In this document: positions 1 through 64,000 of the stretch, piece after piece
How the letters are laid out: the number at the start of each line of letters is the position of its first letter
How positions within the stretch are numbered: the stretch's first letter is position 1
Origin: Sphaerolaimus hirsutus
Taxonomy: Eukaryota; Nematoda; Chromadorea; Monhysterida; Sphaerolaimidae
Assembly: GCA_964036195.1 (NCBI GenBank)
Contig: OZ038453.1
Coordinates: 12,313,206 to 12,377,205, forward strand
DNA: 64,000 bases
Direction of reading: 5' to 3'
Notes under the pieces: generated by a model
Told to the model about the DNA's origin: nothing
What the model saw: the letters and a program-made list of their open reading frames with translations, nothing else
Database searches by the model: none
Program-made: the position numbers and the translations under genes

Positions 1-3000
1 CCATTAGAGTTACATGTGTTTTGTGATGCCTCAAAAGACGGATACGCTGTTTGCGCTTATTTGCGTCAACAAGCGATTTCACCTGATGAATATGGCTATG
101 AGGATGACCGATATTTCAGTGGTTTTCTCACAGCTCGCACGAAATTAGCCCCACTTCCGTCAAAACAAGGTCAACCCCTCACAATCACACGCTTGGAATT
201 GCTCGGAGTCACAATTGGTGCACAGCTAATCGACTACTTACATCACGAACTCGTTGAGCTAGGTGGATGGAAAATTCACAGTAATTTCCTTTGGACCGAT
301 AGTACAGTTGTCATCGGCTGGCTATATACTTCAAAGCCACTGGCTACTTTTGTCAATAATCGGGTCACAAAAATCCATTCATTCATGTCAAAGCACTGCA
401 TTCAAATTTGCAAAGTTGCTACAAAAGACAATCCGGCTGACATTGCGTCGCGGGGATGTACTTTTGATCAGCTAATGATCGAAACAATGTGGTTCACAGG
501 ACCAACATTTTTCGCTGAACCCTTCACAGCAGACACCGTTGACATTTCGCAATATCAAGCTCAACCTGTCACCGAAGAGCTTGCGAAAGGCGACACTCAC
601 ATAAGTCGACCTTTATACGCTGGAGCAGTAACTTCACAGCCTGCTTCACAGCCTGCTAATGCTCTTGCACAACAAGTGCCTGTCAATTTGGACCCCAATT
701 TGTCACAAAATGTCACTCCTCAAAATCCGTTTGTTGAAAGTCGACAACGTCACATCCCTTCAAATCCATTCGAAATAGACATTCGACGATTTTCATCACT
801 GTCAAAATTGTTGCGCACTGTCGTTTATTTGCTTCGTGTCAAAACATATTGGCTCAATCGCTCTATGCACAAAGTTGCAAAACGCAACAGCGAATATTTA
901 TCAAAACCTATCACACAAGCCGATCTGAACGAAGCATTTCGACATGTGCTGCGCATTGCACAAACTGAAGAGTGTGCCAGTTGCATTTCACAAGCGCAAC
1001 TGGGCAAGTACCACATGCTCAAATGGGATGCGTGGAATAGTTTATTATATTGTGTCACGCGTGTGTCTCACAAAGAACACAGAAACCCTTCGTTGTTTTA
1101 CTACTTACCAAAAACAGGATGGTTAACAACGCTTGTGGTTACTCAATTTCATGAGCTTGCTGGTCACAGTGGCATGCTTCACACCTTAGCAGATTTGCGC
1201 AAACACTGCTGGTTGTCAAGTGCCAAGCAAGTAGTTGCAAAAATCTTGCGTAAATGTGTCACATGCCGCAAAGCGGAAGGAGGTCCATTCACATTACCTG
1301 ATTTTCACACGTTACCTGTCACTCAAACTCAATCACAAATCAAGCCATTTCAACACATTGGCATTTATTATATGGGACCGTTAGTTTATTCACAGAACGG
1401 CGTCCGTCACAGTCAACACATTTTGTTGCTAACATGCTTCAGTACACGCGCCATTCATTTAGAGTCAGCCAATAGTGTCTCGACAGCCGACACAATTATG
1501 GCTCTAAATCGATTCATTTCGCGTAGAGGCATGCCGGACACAATTTGGTCCGATGATGCCCCCGCGTTCAAAAATTGCGTTAAATTACTGCCGGACGTAA
1601 AATGGCATTTTATCACAGCCAATAGTCCTTGGCAGGGCGGCGTGTACGAGCGCATGGTCGGCTTAGTCAAACGCGTGCTTAAAAAAGCATGCGGCCGACG
1701 TTGTCTCACATGGCATGAGTTTCTCACAGTCATGCTTGACGTCGAATTTTCCGTCAACACGCGACCATTGTCATATTTGTCAAACACAGACATTGGTGCT
1801 GCGATACTCCACCCAATACATTTTCTTTGGGGCACCCCACCACCATGCTACATGGATGAAAAACGTGAGTTGGAACTCGATTCCACCATGATTAAGCCCA
1901 TGAGAAAAATTCCAAAAGAAGAATGGGATGGGCCAACCGATGGATCTTTCAATCTCACACCTTCACAAATTGAAAAATCCTACACAGTCACACCCCCACG
2001 TGTCAATGACGTCAATTGCATTGACGAAATTGCACTCAACTCTGTGCCTGAAAAGGACAGAGATGATATCACATTACTTTGGGATCAAATTCGTCACAAC
2101 CGTGAAGTGCTCTGGTATGAGTGGTCGCGTCAATATATCGACCTACTCAAAGATCGAGCTAAAAATCAACGCTTGAAAAAGGGCACTATCAACGAAGCTC
2201 CCAAACGTGGTCAAGTGGTGTTAATCATTGATGATAAACAACCACGAGGAATGTGGCAAATGGGCCGCATTCACGAAATACACGTGTCAAGTGATAGCAA
2301 AGTACGTGCAGTCACAGTATTGTCAAGCAACGGCCGTCGCACACGTAGATCTCCATCTAACCTCGTTCCTCTTGAAATTGACACAGAGGACGGTGTTGAA
2401 TACAAAATCGACACCGAGGTCAAATGTGATGATAAATCACAGCCACCACCCGACAATGGTGATGATTCACAAAGTGATAAATCACCTCAACAATCACAAC
2501 CTTCACAACAAGATGCAAGACGAGCAAACCCACGTCGAACATGTCGCTACACTGGCACATATTCGTTCTGGGGAAATGTGTCGCATTTAATGGCACTCAC
2601 GTTGCTAATACAGTCAAAATTAGCCAACGCTCTCACATGGACAGATCAATATCACAAAACTTTTAATCTGTGCCACAAAACACGCACTGGTCACGCAATT
2701 CAACTTCCGGAAAAAGTAACATGTCACTTTCCTCAAGTTAAAGCCATAGAGGATATTGTGATATCCATATGGACGTTGCGTGTTCAGCCACAAACGACAC
2801 CCATTTATAGATGCTTTCAACAAGAGCATACTATAATCACATATATGAGTCTGGTGGGCGGAAAATCTATGCTGCCACCAGAAGTCATTAAAAATCACAG
2901 AGTCACAACCTACGATTGCATGATCGCCTACCAAAATAAAACTTGGAAAGGCGAACCCTTGATAAAAATCGGTCATGCATTGTGGAGCACCAACAAATCA

Positions 3001-5475
3001 CTTCACATCGATTATTGTTACTTTTGTCACAATATGAGTAACACGGTGATGAACTTTCACATAGAAGAAGGTGTGGTTGCAAGTCTTGACGGAAAGAAAA
3101 TCGTTTCTGAAAGTCAAGATTTGTCACATTGCAACCCACAAGCCGGCTATTGTTACGACAGCGACAATGGCGTCTCTTTATGGAACACAACTGCATTCAA
3201 CAAACAGTGTGCATTCCAAGAGATTGGTCAATTTAACGCGCAATATTCACAAAACCATTATGTAGTGGAAACATTACAAGCTGCATTTTCAGTCACATGG
3301 AGACCACAACAATTTCCAAATAATGCAGAATGCGTACCGAAAGACGCTAAATACATTGACCAAGGCTCAGCATTCATTCAATTTCTTGGTTATCAACCAA
3401 CGAAGTTGAAGAAGCCAAAAGCTGAAAAAGCTCCTCTTCACTTTAAGCTCGCACCAGACCTCGATGTTGGTGTGTTTCATTTACTCACAGCCCGTCAACA
3501 ATATGAAGTTGACAAAATTGCACGACTTGAACGTCAACAATTTGGATCCATCTGGCAACAATTGTGTCACATACGTCAAACCCAGTTGGATATAATTCAT
3601 GCAATTATCACATTCAATCCCACGCTTGGTTTGCGAGCATTGCTAGGACGTCAAAATCTCTATGCTGAATGGCATGGAGATATCTTGATGTTCTGGGATT
3701 GTAAACCTGTCACAGCAGAAATTATTTACTTCCAACATCAATATAACAATACTTGTTATAAATTTCTGCCGGTCAAAGTCACAGACCACCCACATATTAT
3801 GTTCGTTGCTCCAGGCACCAATGATCTAATCACACATTCACCGATAGATCATTGTATCATGAAAGATCACAAATATTATCAATTAAATGATCAATCATGG
3901 GCCAACGAAAATGGACCAACAAATTTACATATCACAAAACTCCCAATTGAATTAATTTGGGCCGGTTCGTGGAAACCATTCACACTAAATGTTTCTGGGT
4001 CACCAGGTGTAAGCATGACTGACATTGCGTTCAGTATCATGGCTGCACATCACCACTTTCAAAATCTGCAACGACTCGAACAACAAGTCACACGTTCAGT
4101 CGACTATATTGCAACAAAATCCAACGATCCTAAAGCCATGCAGGCATATATTGCTGGCATCGGTCAAGGGGTTGGTGCATATTTTGAAGGTGTAGGTAAA
4201 GAATTGGGTCACATCATTCACGGTAGTGTCACAGGTGGTGCGTCTGCATTAGATATGTTACTTACTGGGCCACTTCAAACCGCTGTGAACATTATACTCA
4301 TTATTATCACAATTGCTTGTATTGGGTATATTTGTTATGTTTACATGCAGTGGCGGCTCGTAACCGGCAGGGGTATGCTGCCAGACGTCAAGGGATTTTT
4401 CCGAAGAAAGGGCAGAAGGGACAAAGACCCAAACAACAAGGGCCACCGTCCGTTCAGCAAGGAAAAATTGGTAAGCGACAGCGACGTAACCGCCAGAAGA
4501 AAAGCGGTTTCAACAAACCCGCTTTGTCAAGTCAACCCGTCACACAAACGTCAAGTTCGTCACAGTTACATTCAAAGTTTGTCACACCCCTCAAGCAAGT
4601 TTCTCCATTCAAACGGCTTTCAGGACGCCCGGTACAGCCTAGATCGGATCCCCCGGTCGGTTATAGTGCACAGCTCGCCGAAGAAATCGAGATGGAGATG
4701 GGTGCGCGCCGGGTCACAAGACCTGCACCCCCCTGCGAGTCACAAACGCAGGGCTCGTCACCAAATGCCAGATTCACAGTCACAGAGCCCGTCACAACGG
4801 AGGTCACAATGGAAGACGCGATCCCTGACCGCGAGCCCTTGCAAAAGCGACTCAAGAGATTCGCTGGAGTCGCAGGGCTCCCAGGTGAGCAGCAATCGTC
4901 AAACCAGACATTTTCCTCTATATCCCAAACTTTTCACAAATTCAATAACATCAATCAAAAACTGGTCAAATCAAAAGTTAAACGATCTAAAAAGATCCGT
5001 GACTTTCCTCAAACAAACACCTTCACAGTCCGACATAGAACTCGGAGAGATGGAAGAAAATCACGTTCAAGATCTAGATCCCCCTCCGTACCATTTGACC
5101 AATTCAACTCAATCACTTCACAATGTTCGACCTCATTCACAACCTCCCATGTCCCCTTGCTACCAAGCAAACTGCTTGCAGCAACGGAACAATGGCAGCC
5201 CGCCGAGCCGTCGAAAACGAGCGTCGACGAGACCGACACGCTCCGACAAGCCCTCGAGCAGCTTGTCGAGGAATCTGAGAAGCTCCCCAACTGGCCAGGT
5301 CGACCAGGTGGGGCCCCAGAAGACCAGGCGCCCGGGCACGGGGAAGGCCGCCAGCCTGAGGAGGATGCCGTCGAACCCATGGACGAGCATCATGAGGAGG
5401 GCCGGGAAAATGCCGGCGTCGAAGACGCCGACGATCTGCTACCACAGGAGTGATGAAAGTATCACAGGCGTTTGA
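1..5475 (+). CDS. BEL/Pao pol-env polyprotein, 5'-partial
   Basis: One open frame from base 1 to the TAG-less run ending in TGA at 5473-5475; the GTG at 16 is not a real start. Residues are numbered from base 16. Residues 1-155 resemble the Pao RNase-H/Peptidase A17 region (CDASKDGYA, TDSTVVIGW, NPADIASRG). Residues about 375-420 are an H-H-C-C integrase zinc motif ending CVTC. Residues 440-560 are the integrase core: the second Asp (513, in WSDD) and the Glu (545, in VYER) are present, but the first catalytic Asp position (451) is Tyr. DUF5641 follows, to about residue 800. From about 857 a hydrophobic segment leads into a Cys-rich region with several N-x-S/T sites, then a membrane span at about 1418-1446, as expected for an envelope-like glycoprotein. 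The tail is Ser/Arg/Pro-rich and holds a PPPY motif. The virus group the envelope came from is not clear to me. Confidence 0.92.
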   Translation, partial: PLELHVFCDASKDGYAVCAYLRQQAISPDEYGYEDDRYFSGFLTARTKLAPLPSKQGQPLTITRLELLGVTIGAQLIDYLHHELVELGGWKIHSNFLWTDSTVVIGWLYTSKPLATFVNNRVTKIHSFMSKHCIQICKVATKDNPADIASRGCTFDQLMIETMWFTGPTFFAEPFTADTVDISQYQAQPVTEELAKGDTHISRPLYAGAVTSQPASQPANALAQQVPVNLDPNLSQNVTPQNPFVESRQRHIPSNPFEIDIRRFSSLSKLLRTVVYLLRVKTYWLNRSMHKVAKRNSEYLSKPITQADLNEAFRHVLRIAQTEECASCISQAQLGKYHMLKWDAWNSLLYCVTRVSHKEHRNPSLFYYLPKTGWLTTLVVTQFHELAGHSGMLHTLADLRKHCWLSSAKQVVAKILRKCVTCRKAEGGPFTLPDFHTLPVTQTQSQIKPFQHIGIYYMGPLVYSQNGVRHSQHILLLTCFSTRAIHLESANSVSTADTIMALNRFISRRGMPDTIWSDDAPAFKNCVKLLPDVKWHFITANSPWQGGVYERMVGLVKRVLKKACGRRCLTWHEFLTVMLDVEFSVNTRPLSYLSNTDIGAAILHPIHFLWGTPPPCYMDEKRELELDSTMIKPMRKIPKEEWDGPTDGSFNLTPSQIEKSYTVTPPRVNDVNCIDEIALNSVPEKDRDDITLLWDQIRHNREVLWYEWSRQYIDLLKDRAKNQRLKKGTINEAPKRGQVVLIIDDKQPRGMWQMGRIHEIHVSSDSKVRAVTVLSSNGRRTRRSPSNLVPLEIDTEDGVEYKIDTEVKCDDKSQPPPDNGDDSQSDKSPQQSQPSQQDARRANPRRTCRYTGTYSFWGNVSHLMALTLLIQSKLANALTWTDQYHKTFNLCHKTRTGHAIQLPEKVTCHFPQVKAIEDIVISIWTLRVQPQTTPIYRCFQQEHTIITYMSLVGGKSMLPPEVIKNHRVTTYDCMIAYQNKTWKGEPLIKIGHALWSTNKSLHIDYCYFCHNMSNTVMNFHIEEGVVASLDGKKIVSESQDLSHCNPQAGYCYDSDNGVSLWNTTAFNKQCAFQEIGQFNAQYSQNHYVVETLQAAFSVTWRPQQFPNNAECVPKDAKYIDQGSAFIQFLGYQPTKLKKPKAEKAPLHFKLAPDLDVGVFHLLTARQQYEVDKIARLERQQFGSIWQQLCHIRQTQLDIIHAIITFNPTLGLRALLGRQNLYAEWHGDILMFWDCKPVTAEIIYFQHQYNNTCYKFLPVKVTDHPHIMFVAPGTNDLITHSPIDHCIMKDHKYYQLNDQSWANENGPTNLHITKLPIELIWAGSWKPFTLNVSGSPGVSMTDIAFSIMAAHHHFQNLQRLEQQVTRSVDYIATKSNDPKAMQAYIAGIGQGVGAYFEGVGKELGHIIHGSVTGGASALDMLLTGPLQTAVNIILIIITIACIGYICYVYMQWRLVTGRGMLPDVKGFFRRKGRRDKDPNNKGHRPFSKEKLVSDSDVTARRKAVSTNPLCQVNPSHKRQVRHSYIQSLSHPSSKFLHSNGFQDARYSLDRIPRSVIVHSSPKKSRWRWVRAGSQDLHPPASHKRRARHQMPDSQSQSPSQRRSQWKTRSLTASPCKSDSRDSLESQGSQVSSNRQTRHFPLYPKLFTNSITSIKNWSNQKLNDLKRSVTFLKQTPSQSDIELGEMEENHVQDLDPPPYHLTNSTQSLHNVRPHSQPPMSPCYQANCLQQRNNGSPPSRRKRASTRPTRSDKPSSSLSRNLRSSPTGQVDQVGPQKTRRPGTGKAASLRRMPSNPWTSIMRRAGKMPASKTPTICYHRSDESITGV
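4317..5453 (+). CDS. Overlapping 378-codon ORF in the polyprotein tail
   Basis: A second frame stays open for 1,137 bases, entirely within the last third of the polyprotein. It begins near the end of the membrane span, encodes a basic Lys/Gln/Arg-rich first half, and ends in an acidic, Glu-rich, possibly helical region finishing in DDLLPQE. Near the 3' end its third codon positions are mostly G or C (runs such as GCC GTC GAA CCC ATG GAC GAG), which looks more like coding sequence than the polyprotein frame over the same bases. It could be an accessory protein, the true tail reached by frameshift, or an accident of a stop-poor GC-rich region (other frames and the - strand are also open around 5000-5450). 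No function is assigned. Confidence 0.4.
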   Translation: MYWVYLLCLHAVAARNRQGYAARRQGIFPKKGQKGQRPKQQGPPSVQQGKIGKRQRRNRQKKSGFNKPALSSQPVTQTSSSSQLHSKFVTPLKQVSPFKRLSGRPVQPRSDPPVGYSAQLAEEIEMEMGARRVTRPAPPCESQTQGSSPNARFTVTEPVTTEVTMEDAIPDREPLQKRLKRFAGVAGLPGEQQSSNQTFSSISQTFHKFNNINQKLVKSKVKRSKKIRDFPQTNTFTVRHRTRRDGRKSRSRSRSPSVPFDQFNSITSQCSTSFTTSHVPLLPSKLLAATEQWQPAEPSKTSVDETDTLRQALEQLVEESEKLPNWPGRPGGAPEDQAPGHGEGRQPEEDAVEPMDEHHEEGRENAGVEDADDLLPQE

Positions 5476-5563
5476 TTTTTATTTTTTATTTTTTCACATC
5501 AAGTGCCGTCATTGGCTGTGTTAAAATTAAATTAAATTTAATTTTTAGTTCTCGTTTCGGGAG

Positions 5564-6662
5564 TGTGTAACATTATTGTAAAATGTAAAATCTTTAATAT
5601 TTAAGTTGACGTTCTTATGTTCGCTTTTATATTTTAGTTTATTCAATTTATCAATATTCCATTACAGTTCACATTCCATTTTTTTACATTTTCACATTCG
5701 TCATTTAATATCTCAAGCGATCTTGTTTACAATGTGCGCTTTACGTTGCTCACATATTTAGATCTTAGTCATTGCTCACATTGCGCCACATTTCCTTGAC
5801 AAGCAGCACGCAAATATGCCGACATGTTTATGTTAAGCGGCGGGCCCGCCCCAAGCGATGGGCCGGGCCCGCGCGCCATTTCAAAATGTTGTCTGGCTTG
5901 TCTCACATTTTCACTATCTTGCCAGTTTAGCTCGCTTTTCATTGGAAGAGCAAGCGGGCAAGGATTGAACTTTCACAATTGGAAATGTTGGGTAAAAATC
6001 AGAGATTAGAGCCGACCGATTGGCGCCAAGTCAATCGCCATCGGTCTGGCCCTTAAAAGCCGATTTCACAGCTAAAATCGGCAGTGTTTGCAACCTCGTC
6101 AACTTCACACGAATCTCTTCCTAGGATCTAAATAAGCGCCGTTGTCACTTTATTAAGTCGCTTATTTTTTGGTGCTAAGTTTTAACCCTTGGTGCTTTAA
6201 GTCACCTCAGTGCTTTATTCACACCTGCGCTGTTTGAGGTGCTTTGTTCACAACCGCGCCACTTAATTATCGCCTTTTGTCGTAATTAAGTGCCTTATTA
6301 AAATTGCCTTATTTCTCCGGTAATTTGAGCTTCTTTTAGGTTTCATTTAAGTAATTAATTTAGCTGTAAATTAATTCCTTTATTTACGTATATTTTGTAT
6401 ATTTTATTTACATTTATTTCTTTGTATTTAATTGTCTAAATAAAAACGTTCATCAAAACCTCTTGAAAACAATCTAAATTTGCTTCACACTAACTCACGT
6501 CAATTCACTTCAACTCAACTAATCACATTGATAAAATAACGGAACGTCAACTAAGAGACGACGCTTCACGTCAAACTTCATACGCTCACATTTGTCCTCT
6601 TCCTCGGTTAGGGATAGGAGCTCGTTCACAAGTCAACTCAACAAGTTCCGTATTATTTTACA
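5564..6662 (+). repeat. Candidate 3' LTR of the BEL/Pao element
   Basis: The segment starts TGTGTAACATTATTG just after a purine-rich stretch (CGGGAG) and ends TATTATTTTACA, so the ends are TGTAA and TTACA, a usual short inverted LTR end. It contains a GC-rich palindrome at about 5838-5875, a short hairpin around TAAAAGCCGATTT at about 6053, and an AATAAA signal at 6439-6444. TCACA enrichment continues to its end and then stops, which supports the right boundary. The 5' LTR is outside the window, so the ends cannot be confirmed by LTR comparison. Confidence 0.55.
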
Positions 6663-7165
6663 GGGGTTTCCAAATTAGGGACTGAGTTTATGGGAGTTTC
6701 CAAATTAGGGGCTGAGTTTATGGGAGTTTCCAAATTAGGGGCTGAGTTTAAGGGAGTTTCCAAATAAGGGGCTGAGTTTATGGGAGTTTCTAAATTAGGG
6801 GCTGAGTTTATGGGAGTTTCCAAATTAGGGGCTGAGTTTACAGGAGTTTCCAAATTATGGGTTGAGTTTACAGGAGTTTCCAAATTAGGGGCTGAGTTTA
6901 TGGGAGTTTCCAAATTAGGGGCTGAGTTTATGGGAGTTTTCAAATTAGAGGCTGAGTTTATGGGAGCTTACAAATTAGGGGCTGAGTTTACAGGAGTTTG
7001 CAAGTTAGGGGCTGAGTTTACAGGAGTTTGCAAGTTTGGGGCTGAGTTTACAGGGGTTTCCAAATTAGGGGCTGAGTTTACAGAAGTTTCCAAATTAGGG
7101 GCTGAGTTTATGGGAGTTTCCAAATTAGGGGCTGAGTTTACAGGATTTTCCAAACCAGGGGCTGC
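6661..7165. repeat. 30-bp minisatellite, about 17 units
   Basis: Tandem units of exactly 30 bp, consensus near GGAGTTTCCAAATTAGGGGC plus TGAGTTTACA, with a few substitutions and no length change. Because 30 is a multiple of three and the unit lacks stops, decapeptide-repeat frames are open on both strands. I do not regard these as genes. The array begins at the last bases of the BEL/Pao LTR. Confidence 0.95.
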
Positions 7166-7725
7166 ATTTACTGGATTTAGAGGGGGTCCCCATGGGGTGC
7201 CATTTTGGGGGGTCTCCAGGGGGTGCCATTTTTGGGAGGTACATAAGGGGGTGCTATTTCAAGGGGGTCCCCATGGGATGCCATTTTTTGGGTGGTCCCC
7301 ATGGGGGCCATTTTTTGCTGGTCCTCAGGGGGGTGCTTTTTTAGGGGGGGTCCATAGGGGGTGCTATTTGGGGGGGGGGGGGTCCCCAGCGGGGTGCCAT
7401 TTTTGGAGAGTCCCCAGGGGGGGGGCCATCTTTGGGTGGGTACCCAGGGGGGTGCCATTTTTGTGGGGGTTCCAAGGGGGTGCCATGTTTGAGGGGTCCC
7501 CAGGGGGGTGCCATTTTTTTTTGGGGGGGGGGTCCCTAGGGGGGTGCCATTATTGGGGGGTCCCTATTGAGTGCCATTTATTGATGGTCCTCAGGGGGTG
7601 CCATTTCTGTGGGGTCCCTAGGGGGTCCCATTTTTGGCCAGTTCTCAGGGTGTGCCATTTGTGGGGGGTTCCCCGGGGGGTGCCATTTGGAAGGGGGTAC
7701 CCACTGGGGTGTCAGTTTTTGCAAG
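7166..7725. repeat. G-rich degenerate tandem array
   Basis: About 25-30 bp units built from GGGGTGCCATTTTTGGGG and GGTCCCCAGG, with runs of up to a dozen G on the + strand. The unit appears to have grown out of the neighbouring 30-bp array at about 7150-7190. Frequent G-runs with short spacers could form quadruplexes. The open frame running through it is a product of the repetition. Confidence 0.85.
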
Positions 7726-7744
7726 CATCTGAGTAGTGGGTATT

Positions 7745-8530
7745 GTGGTTCTCTACAATTAATACCACAAGAATTTACAAACACAAAAAGAACAGCAAAG
7801 CACAAATGTAACCAATTTAAGATTACAACAAAGTTTGACACCTTGCATAAACCACACTATCATCTCACAAAACCTATACCACACAGAATGCACACTTCAC
7901 ACTGTCATACCAAATCACTAACTGTCCACATTTTACTACTGAGTTTCATGCCCAACCATTTTACGGAAGTTTACAAAAATCCATTCCAAAACATTGCATC
8001 TTTGGTATTGGTCTTGTTATTGTTGGTACATTACATACTGCATTTCAAAACACATGCCTAGCATGTGGGCAAACTTAACTAAAGTATCATATTTCCTCCA
8101 ATGACAGAGGACCCATATATTTTTTCACCACCTCTTTACCCACCTCTCCATTGAAGACACCAGTCTAGACTTAAAGCCATATTATAGGAAATACACCACT
8201 CTAATTAAGGTTGCCCACATGCTAGCCATGTATTTTGATGTAATGTACCAACAATAACAAGACCAATACCAAAGATGCAATCTTTTGGAATAGATTTTTG
8301 ATTAGTTCCTTAAAACGGTTGGGCATGAAACTCAATGGTAAAATGTGGACAGTTTGCAATATGGTATGATGGTGTGCAGTGTGCATTCTGTGTGGTATAG
8401 GTTTTGTGATATGATAGTGTGGTTTATGCAAGGTGTCAAACTTTGTTGTAATCTTAATTGGTTATGTTTATGTTTTGCTGTTCTTTTTGTGTTTGTAAAT
8501 CCTTGTGGTATTAATTGTAGAGAACCGCAA
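7745..8530. mobile_element. Fold-back element with about 350-bp inverted arms
   Basis: The left arm begins GGTTCTCTACAATTAATACC and the right arm ends with its reverse complement near 8525. The match continues inwards, including the shared GCATGTGGGCAA segment at about 8062 and 8215, to an unpaired loop of roughly 80 bp near 8100-8180. Arms differ by small substitutions and indels. No transposase frame is present; small frames in it are shadows of the arms. A transcript would form a long hairpin. Confidence 0.85.
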
Positions 8531-9310
8531 AACCCGACCGAAGGTCGGAGAGAATCCTGCTAGTTTTCAAATAAAATGAGATATCGTAACATGACATTTC
8601 TTTTTCAAAAAATTATGATATTTGACACTTTACAAGCAGATTTACATTTATGTGAGTGACTGCCCCTACACCAAGTTTGTGCAGCAGCTGATTCTTCAGG
8701 TTGATCTGTTGCCGTTGGTGTGATGTCATCAAATTCGGAAAGCAGATGAAATCGCAAATGCGGAAATGGGAAATTTTTTGTCAAATTTGTGTTTGGGTAG
8801 TCCAGTTGGGTTCAGGTATCCGGTTTAGGTATGGCAAAAACGTTTCTTTCAACGACCTGGGTTTTTTGAAACAGTTTTTTCCAAAAAATTTCAAGAAAGT
8901 GGGGTTTTTTTTAAAAAGCAACGTTTTTATACAAAAGCTCCCAGATACAGGTAAATCAAGGGTTAGATGAACCGTTTTTTTATGCCATGTTTTTTTGAAA
9001 AACAACATTTTTTATAGTTTAAACGTTTAAAAAAATCGTTTTTTTTAAAGCTCCCAGATTTGGTTATGGGTCCACATAAAAAATGTGGGTATCGGGTTCG
9101 GGTCAGCTTCCCAACCCGAGCTTCAACGGTCAATTTTCGGATGGTTAGCTGTTTCTATTTAAATGGTTGGCGTTTATTTTTTCACACCAATATTGCACTG
9201 TTGGGCCTGATCAAAATATTCACTGTACCCTGCAAACATAAGAGAAATGTTGGAAATTTATTGCGGAGTTCCATTTCCAAGGTTTTCTTTGTTTCACCAT
9301 GGGCTCCAGC
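8531..9310. other. AT-rich spacer with ACGTTTTTT word remnants
   Basis: No gene is seen. Between about 8800 and 9070 there are repeated AACGTTTTTT/AAAAACG words and a GCTCCCAGAT...GGTTATGGGTC phrase also found at 40857-40885, so this is probably a decayed relative of the element at 40782-41247. A small hairpin around CCGACCGAAGGTCGG lies near 8535. Confidence 0.5.
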
Positions 9311-9754
9311 CAGGGGTAGGTAAGGGGGGGGGGGTTATACCCCCAAACCGCCCAGCTATCTATCTATCCCAGAGGCAAAATTTTGGGCTACTATTCCCTA
9401 ACCCCACCCCCCACATCAGCCAGCTACCTACCTGGAGCGATTTTTGAGAAACTACCCCAATTTTTGCTCAAAATCACTATTTTTCATACATATATATAGA
9501 TTTTCACCTCCAAAATCACTAGTTCATGTGTCTAACTGCCTATTTTCAGCTATTTTTAGTACTATATGTCCTTATATAGCCATTTTTCACCTACCTTTAG
9601 CGATTTTTCTCCCTTTTCTTCCTTCTATGCCTATATATTGAATGCCTGCAAACCCCGCAACCCCTCCCCCAGAAGATTTTTCAGCTATCTATCCCTCGGA
9701 GGAGCTGTTTGCTATCTATCCAGCCCCCGGAGGGTCAAAATCTAAATACCCCTG
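9311..9754. mobile_element. hAT-like MITE, CAGGGGT family, copy 1
   Basis: The termini are CAGGGGTAGG and TACCCCTG, flanked by a perfect 8-bp target duplication GCTCCAGC at 9303-9310 and 9755-9762. The body carries ATCTATC words (CAGCTATCTATCTATCCC). No coding capacity. Eight-base duplications with CAGGG-type ends are the signature of hAT transposons. Confidence 0.9.
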
Positions 9755-9832
9755 GCTCCAGCCTCTCCCCCCTTTATGGATGAGCAATTTTTTTGGTATC
9801 TTTCCCCTGTACCATGCCAAATCGGCCATCTA

Positions 9833-10221
9833 TCTAGGGTTCAAACAGGATTGACTTTTCGGGATTGCGATCGGGATTCACTTTTTGAGATTTCGAGACC
9901 AGGATCGGGATTGGCCAGGATTGGGGTCACGGGATCGGGATCAGGATTAAGGTCTAGGGATGGAGATTTTGGGCAATGTTCCAGCATTCACAGTTGTTCA
10001 TAAAGGTCCCAAAACACTGTTGAATGCCAGAAAAGTGGCATAAAATGGACAATGAAATTGCATTCACATTTTTATGTTGAAAAATGTCATTTTTTATAAT
10101 TTCCACTGATTTTTCCAGGATCGGGATCCCTGACTTGGGAGTTTCTCGGGATCGGGATCAGGACTGCTAAATCCCAGAATTTCACGGGATCCAGGATTGG
10201 GATACCGTTTGAACCCTATCT
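9833..10221. mobile_element. GGGATC-word MITE, copy 1
   Basis: The ends are TAGGGTTCAAAC and GTTTGAACCCTA, and the interior is repeated GGGATCGGGATT words on the + strand. It shares an internal core (CAGTTGTTCATAAAGGTC and GCCAGAAAAGTGGCATAAAA) with the copy at 38294. It interrupts a decayed ATCTATC-word element whose flanks continue on both sides. The target duplication is not clean. Confidence 0.75.
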
Positions 10222-11440
10222 GAAGCGATTGTTTTGCGATTTTGAAATCATCAAGTTTTCTACCTTTTCTCCCTTTTTCACCTTCAAGATCACTAGTGTT
10301 TGACCTTTTCATTTTTATGGACAGAAAAATCCAAGCCTGCGATGTGATTTTTCAGAGGACGGTTTACAATAAATGTAGTTTTCCAAGTAAGAAAGTTGAT
10401 TAATTTTTCACTGTACAATTGTATGTGATAAAACAGTCCGACGCAGCGTGGAAGTTCCCTTAAAACGTGCCAGAAACATTTTTGGCACAAATCCAAAAAG
10501 ACATATGCAGAGTTTTCTCCTGATTGAAAAGTCGGTCTGAAAAAAGTAATCCCAAAACCGAATGGAATCAGTCCGTTCAAATTCTAAATTATAACATAAT
10601 TAATTGTATATCGACAGAACAAAATTGTATAGTGACAAGTGCATTGACTTTGAAATGTGTGATGATTTCGTCATTCTCATTGCGCGTTTTACGTTTTTAC
10701 AAAATTAAACCCTCCATTTTGTTCTGCCAACGTTCCAAAATAATTGTATAATTGTATACTGAAACTTTGATCAACATTATAACAACCGAATTCGCGTTTG
10801 CATAGCGCATTTTATTTTACCTATTTTTTTATTTTTGGCCGAATTCCAAAAATGACATCATGCATGGGTTACGGTCAGCAGAATTGTATGGCATAAAGTA
10901 ACCTGAGTTTAGCTGTGTATCGGGCACATGTGCGACGTGCTCAGCACAGATTTTGCGTGACATCACTAACAATGGCAAACCCTCCAGGAAAAAGTATTTA
11001 AAATTTTAAGTATTTTTTCTAAAATGACTTCGAATTTTCGAATTTTTCCCCTAAACAGTTTATGAATTTTTGAATTTACTTTTCAAATTTACGAATTTTT
11101 GGGTAGTTTTCAAAAAAAAAATTTGGGAGCAATTTGCTGTTGATCAAACCCCTGAGATGTTTAAAATCTAGAACACCATTACCTATCTAGAGTCAACTTA
11201 TCCCCTTTGGATAACACCTTTCATTTAACATAGCATTTGGGGCGTCCACTTCTTTGGAGCGAGATCTCCAAATTTCGAAAATTCGGTTGAGCATGGAAAC
11301 AATATCTAGAACTTGTTCGGCACAATTTTCACTCTTTTTTATTTTTGCAACATCATTTGTCCCTTTTTTAAGTATAACATAATGAATTTTTTTTGACAGA
11401 TAGGAACAAAATCAAAAATCCCCAGAAAGAAGTTGATAAC
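10222..11440. other. AT-rich sequence without recognised features
   Basis: The first 80 bases are the interrupted remainder of an ATCTATC-word element. The rest is AT-rich with short frames lacking coding character. I see no gene, RNA or clear repeat. Confidence 0.4.
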
Positions 11441-11912
11441 TACCGTATTACCTCCAATATAAGGCATCCCTCTAATATAAGGTACCCTCTAATATAAGGT
11501 ATAACTTTTGGCTATTTTGAATGCGATTAAATGAATATAAGGTAGCCTCCAATATAAGGCATACCTCTAATATAAGGCGCAGCTGGCTGCATGCCAAAAC
11601 GCGCAAAATCATAAAACCGGTCGCCAAACTGGGCGGAAAATGATGAAAATGGTGCCGAAGGACGCTGCGATAACACTTTGTTGTCTTCTGCCATTTTGTA
11701 GTGATACTGTATCACCTATTTCGTACATTCCTATTTGAAAAAATCAATTGTATTGTTGTTCACTGTTGGAAAAAAATGTCTTTAAAATCTGGTGAAAATA
11801 ATTGAAGGCACCCTCTAATATAAGGTACCCTCTAATATAAGGCATAACTTTTGGCTCGAAAAATCTGACGAAAACAATATAAGGTATACCTTGTATTAGA
11901 GGTAATACAGTA
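11441..11912. mobile_element. TAATATAAGG-word inverted-repeat element
   Basis: It starts TACCGTATTACCTCCAATA and ends in a matching inverted GAGGTAATACAGTA. The word CTAATATAAGGTACC or its complement is repeated near both ends. It belongs to the set of elements in this window that share TACCGTATT outer ends but differ in their internal words. Confidence 0.7.
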
Positions 11913-11923
11913 CATGCTGTACC

Positions 11924-13936
11924 CAACGATGGAAAGAACACAGAAATTGAACACAGAAACTCATTGAGTTTCTGTGTTTTTGTTTTACACAGAAACACGG
12001 AAACTCACAAAATTTTGAAAAACTGAAAACTCAAATGAGTTTTTTTTTGGAGAACACAGAAACACAGAAACACAGAAAAGTTTTTTGAGTTTTTTAAAGT
12101 TTTTTCAGCGAAGTGGTTGAATTCACATGAATTCAGCTAAACTAATTCAACAAGATAAGATATGCATGTATAGTTAGTATATGTAAATAATATGTACATA
12201 AATGTATTCATATTTTATTATGGAACAAAGAAGAAATTAAAGATGGCATGCACAATTGCACATATCCTGGTGGAATTGACAATTTAAGTTTCAACATGTT
12301 TCAGTATACCAAATTTGTTCCCGATGCTCCTTGAATTAACCCCCCTAAAAATGGAATGGCAAAATAATAAGCCCCCTCCAAATACCCCCCTCTGGGATGA
12401 TGTACATGTATTATCCAATGTATATGATGTATTTATTACTGCTAATTTGTATCTCAGCTACGCATAGACTGTACTAGATTGTGCAGCATCTACACATTTA
12501 TTTCAAATATATCCTGTTTGTACATTTATAACCTGTTTTGGGTATGTAAATGCCTACTATTTACCATGATTCTTATGAAATTTTCTGACAAAATAATAAC
12601 CCCCCTCGAACGAGCCCCCCTGTCAAAATTTGCTGGTGAAATCATAAACCCCCATTTTAAGGTAATACAGCAGAGTTGCGAAAGTGTATTTACACTTACC
12701 CGAAATACCCGGGTAAATGGGTATTTATATTTACACTTACACTTACACTTTCATAAAATACCCATACACTTTTTTTACACTTTCCTGAGCAAAATACCCG
12801 GGTACAGAAAGTGTATTTTTGTCTTTCAAATGGCCCTGTTTTATGCTTTTGAGAAAGCATAAAATAGGGTCATGTACAAAAAATAACTGCACAGTGCACA
12901 CATGCAGTTATGCATTGAATGTAGAAAATGTGGCAAATGTACAAACTAGCCTTTGATCTCCAACCTTTGATCATTACTCATGGTATTCTACAGTTTCATC
13001 ATACTTTTGTAAAAAGGACAAGATCAATGGAAATTTACCAGCTAGACACAAAGTCAACTGGCTTTTGCATTGACATTTGCTGCATGTCCAATCTTGCATT
13101 TAAGCAGTGTGTATCGCATTGCTTAATCAGTCAATATCAACACTGAAAAAGTGCCATTATTAGTGAACTTCATACCACTACAGTATTCGCTACAGTCTGA
13201 AATGTTTCATAAAAGGCAGTAAAATGTGAAATGATGCATAAAAATGACAAATATATTGATCTAAAGGTGAAAACAGTGGTGTATTCTAATGCTCAACAGG
13301 AGACCTCTTTCCATAAAATTTTTTTACACTTACACTTTTTTTACACCTTACTAGGTATTTTCAAAATACCTTACACTTTTGGTATCCATACTCAAAATTT
13401 GGAAAGTGTATTTACACTTACACTTACACTTTCCAAAAATACCGGTATTTTAACAACTATGTAATACAGTAGTTGTAGTTAAAATCAATTCTGTAGCCTT
13501 CTTTACAGTGCACATCCATTGAAGAATTTTGGAGTACTGCGTAAATTGTCATTTCTGGGCATTTTGTTGATGCTGGTGTTGTGCTGTGGATGTCCTCATT
13601 GTGAACATTTTTATGGACTTTTTCGACACTTGAATGAATACACAGATGTTATGTGGTGCTAAAACACGTGCAAAACCAATATTTTATAAGAAAACCACTG
13701 TTTCCACATCGAAATGACATAAATCATAATTTTTTGGAAAAACTCGAGTTTTTTGGGGAAAAACTCAAGTTTTTTAGTAAAAAACTCAAAAAACTCGAGT
13801 TTCTACAAAAAACACAGAAATAAAAACAGAGTTACTCAAGTTTTTTCCGAGAAAAAAACTCAAAACACAGGTATTCATTTTTGAAAAACTCAAAACACAG
13901 AAAGTGTTTTTTTTTAGGAGAACTTACCCATCGTTG
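11924..13936. mobile_element. hAT-like ACACAGAAAC-word element with nested insertions, copy 1
   Basis: The ends CAACGATGG and CCATCGTTG are flanked by a perfect 8-bp duplication GCTGTACC (11916-11923 and 13937-13944). Outer parts carry ACACAGAAACTC and AAAAACTCAAG words. The middle holds a decayed CCCCCTCGAA-word piece (about 12330-12660) and a TTACACTTACACTT-word piece (about 12670-13460), probably later insertions. No gene seen. Confidence 0.85.
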
Positions 13937-13944
13937 GCTGTACC

Positions 13945-15135
13945 GGGGAAATACCTATTCACCAAAACCGCGTATTGCACATACGTAATTAGCTGCCCAT
14001 AAGTGCTGCGCTTTCCACAAATCAATTAATTGCACATGGGAACATAATATTGCCCATGGTGGGCAAAGATTCAATGCCAAAATGGGTATCGATTCACCAT
14101 AACACAAAGTATGCACAGCCCTCATGTGCAATCGTCCGCGAGCATGTGCAATACTTGGCGCCCGCGTGAAGGGTCCAAATTGTGGATTATCGATGCAGCA
14201 GTCCTTCATTGCATAATAGTAAATATGAACTCCATAGATTATCCACATATTTACGTCTGTTTGCACTATCTGTCACTATTGTATTTTTTATATCTATTGT
14301 ATTTTGTATATATCACTATTGTATTTTTTGCAAATCGAAATTTCAATTTGCATGTGTAAATACATATTCGATTTGCATGAGTAAATATGTACATATTCTT
14401 TTGCAAATGGGAATTTCGATTTTCTTTTGCAAATCGTAATTTCGATTTGCATGTGAAATGCATATTTCTTGCAAATCGAAATTTCTATTTGCATGTGTAA
14501 ATACATATTTTTTTGCAAATCATAATTTCGATTTTCTTTTGCAGATTGAAATTTCAATTTGCATGTGTATATAGGTACATATTCTTTTGCAAATGGAGCC
14601 AAATGTACCCGCGCAACCCGATGGCAGCAACACGCAGCAGCAGGAGGGAAGCACCGTTGGCGAGCTTATGTCAATGTCGCTTGGCTTAGATTAGAGCATT
14701 TGTACATTTGCAAATATTATTCATTTTCATGATTTATACTATTTATGGATTAGCTACATTCATTGATGTGCCTACGCTCATTTACCTCATTATTGACACC
14801 TATTTACATATTTACAGCACATTAATGAAATGAATAAACTTGCACATATATTTGCACCTTAATACTGCATATTTAACCAAAATACTAACTCATTCAAGTA
14901 ACTAATACCTTTGATTTTGCCGCTGTATACTTTGCATTATGGGGAATTAACCTGTGGCATGTGCAATTTGCGGCACTTGAGACTCGCCATATATGTGCAA
15001 TGTGTGTTCGGCCATGTGCAATTGTCGGCACTCATGTGCAATACAAGCTTTGTGCAACACGGCAGAAAAATTATGCAACTAATTCCCATGTGCAACACGC
15101 CGTATGTGCAATGCGTAGGCTCTCGCTGTACCCAG
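13945..15135. mobile_element. Region of TTGCACAT/ATGTGCAA words
   Basis: TTGCACAT words on the left (13975-14180) and ATGTGCAA words on the right (14955-15115) face each other in inverted orientation. Between them are a tandem array of TTTGCAAATCGAAATTTC units (about 14325-14590) and one coding-like 33-codon stretch. The exact ends of the element are unclear. Confidence 0.5.
14593..14694 (+). CDS. Possible terminal exon or small ORF, 33 codons
   Basis: ATG at 14593 and TAG at 14692-14694. Composition differs sharply from the AT-rich surroundings: G/C-rich codons, a Gln run, and an acidic-hydrophobic end reading GELMSMSLGLD. The frame is open upstream, so it may be the last exon of a + strand gene or the tail of a lost transposase carried by the surrounding element. 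I do not recognise the family. Confidence 0.25.
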   Translation: MEPNVPAQPDGSNTQQQEGSTVGELMSMSLGLD

Positions 15136-15198
15136 CAAAAAGTCAAGTAGGACACATTTTTTGAAAATATATTTACAACATAAAGTACCTAGATGAAC

Positions 15199-15305
15199 TA
15201 CCGTATTTCCTCGAAATACCCCCGGGGGGTTTATTGTTTCAGAGTGAGAATTTTGAGGGGGGGGGTTAAACGAGGGGGGGGGGGGTATTTCGAGGAAATA
15301 CGGTA
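15199..15305. mobile_element. CTCGAAATACCCCC palindromic MITE
   Basis: Perfectly ended by TACCGTATTTCCTCGAAATA and its reverse complement, about 105 bp, with C/G-runs inside. One of the most abundant small elements in the window. Confidence 0.85.
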
Positions 15306-15399
15306 TATAAAGTAAATACTTCATGTTAAAATAGGTAACATTATACACTTTGGACATGTCAAAACTGCTATTTTTACCACATCTTGGAACCTTTTCTGG

Positions 15400-15595
15400 C
15401 TCTATCGAAAACAATGGCGCCGGGCGCCAAAATGGCGCTAAGCGCCTAGGGCGCCATGGCGCCATTTGAAATACTGTCGCCAGGTCCCAGATGGCGCCAG
15501 AGAAAAGGGCGTCAAGCGCCAATGGCGCCATGGCGATGGCGCCTTTCGGCGCCATTGAGGGGCGCCAGCGCCATGGCGCCATTCCATCTCTATTG
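15400..15595. repeat. GGCGCC-word element
   Basis: Dense repeats of GGCGCCA and AGCGCCA on both strands, related to copies at 16655-16920, 26850-27020, 28985-29195, 30035-30245 and 55329-55421. Several copies end in TAGTGATGTAAAA or its complement, a hAT-like terminus. Confidence 0.7.
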
Positions 15596-15726
15596 GACAT
15601 GCGCTACTTACGCGCATGCGCCACGGTTAGCTGTTGTTTCCCTCCGATGACTGGGATTGGAATTTGCAGACGAGGATTGTATGGGAAATGCTCAGGCAAA
15701 TATTTTTTCAGAATATAAAATGCAAT

Positions 15727-15926
15727 ACACCGTATTTCCTCGAAATACCCCTCTTGAAATATCGCCACCCTCGAAATACCCTCAGGTGTAAGCCAGCTTA
15801 TAAAAAATAAAACGACTCGAAATACCCTCTCCCTCGATTGAACCCGCTAAAAATTTACAATTGACACGATATACTGATAACAAAATACCTAAATACCCAT
15901 CTGTGGGTATTTTGAGGAAATACGGT
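15727..15926. mobile_element. CTCGAAATACC-word MITE
   Basis: Bounded by ACCGTATTTCCTCGAAATAC and an inverted GAGGAAATACGGT, with decayed CTCGAAATACCC words inside. Confidence 0.7.
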
Positions 15927-15986
15927 CTGTACCTGGATCAGCATGGATAAAACTAAAGGCATGAACGAGAGTGAATCAGAAAGGCG

Positions 15987-18900
15987 TCATTTGCCAGCGG
16001 CGCCGACCACAGTGTCGTAAGCGGGCGGCGGCTGGTCATCGTGGTGCCGAATTTCGCCCGGCCCGGCCACTTGGCTGTAGCTGGGCGGCGGCTGCTCGGC
16101 TGGCACGGGGCCGGGTCTGTGGCCAGCCGCGGCTGCACCGCCGCCCGCTGAGTGCACACTGAATATCGGCGGCAGGTGGCTGGTGCCAATCCCAGACCCT
16201 GTAAAATGCCCTGTAAAACTGAAAATGTCGTGCAATGTGTCAAACGGACGTTTACTAGTTTGCAGGGCATTCTACATGACTTTTGACACTTTGCATCATA
16301 TTTGTGATTTTACAGGACACTTTACAGGGTCTGGGACTGCCCCCTGGTCAGCGTGCTGCGGGTATCCTGCGCCTGAAGTGGGTTCGTTAATTGGCAGATT
16401 GGTTTGCAACTGAAATCGCTCATGGAAATGAAGCACCATCTCCATGAGTAAGTAAGCGACTCATCAATACATTTGGCTGTGACTGTGATACTATTAGAGT
16501 TCAAACGGAATTGAACTTTCAGAATCGGGATTGCTATTTTGAATTTTCCGTATCGAAATTGGGATTGGGGTCACGGGATCAATATCGTGTAGCTACGTGA
16601 CATCGCTTCATTTTTTTATCGATTAGTCCCAATACTCCCAAGGCTTTGCCCATTCTAGTGATGTAAAAGCGCCATGGCGCTGGCGCCTGGGACTAGCGCC
16701 AAAGCAAAAAGCTCCATGGCGCTTTTGCCGCTTGGCGCTTTTTTGCTGTGGCGCCATTGGCGCATAGCGCCACACCCATGCAAAGCGACATGGCGCTTTT
16801 GGCGCTTGGCGCATTTTTTGCGCGACTCCGGGAACAAAATGCATGGCGCTAACGCCAACGCAAAACGCCATTTTGCTCTGGCGCCGTTGAAGCTTGGCGC
16901 TGGATTTCGGAAAGCGCCACTAACCTTATAAATTATAGGCAGTTTAAGAATTTTTGTTGCCCGCTACTGCAAATACGGAACCTTTCCTATTGGGAAAAAA
17001 GGCACCCAAACTAGTGGTTATGATGGGATAAAATGTGGTTTTGAGGAAAAAATTGTGCCCCTACTACATTTTCCAGAAAAAAAAGTAATTTTACTCGATT
17101 TACGCTTTACTAAGAAAAAAATACTCACTTTTATGCCTTCTGGGACACATATGAGTAACTTACTCTCATTTACTTATGAGAAAAATAAAAAATTACTCTA
17201 CGCTTTCTTTGCTTTTTACTAAAATTTGTACCGAAGGTCTGAGAGCTTGTTGTCTGGGTGAAGACAATTGAGGAGTTTTTTTCCGAAACCCGTTATCTGC
17301 ACGTTTTTGGGATGTTTGAAAATCGCACTTAAAATTTTGACATTGGCCCGAGCCAGGATGGTTTGAGTGACAACGCCCCCCCCCCGAAACTTTTCGAAAA
17401 CGCAATGAATTTATCTACATGGTCCGGCTGAAAAGTCCCCGGGCAGTGCTCGCCATTCACGCAAGGGTTAAGCTACGGTCATAAAATTTTAACACGTTAA
17501 TGTATCAGGTGTTTTGAGTTTTCACCTAAAATTTCACCCCTCTAGCTCCGCCCACTGTGGAACTGTGGGGGTTACAATTTCGGTCATTTGTACATCAGTA
17601 CAAAATGACCAAAATTGTAACCCCCACAGTTCCGCAGTGGGTGGAGCTAGAGCGGTGAAATTTTCGGTGAAAAACTCAAAAAACCTCATATATTAACGTG
17701 TTAAAATTTTAAAACCGTAGCTTACCCCTAGCGCGAATGGCGAGCACTGCCCGGGGACTTTTCAGCCGGACCATGTACATTTGAAATATTTACAACCCTC
17801 TGGCTGGCAAATATGGTTAAAGTTATGGCCACTTGATTGACATCACATCAACATACGTACATGCAGATTTGTTCCTTAACGGGTTTCGAGTGCAAACTAG
17901 GGTGTCAACAAAAAATTTTTGGCGGAAAACGGAAACGGAAACGGCAAAAAATTTGAACTTGCCGGAAAATGGAAACGGAAACGGAAAAAAATTTGCACCT
18001 GCCGGAAAACGGAAAACGGAAAAATGAAAGGCCGGAAAACTAAAACGGAAACACTTGCTGAAATTATGCCGGAAACGGAAAAAATTTGCTGAAATTTTGC
18101 CAGATACAGAAAAAAATTGCAGAAATTTATACAGAAATCAAAAAATTTGCAGAAATCTTGCTAGAAATAGAAACAATTCACATAATTGAGAACCTGCATG
18201 CATGTTTACCAGTTTGGCTGAAACAGAAAACAGATAATTGAGCCAGAAAATGAAAAAAAGTTGGAAAAACAGACAGTTGAGCCGGAAAACAAAAAAAGGC
18301 ACAAAAACTGAAATTTTAGCCGGAAAACGGAAAATGAGCCGGAAAAACGGAAACGGAAACAGAAAAAAAATTTAGCAGCCAGAAAACGGAAATGGAAATG
18401 GGAAAAAATTTGCCTGCGGAAAGCGGAAACGGAAAAAACGGAAAACAGAAAGTTGACACCCTAGTGCAAACTCCATTTTTGTATGGTGATTTTGACACCT
18501 CTTAGCCAAATCCTCAATGGGTTTCAGATGCAAACTTTTTTATCTGCCGATAACGGGTTTCGGGTGCAAAAAAACGATAGTTTTTTTTGTAGATAATGGG
18601 TTTCGAGTGCAAACTCACCTATTTTGGGCTGTAGATAACGGGTTTCGGATGCAAAGTTGCATTTTTTTAAAAATCGGTATCTCTGTATCTCGGGAACGGT
18701 ATGAGATATTGAGGTAATTTTTTTATCATGAACAAAAATGAAAATAGGTATATATCAGATCCGCACTTAACTCAATTTTTTTCACTTTTGCACTTGACGG
18801 GTTACGGAACCAAACGCCTCAATTGTCAAGACCAGCCAGTGGACAGTGGCGGCAATGCGAGGAGAATTGAACCAGTTTGTTCGGTTTTGACTTCTTATTT

Positions 18901-19701
18901 TTCGGAAACAAATTTGTCAGTTTTTGGTGTTTCTTCCAGAATTACTTGATTGACCATAAATCCTGGAATAATTCCCCTTGAATAACTCCCCCCTCGAATA
19001 ATTCCCCCTGTGTTCAATGTTGCAAATGCGTCGTGTCTTAAAAAACACTTGTTTTGGCACTCATCCAACGTAATTTCTACCCTCCGTTCTATTGGAGGTG
19101 CCGTTCTATTGGTGGCTGCCGTTCTATTATTTTCGTGGGTGCAAAAACAGGGCAAAAACCTGCCGTTCTATTGGAGGTGCCGTTTGATTGGAGGTATGCT
19201 GTTCTATTAGAAGAAATACAGTAGTGGGTTCCAAAACTTACAACATGAAAAACAAAAGAAAAGGTCAGGAGAGGAACAAACAAACCGGTGGAATTCTGCT
19301 CGCATTGCCGCCACTGACCACTGGCTGGGGGCAATCCCAAGCCCTGTAAAGTGTTTAGTAAAGTGTCAAATGTAAAGTCAAATGCAAAGTAAAGCAATAA
19401 AAACAAAAACGAAAACATTTTATTACTGAACTTTGCATGACAATTGACACTTTACTTTACACTTTACAGGGCTTGGGACTGCCACCTGGTCTTCGCTCAG
19501 ACAACAAGCTCTCAGCACTTTGATGACAATTCTCATTAACGGTGGACAAATGCACAATGGTGCTAATTGCAATAAGATTATAGGTATTATTCCGTAGATT
19601 CCAAAGGCGGAAATGCAGACATAACTTAGGAATAGCCAAAGGAAACCGTAACCAATGAATAGAATTAAATATGCACAACTGTCGATGGTATCTCCTCTCA
19701 T
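15987..19701 (-). CDS. Predicted multi-span membrane protein with PPxY tail; 5' exons not found
   Basis: Model on the - strand: exon 19486-19701, exon 19286-19324, exon 16326-16372 (or 16344-16372), exon 15987-16179, stop TGA at 15987-15989. Phases agree throughout. The first exon encodes two hydrophobic segments and a Cys-rich end (CCLSEDQ). The last exon is Gly/Ala/Pro-rich with two PY motifs, PPPSY and PPPAY, of the type that binds NEDD4-family ubiquitin ligases. Membrane spans followed by PY motifs recall LAPTM4-type lysosomal proteins, but that is a weak guess. Upstream exons should lie above 19.7 kb and were not found. Two introns are palindromic elements (19325-19485 and about 16180-16343). 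The large middle intron (3.9 kb) is filled with repeats. Confidence 0.42.
16180..16343 (-). mobile_element. Palindromic introner-like element, copy 1
   Basis: Read on the - strand it starts GGGGCAGTCCCAGACCCTG and ends GGGTCTGGGATTGGCACCAG, with a near-continuous inverted repeat between. It lies exactly between two predicted exons. Removing the whole element keeps frame but uses GG rather than GT at the left end. Using the internal GTAAAG at 16325-16320 with the terminal CAG also keeps frame and adds six codons from the terminal repeat. Confidence 0.65.
16655..16920. repeat. GGCGCC-word element copy
   Basis: It opens with TAGTGATGTAAAAGCGCC and is filled with AAGCGCCA/TGGCGCTT words. It lies in the large intron of the - strand membrane-protein model. 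Confidence 0.7.
17520..17695. repeat. Inverted repeat around GTAACCCCCACAG
   Basis: Sequence at about 17425-17600 (CCGGCTGAAAAGTCCCC, TTTTGAGTTTTCACC, GTGGGGGTTACAATTT) recurs in reverse complement at about 17601-17775, giving a 350-bp near-perfect palindrome from roughly 17422 to 17775. No coding frame of note. Confidence 0.75.
17898..18463. mobile_element. hAT-like GGAAAC-word MITE, copy 1
   Basis: The termini TAGGGTGTCAAC and GTTGACACCCTA are flanked by a perfect 8-bp duplication GTGCAAAC (17890-17897 and 18464-18471). The interior is dozens of GGAAAACGGAAACGG words all on one strand, although the ends are inverted. It inserted into a row of AACGGGTTTCGRGTGCAAA words that continues to about 18660. 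Confidence 0.92.
18826..18882 (+). pseudogene. Intron-lacking copy of an exon junction
   Basis: This + strand stretch matches the - strand membrane-protein model across the junction of its first two modelled exons (19486 and 19324). It reads AAGACCAG directly followed by CCAGTGGACAGTGGCGGC, while the gene has the 161-bp palindromic element between these two blocks. It lies in inverted orientation inside the gene's own large intron. It is either a processed fragment or a paralogue that never received the element. About 80-85% alike by eye over 50 bases. Confidence 0.6.
19325..19485 (-). mobile_element. Palindromic introner-like element with GT-AG ends, copy 2
   Basis: On the - strand it reads CAG|GTGGCAGTCCCAAGCCCTG ... 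GGGATTGCCCCCAG|CCAG. The arms pair over most of the length, and the inner GTAAAG/CTTTACAG pair offers a second donor-acceptor set. Its removal joins two open frames in phase and recreates the sequence seen uninterrupted at 18828-18840. CCAG occurs on both sides, so a 4-bp target duplication is possible. Confidence 0.72.
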
Positions 19702-19847
19702 TCTCGTGTTTTTTTGCTGTTGGTTGGAATAAATGTGCTCGTATTTATATATTTATGTGATGATAAAAATTGGTGCTGCAAACATAAATATGGTGAAAAT
19801 TCATGCGAGAAACTGATAAATATATAAATATAGATACCGTATTCCCT

Positions 19848-19945
19848 CGAATTATTCCCCCCCTGAATACCCCCTCGAATTAACCCCCCTCAAAATGGGC
19901 TGAGGAAATGATAAGCACCCCTCCCCCCTTGAAATACCCCCCGGA
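19848..19945. repeat. CTCGAATTAACCCCCC-word fragment
   Basis: TACCGTATTCCCTCGAATTA followed by CCCCTCGAA words, interrupted by the element that starts at 19958. Its continuation resumes near 20983. Confidence 0.65.
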
Positions 19946-19957
19946 ATGATGTACATC

Positions 19958-20982
19958 CAACGATGGAAAAAAACAGAAATTGAACACAGAAACTCATTGA
20001 GTTTCTGTGTTTTTGTTTTACACAGAAACACGGAAACTCATAAATTTTGAAAAAACTCAAAACTCAAATGAGTTTTTTTTGGAGAACACAGAAACATGGA
20101 AACACAGAAAAGTTTTTTGAGTTTTTGTTTTTTTCAGCGAAGTGGTTGAATGCACATTAATTCAGTTAAACTAAACAAGATAAGATAAGCATCTATAGTA
20201 TATAAATAAATATGTACATAATTATGGAATGGTGAAATGATAAGCCCCGCCCCCCTCGAAATACCCCCGTCCGGGATGATGTACATCATGTATTCAATGT
20301 ACATGATGTATTTATTACTGCTAATTTGCATTGCAGCTACACATAGACTGTACTAGATTGTGTAGCTATCTACATGTTTATTTCAAATATATCCTGTTTG
20401 TACGCATTTATAACCTGTTTTGGGTATGTAAATGCCTACTATTTTCTATGATCCTTACAAAACTTTCTGACGAAATAATAATGCCCATGGGGGTATTTCG
20501 AGGTAATATGGTAGTTGTAGTTCAAATCAATTCAGTAGTCTTCCATACAGTGCACATCCATTGAAGAATTTTGGAGTACTGTGTAAATTGTCGTTCCTGG
20601 GCATTTTGTTGCTGGTGTTGTGATGTTGATGTCCTCATTGTGGACATTTTTATGGACTTTTTTGACACTTGAATGAATACACAAATGTTATGTAAGGTTA
20701 AAAGATGTGCGAAACCAATTTTTTTTAAGAAAACCACCGTTTCTAGATCGAAATGCTGTAAATCAAAACAAAATTTAGGAGAAAACTCGAATTTTTTGGA
20801 AAAAAAACTCAAGTTTTTTTAGGAAAAACTCAAAAAACTCGGAGTTTTTACAAAAAAACACAGAAATAAAAACAGAGTTACTCAAGTTTTTTTTCAAGAA
20901 AAAAACTCAAAACACAGGTATTCATTTTTGAAAAACTCAAAACACAGAAAGTGTTTTTTTTTGGAGAACTTACCCATCGTTG
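19958..20982. mobile_element. hAT-like ACACAGAAAC-word element, copy 2
   Basis: CAACGATGG and CCATCGTTG ends with a perfect 8-bp duplication TGTACATC (19950-19957 and 20983-20990). Same word content as 11924-13936, with an embedded CCCCTCGAAATAC piece at about 20230-20515. It interrupts a CTCGAA-word element. Confidence 0.9.
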
Positions 20983-21049
20983 TGTACATCATGTGTGCAA
21001 TGTACATGCTGCATTTATTATTGCAAATTTGCATTAACTACACAGACTA

Positions 21050-21620
21050 CTGTATTACCTTGAATTATCCCCCCTTGAATCAACCCCCCTCGAAATCACC
21101 CCCCTCAAATGGGCTGGGGAAATAATAAACCCCCCTCGAAATACCCCCCTCTGAAATGATGTACGCAAATGCCTACTATTTACTATAACCCTTACAAAAA
21201 TTTCTGATGAAATAATAAACCCCCCCCCCAAATAAGCCCCCCTCGAATTAACCACCCTCAAATTTTGCTGGCGAAATAATAAACCCCCATGGGGGTATTT
21301 CGGAGTAATACATAGTTTGTGTTGCTATCTACTTTTTTATGTCCAAATATACCCTTTTTGGACACATTTATTACGTGTTTTAGATACGCAAATGACTACT
21401 ATTTACTACGATCCTTATGAAAATTTCTGACGAAATAATAAACCCCCCTCGAAAAAGCCCCCCTCGCATTAACTCTTCTAAAATTTTTCTGGCGAAAAAT
21501 AAACCCCCGTGGGCAGCATTTTTATTTATCCTAAAAAACATTACTTTTATTAGCATGTAAAAAAGCAAAAGTTAGTGCGCAGTCTATTGTACTTCTTCTA
21601 ATAGAAAGGTATACTTCCAA
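21050..21620. repeat. CTCGAATTAACCCCCC-word elements
   Basis: Overlapping or partial copies with TACTGTATTACCTTGAATTA at the left and GGGGGTATTTCGGAGTAATA near 21290-21310. The stretch to 21540 repeats the same CCCCTCGAAAAAGCCCCC phrases. No gene. Confidence 0.65.
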
Positions 21621-21621
21621 A

Positions 21622-22330
21622 CCACGGTTGGCAAAATCTCAGAAAAAAATATAATAAAAATAAAAATAAAATGGAAAATTGAAGAATAAAATAAAATGAA
21701 ACAAGAATAAAATTAAAATAAAATACAATTTTTATACAATTTTACTACTATTTTCAAAAAAAGGATTTTACTTAAACCAATTCTGGTTATAAACTACAAA
21801 ATACAATAAAAATACAATAAAAATAAAATGGAAAATTGAAGAATAAAACAAAAATAAAATGGAAAATTGAAGAATACCGTATTACCTCGAATTATCCCCC
21901 CCCTTGAATTAACCCCCCCCCCCCTCGAGTTAACCCCCCTCAAAATGGGCTGGGGAAATAATAACCCCCCTCGAAATACCCCCCTCCGGAATGATGTACA
22001 TCATGTATGCAATGTACATGATGTATTTATTACTACTTATTTGCATCGCAGCCACATGCTCATTTGTGTACAGATGTAGATCTATAGCCCCAATATAACC
22101 TATTTTCTCACATTTATAACTGTTTTTGTGCAAGAAAAAGTGTATTCTTTACTATGAATTTCACGACAATTTCTGGCGAAAAAAAACCCTTGAATAAACC
22201 CCCCCTCGAATTAACCCCCCTTCAAATTTTGCTGGCGAAATAATAAACCCCCATGGGGGTATTTCGAGGTGATACAGTAAAATTAAAATAAAATACAACT
22301 TTTATACAATTTGTAGACAATAATTTTTAT
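21622..22330. mobile_element. AAAATAAAAT-word element interrupted by a CTCGAATTA element
   Basis: CGGTTGGCAAAATCTCAG begins an AAAATAAAATGGAAAATTGAAG region like those at 37178 and 57879. From 21876 to 22276 it is interrupted by a TACCGTATTACCTCGAATTA...GAGGTGATACAGTA element. The right end is unclear. Confidence 0.6.
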
Positions 22331-22634
22331 ACAACCGACCGTGCTCCAAACGGCAGTCTCCAATAGAACGGCAGTCTCCAATAGCACGGAAGGAAGAAAT
22401 TAGTTTGGAAGAGTGCTAGAGCACAAACAGATTTAATTGTCGGCAAGAACATTCAAGGGATTCAACTATTGATATTAAAGTTTAAATTGATGATGCTATG
22501 ATTTGTCAATGTTCCTCACGTTAAAAATTAAACTACCCTACCTATATTCAACTGAAAAATGCATGAAAAATTGATGACAAAATAGAACCGCAGGTAAAAA
22601 AGCTGACGAATGAAATAGAACGGCACTCCTCTAT

Positions 22635-22884
22635 TATACTCGGCGTACATGATACTCTGCCCTCGCACTGATTTATGTCTCGTGTTGGAAGCGTGCCAAT
22701 GATTATTAAATCATGCGATTTCCGTAAAAAAAAATTAAAAAATTCATCGATGTGAATATGTTAATGAATAACATTATAAAAACAATCAATTTTATTATCT
22801 TTTTATGAAACTCGCACGCGTTAACCATCGTTGGCACACGTCCAGCGGGAACCACGCGTGCAAGGTGTAAAGTAACCGGAGTAT
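22635..22884. mobile_element. TATACTCGG MITE, copy 1
   Basis: About 250 bp beginning TATACTCGGCGTACATGATA and ending AAAGTAACCGGAGTATA. A second copy in the same orientation is at 41507-41757. The short inverted TATACTC(C)GG ends suggest a small DNA transposon. Confidence 0.75.
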
Positions 22885-23287
22885 AACACAGAAGAAATAC
22901 GGTAGTAAACTATTAAATTGCCCTTATGTGTATACCAATATTTATGTAAATCTTGCGAATCTTTTCCCTTGACAAAACAACGATAATAAAGCTAAATCCT
23001 TATCTAAAAATCAATGTAAATTTTTTCCCAATATTATTCGCGCAACAAAAGCGCAGAATCATGTGAGTTTGCGTGATGTCTAAAATACCTGTCTTCTCCA
23101 GGCGAAAGAGAAATCAATACTCTGTTCCCCATTGCAAACGATTCATGGTTTTGTTGTTGTGAAATGTTGTAAAAATACACAAAAAGTCGGGTACAGTGCC
23201 TTTTAACCTGAAGACCCCATGGGGTCTTATTCATAGCGGAATTTTGTGACTGGAAAAATGTAAATACATGCGCCATATTCTCGTGAC
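22885..23287. other. AT-rich spacer, no feature seen
   Basis: Unremarkable AT-rich sequence. The short frames here have no coding character that I can support. Confidence 0.35.
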
Positions 23288-23714
23288 TACCGTATTTCTC
23301 CGTTTATAACACCCGGGGGTTATACAAAATCGGATCAATTTTCAGCGAACTTTTTAAAAACTTGTATAGCACCCGGGTGTTAGGTCAATGGGGGTGCTAT
23401 ACATGGAATTTACATTCAACTGAACAATACAGCAAAAAAAGAGCATAAAAATTACCGTGTTCTCTCATTTTCTAAATACAAACAGCCCTACATATTGTTT
23501 TGGTTCGCAGCACAGCTAATTCAATGGAAAAAATATGCGGTCGTACACGTGCTGTGCCGCGGAATTACAATGAGTGGCACCAAATACAGTATTCAAACCA
23601 TTCAATTTGAGCCATTTTTTGAACATTTGTATAGCACCCCCGGGGTGCTATAAAACTATATAGGTGACACCCCGGGTGTTATGCACGGGGGGTGCTATAA
23701 ATGGAGAAATACGA
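23288..23714. mobile_element. TATAACACCCGGG-word element
   Basis: Ends TACCGTATTTCTCCGTTTAT and its complement ATAAATGGAGAAATACGATA. Inside are CACCCGGGTGTTA and TATAGCACCC words. Another member of the TACCGTATTTC set with its own word. Confidence 0.75.
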
Positions 23715-23904
23715 TACTTCTTGGTCTTGAGTTTGCAATTTCAGTTCGCAGACATAGAACAGATTCAAGGGAATTTAGCTTTACTCACTGACCAAACACA
23801 AACACAACACATATCCTGTGAATGATCACAGTCTGTGTCCTTAATTATTCTGTAAAACTAATTACCCCTGCTTGAGAAGGGCCCCGACGAATGGTGGATA
23901 ACTA

Positions 23905-24505
23905 AAGTCGGCAGACGTATCGCCCTACAAACATTTGCGTCAGTCTCTCCAGTGGAGAGTGCATGTCGTCATTATTGTGACGCAATATTTTAATGATTGC
24001 AATGGATCGGGTTATGTATGAAAACTTGGCTCTTATCCCAGTTTCCAGTCGCGTATTATACAAATGCAAGTGAATAGTCAAAGTTAGCTAAAAATCGTTA
24101 AAAGTTGCTCCACTTTGCCAATTTCCACCTTTATAATCGCTATTTTTGTTTATATACAATGTTATATAGTTAGTGTTAGCCTTTTTTATTCACATTTATA
24201 GCGGATTTCTCAATTTTGGCTGGCTGCCAAGTTCTCATATAGGGACTCTTCCATTGGAACGGAGCCAACGAATGAAAAATTGACAAAAACGGTAAAAGGG
24301 TCGTTTAAACAGTCAAATTTTTTCGCTTCCAACGGACAACGTTCATTGGCGTGCACGAACGGACACGACGAAGCGTCCATTTCTCTTTTAATATTTTTTT
24401 CTTTTTCAATTCCGAGCGTCCGGGTGGGACCCAAGTTTTGTGTTCGCTCTATTCGCAAGCGAATTCTAACTCTCCAATTTTGTAGGGTGAAATGTCTGCC
24501 GACTT
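23905..24505. mobile_element. Tc1/mariner-like MITE, AAGTCGG family, copy 1
   Basis: The ends AAGTCGGCAGACGTATCGCC and its imperfect complement ending GTCTGCCGACTT are flanked by TA on both sides (23903-23904 and 24506-24507). The second full copy is inverted at 51033-51649, and internal parts recur near 31220-31430. No transposase. The frame through the middle is shared by both copies but short. Confidence 0.88.
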
Positions 24506-24569
24506 TAGATATCAAGTGATGAAGAAATAGCCCCCGGGCTATTCAATCAAATACGGTAGCGGTCACAAC

Positions 24570-25360
24570 TAGGGCTCGAAACTCGATTTTTTCAAACTCG
24601 AGTTCGAGTCGCAACCCAAAAATTTTTTCCGGTCGAGTTGGCGAGTCGAGTCAGGCAAGCCAGTGAAAAATCGAGTCGAGTCAGGCAAAAATCTCGAGTC
24701 TCGAGTCGAGTCGGATGCATTACTTTTTGGTATGACATTTGGAAAAAATTTTGATGCTGGTTTCTCTTCCAATGTTTTCACACACACTTTATGAAGTCTA
24801 AATGCCAACAGTTCATTTCAATAGCAAGATAAAACAAAAAAAAAGAACTTTTTATCACTCATGTTGCTAAAAATAAAGTTGCAAAAATAAAATCAGCCTA
24901 CAGATGGATAATTAACATCTTTTACAGCATTTTTTGGATCAGTGCCAACATTGTGCAATGCATTTGAGGTGGTGTGTATATCATGGATGGTGTGTATTTC
25001 ATGGATGGTGTGTGTATTTCATTATGTAGAATGGTATGGTAAAAATAAATTTGAGTTTAAACCCCATTCATTACATATGCCAAGCCAATCGACAATATAT
25101 CACGCATGTGGTATGGAAATGCGCGCACGCGCGCAAAAATTTTGAAAAATAGGTGAAAAGGTTCCTATCAAAATTGATTTTTTAGGACATTATTCAATGG
25201 AAACCCTGACTCGAAATTTGCCAAAATTTTTGAGTCGAGTCAGGAAAAAACCTCGAGTCTCGAGTTTGGGCCATATTTTTCCGGTCGAGTCAGACGAGTC
25301 GAGTCGGTACCCTGTTTTACCCTCGAGTCACGAGTCGAGTCGAGTCGAGTTCGAGCATTA
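24570..25360. mobile_element. hAT-like GAGTCGAGTC-word MITE
   Basis: TAGGGCTCGAAACTCG and GAGTTCGAGCATTA ends with a perfect 8-bp duplication GTCACAAC (24562-24569 and 25361-25368). Both margins are built of CTCGAGTCGAGTC words; the centre (about 24740-25190) is unrelated AT-rich sequence. Confidence 0.9.
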
Positions 25361-25624
25361 GTCACAACACGCGGCAGTTGTCATGCTTTCGGCGTGTTTT
25401 TTACATGCGACGGGATAAATTTTGCCGTTGGAAAAAGTTCCATGCAGCGACTAGTGTCGAAACGCAAATTTATTTCCGAAAATTGGCTAAAATACGAACA
25501 AGTGCAAACTAATGCGATTTTTTCCTGGCTAGATAACGATCTGTCATATTTTACCTAATTTCTCATGACTCACACAAGATCTTTTTTAGACAAACGGTGT
25601 AAAACACACAGCGGTAGTTGTAAT

Positions 25625-25985
25625 TAGTGATGTAAAAGCACCACGGCAATGGCACTGACGGCAAAGCAGTGGCGCGATTTTGTTGTGGCGCCATTTGTAA
25701 TTGTGCCGCAAAAAAGACAGGACGTTTTTTTGGTCGCAAATTTTACAAGCCAAATCTCCACCAGACGACGTGTTCAACTCGATGGGTGACTCTTCACCCG
25801 CTTCAGGTGTGTTTGAGGAATTGGCAACATTCCAATAGAAAGTTATCTAACGAATTAGGAAAGTGGAGGTCCATCGGTCACCTGTGGGCGATTTTTAGAA
25901 ACACTTTATTCGTCGTGAAATTCCTCATATGTTAGGCCACTACAACCGGAAAAAAAGAAAATGAAACGAAAATTTTACATCACTA
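25625..25985. mobile_element. TAGTGATGTAAAA element carrying coding-like sequence
   Basis: TAGTGATGTAAAAGC and TTTTACATCACTA ends, about 360 bp. Unlike its relatives it has little GGCGCC filling. On the - strand, about 25700-25840, an open stretch reads through an acidic Ser/Thr-rich segment to a CxxC pair (ACKICDQK). This may be a captured exon or a transposase zinc-finger scrap. Confidence 0.5.
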
Positions 25986-26039
25986 AACAGCTGATATATT
26001 TATTGAATACAAATACATAAATAGGTAAAAAAATACGTA

Positions 26040-26850
26040 TGCAAGTACAATGGTGTAAAGTGGACACCAAAATGAATATAATATTTTACTGAGATGATGG
26101 ATTTTCGGCACGTTCGCATTTTAGTATATCAAACGTGGGAAAAATAGTTTTTTTTCAGTCTCCACCAAATGTCAACTGTCATCGAATTGCTGTGTTTTTT
26201 GGTTACTTGATGACTAATTTTTCTGCGGCGCTGCGTGGAGCTGAAAGTAAAATTTAGATGATATCAAGAGTTCTCTCTCTACACTCAATATCGAATATAA
26301 ATGAGAAGTAAAAAGCAAGTGAAATGAGAAGTGAAAAGCGAACTAAAATTTTGATGGTAAGTTTTTTGAAAAGGTTAAACTTTCAATTCCAAAGTTCTGA
26401 CGCGAGCGAAAAATCGGCACGTTTCCCACTGAATCATCGTTACCGTTATCAGAAACAATTATGTCTAAGTCAGAATTCATCATTAACGTTTTTCTTTTAC
26501 TTTTTTTTCACTTCTCATTTCGCTTCTCATTGTGCTCCTCATTTCACTTCTCATTTCACTTCTCCGCTTGCGGAACTGGCCCCTGTATTACTTAAATAAT
26601 TATATCAGCAGCCATCAGCAAAATTGTTCCTTCTTGTGTCAATGGGAACTGCAATTATTGGGTAACACAATGAAACGTTCCTGTCAGATGATATTAAGAC
26701 AGTAAATTAATCTGACATGATATTGGGTACTCTTACAGTATGATGTCCACTTTATGGAATGAAATTTTTTTGTGCAAATTTACACTTTACACATCATTTT
26801 TGCACCATTTGCAATGCTGTAAATTTTCAACTTTGTGGCACCTTTAAAAA
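26040..26850. repeat. Inverted GAGAAGTGAAA words within a GTGTAAAGTGGACA pair
   Basis: TGGTGTAAAGTGGACA near 26050 faces TGTCCACTTTATGG near 26742. Inside, TGAGAAGTGAAA words (26295-26345) face CACTTCTCATTTC words (26505-26565). It looks like another word-type element. No gene. Confidence 0.5.
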
Positions 26851-27020
26851 CACTAGCGCCAAGCGCCAATGGCGCCTGGGCATTGTAGCGCCAAGGTGCT
26901 ATTGCACAGCCCATTGCCAAGCGCGCCAATGGTGACACAACAAAATAGCGCCAAGCGCCAAAACTTAAAGCACAATGAGTCTTTTTCTTTGGTGCTAGCG
27001 CTAGGTGCCACTGTGGTGAT
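26851..27020. repeat. GGCGCC-word element, decayed
   Basis: AGCGCCAAGCGCCAATGGCG words with more substitutions than the other copies. Confidence 0.6.
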
Positions 27021-27973
27021 TTTACAACCGCGGTAATTTAGGTAAGCACTTTGCCATGCTGAACTTCACTTGGAGTCACGAACGTTTGACAAAACGCAAT
27101 AAATGTAACGATCAACATAGAAATGGATGTTTTTGACAGAAATCAGCACTTATGATCATATCCAATGACTTCGCAGCTATTCTATGCTGTTATATACCAT
27201 ATTACCTTCAAATACCGCCAGGGCTTTTTTGCCCGCAAATTTTCAGGGGGTGGTAATTCGATGGGGGGCTTATCGAGGAGGGTGTTTTGTTTCGCCAGAA
27301 ATTTTATGAAATTCCACATACTCAGAACGATAAATCAAACCATCACATTGACGTATCTGTGTTTATAAGCGTATATAACTGAGGCGGTCTAATTCTAAAA
27401 GTCTAATTCCACAAAATGCGATTTTGAGTAAATCGCATTTTGAGTTTCATTTCCCATTCCAGGCCCGTGCTGTGTGTCCAATCGTGCTCCCTCATGCTCA
27501 CCAAATGTTGACAATAAAGTGTCAAATTTTCAGCAAAGCTCTCAACGTATATGTGAAATATTTGGTAAAATATCCAAAAATTCTACGCGGACAGAACAAA
27601 TCTGTTTTGGGGAGGGAAATGGACTTCTCAACTTTTTGTTCCTGGGGAGAAAGAGGCTGACTTATGAGAAATTTATGCATTTGTCAACTTTTAGAAATTG
27701 GTGTTCACAGTGGACTTATCACATTTCTTGCATTTTTCCCAACAAAAAAGACTGTAGAAGGTGAACTTTTAGCCCAAAACTAAGTGGACTTGTCGACATC
27801 TTGCCCAATTTTTTTCATTTTTTTCCCAAAACGGTCAGTGAGGTCAAAAAATTTATGGAAAATTATGAAAAATGTGCAGGAGTAGCCCCAGATGACGTTT
27901 CCGGGCCTAACTCAAAATTTTCATATTTTGGACTTGTCAACATTTAGAATTGGACGCCTCAACTGTATATAGG
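27021..27973. other. AT-rich spacer, no gene seen
   Basis: A decayed CTCGAA-type piece (ATTACCTTCAAATACCGCC) sits at about 27200-27300. The remainder has no recognisable feature. Confidence 0.35.
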
Positions 27974-28078
27974 TACCGTATTACCTCGAAATACCCCCAT
28001 GGGGGTTTATTATTTCGCCAGCAAAATTTGAGGGGGGGGGGTTAATTCGAGGGGGGGATAATTCGAGGTAATACGGTA
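27974..28078. mobile_element. CTCGAAATACCCCC palindromic MITE
   Basis: TACCGTATTACCTCGAAATA and inverted GAGGTAATACGGTA ends, about 105 bp, nearly the same layout as 15199-15305. A decayed relative follows at about 28190-28310. Confidence 0.85.
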
Positions 28079-28310
28079 GGTAGGTATTTAGGTATTTTAC
28101 ACATAAACCCTGCCCTAATGTCACTCAGTCATAGGTTTCAACGTGTGTTCTGCATCATACACATCACAAATTACTTCGATGTTTGTCGTGTACATTCTCT
28201 TTACACTCAAATTTGGTGGGGGTAGTTCAAGGGGGAAGGGTTATTACTACCCCAGCAAAATTTTAGGGGGGTATTTCAGTGGTGTTAATTCGAGTTATTA
28301 CGGTATATAT

Positions 28311-28980
28311 AACATCACAAAGTACTGCCAACTGTCTGATTTACCTGTATATGTTGACTCATAATAACTAGTGATGTAAAAATTGGTGCAGTTCTGTAAA
28401 AAAAATTTTTAAATTTAGACAGGTTCAGCGCACCAATAAAATCCCTAAAAATATCCATCAGATACATATGATGAATTGTAGGATGAACTAACTCTCCGAT
28501 TTTGTAGGATGAAATGTCCGCAGAATTACAACAAAAATTTTCTACTTAAAAAATTTTTTCAGTGGGGCTTCGGTATGTTTCTTTCACCCTTGGGCATGTC
28601 AGTCTCCACAACATGTGAGAGACTGAGTAGACATGTCAGAATTGCCACACGCACAGGCAAATGATGCATCGCTTCAAATATTTACAATCGCCTAGGTAGA
28701 TAAATACATTTCATTTACTTGTATTTTAAATTGATCTTTTTGCTGATTTTGTGTACCTTATTTGTAAAAAACAAACAAATTAACTGGGCACACGTTGGGA
28801 ACTACGTTGACATCAAAGTTGACAAATTTGTTGACAAAAACATGGTATAAAATAGTGTCTGTCGGTTTCACTATGCCTGAATTTTGTTTTTTTCCTCACA
28901 AATTTATATTTACACCGATTTCGAAATTTTTGGCCGGCTGCCTAGTTCACATACAGAGTAACTCCAACTGATACAATGGA
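28311..28980. other. Spacer with fragments of the AAGTCGG MITE
   Basis: CTCTCCGATTTTGTAGGATGAAATGTC near 28492-28520 matches the right end of the AAGTCGG family. Otherwise AT-rich without a gene. Confidence 0.4.
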
Positions 28981-28984
28981 ACGT

Positions 28985-29200
28985 GTCTAGTGATGTAAAA
29001 ATCGCCAGACTTTTGGCGCCAAGCGCCAAAAGCGCCATGGCGCTTTTGGCATGCGAGCGCCAAGCGCCAATGGCGCCACAGCAAAATAGCGCCAAGCGCC
29101 AAAAGCGCCATGGCGCTTTTCTAGACCATGGCGCCAAGCGCCAATGGCGCCACGGGATGATGGCGCCAAGCGCCAATAGCGCCAGCGCCAACAAAATTTG
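28985..29200. mobile_element. GGCGCC-word MITE
   Basis: Opens TAGTGATGTAAAAATCGCC and is filled with alternating AAGCGCCAAAAGCGCCATGG words; ends near 29200. Confidence 0.75.
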
Positions 29201-29321
29201 CTGCATAAAGTACAGCGATGCAAATGCAGTGCTATCTATTTTTTTGTCAACAGGTTCCCATCCCAATTTAAAGCTTGCTGACTAGTAACACTATCCAGTG
29301 TTGTATACACATATAAATACC

Positions 29322-29655
29322 ATATTTCTTTGAAATACCCCCCTTCAATTACCCCCCTCCCTCGAAATACACCCCGTCTGGAATAAGGTAGATCATGTAT
29401 TCAATGAACATGATACATTTATAGCTGTGAATTTACATCGCAGCTATACTTGGCCTTGTTTATGGAACGATCTATGATAATATGACCAAAATATATCCTA
29501 TTTGGTCAATAAATTACGTTTTGGGTACAAAAAAAACTATACTTAACTACGACCATTCATAAAAATTCCCCCGGAATAAGCCCCCCTCGAAACTCCCCTC
29601 AAAATTTGCACCCTGAAAAAATAAACCCCCTGGGTGTATTTCGAAGAAATAAGGT
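29322..29655. repeat. CTCGAAATACC-word element, decayed
   Basis: ACCATATTTCTTTGAAATAC on the left and GTATTTCGAAGAAATAAGGT on the right, with CCCCCCTCGAA words between. Immediately right are four copies of GTACTTCATGCC. Confidence 0.65.
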
Positions 29656-30034
29656 AGGTACTTCATGCCGGTACTTCATGCCAGTACTTCATGCCGGTAC
29701 TTCATACCACAGCAACAATAAAACTTCATTTGCAATATAATGCAACACTGTGCATTTGAACGCTGTTCGTTGGCTCGTCATCAAGCCTTGAATTAGGATG
29801 AAAACCAGTTGACATAAAATGTCGTTGAAAACTAGTGCGTGTATGCCCATTTTTTGGTGTAAGTTTTGAATATCCTTGCAATTGCATGGACATGGTTTAC
29901 AAAATAAGCAAGTAGAGGGTTTGTTCTTCCTGAAATACACTTACTTACAGTAACACATTTAATTATGTAACTCATGCAGGCAAGGTCTCTTTACATAAAA
30001 AAAAATGATTATTTTTTGTACTACTTGGCGCTTT

Positions 30035-30246
30035 TTTGGCGCTTTATAAAACGCTAGCGCCAAGCGCCAATGGCGCCACGACATCATAGCGCCAAGCGCC
30101 AAAAGCGCCATGGCGCTTTTCCGTAGCACAGCGCCAAGCGCCAATGGCGCCACAGCAAAAAGGCGCCAAGCGCCAAAAGCGCCATGGCGCTTTTTGCTTT
30201 GGCGCTAGCGCCAAGCGCCAGCGCCATGGCGCTTTTACATCACTAA
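30035..30246. mobile_element. GGCGCC-word MITE
   Basis: Repeated GCGCCAAGCGCCAATGGCG words ending in TTTTACATCACTA, the complement of the family's TAGTGATGTAAAA left end. Confidence 0.75.
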
Positions 30247-30302
30247 TCGTGTCACTTATGATATCTCTTATAGTCCGCGGCCAAGTTTGTATTGGATACA
30301 GC

Positions 30303-30778
30303 TACCGTATTTCCTCGAAATACCCCCCCTCGTTCTACCCCCCCCCCCTCTCGGGACCACTATGAAACAATCACCCCCCCCCCTCGAAATACCCCCCCCC
30401 CCCCAAATTGAGTGTAAAGGGAACGTACATGACAATAACTGTAGTTTGTGTTCTGTGTACTGCAGAACACACGTTAAAACAATGTCGATGTCACGTTAGA
30501 ACAGTGTACATACCATCTACATACTAGTATTAGTCTACAGAACCATATAAATGGCGGTTTTTGTTGCATTTTTCGACGTCTGCGTACGTTTCAGACGACA
30601 ATTTCGTACTTGGTTTTCAAAAAACTTCTTGTGAAATAATAACCCCCCCCCTCGAAATACCCCCCCCCCTCGAAATACCCCCCCCCCCTCGAGATACCCC
30701 CCTCGTTTAACCCCCCCCCCTCTCGGGACCACTATGAAACAATCACCCCCCGGGGGGTATTTCGAGGAAATACGTTAC
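30303..30778. mobile_element. CTCGAAATACCCC element, 475 bp
   Basis: TACCGTATTTCCTCGAAATA and inverted GAGGAAATACG ends. Both arms contain the phrase TCTCGGGACCACTATGAAAC, also present in the copy at 55771-56053. The interior holds an otherwise unrepeated 150-bp core. Confidence 0.8.
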
Positions 30779-30837
30779 CTACGTTTTGTACAAACGAGAG
30801 TATTTGTGACTGCAAATGGTTGCTAATGGCGGCTGAC

Positions 30838-31035
30838 AGACTAGTTGACACATGTATGTGAACTCGTCTGTGTCAACTCAGATTTCGTCTTCACGTGTCG
30901 CTGAGCGATCTTCCAATGAACTTTGCTGTAATATAAATTTTACAACGTGTCGCATGTGCATTTGGAGATCCGTCTGCGACACGTGACTAAATCTGAGTTG
31001 ACAAGGATCAGTTGACGCACATGTGTCAACTAGTG
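30838..31035. mobile_element. CTAGTTGACACATG inverted-repeat element
   Basis: GACTAGTTGACACATG and CATGTGTCAACTAGT face each other about 195 bp apart, with inner inverted AACTCAGATTT/AAATCTGAGTT. Words of the GTTGACATC kind recur at 34930-35170 and 40663-41987. Confidence 0.65.
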
Positions 31036-32932
31036 TGCGGGTCGCCAATGAATGGGGAATGTATTTCATCGCACGTTTAAGATGGTTTATGGTATTTCGC
31101 ATGTTCTGGGTGTATCCAAAGACTGTTCCTTGGCGAGCTTCCAAGATATCATAAGGTACATCCCCTGACACAACGGGGGAACCATGCCGTATGAGGACTT
31201 GCTCCTGTGCCAAAATTTTGAAATTCGAAATAAATATGAATAAAATAGGCTAACACTAGCTATATAACGATGTATTTAAACGGAAATAGCGATTATGAAG
31301 GTGGGAATTGGCAAAGTGGAGCAAATTTTAGCGATTTTGAGCTAACTTTAAGCTTTTACGCTCATTCGTATAATACGCAAGTGGTAACGTTGGCTCATGG
31401 ACAAGTCCTCATACGTGGTGCGATCCCACAACGGACATCTAACCAAAGTACGGCCAAGACTATTCTGGGCATTTTATTAAGAGCGTGTAAATTACGCAAC
31501 AGTTGCATATCGTCACAGGCTACACACAGACAGATAAACACTTATTTGCGATAATTGTAGTGAATTTTTATTTACTTTCATCATAAATTTACAAAAGCCA
31601 ACTTTTTCACCCCTTCACGTTCACATTCAATTTTCTTAATTAAAAGTTCCATGGAAACACACGTTTATCGATCGGTTTTGGACGCTGCTTCAACTCAATT
31701 TACTGGTCAACGTGATGGGACATTGGCGGATAATTTATAAATTCCATGCGATGTGTGAATACGATACACCATGCCATTTTCGATATTTTTAAAGACTGTA
31801 TTCTTTTCTGTAAGGGACATTGTGGCTTGCACCTATGTCTCCTTGCAACATTACATTTTTCTACAAAAAAAATTGCTTTTGATATTGGAGATTTTCATTT
31901 TGTTCTCTGACAATTTTTCCAGCACAGTGATGGTTAAGTAATCTGGAATATGCTCTGAATACCAAGGCAACCAACTGGACAACATACATTGCATTTGTGT
32001 TCCCTACTATAACATGTTCATGCAATACATATGCATGTGGTGCACATCATGCGTTGCACTACACATGCATCTATGGGGTTTCTACATACATCTGTATTTG
32101 TGGCTTCCGAGGCCATTACCATGGGTGAAATGCTTCGTTTTGGTTCATGCTTGTGTTTGCCTTTATTTGTCGCCCTCCATCTATCATGCATGGCACTCTA
32201 CTTTATGTAGGTATTTGCACAAGATAATATTTTCAGTTTGCAGAGGATTGGTTGTTTTCTCTTTGCAGATTCAGGATAAAATAACAGTATCTAGTTGAAT
32301 TGCTATCAGAGACTTATTGTGGACTTCAATTACCTCAGCACAAGCAGTTAAAATGGTGGAATGTTCAGACTGCCCAAAGATATGCTGTGCTCTGCTTTTG
32401 CCTGTGAGTTAACATTTTATCAACAAAATATTCAGTTTAAGTATTTTTACAAGAAAGACAAGACAAGAGCAGATGAAAATAGTTTTTTAGTAAGAAACAC
32501 AAACACATGCATAACAAATACAAAGTATCAAAGTTTTTTTGAAAGAACTCAAAAATGGAAAAGAGTCTTCCACTTATAGCCAGTCGGGGTGTTCTTCGAA
32601 GTGGGCTGCACAACACATTTGTTCATCAATATACTGCTGACACTTTGTGGTTACCTACCTGGTATCATTCATGCCTGCTGGGTTATCTGCCGCGATGAAC
32701 CCAGTGCAGCTTAAATGGACAATTCTGATTCTAATTGAGTAGCAGCTTTTATGATTTCAAAAAGTAACTGGCAAAATTAATTGGATCATGATTCAGCATT
32801 TTATGGTTTGAATTTTAATGTGGAGCATGGTGTAGATTGTAGATTTGTAAATGTGTAGATTTCTCCATTTTCTAATGATTTATGCTTAGTAAAAAATAAC
32901 ACAGTAAATAGAAAAAAACAGTAAAATCCACA
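31036..32932. other. Long AT-rich spacer with one MITE remnant
   Basis: About 31215-31430 resembles the inside of the AAGTCGG family (AGGCTAACACTA, GGCAAAGTGGAGCAA). The rest, to 32932, shows no gene, RNA or clear repeat. Confidence 0.45.
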
Positions 32933-33345
32933 AATCCTCGAATAAGATTCCCCCCCTCAAATAACTCCCCGCTGTTTGTGATGTGAGGAAAAAATAACCC
33001 CCCCCCCTTGAATAACTCCCCCCTCTTGAATAACACCCCCTCTGGATGAAAACTATACAATACAAAAATACAAAAGAATATTAGCATAGAGCAGTGAAAG
33101 CTGATACATTAGGTGTATGCAGTGTATAGACATCTTTTTATTGTCATTGGATAGTCAAATACCTGAATTATGTGAGTTTACAGACTGCACCCATACAATG
33201 AATTAAGTCCAAATTTTACAAGGAAACAACAACTCCCCCCTCGGATAACTCCCCCCCCCCCCCTTGAATAACTCCCGCCTCAAAAACATCTGAGGAAAAA
33301 ATCACTCCACTGGGGTCTTATTCAAGGATTTAGGGTAGTCATATT
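32933..33345. repeat. CTCGAATAACTCCCCC-word element
   Basis: CCTCGAATAAGATTCCCCCC at the left and a matching inverted GTCTTATTCAAGGATT at the right, with TTGAATAACTCCCCC words between. The outer TACCGTATT ends are absent or decayed. Confidence 0.6.
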
Positions 33346-33670
33346 TCAGTAACTTAGTATTTTTATACTATGGGCAATCCTCTCATGCTAACAGTAGTGT
33401 GCTATGTTGGTGTGAAGGCACAACACAGTGATTCAGTGCATGCACATCACATCCATTTTCATTTTGAGTGATGAACCAAAATAGATTACTGAGAAAATGG
33501 TCAAGGGCTACAAAAAAAATTAAATTTAAAAACTGTTCAAATAGATACACTGTAACACAGCAGTTGCATTTAGGTTAAATTGTTGATTGTTTCTAACTGA
33601 AGTGCAAATAAATGTGGTGTGCACATTTTCACTGATCACTGATATTGTGTTTCTGTGATCTCTCTACCTA

Positions 33671-34096
33671 TTGGTCTGTCGGGAAAGTTCGTTCCGTTTC
33701 AAGATCGTCTCAGATTGGATCGTCCTGGACGATCAGTGGGGATTCAGCTGGGGTATATAATCTGGAATTTAGTAAAGCATAAAATTTTACCGCAAAACTG
33801 ATAAGGTAAAAGTCGATCCAGCGCTAATCTATCTATCAATAATGCCCTCAACTCGACAAGCACGATCCACCGTTTCTGGAGTTTTCAATTTTTCGATGAA
33901 ATTTCAACGTCAAATCAGTTGGGAACATAAAGTTGGAGATATGTATTATCATCTACTTTTATGTAATCAATTTCTCGGTTAATTATTATCCTTGAATTTT
34001 ACATTGATCGATAATTCCAGCTTTTATACACCGACTCAAACCTCACAATGCACGACGATCAAAGGGGAGACGGAACGAACTTTCCCGACAGCCCAA
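33671..34096. mobile_element. mariner-like MITE
   Basis: The ends TTGGTCTGTCGGGAAAGTTC and its complement ending TTTCCCGACAGCCCAA are flanked by TA (33669-33670 and 34097-34098), as in Tc1/mariner elements. 426 bp, no transposase frame. Confidence 0.85.
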
Positions 34097-35774
34097 TATA
34101 TGTGCTATCAATATCTTTGCTTATAAATTTTTGACATCTTTGCATTAACTGCTTTAGTCTCACAGTTGTGACAGTCTTGCTTGATTCTGTTGAGTTTGTA
34201 TATATTTTTTAAACAGTGAACTGCTTGGATACAACTATTGTCTGATAAAATCTTAACAGTGTATGACACAGTACCTTTTCTTAACTGTATGTACCTACCA
34301 ATGAATAATCCTCTATGTAGTGTGGAATTAGTGTAGTATTAATAAAAAAATTCAATGGTGAAATTAGTGACTTGCAACATTCAACTGAAATACACAGTTC
34401 TAAGTTCATAAATATGACCAAAGCACTTGAACAGAAGTACCTCACTGTCAAATGAGATAGATGTGTGGCACTGACAGTTACAAAAAAGTTTGAAAGGTAA
34501 ACAAGATGTGCTGCATCTTGAAATCTTTGTAACAAAGTGAATTATTGTTGTTTTTCCACCTTTGAACCATTTGCTGGCCTCTATGTACTAACTGTGATTC
34601 AGCCTTGTTTACATGCAGATTTATTCTTGTCCATGTAAAGATGCCAACATCTATCGCTTGACTGAAGAGGGTAAAAATTACAAACATATACAAGGGATAC
34701 ATTTCTTGGAAATGATTTCACAAGCAATTTCACACTCATCTACTTTTTTAGGGGGAAAAACATGCACTTTTCCGCCAATGTTCACCACCGCGCGCTGTGA
34801 AACCCGGCGGGGTTCCATTTACACGATGCCAAAGGTTGGGGTGCATGAACCTTGCTACAGTAATCTCTTGAAATTAAATGTTTCAGTGTAAATGCGATAT
34901 GAATGTAAATAAGGCACAACACACGCTGGATGTAAACTGTATTCGTGTCAACTAAATTTTAGTGAATTATGTGATTTCAACTTACCTATCTGATAGAGCA
35001 TAGTTAATTTTACATCATGACACTTTATTTTCATTGTTTTTGTTAAGTGTGACTTTTGATACTTTAAAAAGTATCTTTTTAAAGATACTTTAAGTGTGAT
35101 ACTTTAAACAGACTTTTTGTGTTAGTTAGTTGACATTGAGTTGAGACGAATTTGCGATGTCAACTAGGTGTATGGGCCCTAAAATACATGAAAACATGAA
35201 TGCGAACGTTTTTAAAAGGTCCAAGTAATTTATTCATTAGATTACGGTAGGATCGCATTTCCGAGCCTATTATCGATCGCGTCGATCGTTTTGCAGCCAC
35301 TCGCAGAAAAAAATGTTTGTCTGACTGTCTTGCTCCGTTTTCTCGGTCATGCGGCGTTTTTTTTTGAGATTTTTAAAAGATGATTAATGCTAATGCACTT
35401 TTTGCGCGGCGCGTGTTCTAAGTTTGAATCAAGATTTTCGATGGTTTGTAATCGTATTTTTAGTGTAAAAATTAGTAGTATCGAAAATAATCTGAGTTGA
35501 GTAACGCTGCAGTAAATATCTTTCTTTTCCTTGTGGCGTTCGTAAGGCATCAGAGTTGGCTAGACTTTCATTTTTCAGACATTTCAGCATTTTTTAGTAA
35601 AACATTTGGCTTAGAGTTTTTCTGATCTGAGCTGTCGATTGTATTTATAGGCCCTAAACACTAGTTTACTAGCGAAGTTTCGAATAATTTGAAGAAATCA
35701 TAAATTGGCTTTGAACGCATTTGAGATTACCTATATTTTTACGTTTTCCTGACATAGGGCTTTTTTCAGACCAT
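34097..35774. other. Mostly unannotated AT-rich stretch
   Basis: Contains a possible short exon (34752-34832) and, at about 34922-35170, an element piece with ACACACGCTGGATGTAAACT and GATGTCAACTAGGTG that recurs in opposite orientation around 40663-41987. Nothing else is supportable. Confidence 0.4.
34752..34832 (+). CDS. Possible internal exon, Cys-containing
   Basis: Flanked by a strong acceptor (CTACTTTTTTAG) and a reasonable donor (AAAG|GTTGGG). It encodes about 26 residues with two cysteines (KTCTFPPMFTTARCETRR and onwards) in sequence clearly richer in G/C than its surroundings. No partner exon was found, so it may be chance. Confidence 0.2.
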
Positions 35775-36003
35775 ATTGGCGCTACGCACACTGAAGCCGA
35801 AATATTCGGCATACGCACGTTTTTGACAAATGCCGAATTAAATGCTGAATAGAAAAAAACTTGCTGAACTCAAATCGTCCGTACTCTTGAAAATTAGGCG
35901 GTTTGTCAATTCAGCATGTATTTCAGCATTCAAAAGATGCGTACACTTTTTCATGCGGAAACATTCAGCAATAGGATAAAATCTCAAATGCTGAAATGCA
36001 AAG

Positions 36004-36493
36004 ATAAACGAGGATTGGTTTTTGAGATCTCGGGATCGGATCGGGATTGACCTTTTGGTATCGGGATCGGGATTGGTTTTTGAGATTTCGGGATCGGGAT
36101 TGACCTTTCGGGATCGGGATTGGCATTTTTCGGGATCGGTAATGGCATTTTTGAAAACATTCTAATATACACGTTTTTTGCCAATGTTTTCACAAAACAG
36201 GCTCAAAAACACGTCTGGATGCCAGAAAAGAGGCATAAAGTGGACATTGGTTAAAATTTATTAATGCAAAAAGGGCATTTAATGAGGTTGACCAAATTTT
36301 CTGGGATCGGGATCGGGATTGTATAAATTTTTTCGGGATCGGGATTGTGATTTTGAAAGTTTCTGGATCGGGATCGGGATTGGCTTTTGAGATTTCGGGA
36401 TCGGGATCAGGATTGAGGTTTCAGGATCGGGATCGGGACCACCAAATCCCGAAATGTTTTAGGATCGGGATCGGGATTCCGTTTCGACCCTAG
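36004..36493. mobile_element. GGGATC-word MITE, left-truncated
   Basis: CGGGATCGGGATTGG words on the + strand, with the family core GCCAGAAAAGAGGCATAAAGTGGACA and the right end TTCCGTTTCGACCCTA. The left end is missing. Confidence 0.7.
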
Positions 36494-36633
36494 TGCCAAC
36501 CCTATCCAATATACATAATCACTATTGTCTATTGACCGAAGTTGATGCTGTACAGAGAATGTAACTAATTATATCTTGTCATAAAGTTGACATCAAAAAT
36601 TGTCATCAATTATATCTTGTCACACACACTAGT

Positions 36634-37113
36634 CAGGGGTAGGAAAGGGGGGGTTCCCCCCCCCCAAAATCACCCAGCTATCTATCTATTCCAGAGGCCG
36701 CTCAGCTATCTATCTATCCCGGAGGCAAAATTTTGGGCTACTATCCCCTAAACCCCTCCCCCCAATCGGCCAGCTATCTACCTATCTGGAGCGATTTTTG
36801 GGAAACTATACCCTAATTTTCGCTCAAAATCGCTATTTTCATACCTATATATAGATTTTCACCTCCAAAATCACTAGTTCGTGCATCTAACTGCCTATTT
36901 TGAGCTATTTTTAGTACTATATGTCCTTATATACCCATTTTTAGCCATTTTTCACCTACTTTCAGCAATTTTTCTCCTTTTCCTCCCTTCTATGCCTATA
37001 TATTGAGCCCCCGCGAACCCCCCCCCAGAAAAATTTTCAGCTATCTATCCCTCCGGAGGAGTGATTTGCTATCTATCCAACACCCAGGAGGGCCGAAAAC
37101 TAGAATACCCCTG
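36634..37113. mobile_element. hAT-like MITE, CAGGGGT family, copy 2
   Basis: CAGGGGTAGG and ATACCCCTG ends with a perfect 8-bp duplication ACACTAGT (36626-36633 and 37114-37121). The interior closely matches the copies at 9311 and 50395. Confidence 0.93.
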
Positions 37114-37177
37114 ACACTAGTTGACATCAAAAATTGTGTCAACTAAATTTTGGATAATTATTGGTTTTACTTGGCAG

Positions 37178-37450
37178 CAGGGTTGGCAAAATCTCAGAAA
37201 AAAAAATCAAATACAATTTTTATACAATTTTACTACAATTTTAGTAAAAAGAATTTCACAAAAACTAATCCTGGTCACAAAGAATAAAAAATAAAAATAA
37301 AATAATAATAAAATAATAATAAAATGGAAAATTGAAGAATAAAAAAATAAAAATAAAATGGAAAATTGACGAAAAAATAAAAATAAAATATAATTTTTTT
37401 ACAATTTTACTGCAGTTTCAGTAAAAATAATTTTACTAAAACCAACCCTG
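37178..37450. mobile_element. hAT-like AAAATAAAAT-word MITE
   Basis: CAGGGTTGGCAAAATCTCAG and ACCAACCCTG ends with a perfect 8-bp duplication CTTGGCAG (37170-37177 and 37451-37458). Filled with AAAATAAAATGG and ACAATTTTTATAC words. Confidence 0.92.
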
Positions 37451-37705
37451 CTTGGCAGACGCTACAGTGTATGCACAACTTCATGTGTGCAGTGGCAAAA
37501 AGGATGAAAATTGGGGTTAAGGGTGACTTCTAGTGAAAATTATGGTCATTGTTTTCAAAAATACTTACTTTTACATTTTCCCATGGAAATAAAAGTAAAA
37601 AATTCTACTATACGTTTTCTGCACTCAGGAGTGACTAAAAATGAATATTTTACATTAACTTTGAAAACATTGATTACTTTCAACAATCTGGTTTGCAGGC
37701 ATGCT

Positions 37706-38249
37706 TAGGGTGACAAATTTCCGTTTCCGTTTTCTGCAGGCAAATTTTTTCCATTTTCCATTCAGTTTTCCGGTAATTGAATTAATTTTTCCATTCCGTT
37801 TTCCGACTACAAAATTTTTTTCCATTTCCGTTCCTGTTTTTCTGGCTAATTATCCCTTTTCTGGCTAAATTTTCAGTTTTTCTGCCTTTTTCCGGCTGAA
37901 TTTTCAGTTTTTCCGCCTTTTTCCCGTTTTCAGGCTCAATTTTCAGTTTTTCAGCCTCATATTCCCCTTTTCTGGCTCAATTGTCTGTTTTCTGTTTCAG
38001 CCAAACTGGTAAACATGCATGCAGGTTTTCAATTATGTGACTTTTTCCATTTTCCATCAAAATTTCAGCAATTTTTAGCATTTCCAGGAAATTTCCACAA
38101 TTTTTTTTGTTTTCTGGCAAAATTTCATTTTTCCATTTCCAGTTTTCCGGCCTTGTTTTCCTTGTTGCTGAAATTTTATTTCCGTTTTCTGGCAAGTGCA
38201 AAAAAATTTCCGTTTCCATTTTCCATAACAAAATTTTTTTGACACCCTA
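37706..38249. mobile_element. hAT-like GGAAAC-word MITE, copy 2
   Basis: TAGGGTGACAAATTTCC and TTTGACACCCTA ends with an imperfect duplication (GGCATGCT against GGCACGCG). Words are TTTCCGTTTTCC on the + strand, opposite to the copy at 17898, so the word direction follows the element. Confidence 0.85.
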
Positions 38250-38293
38250 GGCACGCGCTGTTCCAATGTTTATCATTACTATTCGCTCATGTA

Positions 38294-38828
38294 TAGGGTT
38301 CAAACGGGATCCCGATCCCGGATCCCGTGAAATTCCGGGATTTACCAGTCCCGATCCCGATCCTGAAACCCCAATCCTGATCCCGATCCCGAAATCTCAA
38401 AAATACCAATCCCGATCCCGAAAGTTTTCAAATCCCGATCCCGATCCCGAGAAACTCCCAAGTCCAGGATCCCGATCCCGGAAAAATTAGTGGAAATTAT
38501 AAAAAGTGAAATAATGATGTTTTTGCATGCAAAAAAGTGGATGCAAACCCCCAGCGTCAATTTTATGCCACTTTTCTGGCATCCAACAGTGTTTTGAGAC
38601 CTTTATGAACAACTGTGAATGCCAGAAAAATGGCCAAAATTTCTATCCCTAGAACCCAATCCCGATCCCGGAAAAATGCCTATCCCAATCCCGATCCCGT
38701 GACCCCAATCCCGGCCAATCCCGATCCCAAAATCTCAAATTACCAATCCCGATCCCGATCCCGAAATCTCAAAAAGTGAATCCCGATCCCGATCCTGATC
38801 CCGAAAAGTCAATCCCGTTTGAACCCTA
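38294..38828. mobile_element. hAT-like GGGATC-word MITE, copy 2
   Basis: TAGGGTTCAAACGGGATCCC and CCCGTTTGAACCCTA ends with a perfect 8-bp duplication CTCATGTA (38286-38293 and 38829-38836). Filled with ATCCCGATCCC words around a core shared, inverted, with 9833-10221. Confidence 0.93.
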
Positions 38829-39323
38829 CTCATGTACACACATTGCCCAAATTCCCAAAATGGTTCGTACGTTTTTTCTGTTTACACACTGTTGAACTGT
38901 GCTGAACTACAATATCTCAAGAATGAGCAGTTTTTTAAAAAAATTTATGGTCTTCATTTTTGAAGATCATGTTCATACATGTTCATAAAAAATGTTTCAT
39001 GAAGATGTATGAAAAACTAGATGAGATCTGGATCATTTCACAGCAGTAGATTTTCTGCCAATTGCTGAACTGGTTTGCTGAAATGAAAGTGTCTGGATAC
39101 AATTTTTTCACAAGATGCTGAAATGTTAAATTCAGCATATGACCAAAAATGCTGGAAAATCATCTAAATCCGTCCGAATTTGTCCGAATTCGTACGGTTG
39201 CTGAATGTCTGGACCCAAAAATGCTGGTCTAAAACCGTCCGAACAGCATTTTTTTAGTTCGGATTCGGCAGATGAAAACGTGCGTATGCCGAATATTTCG
39301 GCTTCAGTGTGCGTAGCGCCAAT

Positions 39324-40136
39324 GAGTACATTTCTATAACACTAAGTGTTTGATTTTTGTTCTAAAATGTGAAAAACTAAACGTGGAGGTCAAATCCACG
39401 CTTAACTCGATTTTTCTGGATTTGGCGCTTGTGAACTTTTGAAAAAATGGGTGATGTCGAGAAAAATTTTCAAAAATATTTTCTCAGAAAAGTTATCCCT
39501 CATAGAAAATGTAAATAATTAGATTTCTCTGGAATAGAAAAAAATTAAAAATAGAAGTTCTATTCTATTATAGAACTTAAAATTTAAAAAAAATTCTGAT
39601 TTTTTTAGAAATCTCAGCCAATCCGAAAAAAATATCATACATAAAAATATATAACTGGAAAATCCTGAAAAAATGACTTCTGAAAAAAAGGTGCACAGAG
39701 TTTTTGCAATCTTTTAAATCTAACAGTTGAAATGCATAGACGCTTTCTATATTTTTATAAAAAAAACTTAAATTTTTGTATTTTATGATATTATTCAAAT
39801 AAACCTCTCAGAGATATTTTCAATGCTGATCACACTGTGTAAAAAGTACCTGTTGAAAATATGCACAATAGCAGCGTTAAAAGAGAATCAAAATTTCATG
39901 CTATTTTACCAATATCTTTCTATCCTTTCTGCACACAAAGGATCAGTTACACAAAATTATAAAATTGTCTTTTAAATGTGCTATACATTTATTATGTGGA
40001 ATTTACTGTGTGTTTGCGCATTGTAAATTTACTTTTTGTCGTTTTTTGTCTGAGGTCTTTTCTGCATACAGGTATGGACGAAATGGGTTCACCTGTTACC
40101 TAAAATAGCCAAATACCGAAACAAAATATTCCAAAT
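39324..40136. other. AT-rich 5' flank of the Ly-6 gene
   Basis: No repeat of note. A possible acceptor (TTTTCTGCATACAG) lies at 40060-40073, about 65 bases before the ATG, and could mark a spliced or trans-spliced 5' leader. Confidence 0.35.
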
Positions 40137-43100
40137 ATGGACATTCGCCAACTTATCGTTATCTTTTTGCTCAATTTTTGGCACAGTGCCAATTCGGCGT
40201 CCATTCAAAAAGCATCAAATCGTCGGCGCCGCCAATCAACCTACGAACATCCGTTTTTCACGAGCCGCCAAAATCAGGGACAAAATCGGCCCGCTCACGG
40301 CGGTCACGAACTTTTCGGCCACTCGCAACAGAACCCGGTTCCCTTTTACGATTCCGGGTTTGAGACCCGCAACCCGAAACCGAACGAGTTTTCGCCTGGA
40401 TATGGTGCGGGTAAGGGATTTTTGCCGTATCCCGAGGGCGGGGCTTCGGTTCGGAAGGGTGTTCCGATCGGGAATTCTGGCCAGGTTACGAGTAAAGGTT
40501 CGTTGGGTGTAGGGGGCACCTCCCGGACCGTGTAAAATTCCCTGTAGAATGTCGAATTCTCTTATTGTTTTTTTGACGTTTGACACTTTTAATGACATTT
40601 GACGTTTTACACGGTCTGGGTAAAGTGGCGAAGTGAAAAGTTTTGTCTGGAAAATTGGGCCCGCACACGCTAGTTGAATTCGTAAGTTCGTCTCAACTCG
40701 ATGTCAACTAAATAACACAAACTTTCATTTTAAAGCATCACACTTAACAGAAACAATTAAAATCAAGTGTCATGATTAGGGATGGCCAAAAAACGTTTTT
40801 TTAACGACCCTGTTTTTTTACAATAAAAAAACATTTTAAATTAAAAACGATTTTTTTAAAGCTCCCAGATATGGTTATGGGTCAACATATAGCACTTATA
40901 CAAGGTTATAATATCAGGCTAATCCATTGACAGTGATGGATCACACTAGAAGTATGTGGGAGCACATTGGCTGGATATTATATGCTACACTAACATATCA
41001 CGGCTTATTATGACACAATAGCATGAACAAATGGAAGCTTTCACACTAAAAATGCCTCAAACCAATGAAAACAATCGCAAATGGTAAAGTGTATGTGAAA
41101 TTGCGCGCAAAAATTAGCAAAATACCTAGTACATAGTACAAAAAAATTTGGCTGCTGTTTTAAAAAAAAAACGGTTTCGATGCCTGTTTAAAAAAACAAC
41201 GTTTTTTTATATAAAAAAACGGTTAAAAAAACACCGGCCATCCCTACAGGGCGCGCAGATATTTTGCTTTGCATGCGGCGGTCAGCGTGAGCTCCGCCCA
41301 CTAGCGCTAACCCCTAAAATGACGAACGTTGGGTCAGGCTCGCCTTTTTTGTGTGTGAGCTCAATAACGACAGTTAAATTTCTACGATTTTTTACATTTG
41401 ACAGAGAACGCACATAATTTTAGCCCTCTGTGCATACGCTCGACCCGCAATTCCCATTTTCAAGCATGTGGTGGCCCTCGAAATGGTCGTAAAAGTCACA
41501 AGTTTGTATACTCGGCGTACATGATACTCTGCCCTCGCAGTGATTTATGTCTCGTGTTGGAAGCGTGCCAATGATTATTAAATCATGCGATTTCTGTAAA
41601 AAGAAAACCAATTCATCGATGTGATTATGTTAATGAATAACATTATAACAAGAATCAATTGTGTCATATTTTTATGAAACTCGCACGCGTAAACCATCAT
41701 TGGCACACTTCCAGCGGGAACCACGCGTGCAAGGTGTAAAGTAACCGGAGTGTATATGGAAAACGGGGCGCGCGCCTGGGCCAAAAAGCGCGTGCATTTT
41801 AAGATGTAGGCTGGCGCGAGTGCGCGGAGTAACAGTGGCACTTGGGTCGGTGCCAATACGCACAGGAATTTCTGCGCACACTGTAGTCATTATGTAAAAT
41901 TAACTATGCTCTTATCAGATAGGAACGTGGAAATCACCTTTTTTACTAAAATTTAGTTGACACGAATTCAGTTGACATCCAGCGTGTGTGGCGCCATTCT
42001 GATGCGAATGTATGCGTGCATGCTTATTAAATTCCCGCCAATTACGAAAAATTTATTTTTGCAATATAAGAAGAAAATTTTTTTGGAAATTTTGTTCGTT
42101 TATTTATTCGTGTGAGATTTCATTATTTCTGAGAAATTTTTTTGACATTAAAAAAACAATTTTCAACAAGAACAAATTTTCGCTGCGTTTCCCAGAGAGA
42201 TTAAATTAGGTATATATATATATATATATATATTAGGAATTCTTTTGAGACTGAATTTCATAGTATTTTCATTTATACGTATTACTGATAATTATCATTG
42301 TTCACCCCCCCCCCCCAGAACTCCCCACCTCCCACTGGTGCTACTACTGCGCCTCTCCCAGACACCACGCAACCGACCACAAATACGCGGCCGCCCTAGA
42401 CCAACTTTTCGAGTTACGAATGACGTCTTACCCCCATGACGTCATACACGAGTTTTGTCATCGGCCGCTAAATTTCAGCGCCGTTGCGAAACAGCCGTGT
42501 TTGCACGACGCATGTTATTCGATCACTTTTGGGGATCGATTGAAGGGGGGTTTGTTGGGTGGGGTTATTTGGTGGGTTATGGTAGTTGGGTGTTGGTCGT
42601 GGTCTTGAGAAGTCCCGTTTGAACACAGCTTTTGAAAAAACATGTGGTCTTTTGACTTCTGACGGTAAATTAGCAGAGACTCATTGTGCAGGTTGGTAAG
42701 TGAAACGGAATTGATTCGTGTCAAGTAAGCGTTATGTCAACTGACAAATAAACTTTGATAAGTTATCATCCACAAATTTGTGTCAATTTTTAAATTGTCT
42801 TAAAAACAGCATCTGAATTAATTTCTGATTACTGATATCGTCTGGAAGTTTTTCGGGTGAGGGGGTATTCTTTTCCTTACCCCGCCAAAAGCGGGAAGTT
42901 ATTCAAGGGGAACTTATTTGAGGATATACGGTGTACAAAAAAAAATAAAAAAGTGAAAATTATACGCACCCCAAAATTCAGACACTCCACTGACAGTGCG
43001 AGGATGTGCGGAAAACTTCCTAGCTGTTCCCCTAAATTCTGGCACTGGTCCAAAAATGGCGTCTTCATGCAGAACCCTACCAAGTGCCCACAAATTGCCG

Positions 43101-43271
43101 AACAAAGAGTGCGTTTGTGTGGGCAGGAAATTATGCGTTGAAAACATAATGGGTTATGGGCGGGCAGGCGCTTTAGGGGAGGGCGACCCTAATGGGTTTG
43201 TGAGTTTGGGTAGGGTAAAAATGACAGTCTTTTTGCTATGGTTGGGTGCTCAGATTTTTGTCGGTTTGTGA
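40137..43271 (+). CDS. Secreted, GPI-anchored Ly-6/uPAR-domain protein, ODR-2/HOT-like
   Basis: Three exons: 40137-40491, 42319-42549, 42997-43271 (stop TGA), joined in phase 1 at both introns with GTAAAG and GTTTGT donors and CCCCAG and GACAG acceptors, giving 286 residues. Residues 1-22 are a signal peptide. Residues 23-118 are a low-complexity Gly/Pro/Arg/Asn linker with an RRRR site. The Ly-6 domain follows with exactly ten cysteines (126, 129, 165, 179, 184, 199, 220, 234, 236, 242), starting CYYCASP and ending CVCVGRKLC. A hydrophobic C-terminus (about 270-286) suits a GPI signal. The CxxCASP opening, VRGC turn and CRTLP segment resemble nematode ODR-2/HOT proteins, which act in neurons. 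No expression data can be read from the sequence. Exon 1 is less certain than exons 2 and 3. Confidence 0.72.
40513..40630. mobile_element. Short relative of the palindromic introner-like family
   Basis: Facing arms CCCGGACCGTGTAAAA and TTTTACACGGTCTGGG enclose the family phrases TGACACTTTTAATGACATTTGAC. Only 118 bp. It begins 21 bases inside intron 1 of the Ly-6 gene, just downstream of the exon 1 donor. Confidence 0.65.
40782..41247. mobile_element. GGGATGGCC MITE with ACGTTTTTT words
   Basis: TAGGGATGGCCAAAAAACG and GGCCATCCCTA ends, filled near the ends with AAAAACGTTTTTT words, about 465 bp. A hAT-like terminus; the target duplication is not clear. Confidence 0.75.
41507..41757. mobile_element. 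TATACTCGG MITE, copy 2
   Basis: Close match to 22635-22884 in the same orientation, including AAACTCGCACGCGT and GGGAACCACGCGTGCAAGGT. Confidence 0.75.
42836..42940. repeat. Decayed CTCGAA-type element in Ly-6 intron 2
   Basis: GGGGGTATTCTTTTCCTTAC ... AACTTATTTGAGGATATACGG resembles a shrunken member of the TACCGTATT set. It is the only repeat in this 447-bp intron. Confidence 0.5.
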
Positions 43272-44976
43272 GTGGATTTTTATAGCGTCTCGACTCATTT
43301 TTGATGCAGTTTTTAGGTCATTTAGATCGATTTTTCGTCAATGTTGTGACACAAAGTGTGCTGATGAACTTACAGGTCTCTATTTGTTTGATACTCTTTT
43401 TCAATCTTTCAGATGCCTTTGTTTTGAATAGTTGTGAATAATTTCTCCTAAGCCATCTTAGCCAAAGTCCTGCTAGCTTGACTATCTGTTAGATTTTTTT
43501 TTCTCATGTAAAGCACCCGTGGTAATATTTATTTATTTTTACCATAATTCTTAGAGCTATTCAGCTATTTCCGTTGGGCATAATTTTACACAGCTCTTTG
43601 TGACAGTTCTCGCAGTGAATATTATAACCACATTTGTCAGACATGACTTAAAATACGTCAAAAGAGTGGGTACAAAATCTTTTTCAATGTTAGAGTGAAC
43701 ATAAAAAAGTGTTATTGCTCCAATGAATTTGGCACTCTTTGAGTGCACTCCAATGCACTCTTTCAGTGAACAAAACACCGATTACATGTTAGCTTTGGAA
43801 CCTCTAACAAGACGCTTTTTGCAAACTTGAGTAAATTGCTTTTTTATGGGCGTTTGGTTCATTTCCATCGTATAAACAAATCTTCACATTAAAATGGAAC
43901 GTTATAAAATTGCTGAGTTACTGAAAGTATACTCACAATAAAATTAGTGATTTTGGGGCAAAAATTGGGGTGCAATTTCTAAAAAATACTCACTTTTACG
44001 TTTTTCAGAATAAAAAAGTTTACTCGTATTTAGTAATGAGTAGAAGTAAAAAAAATTATTATTTACGTTTTCTCTACTTAGGGGGTTAGTAAAAACGAAA
44101 TACTTAACGTTCAGGTATACTTTGAAAAATGTTTTGTACTTTTAACAACTCTGAAAAGTACCCGCACATCGCTATTTATGTTGCTCAGGGATTTGTACCA
44201 ATACATTTTCTTTTGTTATGACTATTTACTTTTGTTTACAGGATATTTGTACCATGTTTGTGATCTATTTACATTCGATGTTTTACAATTAATTTTTCCA
44301 CATGATTTTGAATTATTTAACTTTCAAACCCTTTATAACTGCAGTTTTTTTGGCACTCAACGTGCTGCATTTAAAGTATGATACGATTTGTTGCTTACCG
44401 ATATGTTATGGCTGAATACAGCAGAAATGAATAAACATCTGATGAATAGTGTCACTTTTTGGTGAAAAATTATTAGTTTATAGCTTGATAAAAATCAGAC
44501 CCACTTAACAGTAGTACACTAATAACATAACTATTTCAATGAACTGAGTCTATTTTACAGTGGAGAGTCATTAAGCATTAATTAGCAGGTGCAGTTGTAA
44601 AAAAATCAATTTGGCATCTATTTTGGTAAATACCAGTCCTGTGACATTCCCTTACATAGCCCCTTGTGCCAAGTGGTCATACAAATTTCTTAAAAAATCA
44701 CCTGACATTAAGGTTAGATTAGAGATCATGGCCATGCAGACTTGTGTTCATACCATTGTAATTCGGGAAACTTATATTTACATCTGTTTTGAACAAATTT
44801 GAGTTTACCAGCCTGAATTATTTCTGAGCGGTAGTAGTTGACAAATTCATCAATGTATGTGGTAAACCCGAAACAAGTTTTGAGTTTCCAAAATACCCAA
44901 ATGCTAATGTGCGCAGTGCCATCGAAACTGAATCGCAAGTGTTTGTCTGTCACTCACTGTAAAATTGAAGTTTCAC
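43272..44976. other. AT-rich 3' flank of the Ly-6 gene
   Basis: ATACTCACTTTTACGTTTT words at about 43980-44110 resemble pieces at 17090-17215 and 37560-37670. No gene or RNA is seen. Confidence 0.4.
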
Positions 44977-45100
44977 TAGTGATGGAAAGGTACCGGGGCA
45001 CCGGTGCTGGTGCGGTGCCATTTTTTACCGGTGCCAGGTGCCCTTTCTGAGGAATGGCGCCGGTGCGGTACCATATTTCCCGGTGTCTTTTCCATCACTA
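44977..45100. mobile_element. ACCGGTGCC-word MITE, 124 bp
   Basis: TAGTGATGGAAAGGTACCGG and TTTTCCATCACTA ends, interior of GGTGCCGGTGC-type words. Its ends resemble those of the GGCGCC elements (compare 55329-55421), so two word types share one terminus. Confidence 0.85.
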
Positions 45101-45179
45101 TTTGTCGCATGATCGGGTGATGTTCTCATTTGTCTGGTCACTACCATATTTACCGGCAGCCCGTCCGCGGATAGTTTGA

Positions 45180-45343
45180 TACCGTATTTCTTCTAATAGA
45201 AGAGCGCCGTTCTATTTTTTTGTCAACTTGTTTACCCGCCGTTCTATTCGAGGCGCCGTTCATTTGGAGCCTTCCGTTCTATTGTTTTCGCGCGTACAAA
45301 AATGTACAAAAACATGCCATTCTATTATTAGAAGATAGGTATA
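45180..45343. mobile_element. CGTTCTATTGG-word element
   Basis: TACCGTATTTCTTCTAATAG at the left and CTATTATTAGAAGATAGGTA at the right, with GCCGTTCTATT words. Relatives occur at 19080-19225, 22340-22640, 51948-52060 and 52400-52775. Confidence 0.75.
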
Positions 45344-45561
45344 CTGTAATTTTCGGCTAAGTTTTGAGTAGTGATCCTTCAGTGTAGAAAAGTAACTGCG
45401 AATGACAATCCGTTTCTGGAACGAATGAGTTTATCATGGAAAACAGGCATCTTTAAAATTATAAAAAATGCACACACCACGCATTTTTTTCCCAACGGAA
45501 ATTTCACGCCGATCCACCACAAAATCCCCCTTCCTAACCAACAAAGTGCAAAAAGATGCAA

Positions 45562-45634
45562 CTCCCGATGTGGGGCTCGAACCCACGACCGTTGGATTAA
45601 GAGTCCAACGCTCTACCGACTGAGCTAACCGGGA
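45562..45634 (-). tRNA. tRNA-Lys (CTT)
   Basis: A standard cloverleaf: acceptor TCCCGGT/ATCGGGA, D-arm GCTC/GAGC, anticodon stem TTGGA/TCCAA with loop CTCTTAA (anticodon CTT), T-arm GTGGG/CCCAC with TTCGAGC. Discriminator G, no intron. Flanks of about 25 bases on each side match, inverted, those of the copy at 51841. Confidence 0.96.
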
Positions 45635-45714
45635 GATGATGACTCATGCATTGTTCCTATTGTCGATTGTTTCTTGCTAAGAAATACCACAGATGTGTAA
45701 CGTTGTATTCATTA

Positions 45715-45800
45715 CCGTATTTCCTCGAAATACCCCCAGGGGGTTTATTTTTTCAGAGTGAGAATTTTGAGGGGGTATTTCGATGGGGGGGTAATTATTT
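45715..45800. repeat. Truncated CTCGAAATACCCCC element
   Basis: TACCGTATTTCCTCGAAATA left end followed by GGGGGTATTTCGATGGGGG; the right end is missing. Confidence 0.65.
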
Positions 45801-46536
45801 TGCAAGACATTTTTTGAAATCCCAGTACTAAATTGTTGTTTGTAACATGCACAGACGTTGAAACATGCAACAAAAACAGCCATCTATAAGACTCCATAGA
45901 CTTATATAAACCCTGATCTAACATCTGATAAAAAATGGCTAAAGCCAACAAAAAGTGGACACTGCACCTAACCATGTGTATGCTTTTGAATGCACAAAAG
46001 TAATATATCATATACCATGCCATTTTCTGATTGAGCTATCAAAAGATGTATATCAAGGGAAATGTACACAAATGCTAATAATATAGGCTATCAACACAGC
46101 AAACTGCATCACAAGAAACAATTTCACCAAACTTTGCATGGCAGCGTGAGCTTTTTGTATCTTTAATGTTTGCAGCACTTTGACACAGCTCACGCTGCCA
46201 TGCAAAAGTTTGATGAAATTGTTTCTTGTGATGCAGTTTGCTGTGTTGATAGAGAAAGAGTGCAAAATTGCACTTGCCTCAGGCGGGAATCGAATAGGGT
46301 TGGGGAACCGAACCGAACCGAACCGAACCGAACCGAACCGAGAACCGAGCACTATTTTGGAACCGAGAACCGAGAACCGGAACCGAAAAAAATACCCGAA
46401 CCGGAACCGAGAACCGACACTTAGACCCGGAACCGAACAAAAGAACCGAAAGAACCGAAATTGTATACAATAATCCTATCAAAATGCAACATTTGCACCA
46501 TTGCGTTTTGGACATTTTCCTCCCACAGATGTACGG

Positions 46537-46972
46537 GCAAGGACGTATCCAGGGGGGGCTGCAGCCCCCCCTTCCCGGGCGAGACCTAAAAAAGTTGCTG
46601 AAAATGCAACTTTTAGTACAACTTTTGAAGGTGTAGTGAAAAAAGTTTGCGCGCAAGCGCGCATTTGTCCATCATACAGGGGTATTTTGAAAGAATCGGC
46701 CCTGTTTTAAACTCTTTTACTCTTTTAAATAGATGAGATGGCCGGGTTGTCGCTATATATGTATGTATATTTACATACATATAAGCGATTTTTGGCGCCA
46801 GCGCCCATGCCAATGGCGCCATGGCGTGGCGTCTTCGAATGGCGTCAGCGCAATGACGCCATTCCGCCACCACATAGGAAAAATTTTAGGGGGGGGGGAG
46901 GGGCTGAGCCCCCCTGTTCGCCGGGCTCCCTAAACAAGCAGCCCCCGCTCCAAAATCCTGGATACGTCCCTG
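46537..46972. mobile_element. GGACGTATCCAGG MITE, nested copy 1
   Basis: AGGACGTATCCAGGGGGG faces AATCCTGGATACGTCCCT. The interior has G/C-runs, GCGCGCAAGCGCGC and GGCGCCATGGCG words. Confidence 0.8.
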
Positions 46973-47186
46973 TGTATGGGTGATTGCATGTTACAAAAAA
47001 TGAAAAACGTCATTCAAATTCAAATTTTATGCGTTGCCTTGTCGCGGGCTAGCTTCGGCAGAATATACAGGGCACTTTGAAATGAGATTGAAACAGCTGC
47101 TTTGTTTGGATTTGCACATGGTTTCATGTATGATGTTTGCTACACTACAACTGTATGTTGTTTTTCCTTTATTCAGCTTATTCAAG

Positions 47187-47631
47187 GACGTAGCCAGGGG
47201 GGGGGGCGGGGGGGGCGGCCGCCCCCCCCCCCCCTTCCCGGGCCGGACCAAAAAATGTGCCAGAAATGGCACTTCCAGAACACGATTTTGTCGACAGTTT
47301 GAAAAAATTTTGCGCGCAAGCGCGCATTTTCCGTTCGCAACATATATTTCAGCTGATTGGTCTCCGCGGCCTCAAAGCCAGTGAAAATGGACACAATTCC
47401 TGTCCATGTGGCTGTATATGCCTGTAAAAAACAGACGTATACTGGTGTTTTGGCGCAAATGCCATCGCCAGTGGCGCCATGGCGTGGCGCCTATGTATGG
47501 CGCCACCGCCATGGCCCCATTCCCCTACTACAGGGGTAAAATTTTAGGGGGGGGGGGCGCCGCCCCCCCGTTCACCGGGCTCCGTATACAATCCGCCCCC
47601 CCCCGCTCAAAAATCCTGGCTACGTCCCTGA
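47187..47631. mobile_element. GGACGTAGCCAGG MITE, nested copy 2
   Basis: GGACGTAGCCAGGGGGG faces AATCCTGGCTACGTCCCT. Same layout as the copy at 46537, including the TTTGCGCGCAAGCGCGCATT phrase. Confidence 0.8.
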
Positions 47632-48165
47632 GCTTATTATTGCCTGATACCCGATCTTTTCATTACCCGATACCCGATTTTTTCATTACCCGGAACCGAA
47701 GTTTTTTAAAATTTGGAACCGAAAGAACCGAACCGGAACCGAACTTAAGAACCGAACCGAGAACCGGAACCGGAAATTTTTTGGAACCGAGAACCGAGAA
47801 CCGAACCGAAATTTTTTAGAACCGAGAACCGAGAACCGGAACCGAAAATTTTGAAATTCCCAACCCTAGAATCGAACCCACACCTCTCGTATAGAACACG
47901 AGTGCCCTAACCACTAGACTACAGAGGCGGCTGGGCTCTTCACTATTAGGGGCTGACATGCTGCGTCGGCAATGCCCTTAACACCTCGCGGTGTTGCGGA
48001 GATGTCATCCCTGACATCGTGCTGATGTAGGGGTAAGCAGCGGATCGCGGTCCGTGCTGTTTAAAAGACCGGTGTTCGGACCACACTCGGCCAGCCATGT
48101 GTGATGGTCAGGCGTCGTCGTATGATCCACGGTCGCGGCACCAGAAAGAGTGCAAAATTGCACTT

Positions 48166-48236
48166 GCCTCAGGCGGGAATCGAACCCACACCTCTCGTAT
48201 AGAACACGAGTGCCCTAACCACTAGACTACAGAGGC
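48166..48236 (-). tRNA. tRNA-Arg (TCT)-like gene or tRNA-derived repeat
   Basis: 71 bases fold as a cloverleaf: acceptor GCCTCTG/CTGAGGC with one T-T mismatch, D-arm GTCT/GGGC, anticodon stem CTCGT/ACGAG with loop GTTCTAT (anticodon TCT), T-arm GTGGG/CCCGC with TTCGATT. Because a second copy with the same flanks lies 300 bases away inside a repeat, it may be a tRNA-derived repeat rather than a working gene. Confidence 0.6.
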
Positions 48237-48574
48237 GGCTGGGCTCTTCACTATTAGGGGCTGACATGCTGCGTCGGCAATGCCCTTAACAATAGCCTAT
48301 ATTATTAGCATTTGTGTACATTTCCCTTGATATACATCTTTTGATAGCTCAATCAGAAAATGGCATGGTATATGATATATTACTTTTGTGCATTCAAAAG
48401 CATACACATGGTTAGGTGCAGTGTCCACTTTTTGTTGGCTTTAGCCATTTTTTATCAGATATACTTCTTTTTGAGGGCCACAGGCCCAAAAGTTTATAAG
48501 TTATTGCAAATCAAGCAAATGCCAAATGTGGCAGTGAGCAATACAATCTATTATCAAGAAGAAGCCAAATACTA

Positions 48575-49625
48575 AGATTCAAAAGATTTTCAACCTGACA
48601 TTTAGAACCTGAAAGTTATCACTTGACATTTATGGCTTGAAATTACCCACTTGACAATAACTTGACATAAACCACTTGACATTTATGACTGAATGGCATC
48701 ACTTGATATTTATGACTTGACATGAACTGCTTGCCATTTTTTCACCTGATAGTTTTCACTTGACATAAACAACTTGACAGGTATCACCTGAAAATTGTTA
48801 CTTGACATATTACTTGACATTTGACATGACATTATCACTTGACATTAAACTTGACATTTCACTTGAAATTTATCACTTGACATTAAACTTGACATTTGAC
48901 ATGACATTTATCACTTGACAGACTTGCATTCACCTTGACATTTATCATTTATCACTGTATATTCACCTAGACTTGACTTGACTTTAGACTTGACATTTAA
49001 AACTTGACATTTGACTTGATATTTGATCACTTGACATTAAACTTTACATTTGACTTGACATCTCTCACTTGAAATTTGACTTGACATTTATCACTTGAAA
49101 TTTGACTTGACATATGACTTGATATTTGACTTGACATTTATGAGTTGACATTAAACTTGACATTTCACTTGAAATTTGTCACTTGACATTTTACATGACA
49201 TTTGACATTACATTTCACTTGAAATTTATCACTTAACATTTGACTTGACATTTGACATGACATTTATCACTTGACATTAAACTTGACATTTCAATTGAAA
49301 TTTATCAGTTGACATTTGACTTGAAAGTTATCACTCGAAATTTGACTTGATACTTTATCACTTGATATTTTATAACTATCTATCACTTGACATTTATCAA
49401 TTGACATTTCACTTGAAATTTATCACTTGACAATTATCACTTGACATTTCACTTGAAATCTACCACTTGACATTTATCACTTGATATTTGACTTGATATT
49501 TTATCACTTAATATTTTATCACTAGACATCTATCACTTGACATTTATCACTTGACATTTGACTTGACATTTATAACTTGACATTTGACTTGACATCAACC
49601 ACTAGACATTTATGACCTGATAGTA
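48575..49625. repeat. Degenerate CACTTGACATTTAT array
   Basis: About 1.05 kb of ACTTGACATTT units of 11-17 bp with variable spacers. No coding or palindromic structure; the units all point the same way. Confidence 0.9.
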
Positions 49626-50340
49626 ATCAGCATGCAAGGTCACATGCTCAGTATCACATGAAGCAGTAGGCATGTTTGCGCATTTTACACAAAATAAGCA
49701 AACTTAAATAACTTTTGTAAATCTGTACCAAAATTGCCAAAAATTGGCTCATTTGAAAGCTCTAGTCATGGCACACATCAACAAATTTTTTTTATTGCCC
49801 CATTTGTATTCAAATTTTAAATTTATTGAGGTTTGAAAATTTCAAACAGATACCGTACCAAAGTGGGCGGAGCCTGTGAAAAAAATTCCGAAAATAAGAA
49901 ATGGCATCATATTCTCTTTCAAATGAGCCATCAACCATGAAAATCGGTCGTGTTTCAAGGAAGTTATTGCAGTTTGAAGATTTTCGGGAGAACAAGAACA
50001 ACAACAACAACAACAACAACAACAAGAACACTACTTAAAAAAGAAAATGCGTAATAACTTCCTCCGAACTCAACCGTTGGATCTGAAAATTTGCATGGTG
50101 GTACTTTTCGACACGGGCTTTTTAATGGTGCAGTCGGTTCTGCACTAGCGCATTGCGTTCCGAAGTTATTGCGATTTTAAATTTGCGATTTCCGCATTTT
50201 GGTGTGTCTGACCATATTATGGGTGGGTCGCTTGCGCCCTCCCTCGGCAGCGAGGGATGGCGCTGGCGCGCCCACCCGATAACACAGTCATTGTTTTTAA
50301 CGTGTATTCTGCGTTTCCCGGATCAAACTGTAGCTTTTGT
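49626..50340. other. Spacer between arrays
   Basis: A (CAA)n run lies at about 49998-50025. The sequence resembles decayed transposon DNA but I cannot assign it. No gene seen. Confidence 0.35.
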
Positions 50341-50956
50341 CATTTACGTCCTCCATACACTATATTTAAGGGGGGGGGGGGTATTTCGAGGGGGCAGGGG
50401 TCTCGAATGGGGGGGGGTTACCCCCCCCAAACCGCCCAGCTATCTATCTATCCCGGTGGCCGCTCTGCTGTCTATCTATCCCGGAGGCAAAATTTTGGGC
50501 TACTATTTACCCCCTAACCCCCCCCCCCCCCCAAATCGCCCAGCTATCTACCTATCTGGAGCGATTTTTCAGAACCTATCCCCCCAATTTTCGCTCAAAA
50601 TCGCTGTTTTTCATACCTATATATAGATTTTCACCTCCAAAATCACTAGTTCATGTGTCTAACTGCCTATTTTCAGCTATTTTAAGTACTATATGCTCTT
50701 GTATACTCATTTTGAGCTATTTTACACCTACTTTTAGCGATTTTTCTCCCTTTTCCTCCTTCTATGCCCCGAAAAAGCCCTATATATCGAACCACCACAA
50801 CCCCCCCCAGAAAATTTTTCAGCTTTCTATCCCTCCGTAGGAGCGATTTGCTATCTATCCAACCACTCAGAGGGTCAAAATTCAAGATACCCCTGCGAGG
50901 GGGGGGGTTATAAGTTCATAGTGTCCATTTTGAAGGGGGTTTCGAGGAAATACAGT
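50341..50956. mobile_element. CTCGAAATACCCC element interrupted by a hAT MITE
   Basis: GGGGGGTATTTCGAGGGGG runs into the insertion at 50395 and resumes at 50896 to the inverted end TTCGAGGAAATACAGTA. Confidence 0.7.
50395..50895. mobile_element. hAT-like MITE, CAGGGGT family, copy 3
   Basis: CAGGGGTCTCGAATGG and ATACCCCTG ends with a perfect 8-bp duplication CGAGGGGG (50387-50394 and 50896-50903), inserted inside a CTCGAAATACCCC element. Confidence 0.92.
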
Positions 50957-51032
50957 ATATTGTGTTTATACATAACATTTGATATTGTTGTAAATGCAAA
51001 GATGTCCCATGCATTTATATAAACTTTTTGTA

Positions 51033-51649
51033 AAGTCGGCGGACATTTCACCCTACAAAATCGGAGAGTTAGAATTCGCTCGCGAATAGAGCGAACACAA
51101 AACTTGGGTCCCACCCGGACGCTCGGAATTGAAAAAGAAAAAAATATTAAAAGAGAAATGGACGCTTCGCCGTGTCCGTGCGTGCACGCCGCCCGTTTCA
51201 ACGTTTCGTTTCAACGGTGTCCGTTGGAAGCGAAAAAATTTGACTGTTTAAATGACCCTTTTACCGTTTTTTTAATTTTTCATTTGTTGGCTCCGTTCCA
51301 ATGGAAGAGTCCACATATGAGAACTTGGCAGCCAGCCAAAATTGCGAAATCCGCTATAAATGTGAATAAAAAAGGCTAACACTAACTATATAACCATGTA
51401 ATAAACAAAAATAGCGATTATAAAGGTGGAAATTGGCAAAGTGGAGCAACTTTTAACGATTTTTGGCTAACTTTGACTTTTCACTCGCATTTATATAATA
51501 CGCAACTGGAAATTGGGATAAGAGCCAAGTTTTCATATGTGACCCGATCCATTCCAATCATTAAAATATTGCGTCACAATAATGACGACATGCACTCTCC
51601 ACTGGAGAGACTGACGCAAATGTTTGTAGGGCGATACGTCTGCCGACTT
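51033..51649. mobile_element. Tc1/mariner-like MITE, AAGTCGG family, copy 2
   Basis: Inverted relative of 23905-24505, AAGTCGGCGGACATTTCACC to CGTCTGCCGACTT, with TA on both sides (51031-51032 and 51650-51651). 617 bp. Confidence 0.9.
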
Positions 51650-51840
51650 TATGTATTGTGTAAAAGCATTTGAATATGTATTGGTTTGCAGCTAATGTTC
51701 GATAGTATTTTATTGATTTCTATGCTTCAATTATGGATTCTCTATCCCAGTTATGGATTTGTGTAACAAATTAGACCCCGATCATGCAATAAATGGCTCA
51801 TGCAACTCTCAACAAAAGGAACAATGCATGAGTCATCATC

Positions 51841-51913
51841 TCCCGGTTAGCTCAGTCGGTAGAGCGTTGGACTCTTAATCCAACGGTCGTGGGTTCGAGC
51901 CCCACATCGGGAG
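51841..51913 (+). tRNA. tRNA-Lys (CTT)
   Basis: Identical in its cloverleaf to the copy at 45562-45634 but on the + strand. Shared flanks (GGAACAATGCATGAGTCATC upstream, TTGC-TCTTTTTGCAC downstream) show that the two loci are inverted duplicates. Confidence 0.96.
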
Positions 51914-51947
51914 TTGCCTCTTTTTGCACTCGGTTGCTAGGGTAAGC

Positions 51948-52775
51948 ATACCGTATTTATTCTACTAGAAGAGCGCGGTTCTATTTTTGCGTCAACTTTT
52001 TGCCTGCCGTTCTATTGGTGGTTGCATTCTATTTTTTCATCTATTTTTCCTATGTATGTAGGTAAACATACGTATGTAAACACTTTACTAAAACGCAAAA
52101 CTGTAATCTTTACGGCGTTGACTTCCGCATCGCAAGACTACGCCATCAGTCATTTGTGCTACCCTAATGTTTTTATCGTTATTGTAAAATCTTTAAAATT
52201 GATCTCGGCTCAACCGTATCAAACAAAGTTTGTATCACTTTTCATCATTATTGCGTCTCAAATTGCGCCAAGGGCACTGGTACTTCTGCATCAATCATTA
52301 TGGCAATGCCTAAACAACGTGAATTTTCTTATCATGTAGATTAGACTTACTCTCTATTTCTGTTGACTGACTAGCGTTGGGAATAAGTCATAGCGCGTGT
52401 ACATACCATTCTAGTAGCAGAGCGCCGTTCTATTTTTGTCAACTTTACCTGGCATTCTGTTGGAGGTGCTGTTGTATTGGAGGCTGCCATTCAATTTTTT
52501 GTCATCAATCTTTCTCACACATTTTTCATTTGAACACAGTATTTTTAATGAAACATGAGCAACATTTTAATATGACAGCAGTAATTCTAACAAAACCAAA
52601 TGCAAAAACAATCTCTGAACCATAGTTCTGAAAACCTATATATGATGTTCTCACCACCCATTTTTCAAATATTTCTGTGTTTTGGCACTCTGCTACCTGC
52701 AATTATATTGGAGGTGCTGTTCAATTGGAGGTGTCATTATTTTAAAGGTATGCCAATCTATTAGAAGAAATATGG
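51948..52775. repeat. GTTCTATTGG-word elements
   Basis: TACCGTATTTATTCTACTAG begins one copy near 51948. GCCGTTCTATT and GGAGGTGCTGTT words recur at 52420-52500 and 52695-52775, where CTATTAGAAGAAATATGGTA closes the set. The middle holds a 105-codon frame without support. Confidence 0.6.
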
Positions 52776-53009
52776 TAAATGATTTTTTTACACTTCCATA
52801 AAAATGGACATTTATGTTGGCAGTCCTGCTGTCAGTGAGCAATCATGGAAAAAAAACACTTTTTAGAATGGCAGCTTAGACATAAACAGCACTTTTTTAA
52901 TGTTTTGCATATGGCATTTCCTTGAGTTTGACTCTAAAGCCCTTAGCTCTTTAATTATTCTGATATCATTGCACCATTTAAGCCCTGTCACATCACCATA
53001 AATAGTACT

Positions 53010-53367
53010 ACTGTATTTCCTCGAATCCCCCTTGAATTACCCCCTGGAAATACCACCAGGTATTTTCGAACTGGGGAAAAATACCTCCATCTGGAATTAG
53101 GTACATCATGTATGCAATGTACATGATGTATATATTGCTGGCAGTTTGCATTAAAGCTACAAATACTAGTTTGTGTAGCAATGCACATTGATATGTCCAA
53201 ATTTACCCTATTTGGACACATTGATTGATGGTTTGGGTGTAAATATAAAGCATACTCTTTACTATGAATTTCATGAAAATTTCTGATGAATAAGCTCAAA
53301 AAATACCCCTCAATATTTCCACTCTGAAAAATAAACCCCCTGGGGGTATTTTGAGGATATAAGGTAC
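53010..53367. repeat. CTCGAA-type element, decayed
   Basis: TACTGTATTTCCTCGAATCC and GGGGGTATTTTGAGGATATA ends; it includes the GTACATCATGTATGCAATGT core seen near 19950-20310 and 21990. Confidence 0.65.
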
Positions 53368-53640
53368 ATGTCATGCAAATTGCTTCAAGTACCCTCATAT
53401 TATGTGACATGTCATATCATCATTTACCTGTGTGAAAAGTAATTTGACATGGAACATCCACATTCCACTCATTTGAAAAGCCACATAAATTTTCCCATCA
53501 CTATATTGTTCAGATTGCAGACTGACTCTAGGCAGAGCAAGGTCCCGTTTCATCTTGAATCTGTCCAACAAACAGTGGAAAATTACACAACTGCCTGAGC
53601 CCTCCCGCTGATGTGATGTTTTTTTGCATCAAGTGTATGT

Positions 53641-53852
53641 AATGGCGCTGCGCACACGAGTTTCTTGCCAGATTTTGGTAAACTCAAAAATCGGCTTTGA
53701 ACGGGTTCAAGTTTAATAGAATGAGGTGTATGTCGACTGCAGTTGACGGGGGTTACGAATAACTCATTCCAGTGAACTCAAATGCGTTCAAAGCCTATTT
53801 ATGAGTTTACGAAAATCTGACAGTTAACTAGTGTGCGCACGCGCATTACATA
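53641..53852. mobile_element. GCGCACACGAGTTT inverted-repeat element
   Basis: AATGGCGCTGCGCACACGAG faces AGTGTGCGCACGCGCATT, with inner inverted GGTAAACTCA/TGAGTTTACG. A relative lies at about 56125-56330. Confidence 0.7.
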
Positions 53853-54840
53853 AAATACCGCGGCCAAAAGTTACCATGTCTTGTGTACCGATCAGATACT
53901 TTCTGTCAACTTGAATCTTTGCAGGTTTAAGTTTGCACGCACACAAGAGAAAACAATGTGTACAGTGCAGAGAAAGTATTTAGATGCACAAAAGTCATAA
54001 AAATATCGCGTTGCGGTGTTTTACATGCATCACATAGGTAAACCTCTCGAATTATTCTCCCTTTATTTGTTGTGTTTCCATCACAAGTACAAATATGGGC
54101 AAACTATAAACTTTGGTTATTGATAAAGTTCACTTATCAGTTATTTAAGCTAAATAGGTGTCCTTTTCTAGTCCGATAGCGAGTCTAAATATTTGCATAC
54201 ACAGTACAACACAAATTGTCGACTAGTTTTTGACCTGTAAGTTCTCAAATCACGCCTTTGCAGAAAAAAATCGGTGTTTTTTTCAATGTTTTGAAGTCTA
54301 ATTTTTATGGGCGGCTTCCGCATAGATAAAATCCCTCTTGAATCGGAAAATAAAAAAACCCGTTATAATATTTACATACGCTGTAGTGTAACGATATAAT
54401 GTAACTGCACTGGATGGATATAATGCTATTCGATGAATGCTACCATACTTTGATGAATAAGGTTATGTGAAAAATTGTGCACCAAATTCACCAAAGTGGA
54501 AGCAATGTGATCTGATAAGAAAACTTTTATATATAAGTTCGCTTATTCAGATGGGATATGGTAGATTTCATTGTAGGTGTAACTGTATGCACATTTTCAT
54601 TGCACCCTTTTATCTGTCTCTCAGCACAGACGCTTACCTAAATAAAAGCTTAAAGCACTGCCTCTACCCTGAAATTCTTGTTTTGGCATTTCTCATTTCT
54701 TCACATGATAGTAAATACACATCCAGATTTCGCTGGGCTGGCACAGACATTCACTTGTCAGAATTAGCAGCGAACCCCGGGTGAAAAATGTGCTGAAAAG
54801 TGCCCGCTTTGGAATTTAGCTAAGTATTGAACTAGCCATG
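53853..54840. other. AT-rich spacer, no feature seen
   Basis: The longest frame (54467-54784) is AT-rich and lacks any recognisable motif, so I do not call it. Confidence 0.35.
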
Positions 54841-54844
54841 GCTG

Positions 54845-55029
54845 CGAAAATATAGCGCCGTGAAGCGTGTGGAAGCGGTTTTCGTGAAGACACTTCAACA
54901 CGCTTCACGAGAATTGAGGGGAAGTGTCCTCACACACTTCACCTATCATCACGACGGACAAAATTGTGAAGCGCACTTCACGGACAACCGATGCATACTG
55001 TGCACGGTTTGTGAAGGGCCGTGAAGCGT
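54845..55029. repeat. GTGAAGCG-word element
   Basis: GCCGTGAAGCGTG, CTTCACGAG, GTGAAGCGCACTTCACGG words on both strands. It directly abuts the palindromic element at 55030. Confidence 0.65.
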
Positions 55030-55202
55030 CTGGTGCCAATCCCAGACCCTGTACAATGCCCTGTAAAATGTAAAATGTCATGCAAAGTTTCAAAAGTCAT
55101 GGAAAATGTGTTTCGATTTTGCAGATCATTTTACGTGACTTTTGACACTTTGCATGACATTTTACATTTTACACGGCATTGTACAGGGTTTGGGACTGCC
55201 CC
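55030..55202. mobile_element. Palindromic introner-like element, copy 3
   Basis: + strand CTGGTGCCAATCCCAGACCC ... GGGTTTGGGACTGCCCC, same arms and inner TTTTGACACTTTGCATGACA as the copies at 16180 and 19325. CCAG lies at both ends on the - strand. On that strand the flank reads open into ...CTCCAG and out again, but no convincing exons were recognised. Confidence 0.8.
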
Positions 55203-55328
55203 CTGGAGGCACAGCGACGTGTCTTCTTCACTGTACTTCTGTGTGCTTATCACACACACATTTTTTGCTGTGTATGTAGGTATGCATATTTTTTAACCTG
55301 CGGCTTGCCAACTCCCCTGTGTTGCGGC

Positions 55329-55421
55329 TAGTGATGGAAAAGCGCCAGGAAAAATGGCTTTAGGCGCCAGATGGCGAAACAGAAAAGGGCGCCAAGCGCC
55401 AATGGCGCCATTCCATCACTA
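55329..55421. mobile_element. 93-bp GGCGCC hAT-like MITE
   Basis: TAGTGATGGAAAAGCGCC and GGCGCCATTCCATCACTA ends with a perfect 8-bp duplication GTTGCGGC (55321-55328 and 55422-55429). One of the smallest complete elements here and a clean proof that this family is hAT-like. Confidence 0.94.
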
Positions 55422-55770
55422 GTTGCGGCATACCAAATCCCCGGCAAATAATTTTTGGCGTGTCATTTTAATAACACGAAAACAACGTTATTTAGTCCCA
55501 CCTAATTAGATTGCCAACAACAAAAAACACTAAAGTATTTTACCTTATCATTTTTATATTCCCAGCGTTTCATGGAAACCATGTGCATGGATATTGATGT
55601 AGGTATTATATTTAGAATATATTAAATGCAATACACAGCAGTGGATATGCATGTGCACGCATTAGGTAAATTACAAAATACAACTGAGTAAATGTTCAAA
55701 TGTTTAGTTTCACAGCTGTTGTTTTGCACACGCAGAACTAGGCATTTAGTTAATTGAATAGTCTCATCTA

Positions 55771-56053
55771 CCGTATTTCCTCGAAATACCCCCCCCCTCG
55801 CGAGACCACTATGAAACAATCTAAGTACTAATATTAGTCTACAGGATACATGTATACATAGTATACATGTCAGTGATTGATGCATCGTTCTACCCCAGCG
55901 CACATCACAAACAACGATTTTGTACTAGGATTTGAAAATATTTCTGGCGAAATAATCACCTCTCCCCTCGAAATACCCCCCTCGTTTCCCCCCCCCTCTC
56001 GGGAGCACTATGAAACAATCACCCCCCGGGGGGTATTTCGAGGAAATACGGTA
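55771..56053. mobile_element. CTCGAAATACCCC element, 283 bp
   Basis: TACCGTATTTCCTCGAAATA and inverted GAGGAAATACGGTA ends; arms share GACCACTATGAAACAATC with 30303-30778. Confidence 0.82.
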
Positions 56054-56124
56054 TACATATCGTTTTTTATTTTTTTTGGCAACCCAGTCACGTTCACGTG
56101 TTCAAGCCAATACGTTTGATGTCT

Positions 56125-56330
56125 ATGTGACCACGCGCAGTAAATTACACCATTCAAAAGTTGGGAAACTCGAAAATGTGTTTTGAACACATTTGAGTTT
56201 ACCACAATGAGGAATCTGTCAACTACTGTTGACGGCGATCGAACGTAATTCAATCTGGTAAACTCAAATGTGTTCAAAATGAAGTTATGAGTTTCCCAAC
56301 TTTCGATGGTGTACTAGCGCCTTTACGCTT
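56125..56330. mobile_element. GGGAAACTC inverted-repeat element
   Basis: TTGGGAAACTCGAAAATGTG faces CATTTTGAAGTTATGAGTTTCCCAAC approximately, with inner inverted TGTGTTCAAAA/TGAACACATTTGAG. Confidence 0.65.
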
Positions 56331-56381
56331 TAATTCCAGATTTTCTACAGCAGTTGTTTTCGTGTTTGCAACGGTGCCGAG

Positions 56382-56558
56382 GGGGCAGTCCCAGACCCTG
56401 TAAAATGTCAAATGTCGTGCAAAGTGTCAAAAGTCACGTAAAATGCCCTGCAAAATGGCTATTAGATTCCCGGCGAATTTTGCAGGGCATTTTACGTGAC
56501 TTTTGACACTTTGCATGACATTGGACATTTTACAGGGTCTGGCTGGGATTGGCACCAG
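56382..56558 (+). mobile_element. Palindromic introner-like element, copy 4
   Basis: + strand CGAG|GGGGCAGTCCCAGACCC ... GGGATTGGCACCAG|TTCGG, arms pairing over almost the whole 177 bp. Left of it is a possible tiny exon preceded by TTTCTACAG; right is TTCGG|GTAAAA. It lies about 670 bases upstream of glutamine synthetase. Confidence 0.8.
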
Positions 56559-57135
56559 TTCGGGTAAAAATAATGGTGTGGTTTTTTGGTAGGAAATGCC
56601 ACATTATTGTCTGCACGGAAACACATAAATCGCCTGCAGTTTGAAAAATGCATATTCGAGGAATTCTACTATATTTTTACCGTAATTTGGTGAATGATTT
56701 GACCTGTTTACTGTTTTCAACCTGTTACAGTCTTTCACTGGAATATGATATTTGCAATTACATTTATCATCTGTGTTGTTTTTTAAGTTGGCAATGGAAA
56801 ATATAACCAGGTTTTTTTGCTTGTGTGTATCTGGCTTTTGTGAATGGCTGCACTTGATGTCGGCATTTGTTTTTTCCAGCCTTTTTTTCTGTTAAAAGGG
56901 ACAAATTTTGTGCACTTCCTTATTATCGTAACTTGCTGCAAACTATTGTTCTCAAATTAAATGTGTTTTTTATAATAGGCATGTAGAAATGTATAATCAC
57001 CCAAATGCTTTGCTTTTATATTAGCTGAGCTTATTATAGGTCAGAAAGTAGTTAGCTTTTCAGCTCTAATTTCGTGCGAAATAACTCCCTGATTCTCAAT
57101 GAAGCAGAAAATTCAAAAAAGAAAACTGAAACCCC

Positions 57136-57149
57136 GCCTTCTTTTTCAG
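57136..57149 (+). promoter_or_regulatory. Strong acceptor ahead of the glutamine synthetase start
   Basis: CCTTCTTTTTCAG ends at 57149, 78 bases before the ATG. TTTTCAG is the classic nematode acceptor, so this is either the end of a 5'-leader intron or a spliced-leader addition site. Confidence 0.45.
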
Positions 57150-57227
57150 GCACCCTCAAAAATCCGCATTGATTCAATTTTTATTTCCTTTTTCATTCCG
57201 CATTTCTAACAAAAAATCTCCGCGAAA

Positions 57228-60200
57228 ATGTTCAACGTACGCGACCAGTGCGCCACCGATAAAGGGGCCATGCAGAAATACATGAGCATAAAACAGGATG
57301 ACAGGTGGGGCGGGTTTTTTTCACAATTTTTTATACGGTTTTCCCGGCGGGTTTTTTTGCGCCCGGGTTTTTTTACTGTCGGAAATTTACGCTCTACACG
57401 GTTTTGAGTAATATGACTACAAAATAATTGGATGTTTTCCCTCAAAATTCTCGGCTTAACTGTCAAATAGTTAGCGGTCTTGATTACCACCATCCTACAC
57501 TTGGCGCTGTGCCAAAATTTCACATTTCAACAACGCTTTCCAGGGTACAATGCATGTACGTCTGGATCGATGGGTCGGGAGAGAATTTGCGCGCAAAAAC
57601 GAAAACTGTCCTTAAGGCGCCGACGAAACCGGAAGGTTTGCTTTGGCAAATTTTCCCATGGATTTAGTTGTCAAAAATTTCCCGATAATTTTTGGGATTT
57701 CACGATCCTGATGCCGATCCCGAAGCCTCAATTCGAATTAGAAAATAAAAAAAGCTAATCCTGATCCCAAAAATTTCCTGAAAAATATTTCCCTGACTCC
57801 GACCCCAGAAAAACTTTTTTCACTGAAAGGGGAACAGAAACATAGGTACAGTGTGCATTTTATGCCATTTCTCTGGTGCAGGGTTGGTTTTATAAAAATT
57901 CATTTTAGTAAAATTGTATAAAAATTGTATAAAAATTTAATTTTTAGTTTATTCTTGTGACATTTTATTTTATTTTATTCCCAAAAGTCATTAATAAAAT
58001 AAAATGACACATTTTACAAAAATTTTACAAAAATTGTATAAAAATTTTACAAAAAATCAGAATCATGCATGCAAGGCCAGAAAAATGTTATTATTAGACC
58101 TATACATGAAAAACCTGTGACAAATTTTTCCCTTACTTTTCAAAAGTTGCATGCAGTATGTATGTCATGCAAAGTGTAAATTGTGTATCCAAATTTTGTG
58201 TTTTTGTATCCATAGTATGTTTTGTATCCAAATTTTGTGTTTTTGTATCCATAGTATGTTTTGTATCCAAATCTTATGTTTTTGTATGTGTTATCTTATG
58301 TTTTTGTAAATGTTCACATAAGATTTGGATTCAACAACAACATAATTTGGATACAAAACATAAGATTTAGAAATAAAACATTTGGACACTTTTTGCTTGA
58401 CAATTGATGATACTTTTATTTTTACATGTCATGACAATTGACACTTTGCATGACATCTACATGACATTTGATACTTTACAATGCTTGGGACTGCCCCCAG
58501 ATCCGTGAATAAACAGGTACAAACTCAAGCAATGAGATAAAATTCTACAAGAAAGATGAATTTTTATACAATTTTACAATAATACGAATTTTTATACAAT
58601 TTTACAAAAAAATTACAAAAATTCCAATTTTTATACAATTTGTATTTTTAAGATTTCCATTTTATTTTATTTTATTCTTGAATATTCCATTTTATTTTTA
58701 TTTTTTTCCTGAGGTTTTGCCAACCCTGATCTGGTGTCCAAATGTGTTTTTTATCAACTTTTTTTTTGTGAAAAATTAGTGTAAACCCTCTAATACTAGA
58801 TATTTGTCGACAATGCCAATCCTGAGACCAACCCTATCCCGACCTTAAAAAGTTGACCCCATTTGTACCCTATCTAGTTGTAGATCAAACTGTTTCATTG
58901 CGCGAAAATCGAGATTAATTTTCGTGGCAACGTTTTGGTCCCTTTCCCCCGAGTCGGGTCAAAATTCACCCCCACTTCAAAAAAAACGCAGACCTTCCCC
59001 TGTGGAATTTCGACGGGTCGTCCACGGGCCAAGCGACGGGCGAAAATTCGGACGTAAATTTGAAACCCGTGGCCATTTACAAGGACCCGTTCAGGGGTGG
59101 CGAGAACAAATTGGTGCTTTGCGAGACTTATGACCACAATTGGATGCCCACTGGTTGGTTGTGGTTTTTTTGATAGTGTGGTTCTTTACTGGAATGCGCT
59201 TTACCGGTTATTTACCGGAATGTGTTCTAGTTAACCGTTATTTCCGGTAATTTGTTCTTTGCGTGGTCTTTGCGATCGGCTGTCAGTTTAGACTTCGACC
59301 GAGATTTTTGGCTTACTCGATGGGGTAAATAAAAATGTCACCTTGCGTGCCCGCAGCTCCTTAGTGATCTGATGATTGGCACGACATCTGTGTGTCAACT
59401 AGTTTCCATGTCGCTTCAGATATTAGTTGACGGATAGCACGACATATTTCGATGCAGAAAGGTAATTGTATTAGGTTGTAAACTAAATAACCTTAATTTT
59501 TTGCGATTTCACATTCATGCGTCCCATTCTGTTGTACATTGGCGGATATTAATGCCGTTCGAGTATGTTGGGGTTTGGAGTTGGGGCTATGACGAAGTCT
59601 TTTTGTTTCCTCGAATAATCCCCCAGTCCCGAGATAAGGGGGGTCTATAAAAAGGTGGTCATTTTGAATAGCCGATCAGGACGTTGACTTTGAAGCTCAA
59701 TAAATCGGCCATTTCTTGGCCGATTTGAATCGATCAACTCTTAAAATGATCGGTAACTCCCACAGATTCCATTTTTGTGGTCGGATTAATGATGTTTGAA
59801 TTTCGTATGCTGATTTGACCCGGTTTTTCAACACCAGAAATTTGTTTTTCTGACCATGCTATCATAAACTTTAGATAAAGAGAATCCATCTGACGCAAAT
59901 TTTTTTTGCTCAATATCTCTTACAAATCAAATGTTATAGCGCTTTGAACTTTAGCCTCCCAACTATAGAAATAGGTAACCGCATTAAGCAGCAGGAATGC
60001 AACTTCTCCATATCCATATCCTCAGCGCATCTTTGATGGGAAAAGATTTGCCTCACCTGCATCACTAATCCGACCACAAAAATGAAATCCGCAAGTTTTA
60101 CTGATCATTTTAAGCGTTGATCAACCCAAATCGGCCCAGAAATGGCTGATGTATGGAGCTTCAAATATCCGTCCAACGTCCTGATCGGCCATTCAAAATG

Positions 60201-63200
60201 ACCACCTTTTTAAAGACCCCCCTTATCTCGGGACTGGGGGATTATTCGAGGAAACAAAATTTTTTCGTCATAGCCCCAACCCCAACCCCAACATACTAGA
60301 ATGTCATTAATATCCGCCAATTTACAACAGAATGGGATGCATGAATGTGAAATCGCAAAAATTAAGGTTATTTAGTTTACAACCTAATAATTCACATCGG
60401 TTTTTGCATTTTAACATCGCTCCGTCACCAATCAACTGAATTCTGGTTGCCCCGGTTGACACTAACGATGACAAACCCTGTGGAAAAAGATGACTGTAAC
60501 GTGTGTCCCGATGTCCTCCCGATGTGGGGCTCGAACCCACGACCGTTGGATTAAGAGTCCAACGCTCTACCGACTGAGCTAACCGGGATGTAGCTGTTTG
60601 CAAAAAATACGCGTGAGAATTGTATTCATTGTCTATTGTTGCCGATTGTCCGTTGCTCCATGCACAACTTCACATGTAAAATCAATGTGAAGAAATTCAA
60701 TGCAAAGGACATGCGCGGCATGCAAAATCATAACTGCAAGAATTTGGGTCGATGAATATTTGCCCTCATTGCATCTGTTGCCACACAAACATTTTTCAAT
60801 TGTCAATGTCAATTAAGGAATTCCATGTTCACTGTTCGCTGCTTTTTTCATAAAAAATTGATGGAGATTATCGCAAAAAAATCCGTAGCAATTTGTGGGA
60901 AAACGCTAGACGATTACTTATCTTTACATACCGTATTTCCTCGAAATACCCCCGTCAAAATGGGCACTATGAATTTATAACCCTCCCCCTCGAAATACCC
61001 CCCCCCCCCAATTTAGTGTATACGGAACGTACATGACAAAAGGTGCGGTTTGTGATCGGGGCAGTGCAGAACACGCTTAAAAACAATCACTGTGTTCCGT
61101 GAGAACAGTGTTTATACTGTCTACACACATATACAAGCCTATGGAGTCATAAACATGGCATTTTTTTTTGCATTTATCAACGTCTGCGTACGTTTCAGAC
61201 GACAATTGTTTACTTTAAGAAAATTTCTGGCGAAATAATAACCCCCCCTCGAAATACCCCCCACCTCTCGTTTAGCCCCTCCTCAATTTTTCCACTTTGG
61301 AAAAATAAAAAACCCCGGGGGGTAATTCGAGGGAATACGTTACTTAATTTTTTCTCATCAAAACCAACTTTTCCCGCCCCCCCCCCCAAATGCCACTTAA
61401 CCAAGTGCCCCCAAAATCCATCCCACTCAACCCCCCCCCAAATCGCAGCCACAAACAAGCGAAACACTTGTGTGGCGGTGATGAACGAGGCCAGGGACCA
61501 ACATCCGTGGTTCGGCATTGAGCAGGAATTCACGCTGCTCGATGCCGATCACCATCCGTTTGGCTGGCCCAAGAATGGATTTCCGGGACCGCAGGTGATT
61601 TTTCTTGTTTTATTTTGGATTCCCCTCTCAAAGTGTTGAATACCCCCCCCCTCTCGAATAATTCCTCCCTGTTAGACGAGTGAGGGAACAATAACCCCCT
61701 CGGAAAATTCCGACCTTAAATGTGTATTATCGAGTTTTGTTCAATTTGTCCATAAATAGCCTGTTACCTGTTTTGTGAGTAAATCATATTTAGTTCAATG
61801 ACTTGATAGAAATATGCTGCAAAATTTTGACAAAATATTTTCTCATGAAAAAATTCTCCCCTCGAATGGCCGTCCCCCTCAAGAGAAGTCTGATGAAATA
61901 ATAATTCCTCCTCTTGAATAATTCCCCCCCCCCCCCCCTGCTCCCTAAAAAGTGTGATAATAATAATTCCCCAGGGGGATTATCCGAGCAAATACGGTAT
62001 ATTTTCTGGAAATCACCAGTTTGTTGGAACGCTAGTCGAACATCACCTCTTTGTTCGACTCCCTTCTTGCAATTTATAGATTTCCGACATACCTGCCTAC
62101 ATAAATTCCATTCACATCCTACGAACAATTCACTGAAACCCCATTTAATGAATTAAACACGAGTGCGCGAACTGGAAATTCAATTCCACTTCAAAGTCAA
62201 CTCACGTTCCCCCAGGGCCCGTACTACTGCGGCGTGGGCGCGAACAAGGTGTACGGGCGCGACATCGTCGAGGCACACTACAGGTGCATGCTCTACTCGG
62301 GCATACAGGTGTCCGGCACCAACGCAGAGGTCATGCCTGCGCAGGTGTGTGGGGGCGGGGCGTTGGGCGACATGGCTCCCTGGACATGTAGACTCGCTGG
62401 TCATGCACACCCGGTGGACATGTATTTCTATCCACTGGAGATTTAGCGGCGTCGTACGACAAGAAAAGTCATCACTTGTCACTTTCTGACTTTCCTTCTC
62501 GCTTTACTTATAGCGAGTTTACATGTCTACGGCCACACGGTCGTTGGAGCTTGGTGCTTTGGGAAAAAAGTTTTTATTGGTTGATCTCAAATTTCATCGT
62601 CCCTGAATTATTACTGAACAACTCTTGATTGGCGTGAACAAAACAATTTCCAAAAACAAGACTCACAAAAGAAAAAAAACAACAGTGGAAAACCACATCT
62701 TTCAACAACTTCCCCTCAACTAACCCCCCCCCCCACCCCCAGTGGGAGTTCCAAGTGGGCCCGTGCGAGGGCATCGCCATGGGCGACCAATTGTGGATCG
62801 CCCGGTTCATGCTGCACCGCGTAGCCGAGGACTTTGGCGTGGTCGTGTCCCTCGACCCGAAACCTATCCCTGGAGATTGGAATGGTGCTGGGTGCCATAC
62901 CAACTTTAGCACTGATGTTGGTTTTGGGGGGGGGGGGATTTTTTGTTTGATTTTTTTGGTTACTTGGCGGACCGCAAAGTATGAAGAATCCTACCATGAT
63001 TTGATGAGTAAAATCTTGTGATAAATTTCGTAATTTATTATTCCATGGTAAAAACGAAACGTTATGATGAAAAGCTGTAAAAAAATTTAATTGATTATTC
63101 AGATGGGTTATGGTAGGTTTCTAATCCAAGTTTGATGTCTGCCGAGTATAAATAGCAAAGAAATGTTCACATTTATGAGTGTAATTCTTTATCGATACGT

Positions 63201-63865
63201 AACATTTGCAGGCGATGCGTGCTGAGGGCGGCATTAAGGCCATTGAAGCTGCCATTCAGAAGCTTTCCCAGGTAAACTTTGTCTATTTTACTGTACTCCA
63301 GGCCTTTACTTCATGGTGTTGTTTCTCAGTATGACAATATTTGGAGTTTGCTAATGATAGGTAGGACACCATGTGTAACGATTGAAAATAAAAGTTGGAA
63401 ATTTCGGAAACTTTTTTGAATTTCTGTTTCACCGCTAGAAAAAGCCAAAAAAATCTATATATTTTTCTGGAAAAAATCGAAAATTCGAAATGTCATTAAA
63501 TAACAAATTTTGAGAGAGAAAAACACTTTAAAATTGAAACACGTTATTCCAGAAAATTTGCCATCGTTAATCATGCCATGGATTCCTACTGAACCAAAGA
63601 TACTTTTCACATTCCATCCCATTCTCCAATCCCATCACCCCAACCCCTAATCCCGTTCTCTCACCCCCCACCCTTAATCCCCCAACCCCCCCCCCCACAG
63701 GCTCACCACGACCACATCGCCTACTACGACCCCAAGGGGGGCATGGACAACGAGCGCCGACTCACCGGCCAGCACGAGACCGCAGCCATTTCGAATTTCA
63801 GCGCGGGCGTGGCTACGAGGGCTGCTAGTATTCGCATTCCCAGGGCCTGTGCGGATGAGGGGAAG
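57228..63865 (+). CDS. Glutamine synthetase (type II), exons 1-8, 3'-partial
   Basis: ATP-dependent ligation of ammonia to glutamate (EC 6.3.1.2), a cytosolic or mitochondrial decameric enzyme. Exons: 57228-57304, 57544-57635, 58992-59153, 61449-61594, 62216-62344, 62743-62916, 63212-63271, 63701-63865. All introns are GT-AG, and phases agree to give 335 residues. ATG 57228 has A at -3 and an in-frame TAA at 57207. The N-terminal beta-grasp part holds [13 protein letters not shown] and WNFDGSST. The catalytic part holds WFGIEQEF (metal-binding Glu 135 and 137), [37 protein letters not shown] and SIRIPR. About 35-40 C-terminal residues (one or two exons) lie past the window. STGQ and PTATNKR are features I associate with nematode homologues. 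Introns 2-4 are large and full of transposons; several acceptors sit behind long C-runs. Confidence 0.96.
57879..58728. mobile_element. AAAATAAAAT-word hAT-like element in GS intron 2
   Basis: CAGGGTTGGTTTTATAAAAA and GTTTTGCCAACCCTG ends with a 7-of-8 target duplication (CTCTGGTG against ATCTGGTG). Contains GTTTTTGTATCC words (58165-58300) and half of a palindromic introner-like element ending CTTGGGACTGCCCCCAG at 58501. Confidence 0.8.
59470..60388. mobile_element. Fold-back element with 325-bp arms in GS intron 3
   Basis: The left arm 59470-59794 (ATTAGGTTGTAAACTAAATA onward) pairs with 60061-60388, with a loop of about 265 bp. Shared phrases include CCCAGTCCCGAGATAAGGGG and TGACCACCTTTTT with complements. 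No frame of note. In the transcript it would make a very long hairpin. Confidence 0.88.
60516..60588 (-). tRNA. tRNA-Lys (CTT), antisense in GS intron 3
   Basis: Same 73-base cloverleaf as the other two copies (loop CTCTTAA, T-loop TTCGAGC). The outer flanks differ from the other two loci, so it is an independent copy. It lies inside an intron of glutamine synthetase on the opposite strand. Confidence 0.95.
60931..61346. mobile_element. CTCGAAATACCCC element in GS intron 3
   Basis: TACCGTATTTCCTCGAAATA and inverted AATTCGAGGGAATACG ends, with an internal core (AACGTACATGACA, CGTCTGCGTACGTTTCAGAC) shared with 30303-30778. Ends about 100 bases before exon 4. Confidence 0.8.
61620..62000. repeat. 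CTCGAATAATTCCCCC-word element in GS intron 4
   Basis: CTCTCGAATAATTCCTCCC words on the left, TTGAATAATTCCCCCCC in the middle and GGATTATCCGAGCAAATACGGTA at the right end. Confidence 0.65.
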
Positions 63866-63919
63866 GTGGGTTGTTGTTTTTTGGACTGAGGCCTTGTGTG
63901 CATGTAAACCCGGTGGACA

Positions 63920-64000
63920 TTTAGACCTTAATTTCCACTCAAAATCGCTTATTTTCATACCTTTTTATAAATTTTCACCCTCAAAATCACTAGTTCATGT
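63920..64000. mobile_element. CAGGGGT-family MITE fragment at the window edge
   Basis: CTCAAAATCGCTTATTTTCATACC ... CACTAGTTCATGT matches the interior of the CAGGGGT copies at 9311, 36634 and 50395. It runs off the window within GS intron 8. Confidence 0.65.

Follow-up and report, generated by a model that had tools for sequence, protein, structure and literature searches.

How new introns arise is an old question. The locus analysed here raises it for a palindromic repeat bordered by CAG, one copy of which may have become an intron. Introners are rare in animals and were detected in only two animal groups by PMC9860276 (the stem 'nematod' is absent from its main text). If the target letters of a transposon are themselves the consensus of splice sites, a simple and testable rule would follow. 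In the window, by which the whole analysed stretch of 64,000 nt is meant, the first-pass annotation had described an introner-like family of such repeats. Their transposon nature was confirmed, but a well-formed intron was recognised for the copy at 19325 only; the copy at 16180 is doubtful and an introner family was not demonstrated. The insertion of a MITE is firm for one copy, and there is one good candidate for an intron gained de novo.

Six copies of the repeat are present in the window, five near-complete palindromes and one half copy, and the positions given for them before (16180, 19325, 40513, 55030, 56382 and, for the half copy, 58501) were borne out by inspection. Three lie on the minus strand: copy 19325 (19325 to 19485) consists of an element of 158 bp at 19328 to 19485 and one CAG duplication at 19325 to 19327, the other CAG being 19486 to 19488; copy 16180 (16180 to 16343) has an element of 161 bp at 16183 to 16343 and one CAG duplication, with the ends GGGG...CAG; copy 55030 (55030 to 55202) has an element of 170 bp at 55033 to 55202. 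On the plus strand are copy 56382 (56382 to 56558, element of 174 bp at 56382 to 56555), the diverged copy 40513 (40513 to 40633) and the half copy (58430 to 58500), whose right end TGCCCC is followed by CAG. The arm motif CARTCCCARRCCCTGTAAARTG occurred eight times with at most three mismatches, and in 100 dinucleotide shuffles the mean and the largest count were both 0. Exact scans for this motif in the viral and in the prokaryote collections gave 0 matches in each. The inverted repeats span almost the whole element. Copy 16180 was predicted to fold at -83.0 kcal/mol (z -11.9) and copy 19325 at -88.1 kcal/mol (z -15.5), each far better than 200 shuffles. A profile was built from the five near-complete copies, whose own matches to it are by construction; it recovered the half copy with E 1.8e-11. 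Weaker profile matches (best E 8.8e-5) were obtained at 48.8 to 49.3 kb, inside a tandem satellite (48756 to 49625) of ACTTGACATTT-like units, which is similar to the interior of the hairpin.

Read on the strand that shows CAG, the borders are CAG-GGGGCAGTCCC..GGGATTGGCAC-CAG for copies 16180 and 55030, CAG-GTGGCAGTCCC..GGGATTGCCCC-CAG for copy 19325 and GAG-GGGGCAGTCCC..GGGATTGGCAC-CAG for copy 56382. The diverged copy 40513 was read by eye as TAG-GGGGCACC..GTGGCG-AAG. CAG is exact on both sides in three of the five near-complete copies, with one mismatch in the other two (GAG and CAG, TAG and AAG). Hence, the borders carry a repeat of 3 bp, which is CAG where it is exact. The family ends are GGGGCAGTCCC and GTGCCAATCCC. 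The left end begins with GGGG in four of the five near-complete copies and with GTGG in copy 19325; among four right ends compared, three start with GTG, whereas that of copy 19325 starts with GGG. A duplication of 2 bp (AG) was set aside; with CAG the two ends come out equally long (11/11) in four copies, and the empty site of copy 19325 agrees with it. Formally AG would still do, because the neighbouring bases repeat. The terminal CAG had been described as adding a second acceptor. The acceptor form does exist at copy 19325 (CCCCCAG). This CAG is most plausibly a target-site duplication and not a part of the element. One longer element, suggested by the flank letters GACCAGCCA common to copies 16180 and 19325, was rejected because copies 55030 and 56382 are without these letters. 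The transposon nature of the family is strongly supported. It looks like a non-autonomous DNA transposon with inverted repeats (MITE), the insertion of which duplicates CAG.

For copy 19325 the state before insertion is preserved in the same window. Its flanks recur on the plus strand as an inverted partial copy (17216 to 17265 and 18828 to 18881) without the MITE and with CAG only once. The left half (17216 to 17265) matches at 78% over 51 columns. The right half (18828 to 18881; 54 bp, 90.7%, E 2e-14) crosses the insertion point, where it reads AAGACCAGCCAGTGG..., and represents the empty site. Thus, copy 19325 entered continuous DNA, and cutting out the element with one CAG restores the older sequence. 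A clean insertion into continuous sequence is firmly shown for this copy alone. Over the best-aligned 76 bp the flank and the empty copy differ at seven positions, which by hand count fall 2/2/3 over the codon positions and give no signal of selection. The junction-crossing matches of the other four near-complete copies were their own flanks or covered just 23 and 27 bp (E 0.02), and no convincing empty site was found among them. The empty copy is split by an unrelated inserted element (17263 to 18827) with inverted ends of 39 nt (GACAATTGAGG..., 82% complementary). This element holds a further large palindrome at 17413 to 17780, and its border repeat may be AA.

Judged by its target and ends, the hairpin family behaves like, and probably is, a NuwaI-type MITE, the fit being good for the duplication and for one of the two ends. 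NuwaI, which belongs to the PHIS superfamily of transposons (PIF/Harbinger, ISL2EU, Spy), has CWG target duplications, ends usually starting with GGG and inverted repeats of 12 to 61 bp, and its members are moved by a DDE transposase together with a Myb/SANT partner. In the sections of the source consulted, the 16 animal genomes listed for it in 2015 are those of 12 bony fish, a beetle, a crustacean, a mollusc and an anthozoan, without a nematode among them (PMC4482050). Shared with NuwaI are the CWG duplication (CAG here), one end starting with GGG, the inverted repeats, an animal host and the same kind of empty site. In contrast, the other end starts with GTG here and the inverted repeat takes up almost the entire length. 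A Pfam search with 19 ORFs of the window and one joined protein gave no transposase; only a glutamine synthetase ORF scored above the curated cut-off. The Tm1 Mutator/Foldback elements of root-knot nematodes resemble the family as nematode foldbacks with MITE-like members and element-free paralogous loci. They differ by target duplications of 9 bp without target preference and by other ends, and an intron-forming role is not mentioned in the consulted part of that paper (PMC3169594).

Host introns for comparison were taken from a glutamine synthetase gene on the plus strand (58967 to 63865), of which six exons were seen, incomplete at both ends. The query of 267 residues gave a best match of 76% identity, and the best 120 of 7,992 scored proteins lay at 65 to 76%. 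Organisms named among the matches listed include Haemonchus, Strongyloides, Plectus and C. elegans. The window and 26 sequences hand-picked from the 120 listed, a selection without tardigrades, priapulids and horsehair worms, were put into a tree of 27 rows. The window grouped with five sequences (98/96), adjoining ten nematodes, and the joint group of 16 was found at 100/99. The host is thus likely a nematode or a close relative. The gene has at least five introns of 295 to 2295 nt, most of them with C-rich acceptors; none of the five is the hairpin element. The donors are GTTGGT, GTGATT, GTGTGT, GTTGGT, GTAAAC and GTGGGT, the acceptors CGCAG, CCCCCAG, CCCCCAG, TTTGCAG and CCACAG.

The cut borders of copy 19325 are CAG/GTGGCA and CCCCCAG/CC (the slash marks the cut). 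This is the form of a GT-AG intron, with GT and AG exactly at the borders of the insertion. The duplicated CAG would serve as acceptor, while the first CAG forms the exonic side of the donor. Six of nine consensus letters are matched by this donor, compared with 5 to 8 for the six host donors, and 9% of the GT on the plus strand of the window score as high. The acceptor CCCCCAG is identical to two of the five host acceptors. When copy 19325 was folded alone, the starting GU and the final CCCAG were predicted to be unpaired beside the stem, with GTAAA and TTTACAG inside it. With flanks of 60 nt the first six intron bases were predicted to be paired. The earlier proposal that the hairpin brings the two splice sites together is thus not firmly supported. 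With CAG as target and G as the first letter of the element, a MITE of this kind, read on the CAG strand, would build exon-CAG/G...CAG/exon. A flipped insertion on the CAG strand would bring GT at once, because the right end of the family is GTG; a complete flipped copy with this GT-starting end on the CAG strand was not seen in the window. Huff et al. 2016 reportedly presented a model for such insertions.

Copies 19325 and 16180 had been described as lying exactly between exons of one minus-strand gene. These exons are without homologue support, and a rival frame is longer: with copy 19325 removed, 108 codons are open in the proposed frame at this site, against 164 in a second frame on that strand. 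Putative exon 1 (19486 to 19701) comprises 72 codons from an ATG, is hydrophobic and ends at GACCAG. It would be followed by exon 2 (19286 to 19324; 13 codons), a doubtful exon 3 of 29 nt (16344 to 16372), which was picked by frame, and a last exon (15987 to 16179) with two PPxY-type motifs (PPPSY, PPPAY) and a stop. Cutting 19325 to 19485 and 16180 to 16343 end to end gives an ORF of 158 codons that ends in a stop, the ends of the two small middle exons having been picked by us. Provided that the ORF around it is a genuine gene, copy 19325 is most likely removed, or removable, as an intron. As an intron made by the insertion of a MITE it is a candidate, at about an even bet. The reading preferred here is that of a NuwaI-like MITE family in which copy 19325 is a candidate intron, copy 16180 may or may not be one and the other copies are ordinary MITE insertions; its chances of being right are about equal to those of being wrong.

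It is also quite possible, though somewhat short of even, that all copies, 19325 included, are ordinary insertions in intergenic DNA, in existing introns or in broken genes. The GT-AG form at the ends of copy 19325 would then be luck, made likely by a target of CAG and ends beginning with G. In agreement with this, GT is found at the end of only one of the five near-complete copies (19325), and no gene was recognised at three of the six copies (55030, 56382 and the half copy). Furthermore, the excess of long ORFs at the five restored sites was not significant (P 0.18 against random places and 0.23 against 1,476 CAG sites). For the putative protein of 158 amino acids no homologue at E<=1 was found among 72 candidates, and the best Pfam match of the joined protein (E 0.25) was under the cut-off. 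The codon-position GC of exon 1 is flat (0.39/0.39/0.40), compared with 0.59/0.45/0.74 for the glutamine synthetase. On the other hand, the ORFs around three of the five restored sites are 139, 164 and 150 codons long and each rank within the top 5 to 9% of either null, which is a weak, post hoc point. The end-to-end cut is in phase at both copies of the putative gene, and the coincidence of GT and AG with the exact borders of the 19325 insertion argues against mere MITE insertions as well.

For the remaining copies the intron form is less convincing. Copy 16180 has no GT at its ends, since it starts with GGGG, and ATTCAG and CTCAG, which lie downstream of the element, are equally possible acceptors; as an intron it is doubtful. 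Copy 40513 lies at the end of the ORF 40104 to 40512. This ORF looks coding, with a signal-peptide-like start and a codon-position GC of 0.57/0.47/0.54, and runs into the element. After excision of the copy the frame stays open for about 14 codons further, and the ends of the element are not GT-AG. No homologue was found for the ORF 40137 to 40511, for which 2 candidates were scored. As introns, the six copies amount to one good and one doubtful case.

It is improbable that copies 19325, 16180 and many others are spliced through GTAAA and TTTACAG of their arms, whichever way the element is turned, with the splice sites paired by the hairpin. The motifs are indeed present on both arms and both strands, as had been observed, and the hairpins are strong. 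As a splice pair (CCCT/GTAAA...TTTACAG/), however, they would retain 18+19=37 nt and put both copies out of frame (hand count), and both lie in the stem; this pair was rejected. The in-phase joining of frames that had been claimed therefore stands for the end-to-end cut and not for this internal pair. The internal donor CCT/GTAAAG with the terminal acceptor would, by count, add 18 nt to both copies and keep the frame, but GTAAAG scores 5 of 9, is matched by 31% of the GT on the plus strand and lies in the stem. Against a general splicing of the family stand also the GG at the end of copy 16180, its exon 3 picked by frame with other acceptors downstream, and copy 40513, which adjoins a coding-looking ORF without GT-AG ends. 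In favour of such splicing, introner elements of Amoebophrya are likewise formed by hairpin-forming inverted repeats with short direct repeats (3 to 5 nt) at the exon borders; in the part of the report consulted, their splice sites are mostly non-canonical and the host is a dinoflagellate, whereas the sole good candidate here is GT-AG (PMC7789003).

With the introners of Gozashti et al. 2022 (PMC9860276) the family shares inverted repeats, target duplications, one splice site derived from the duplication and a message restored on removal. It differs in having one candidate only, with putative splicing, and in copies that lie also where no gene was recognised. A nematode intron-gain study mentions introners, in the part consulted, only as known in other organisms (PMC9169325). 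The first-pass annotation knew of no such family in nematodes, and in agreement none was described in the literature searched, which comprised titles and the starts of abstracts, with preprints and most subscription papers outside its range. It is, at present, a tentative and rather unlikely generalisation that a nematode or a near relative has a NuwaI-type hairpin MITE in the role of an introner. In that case the fixed CAG target would duplicate the 3' splice site and place the exonic CAG/G of the donor in advance, and insertions starting with GT on the coding strand would become introns in one step, with the message unchanged.

Two further repeats were observed in the window. A palindromic repeat, GGGGTATTTCGAGGAAATACGGT, recurs on both strands at 15200 to 15926, 30304, 45714, 55770, 56030 and other places and forms a separate repeat family. 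At 6537 to 7298 lies an array of 30-bp tandem repeats, which forms a repetitive ORF on either strand.
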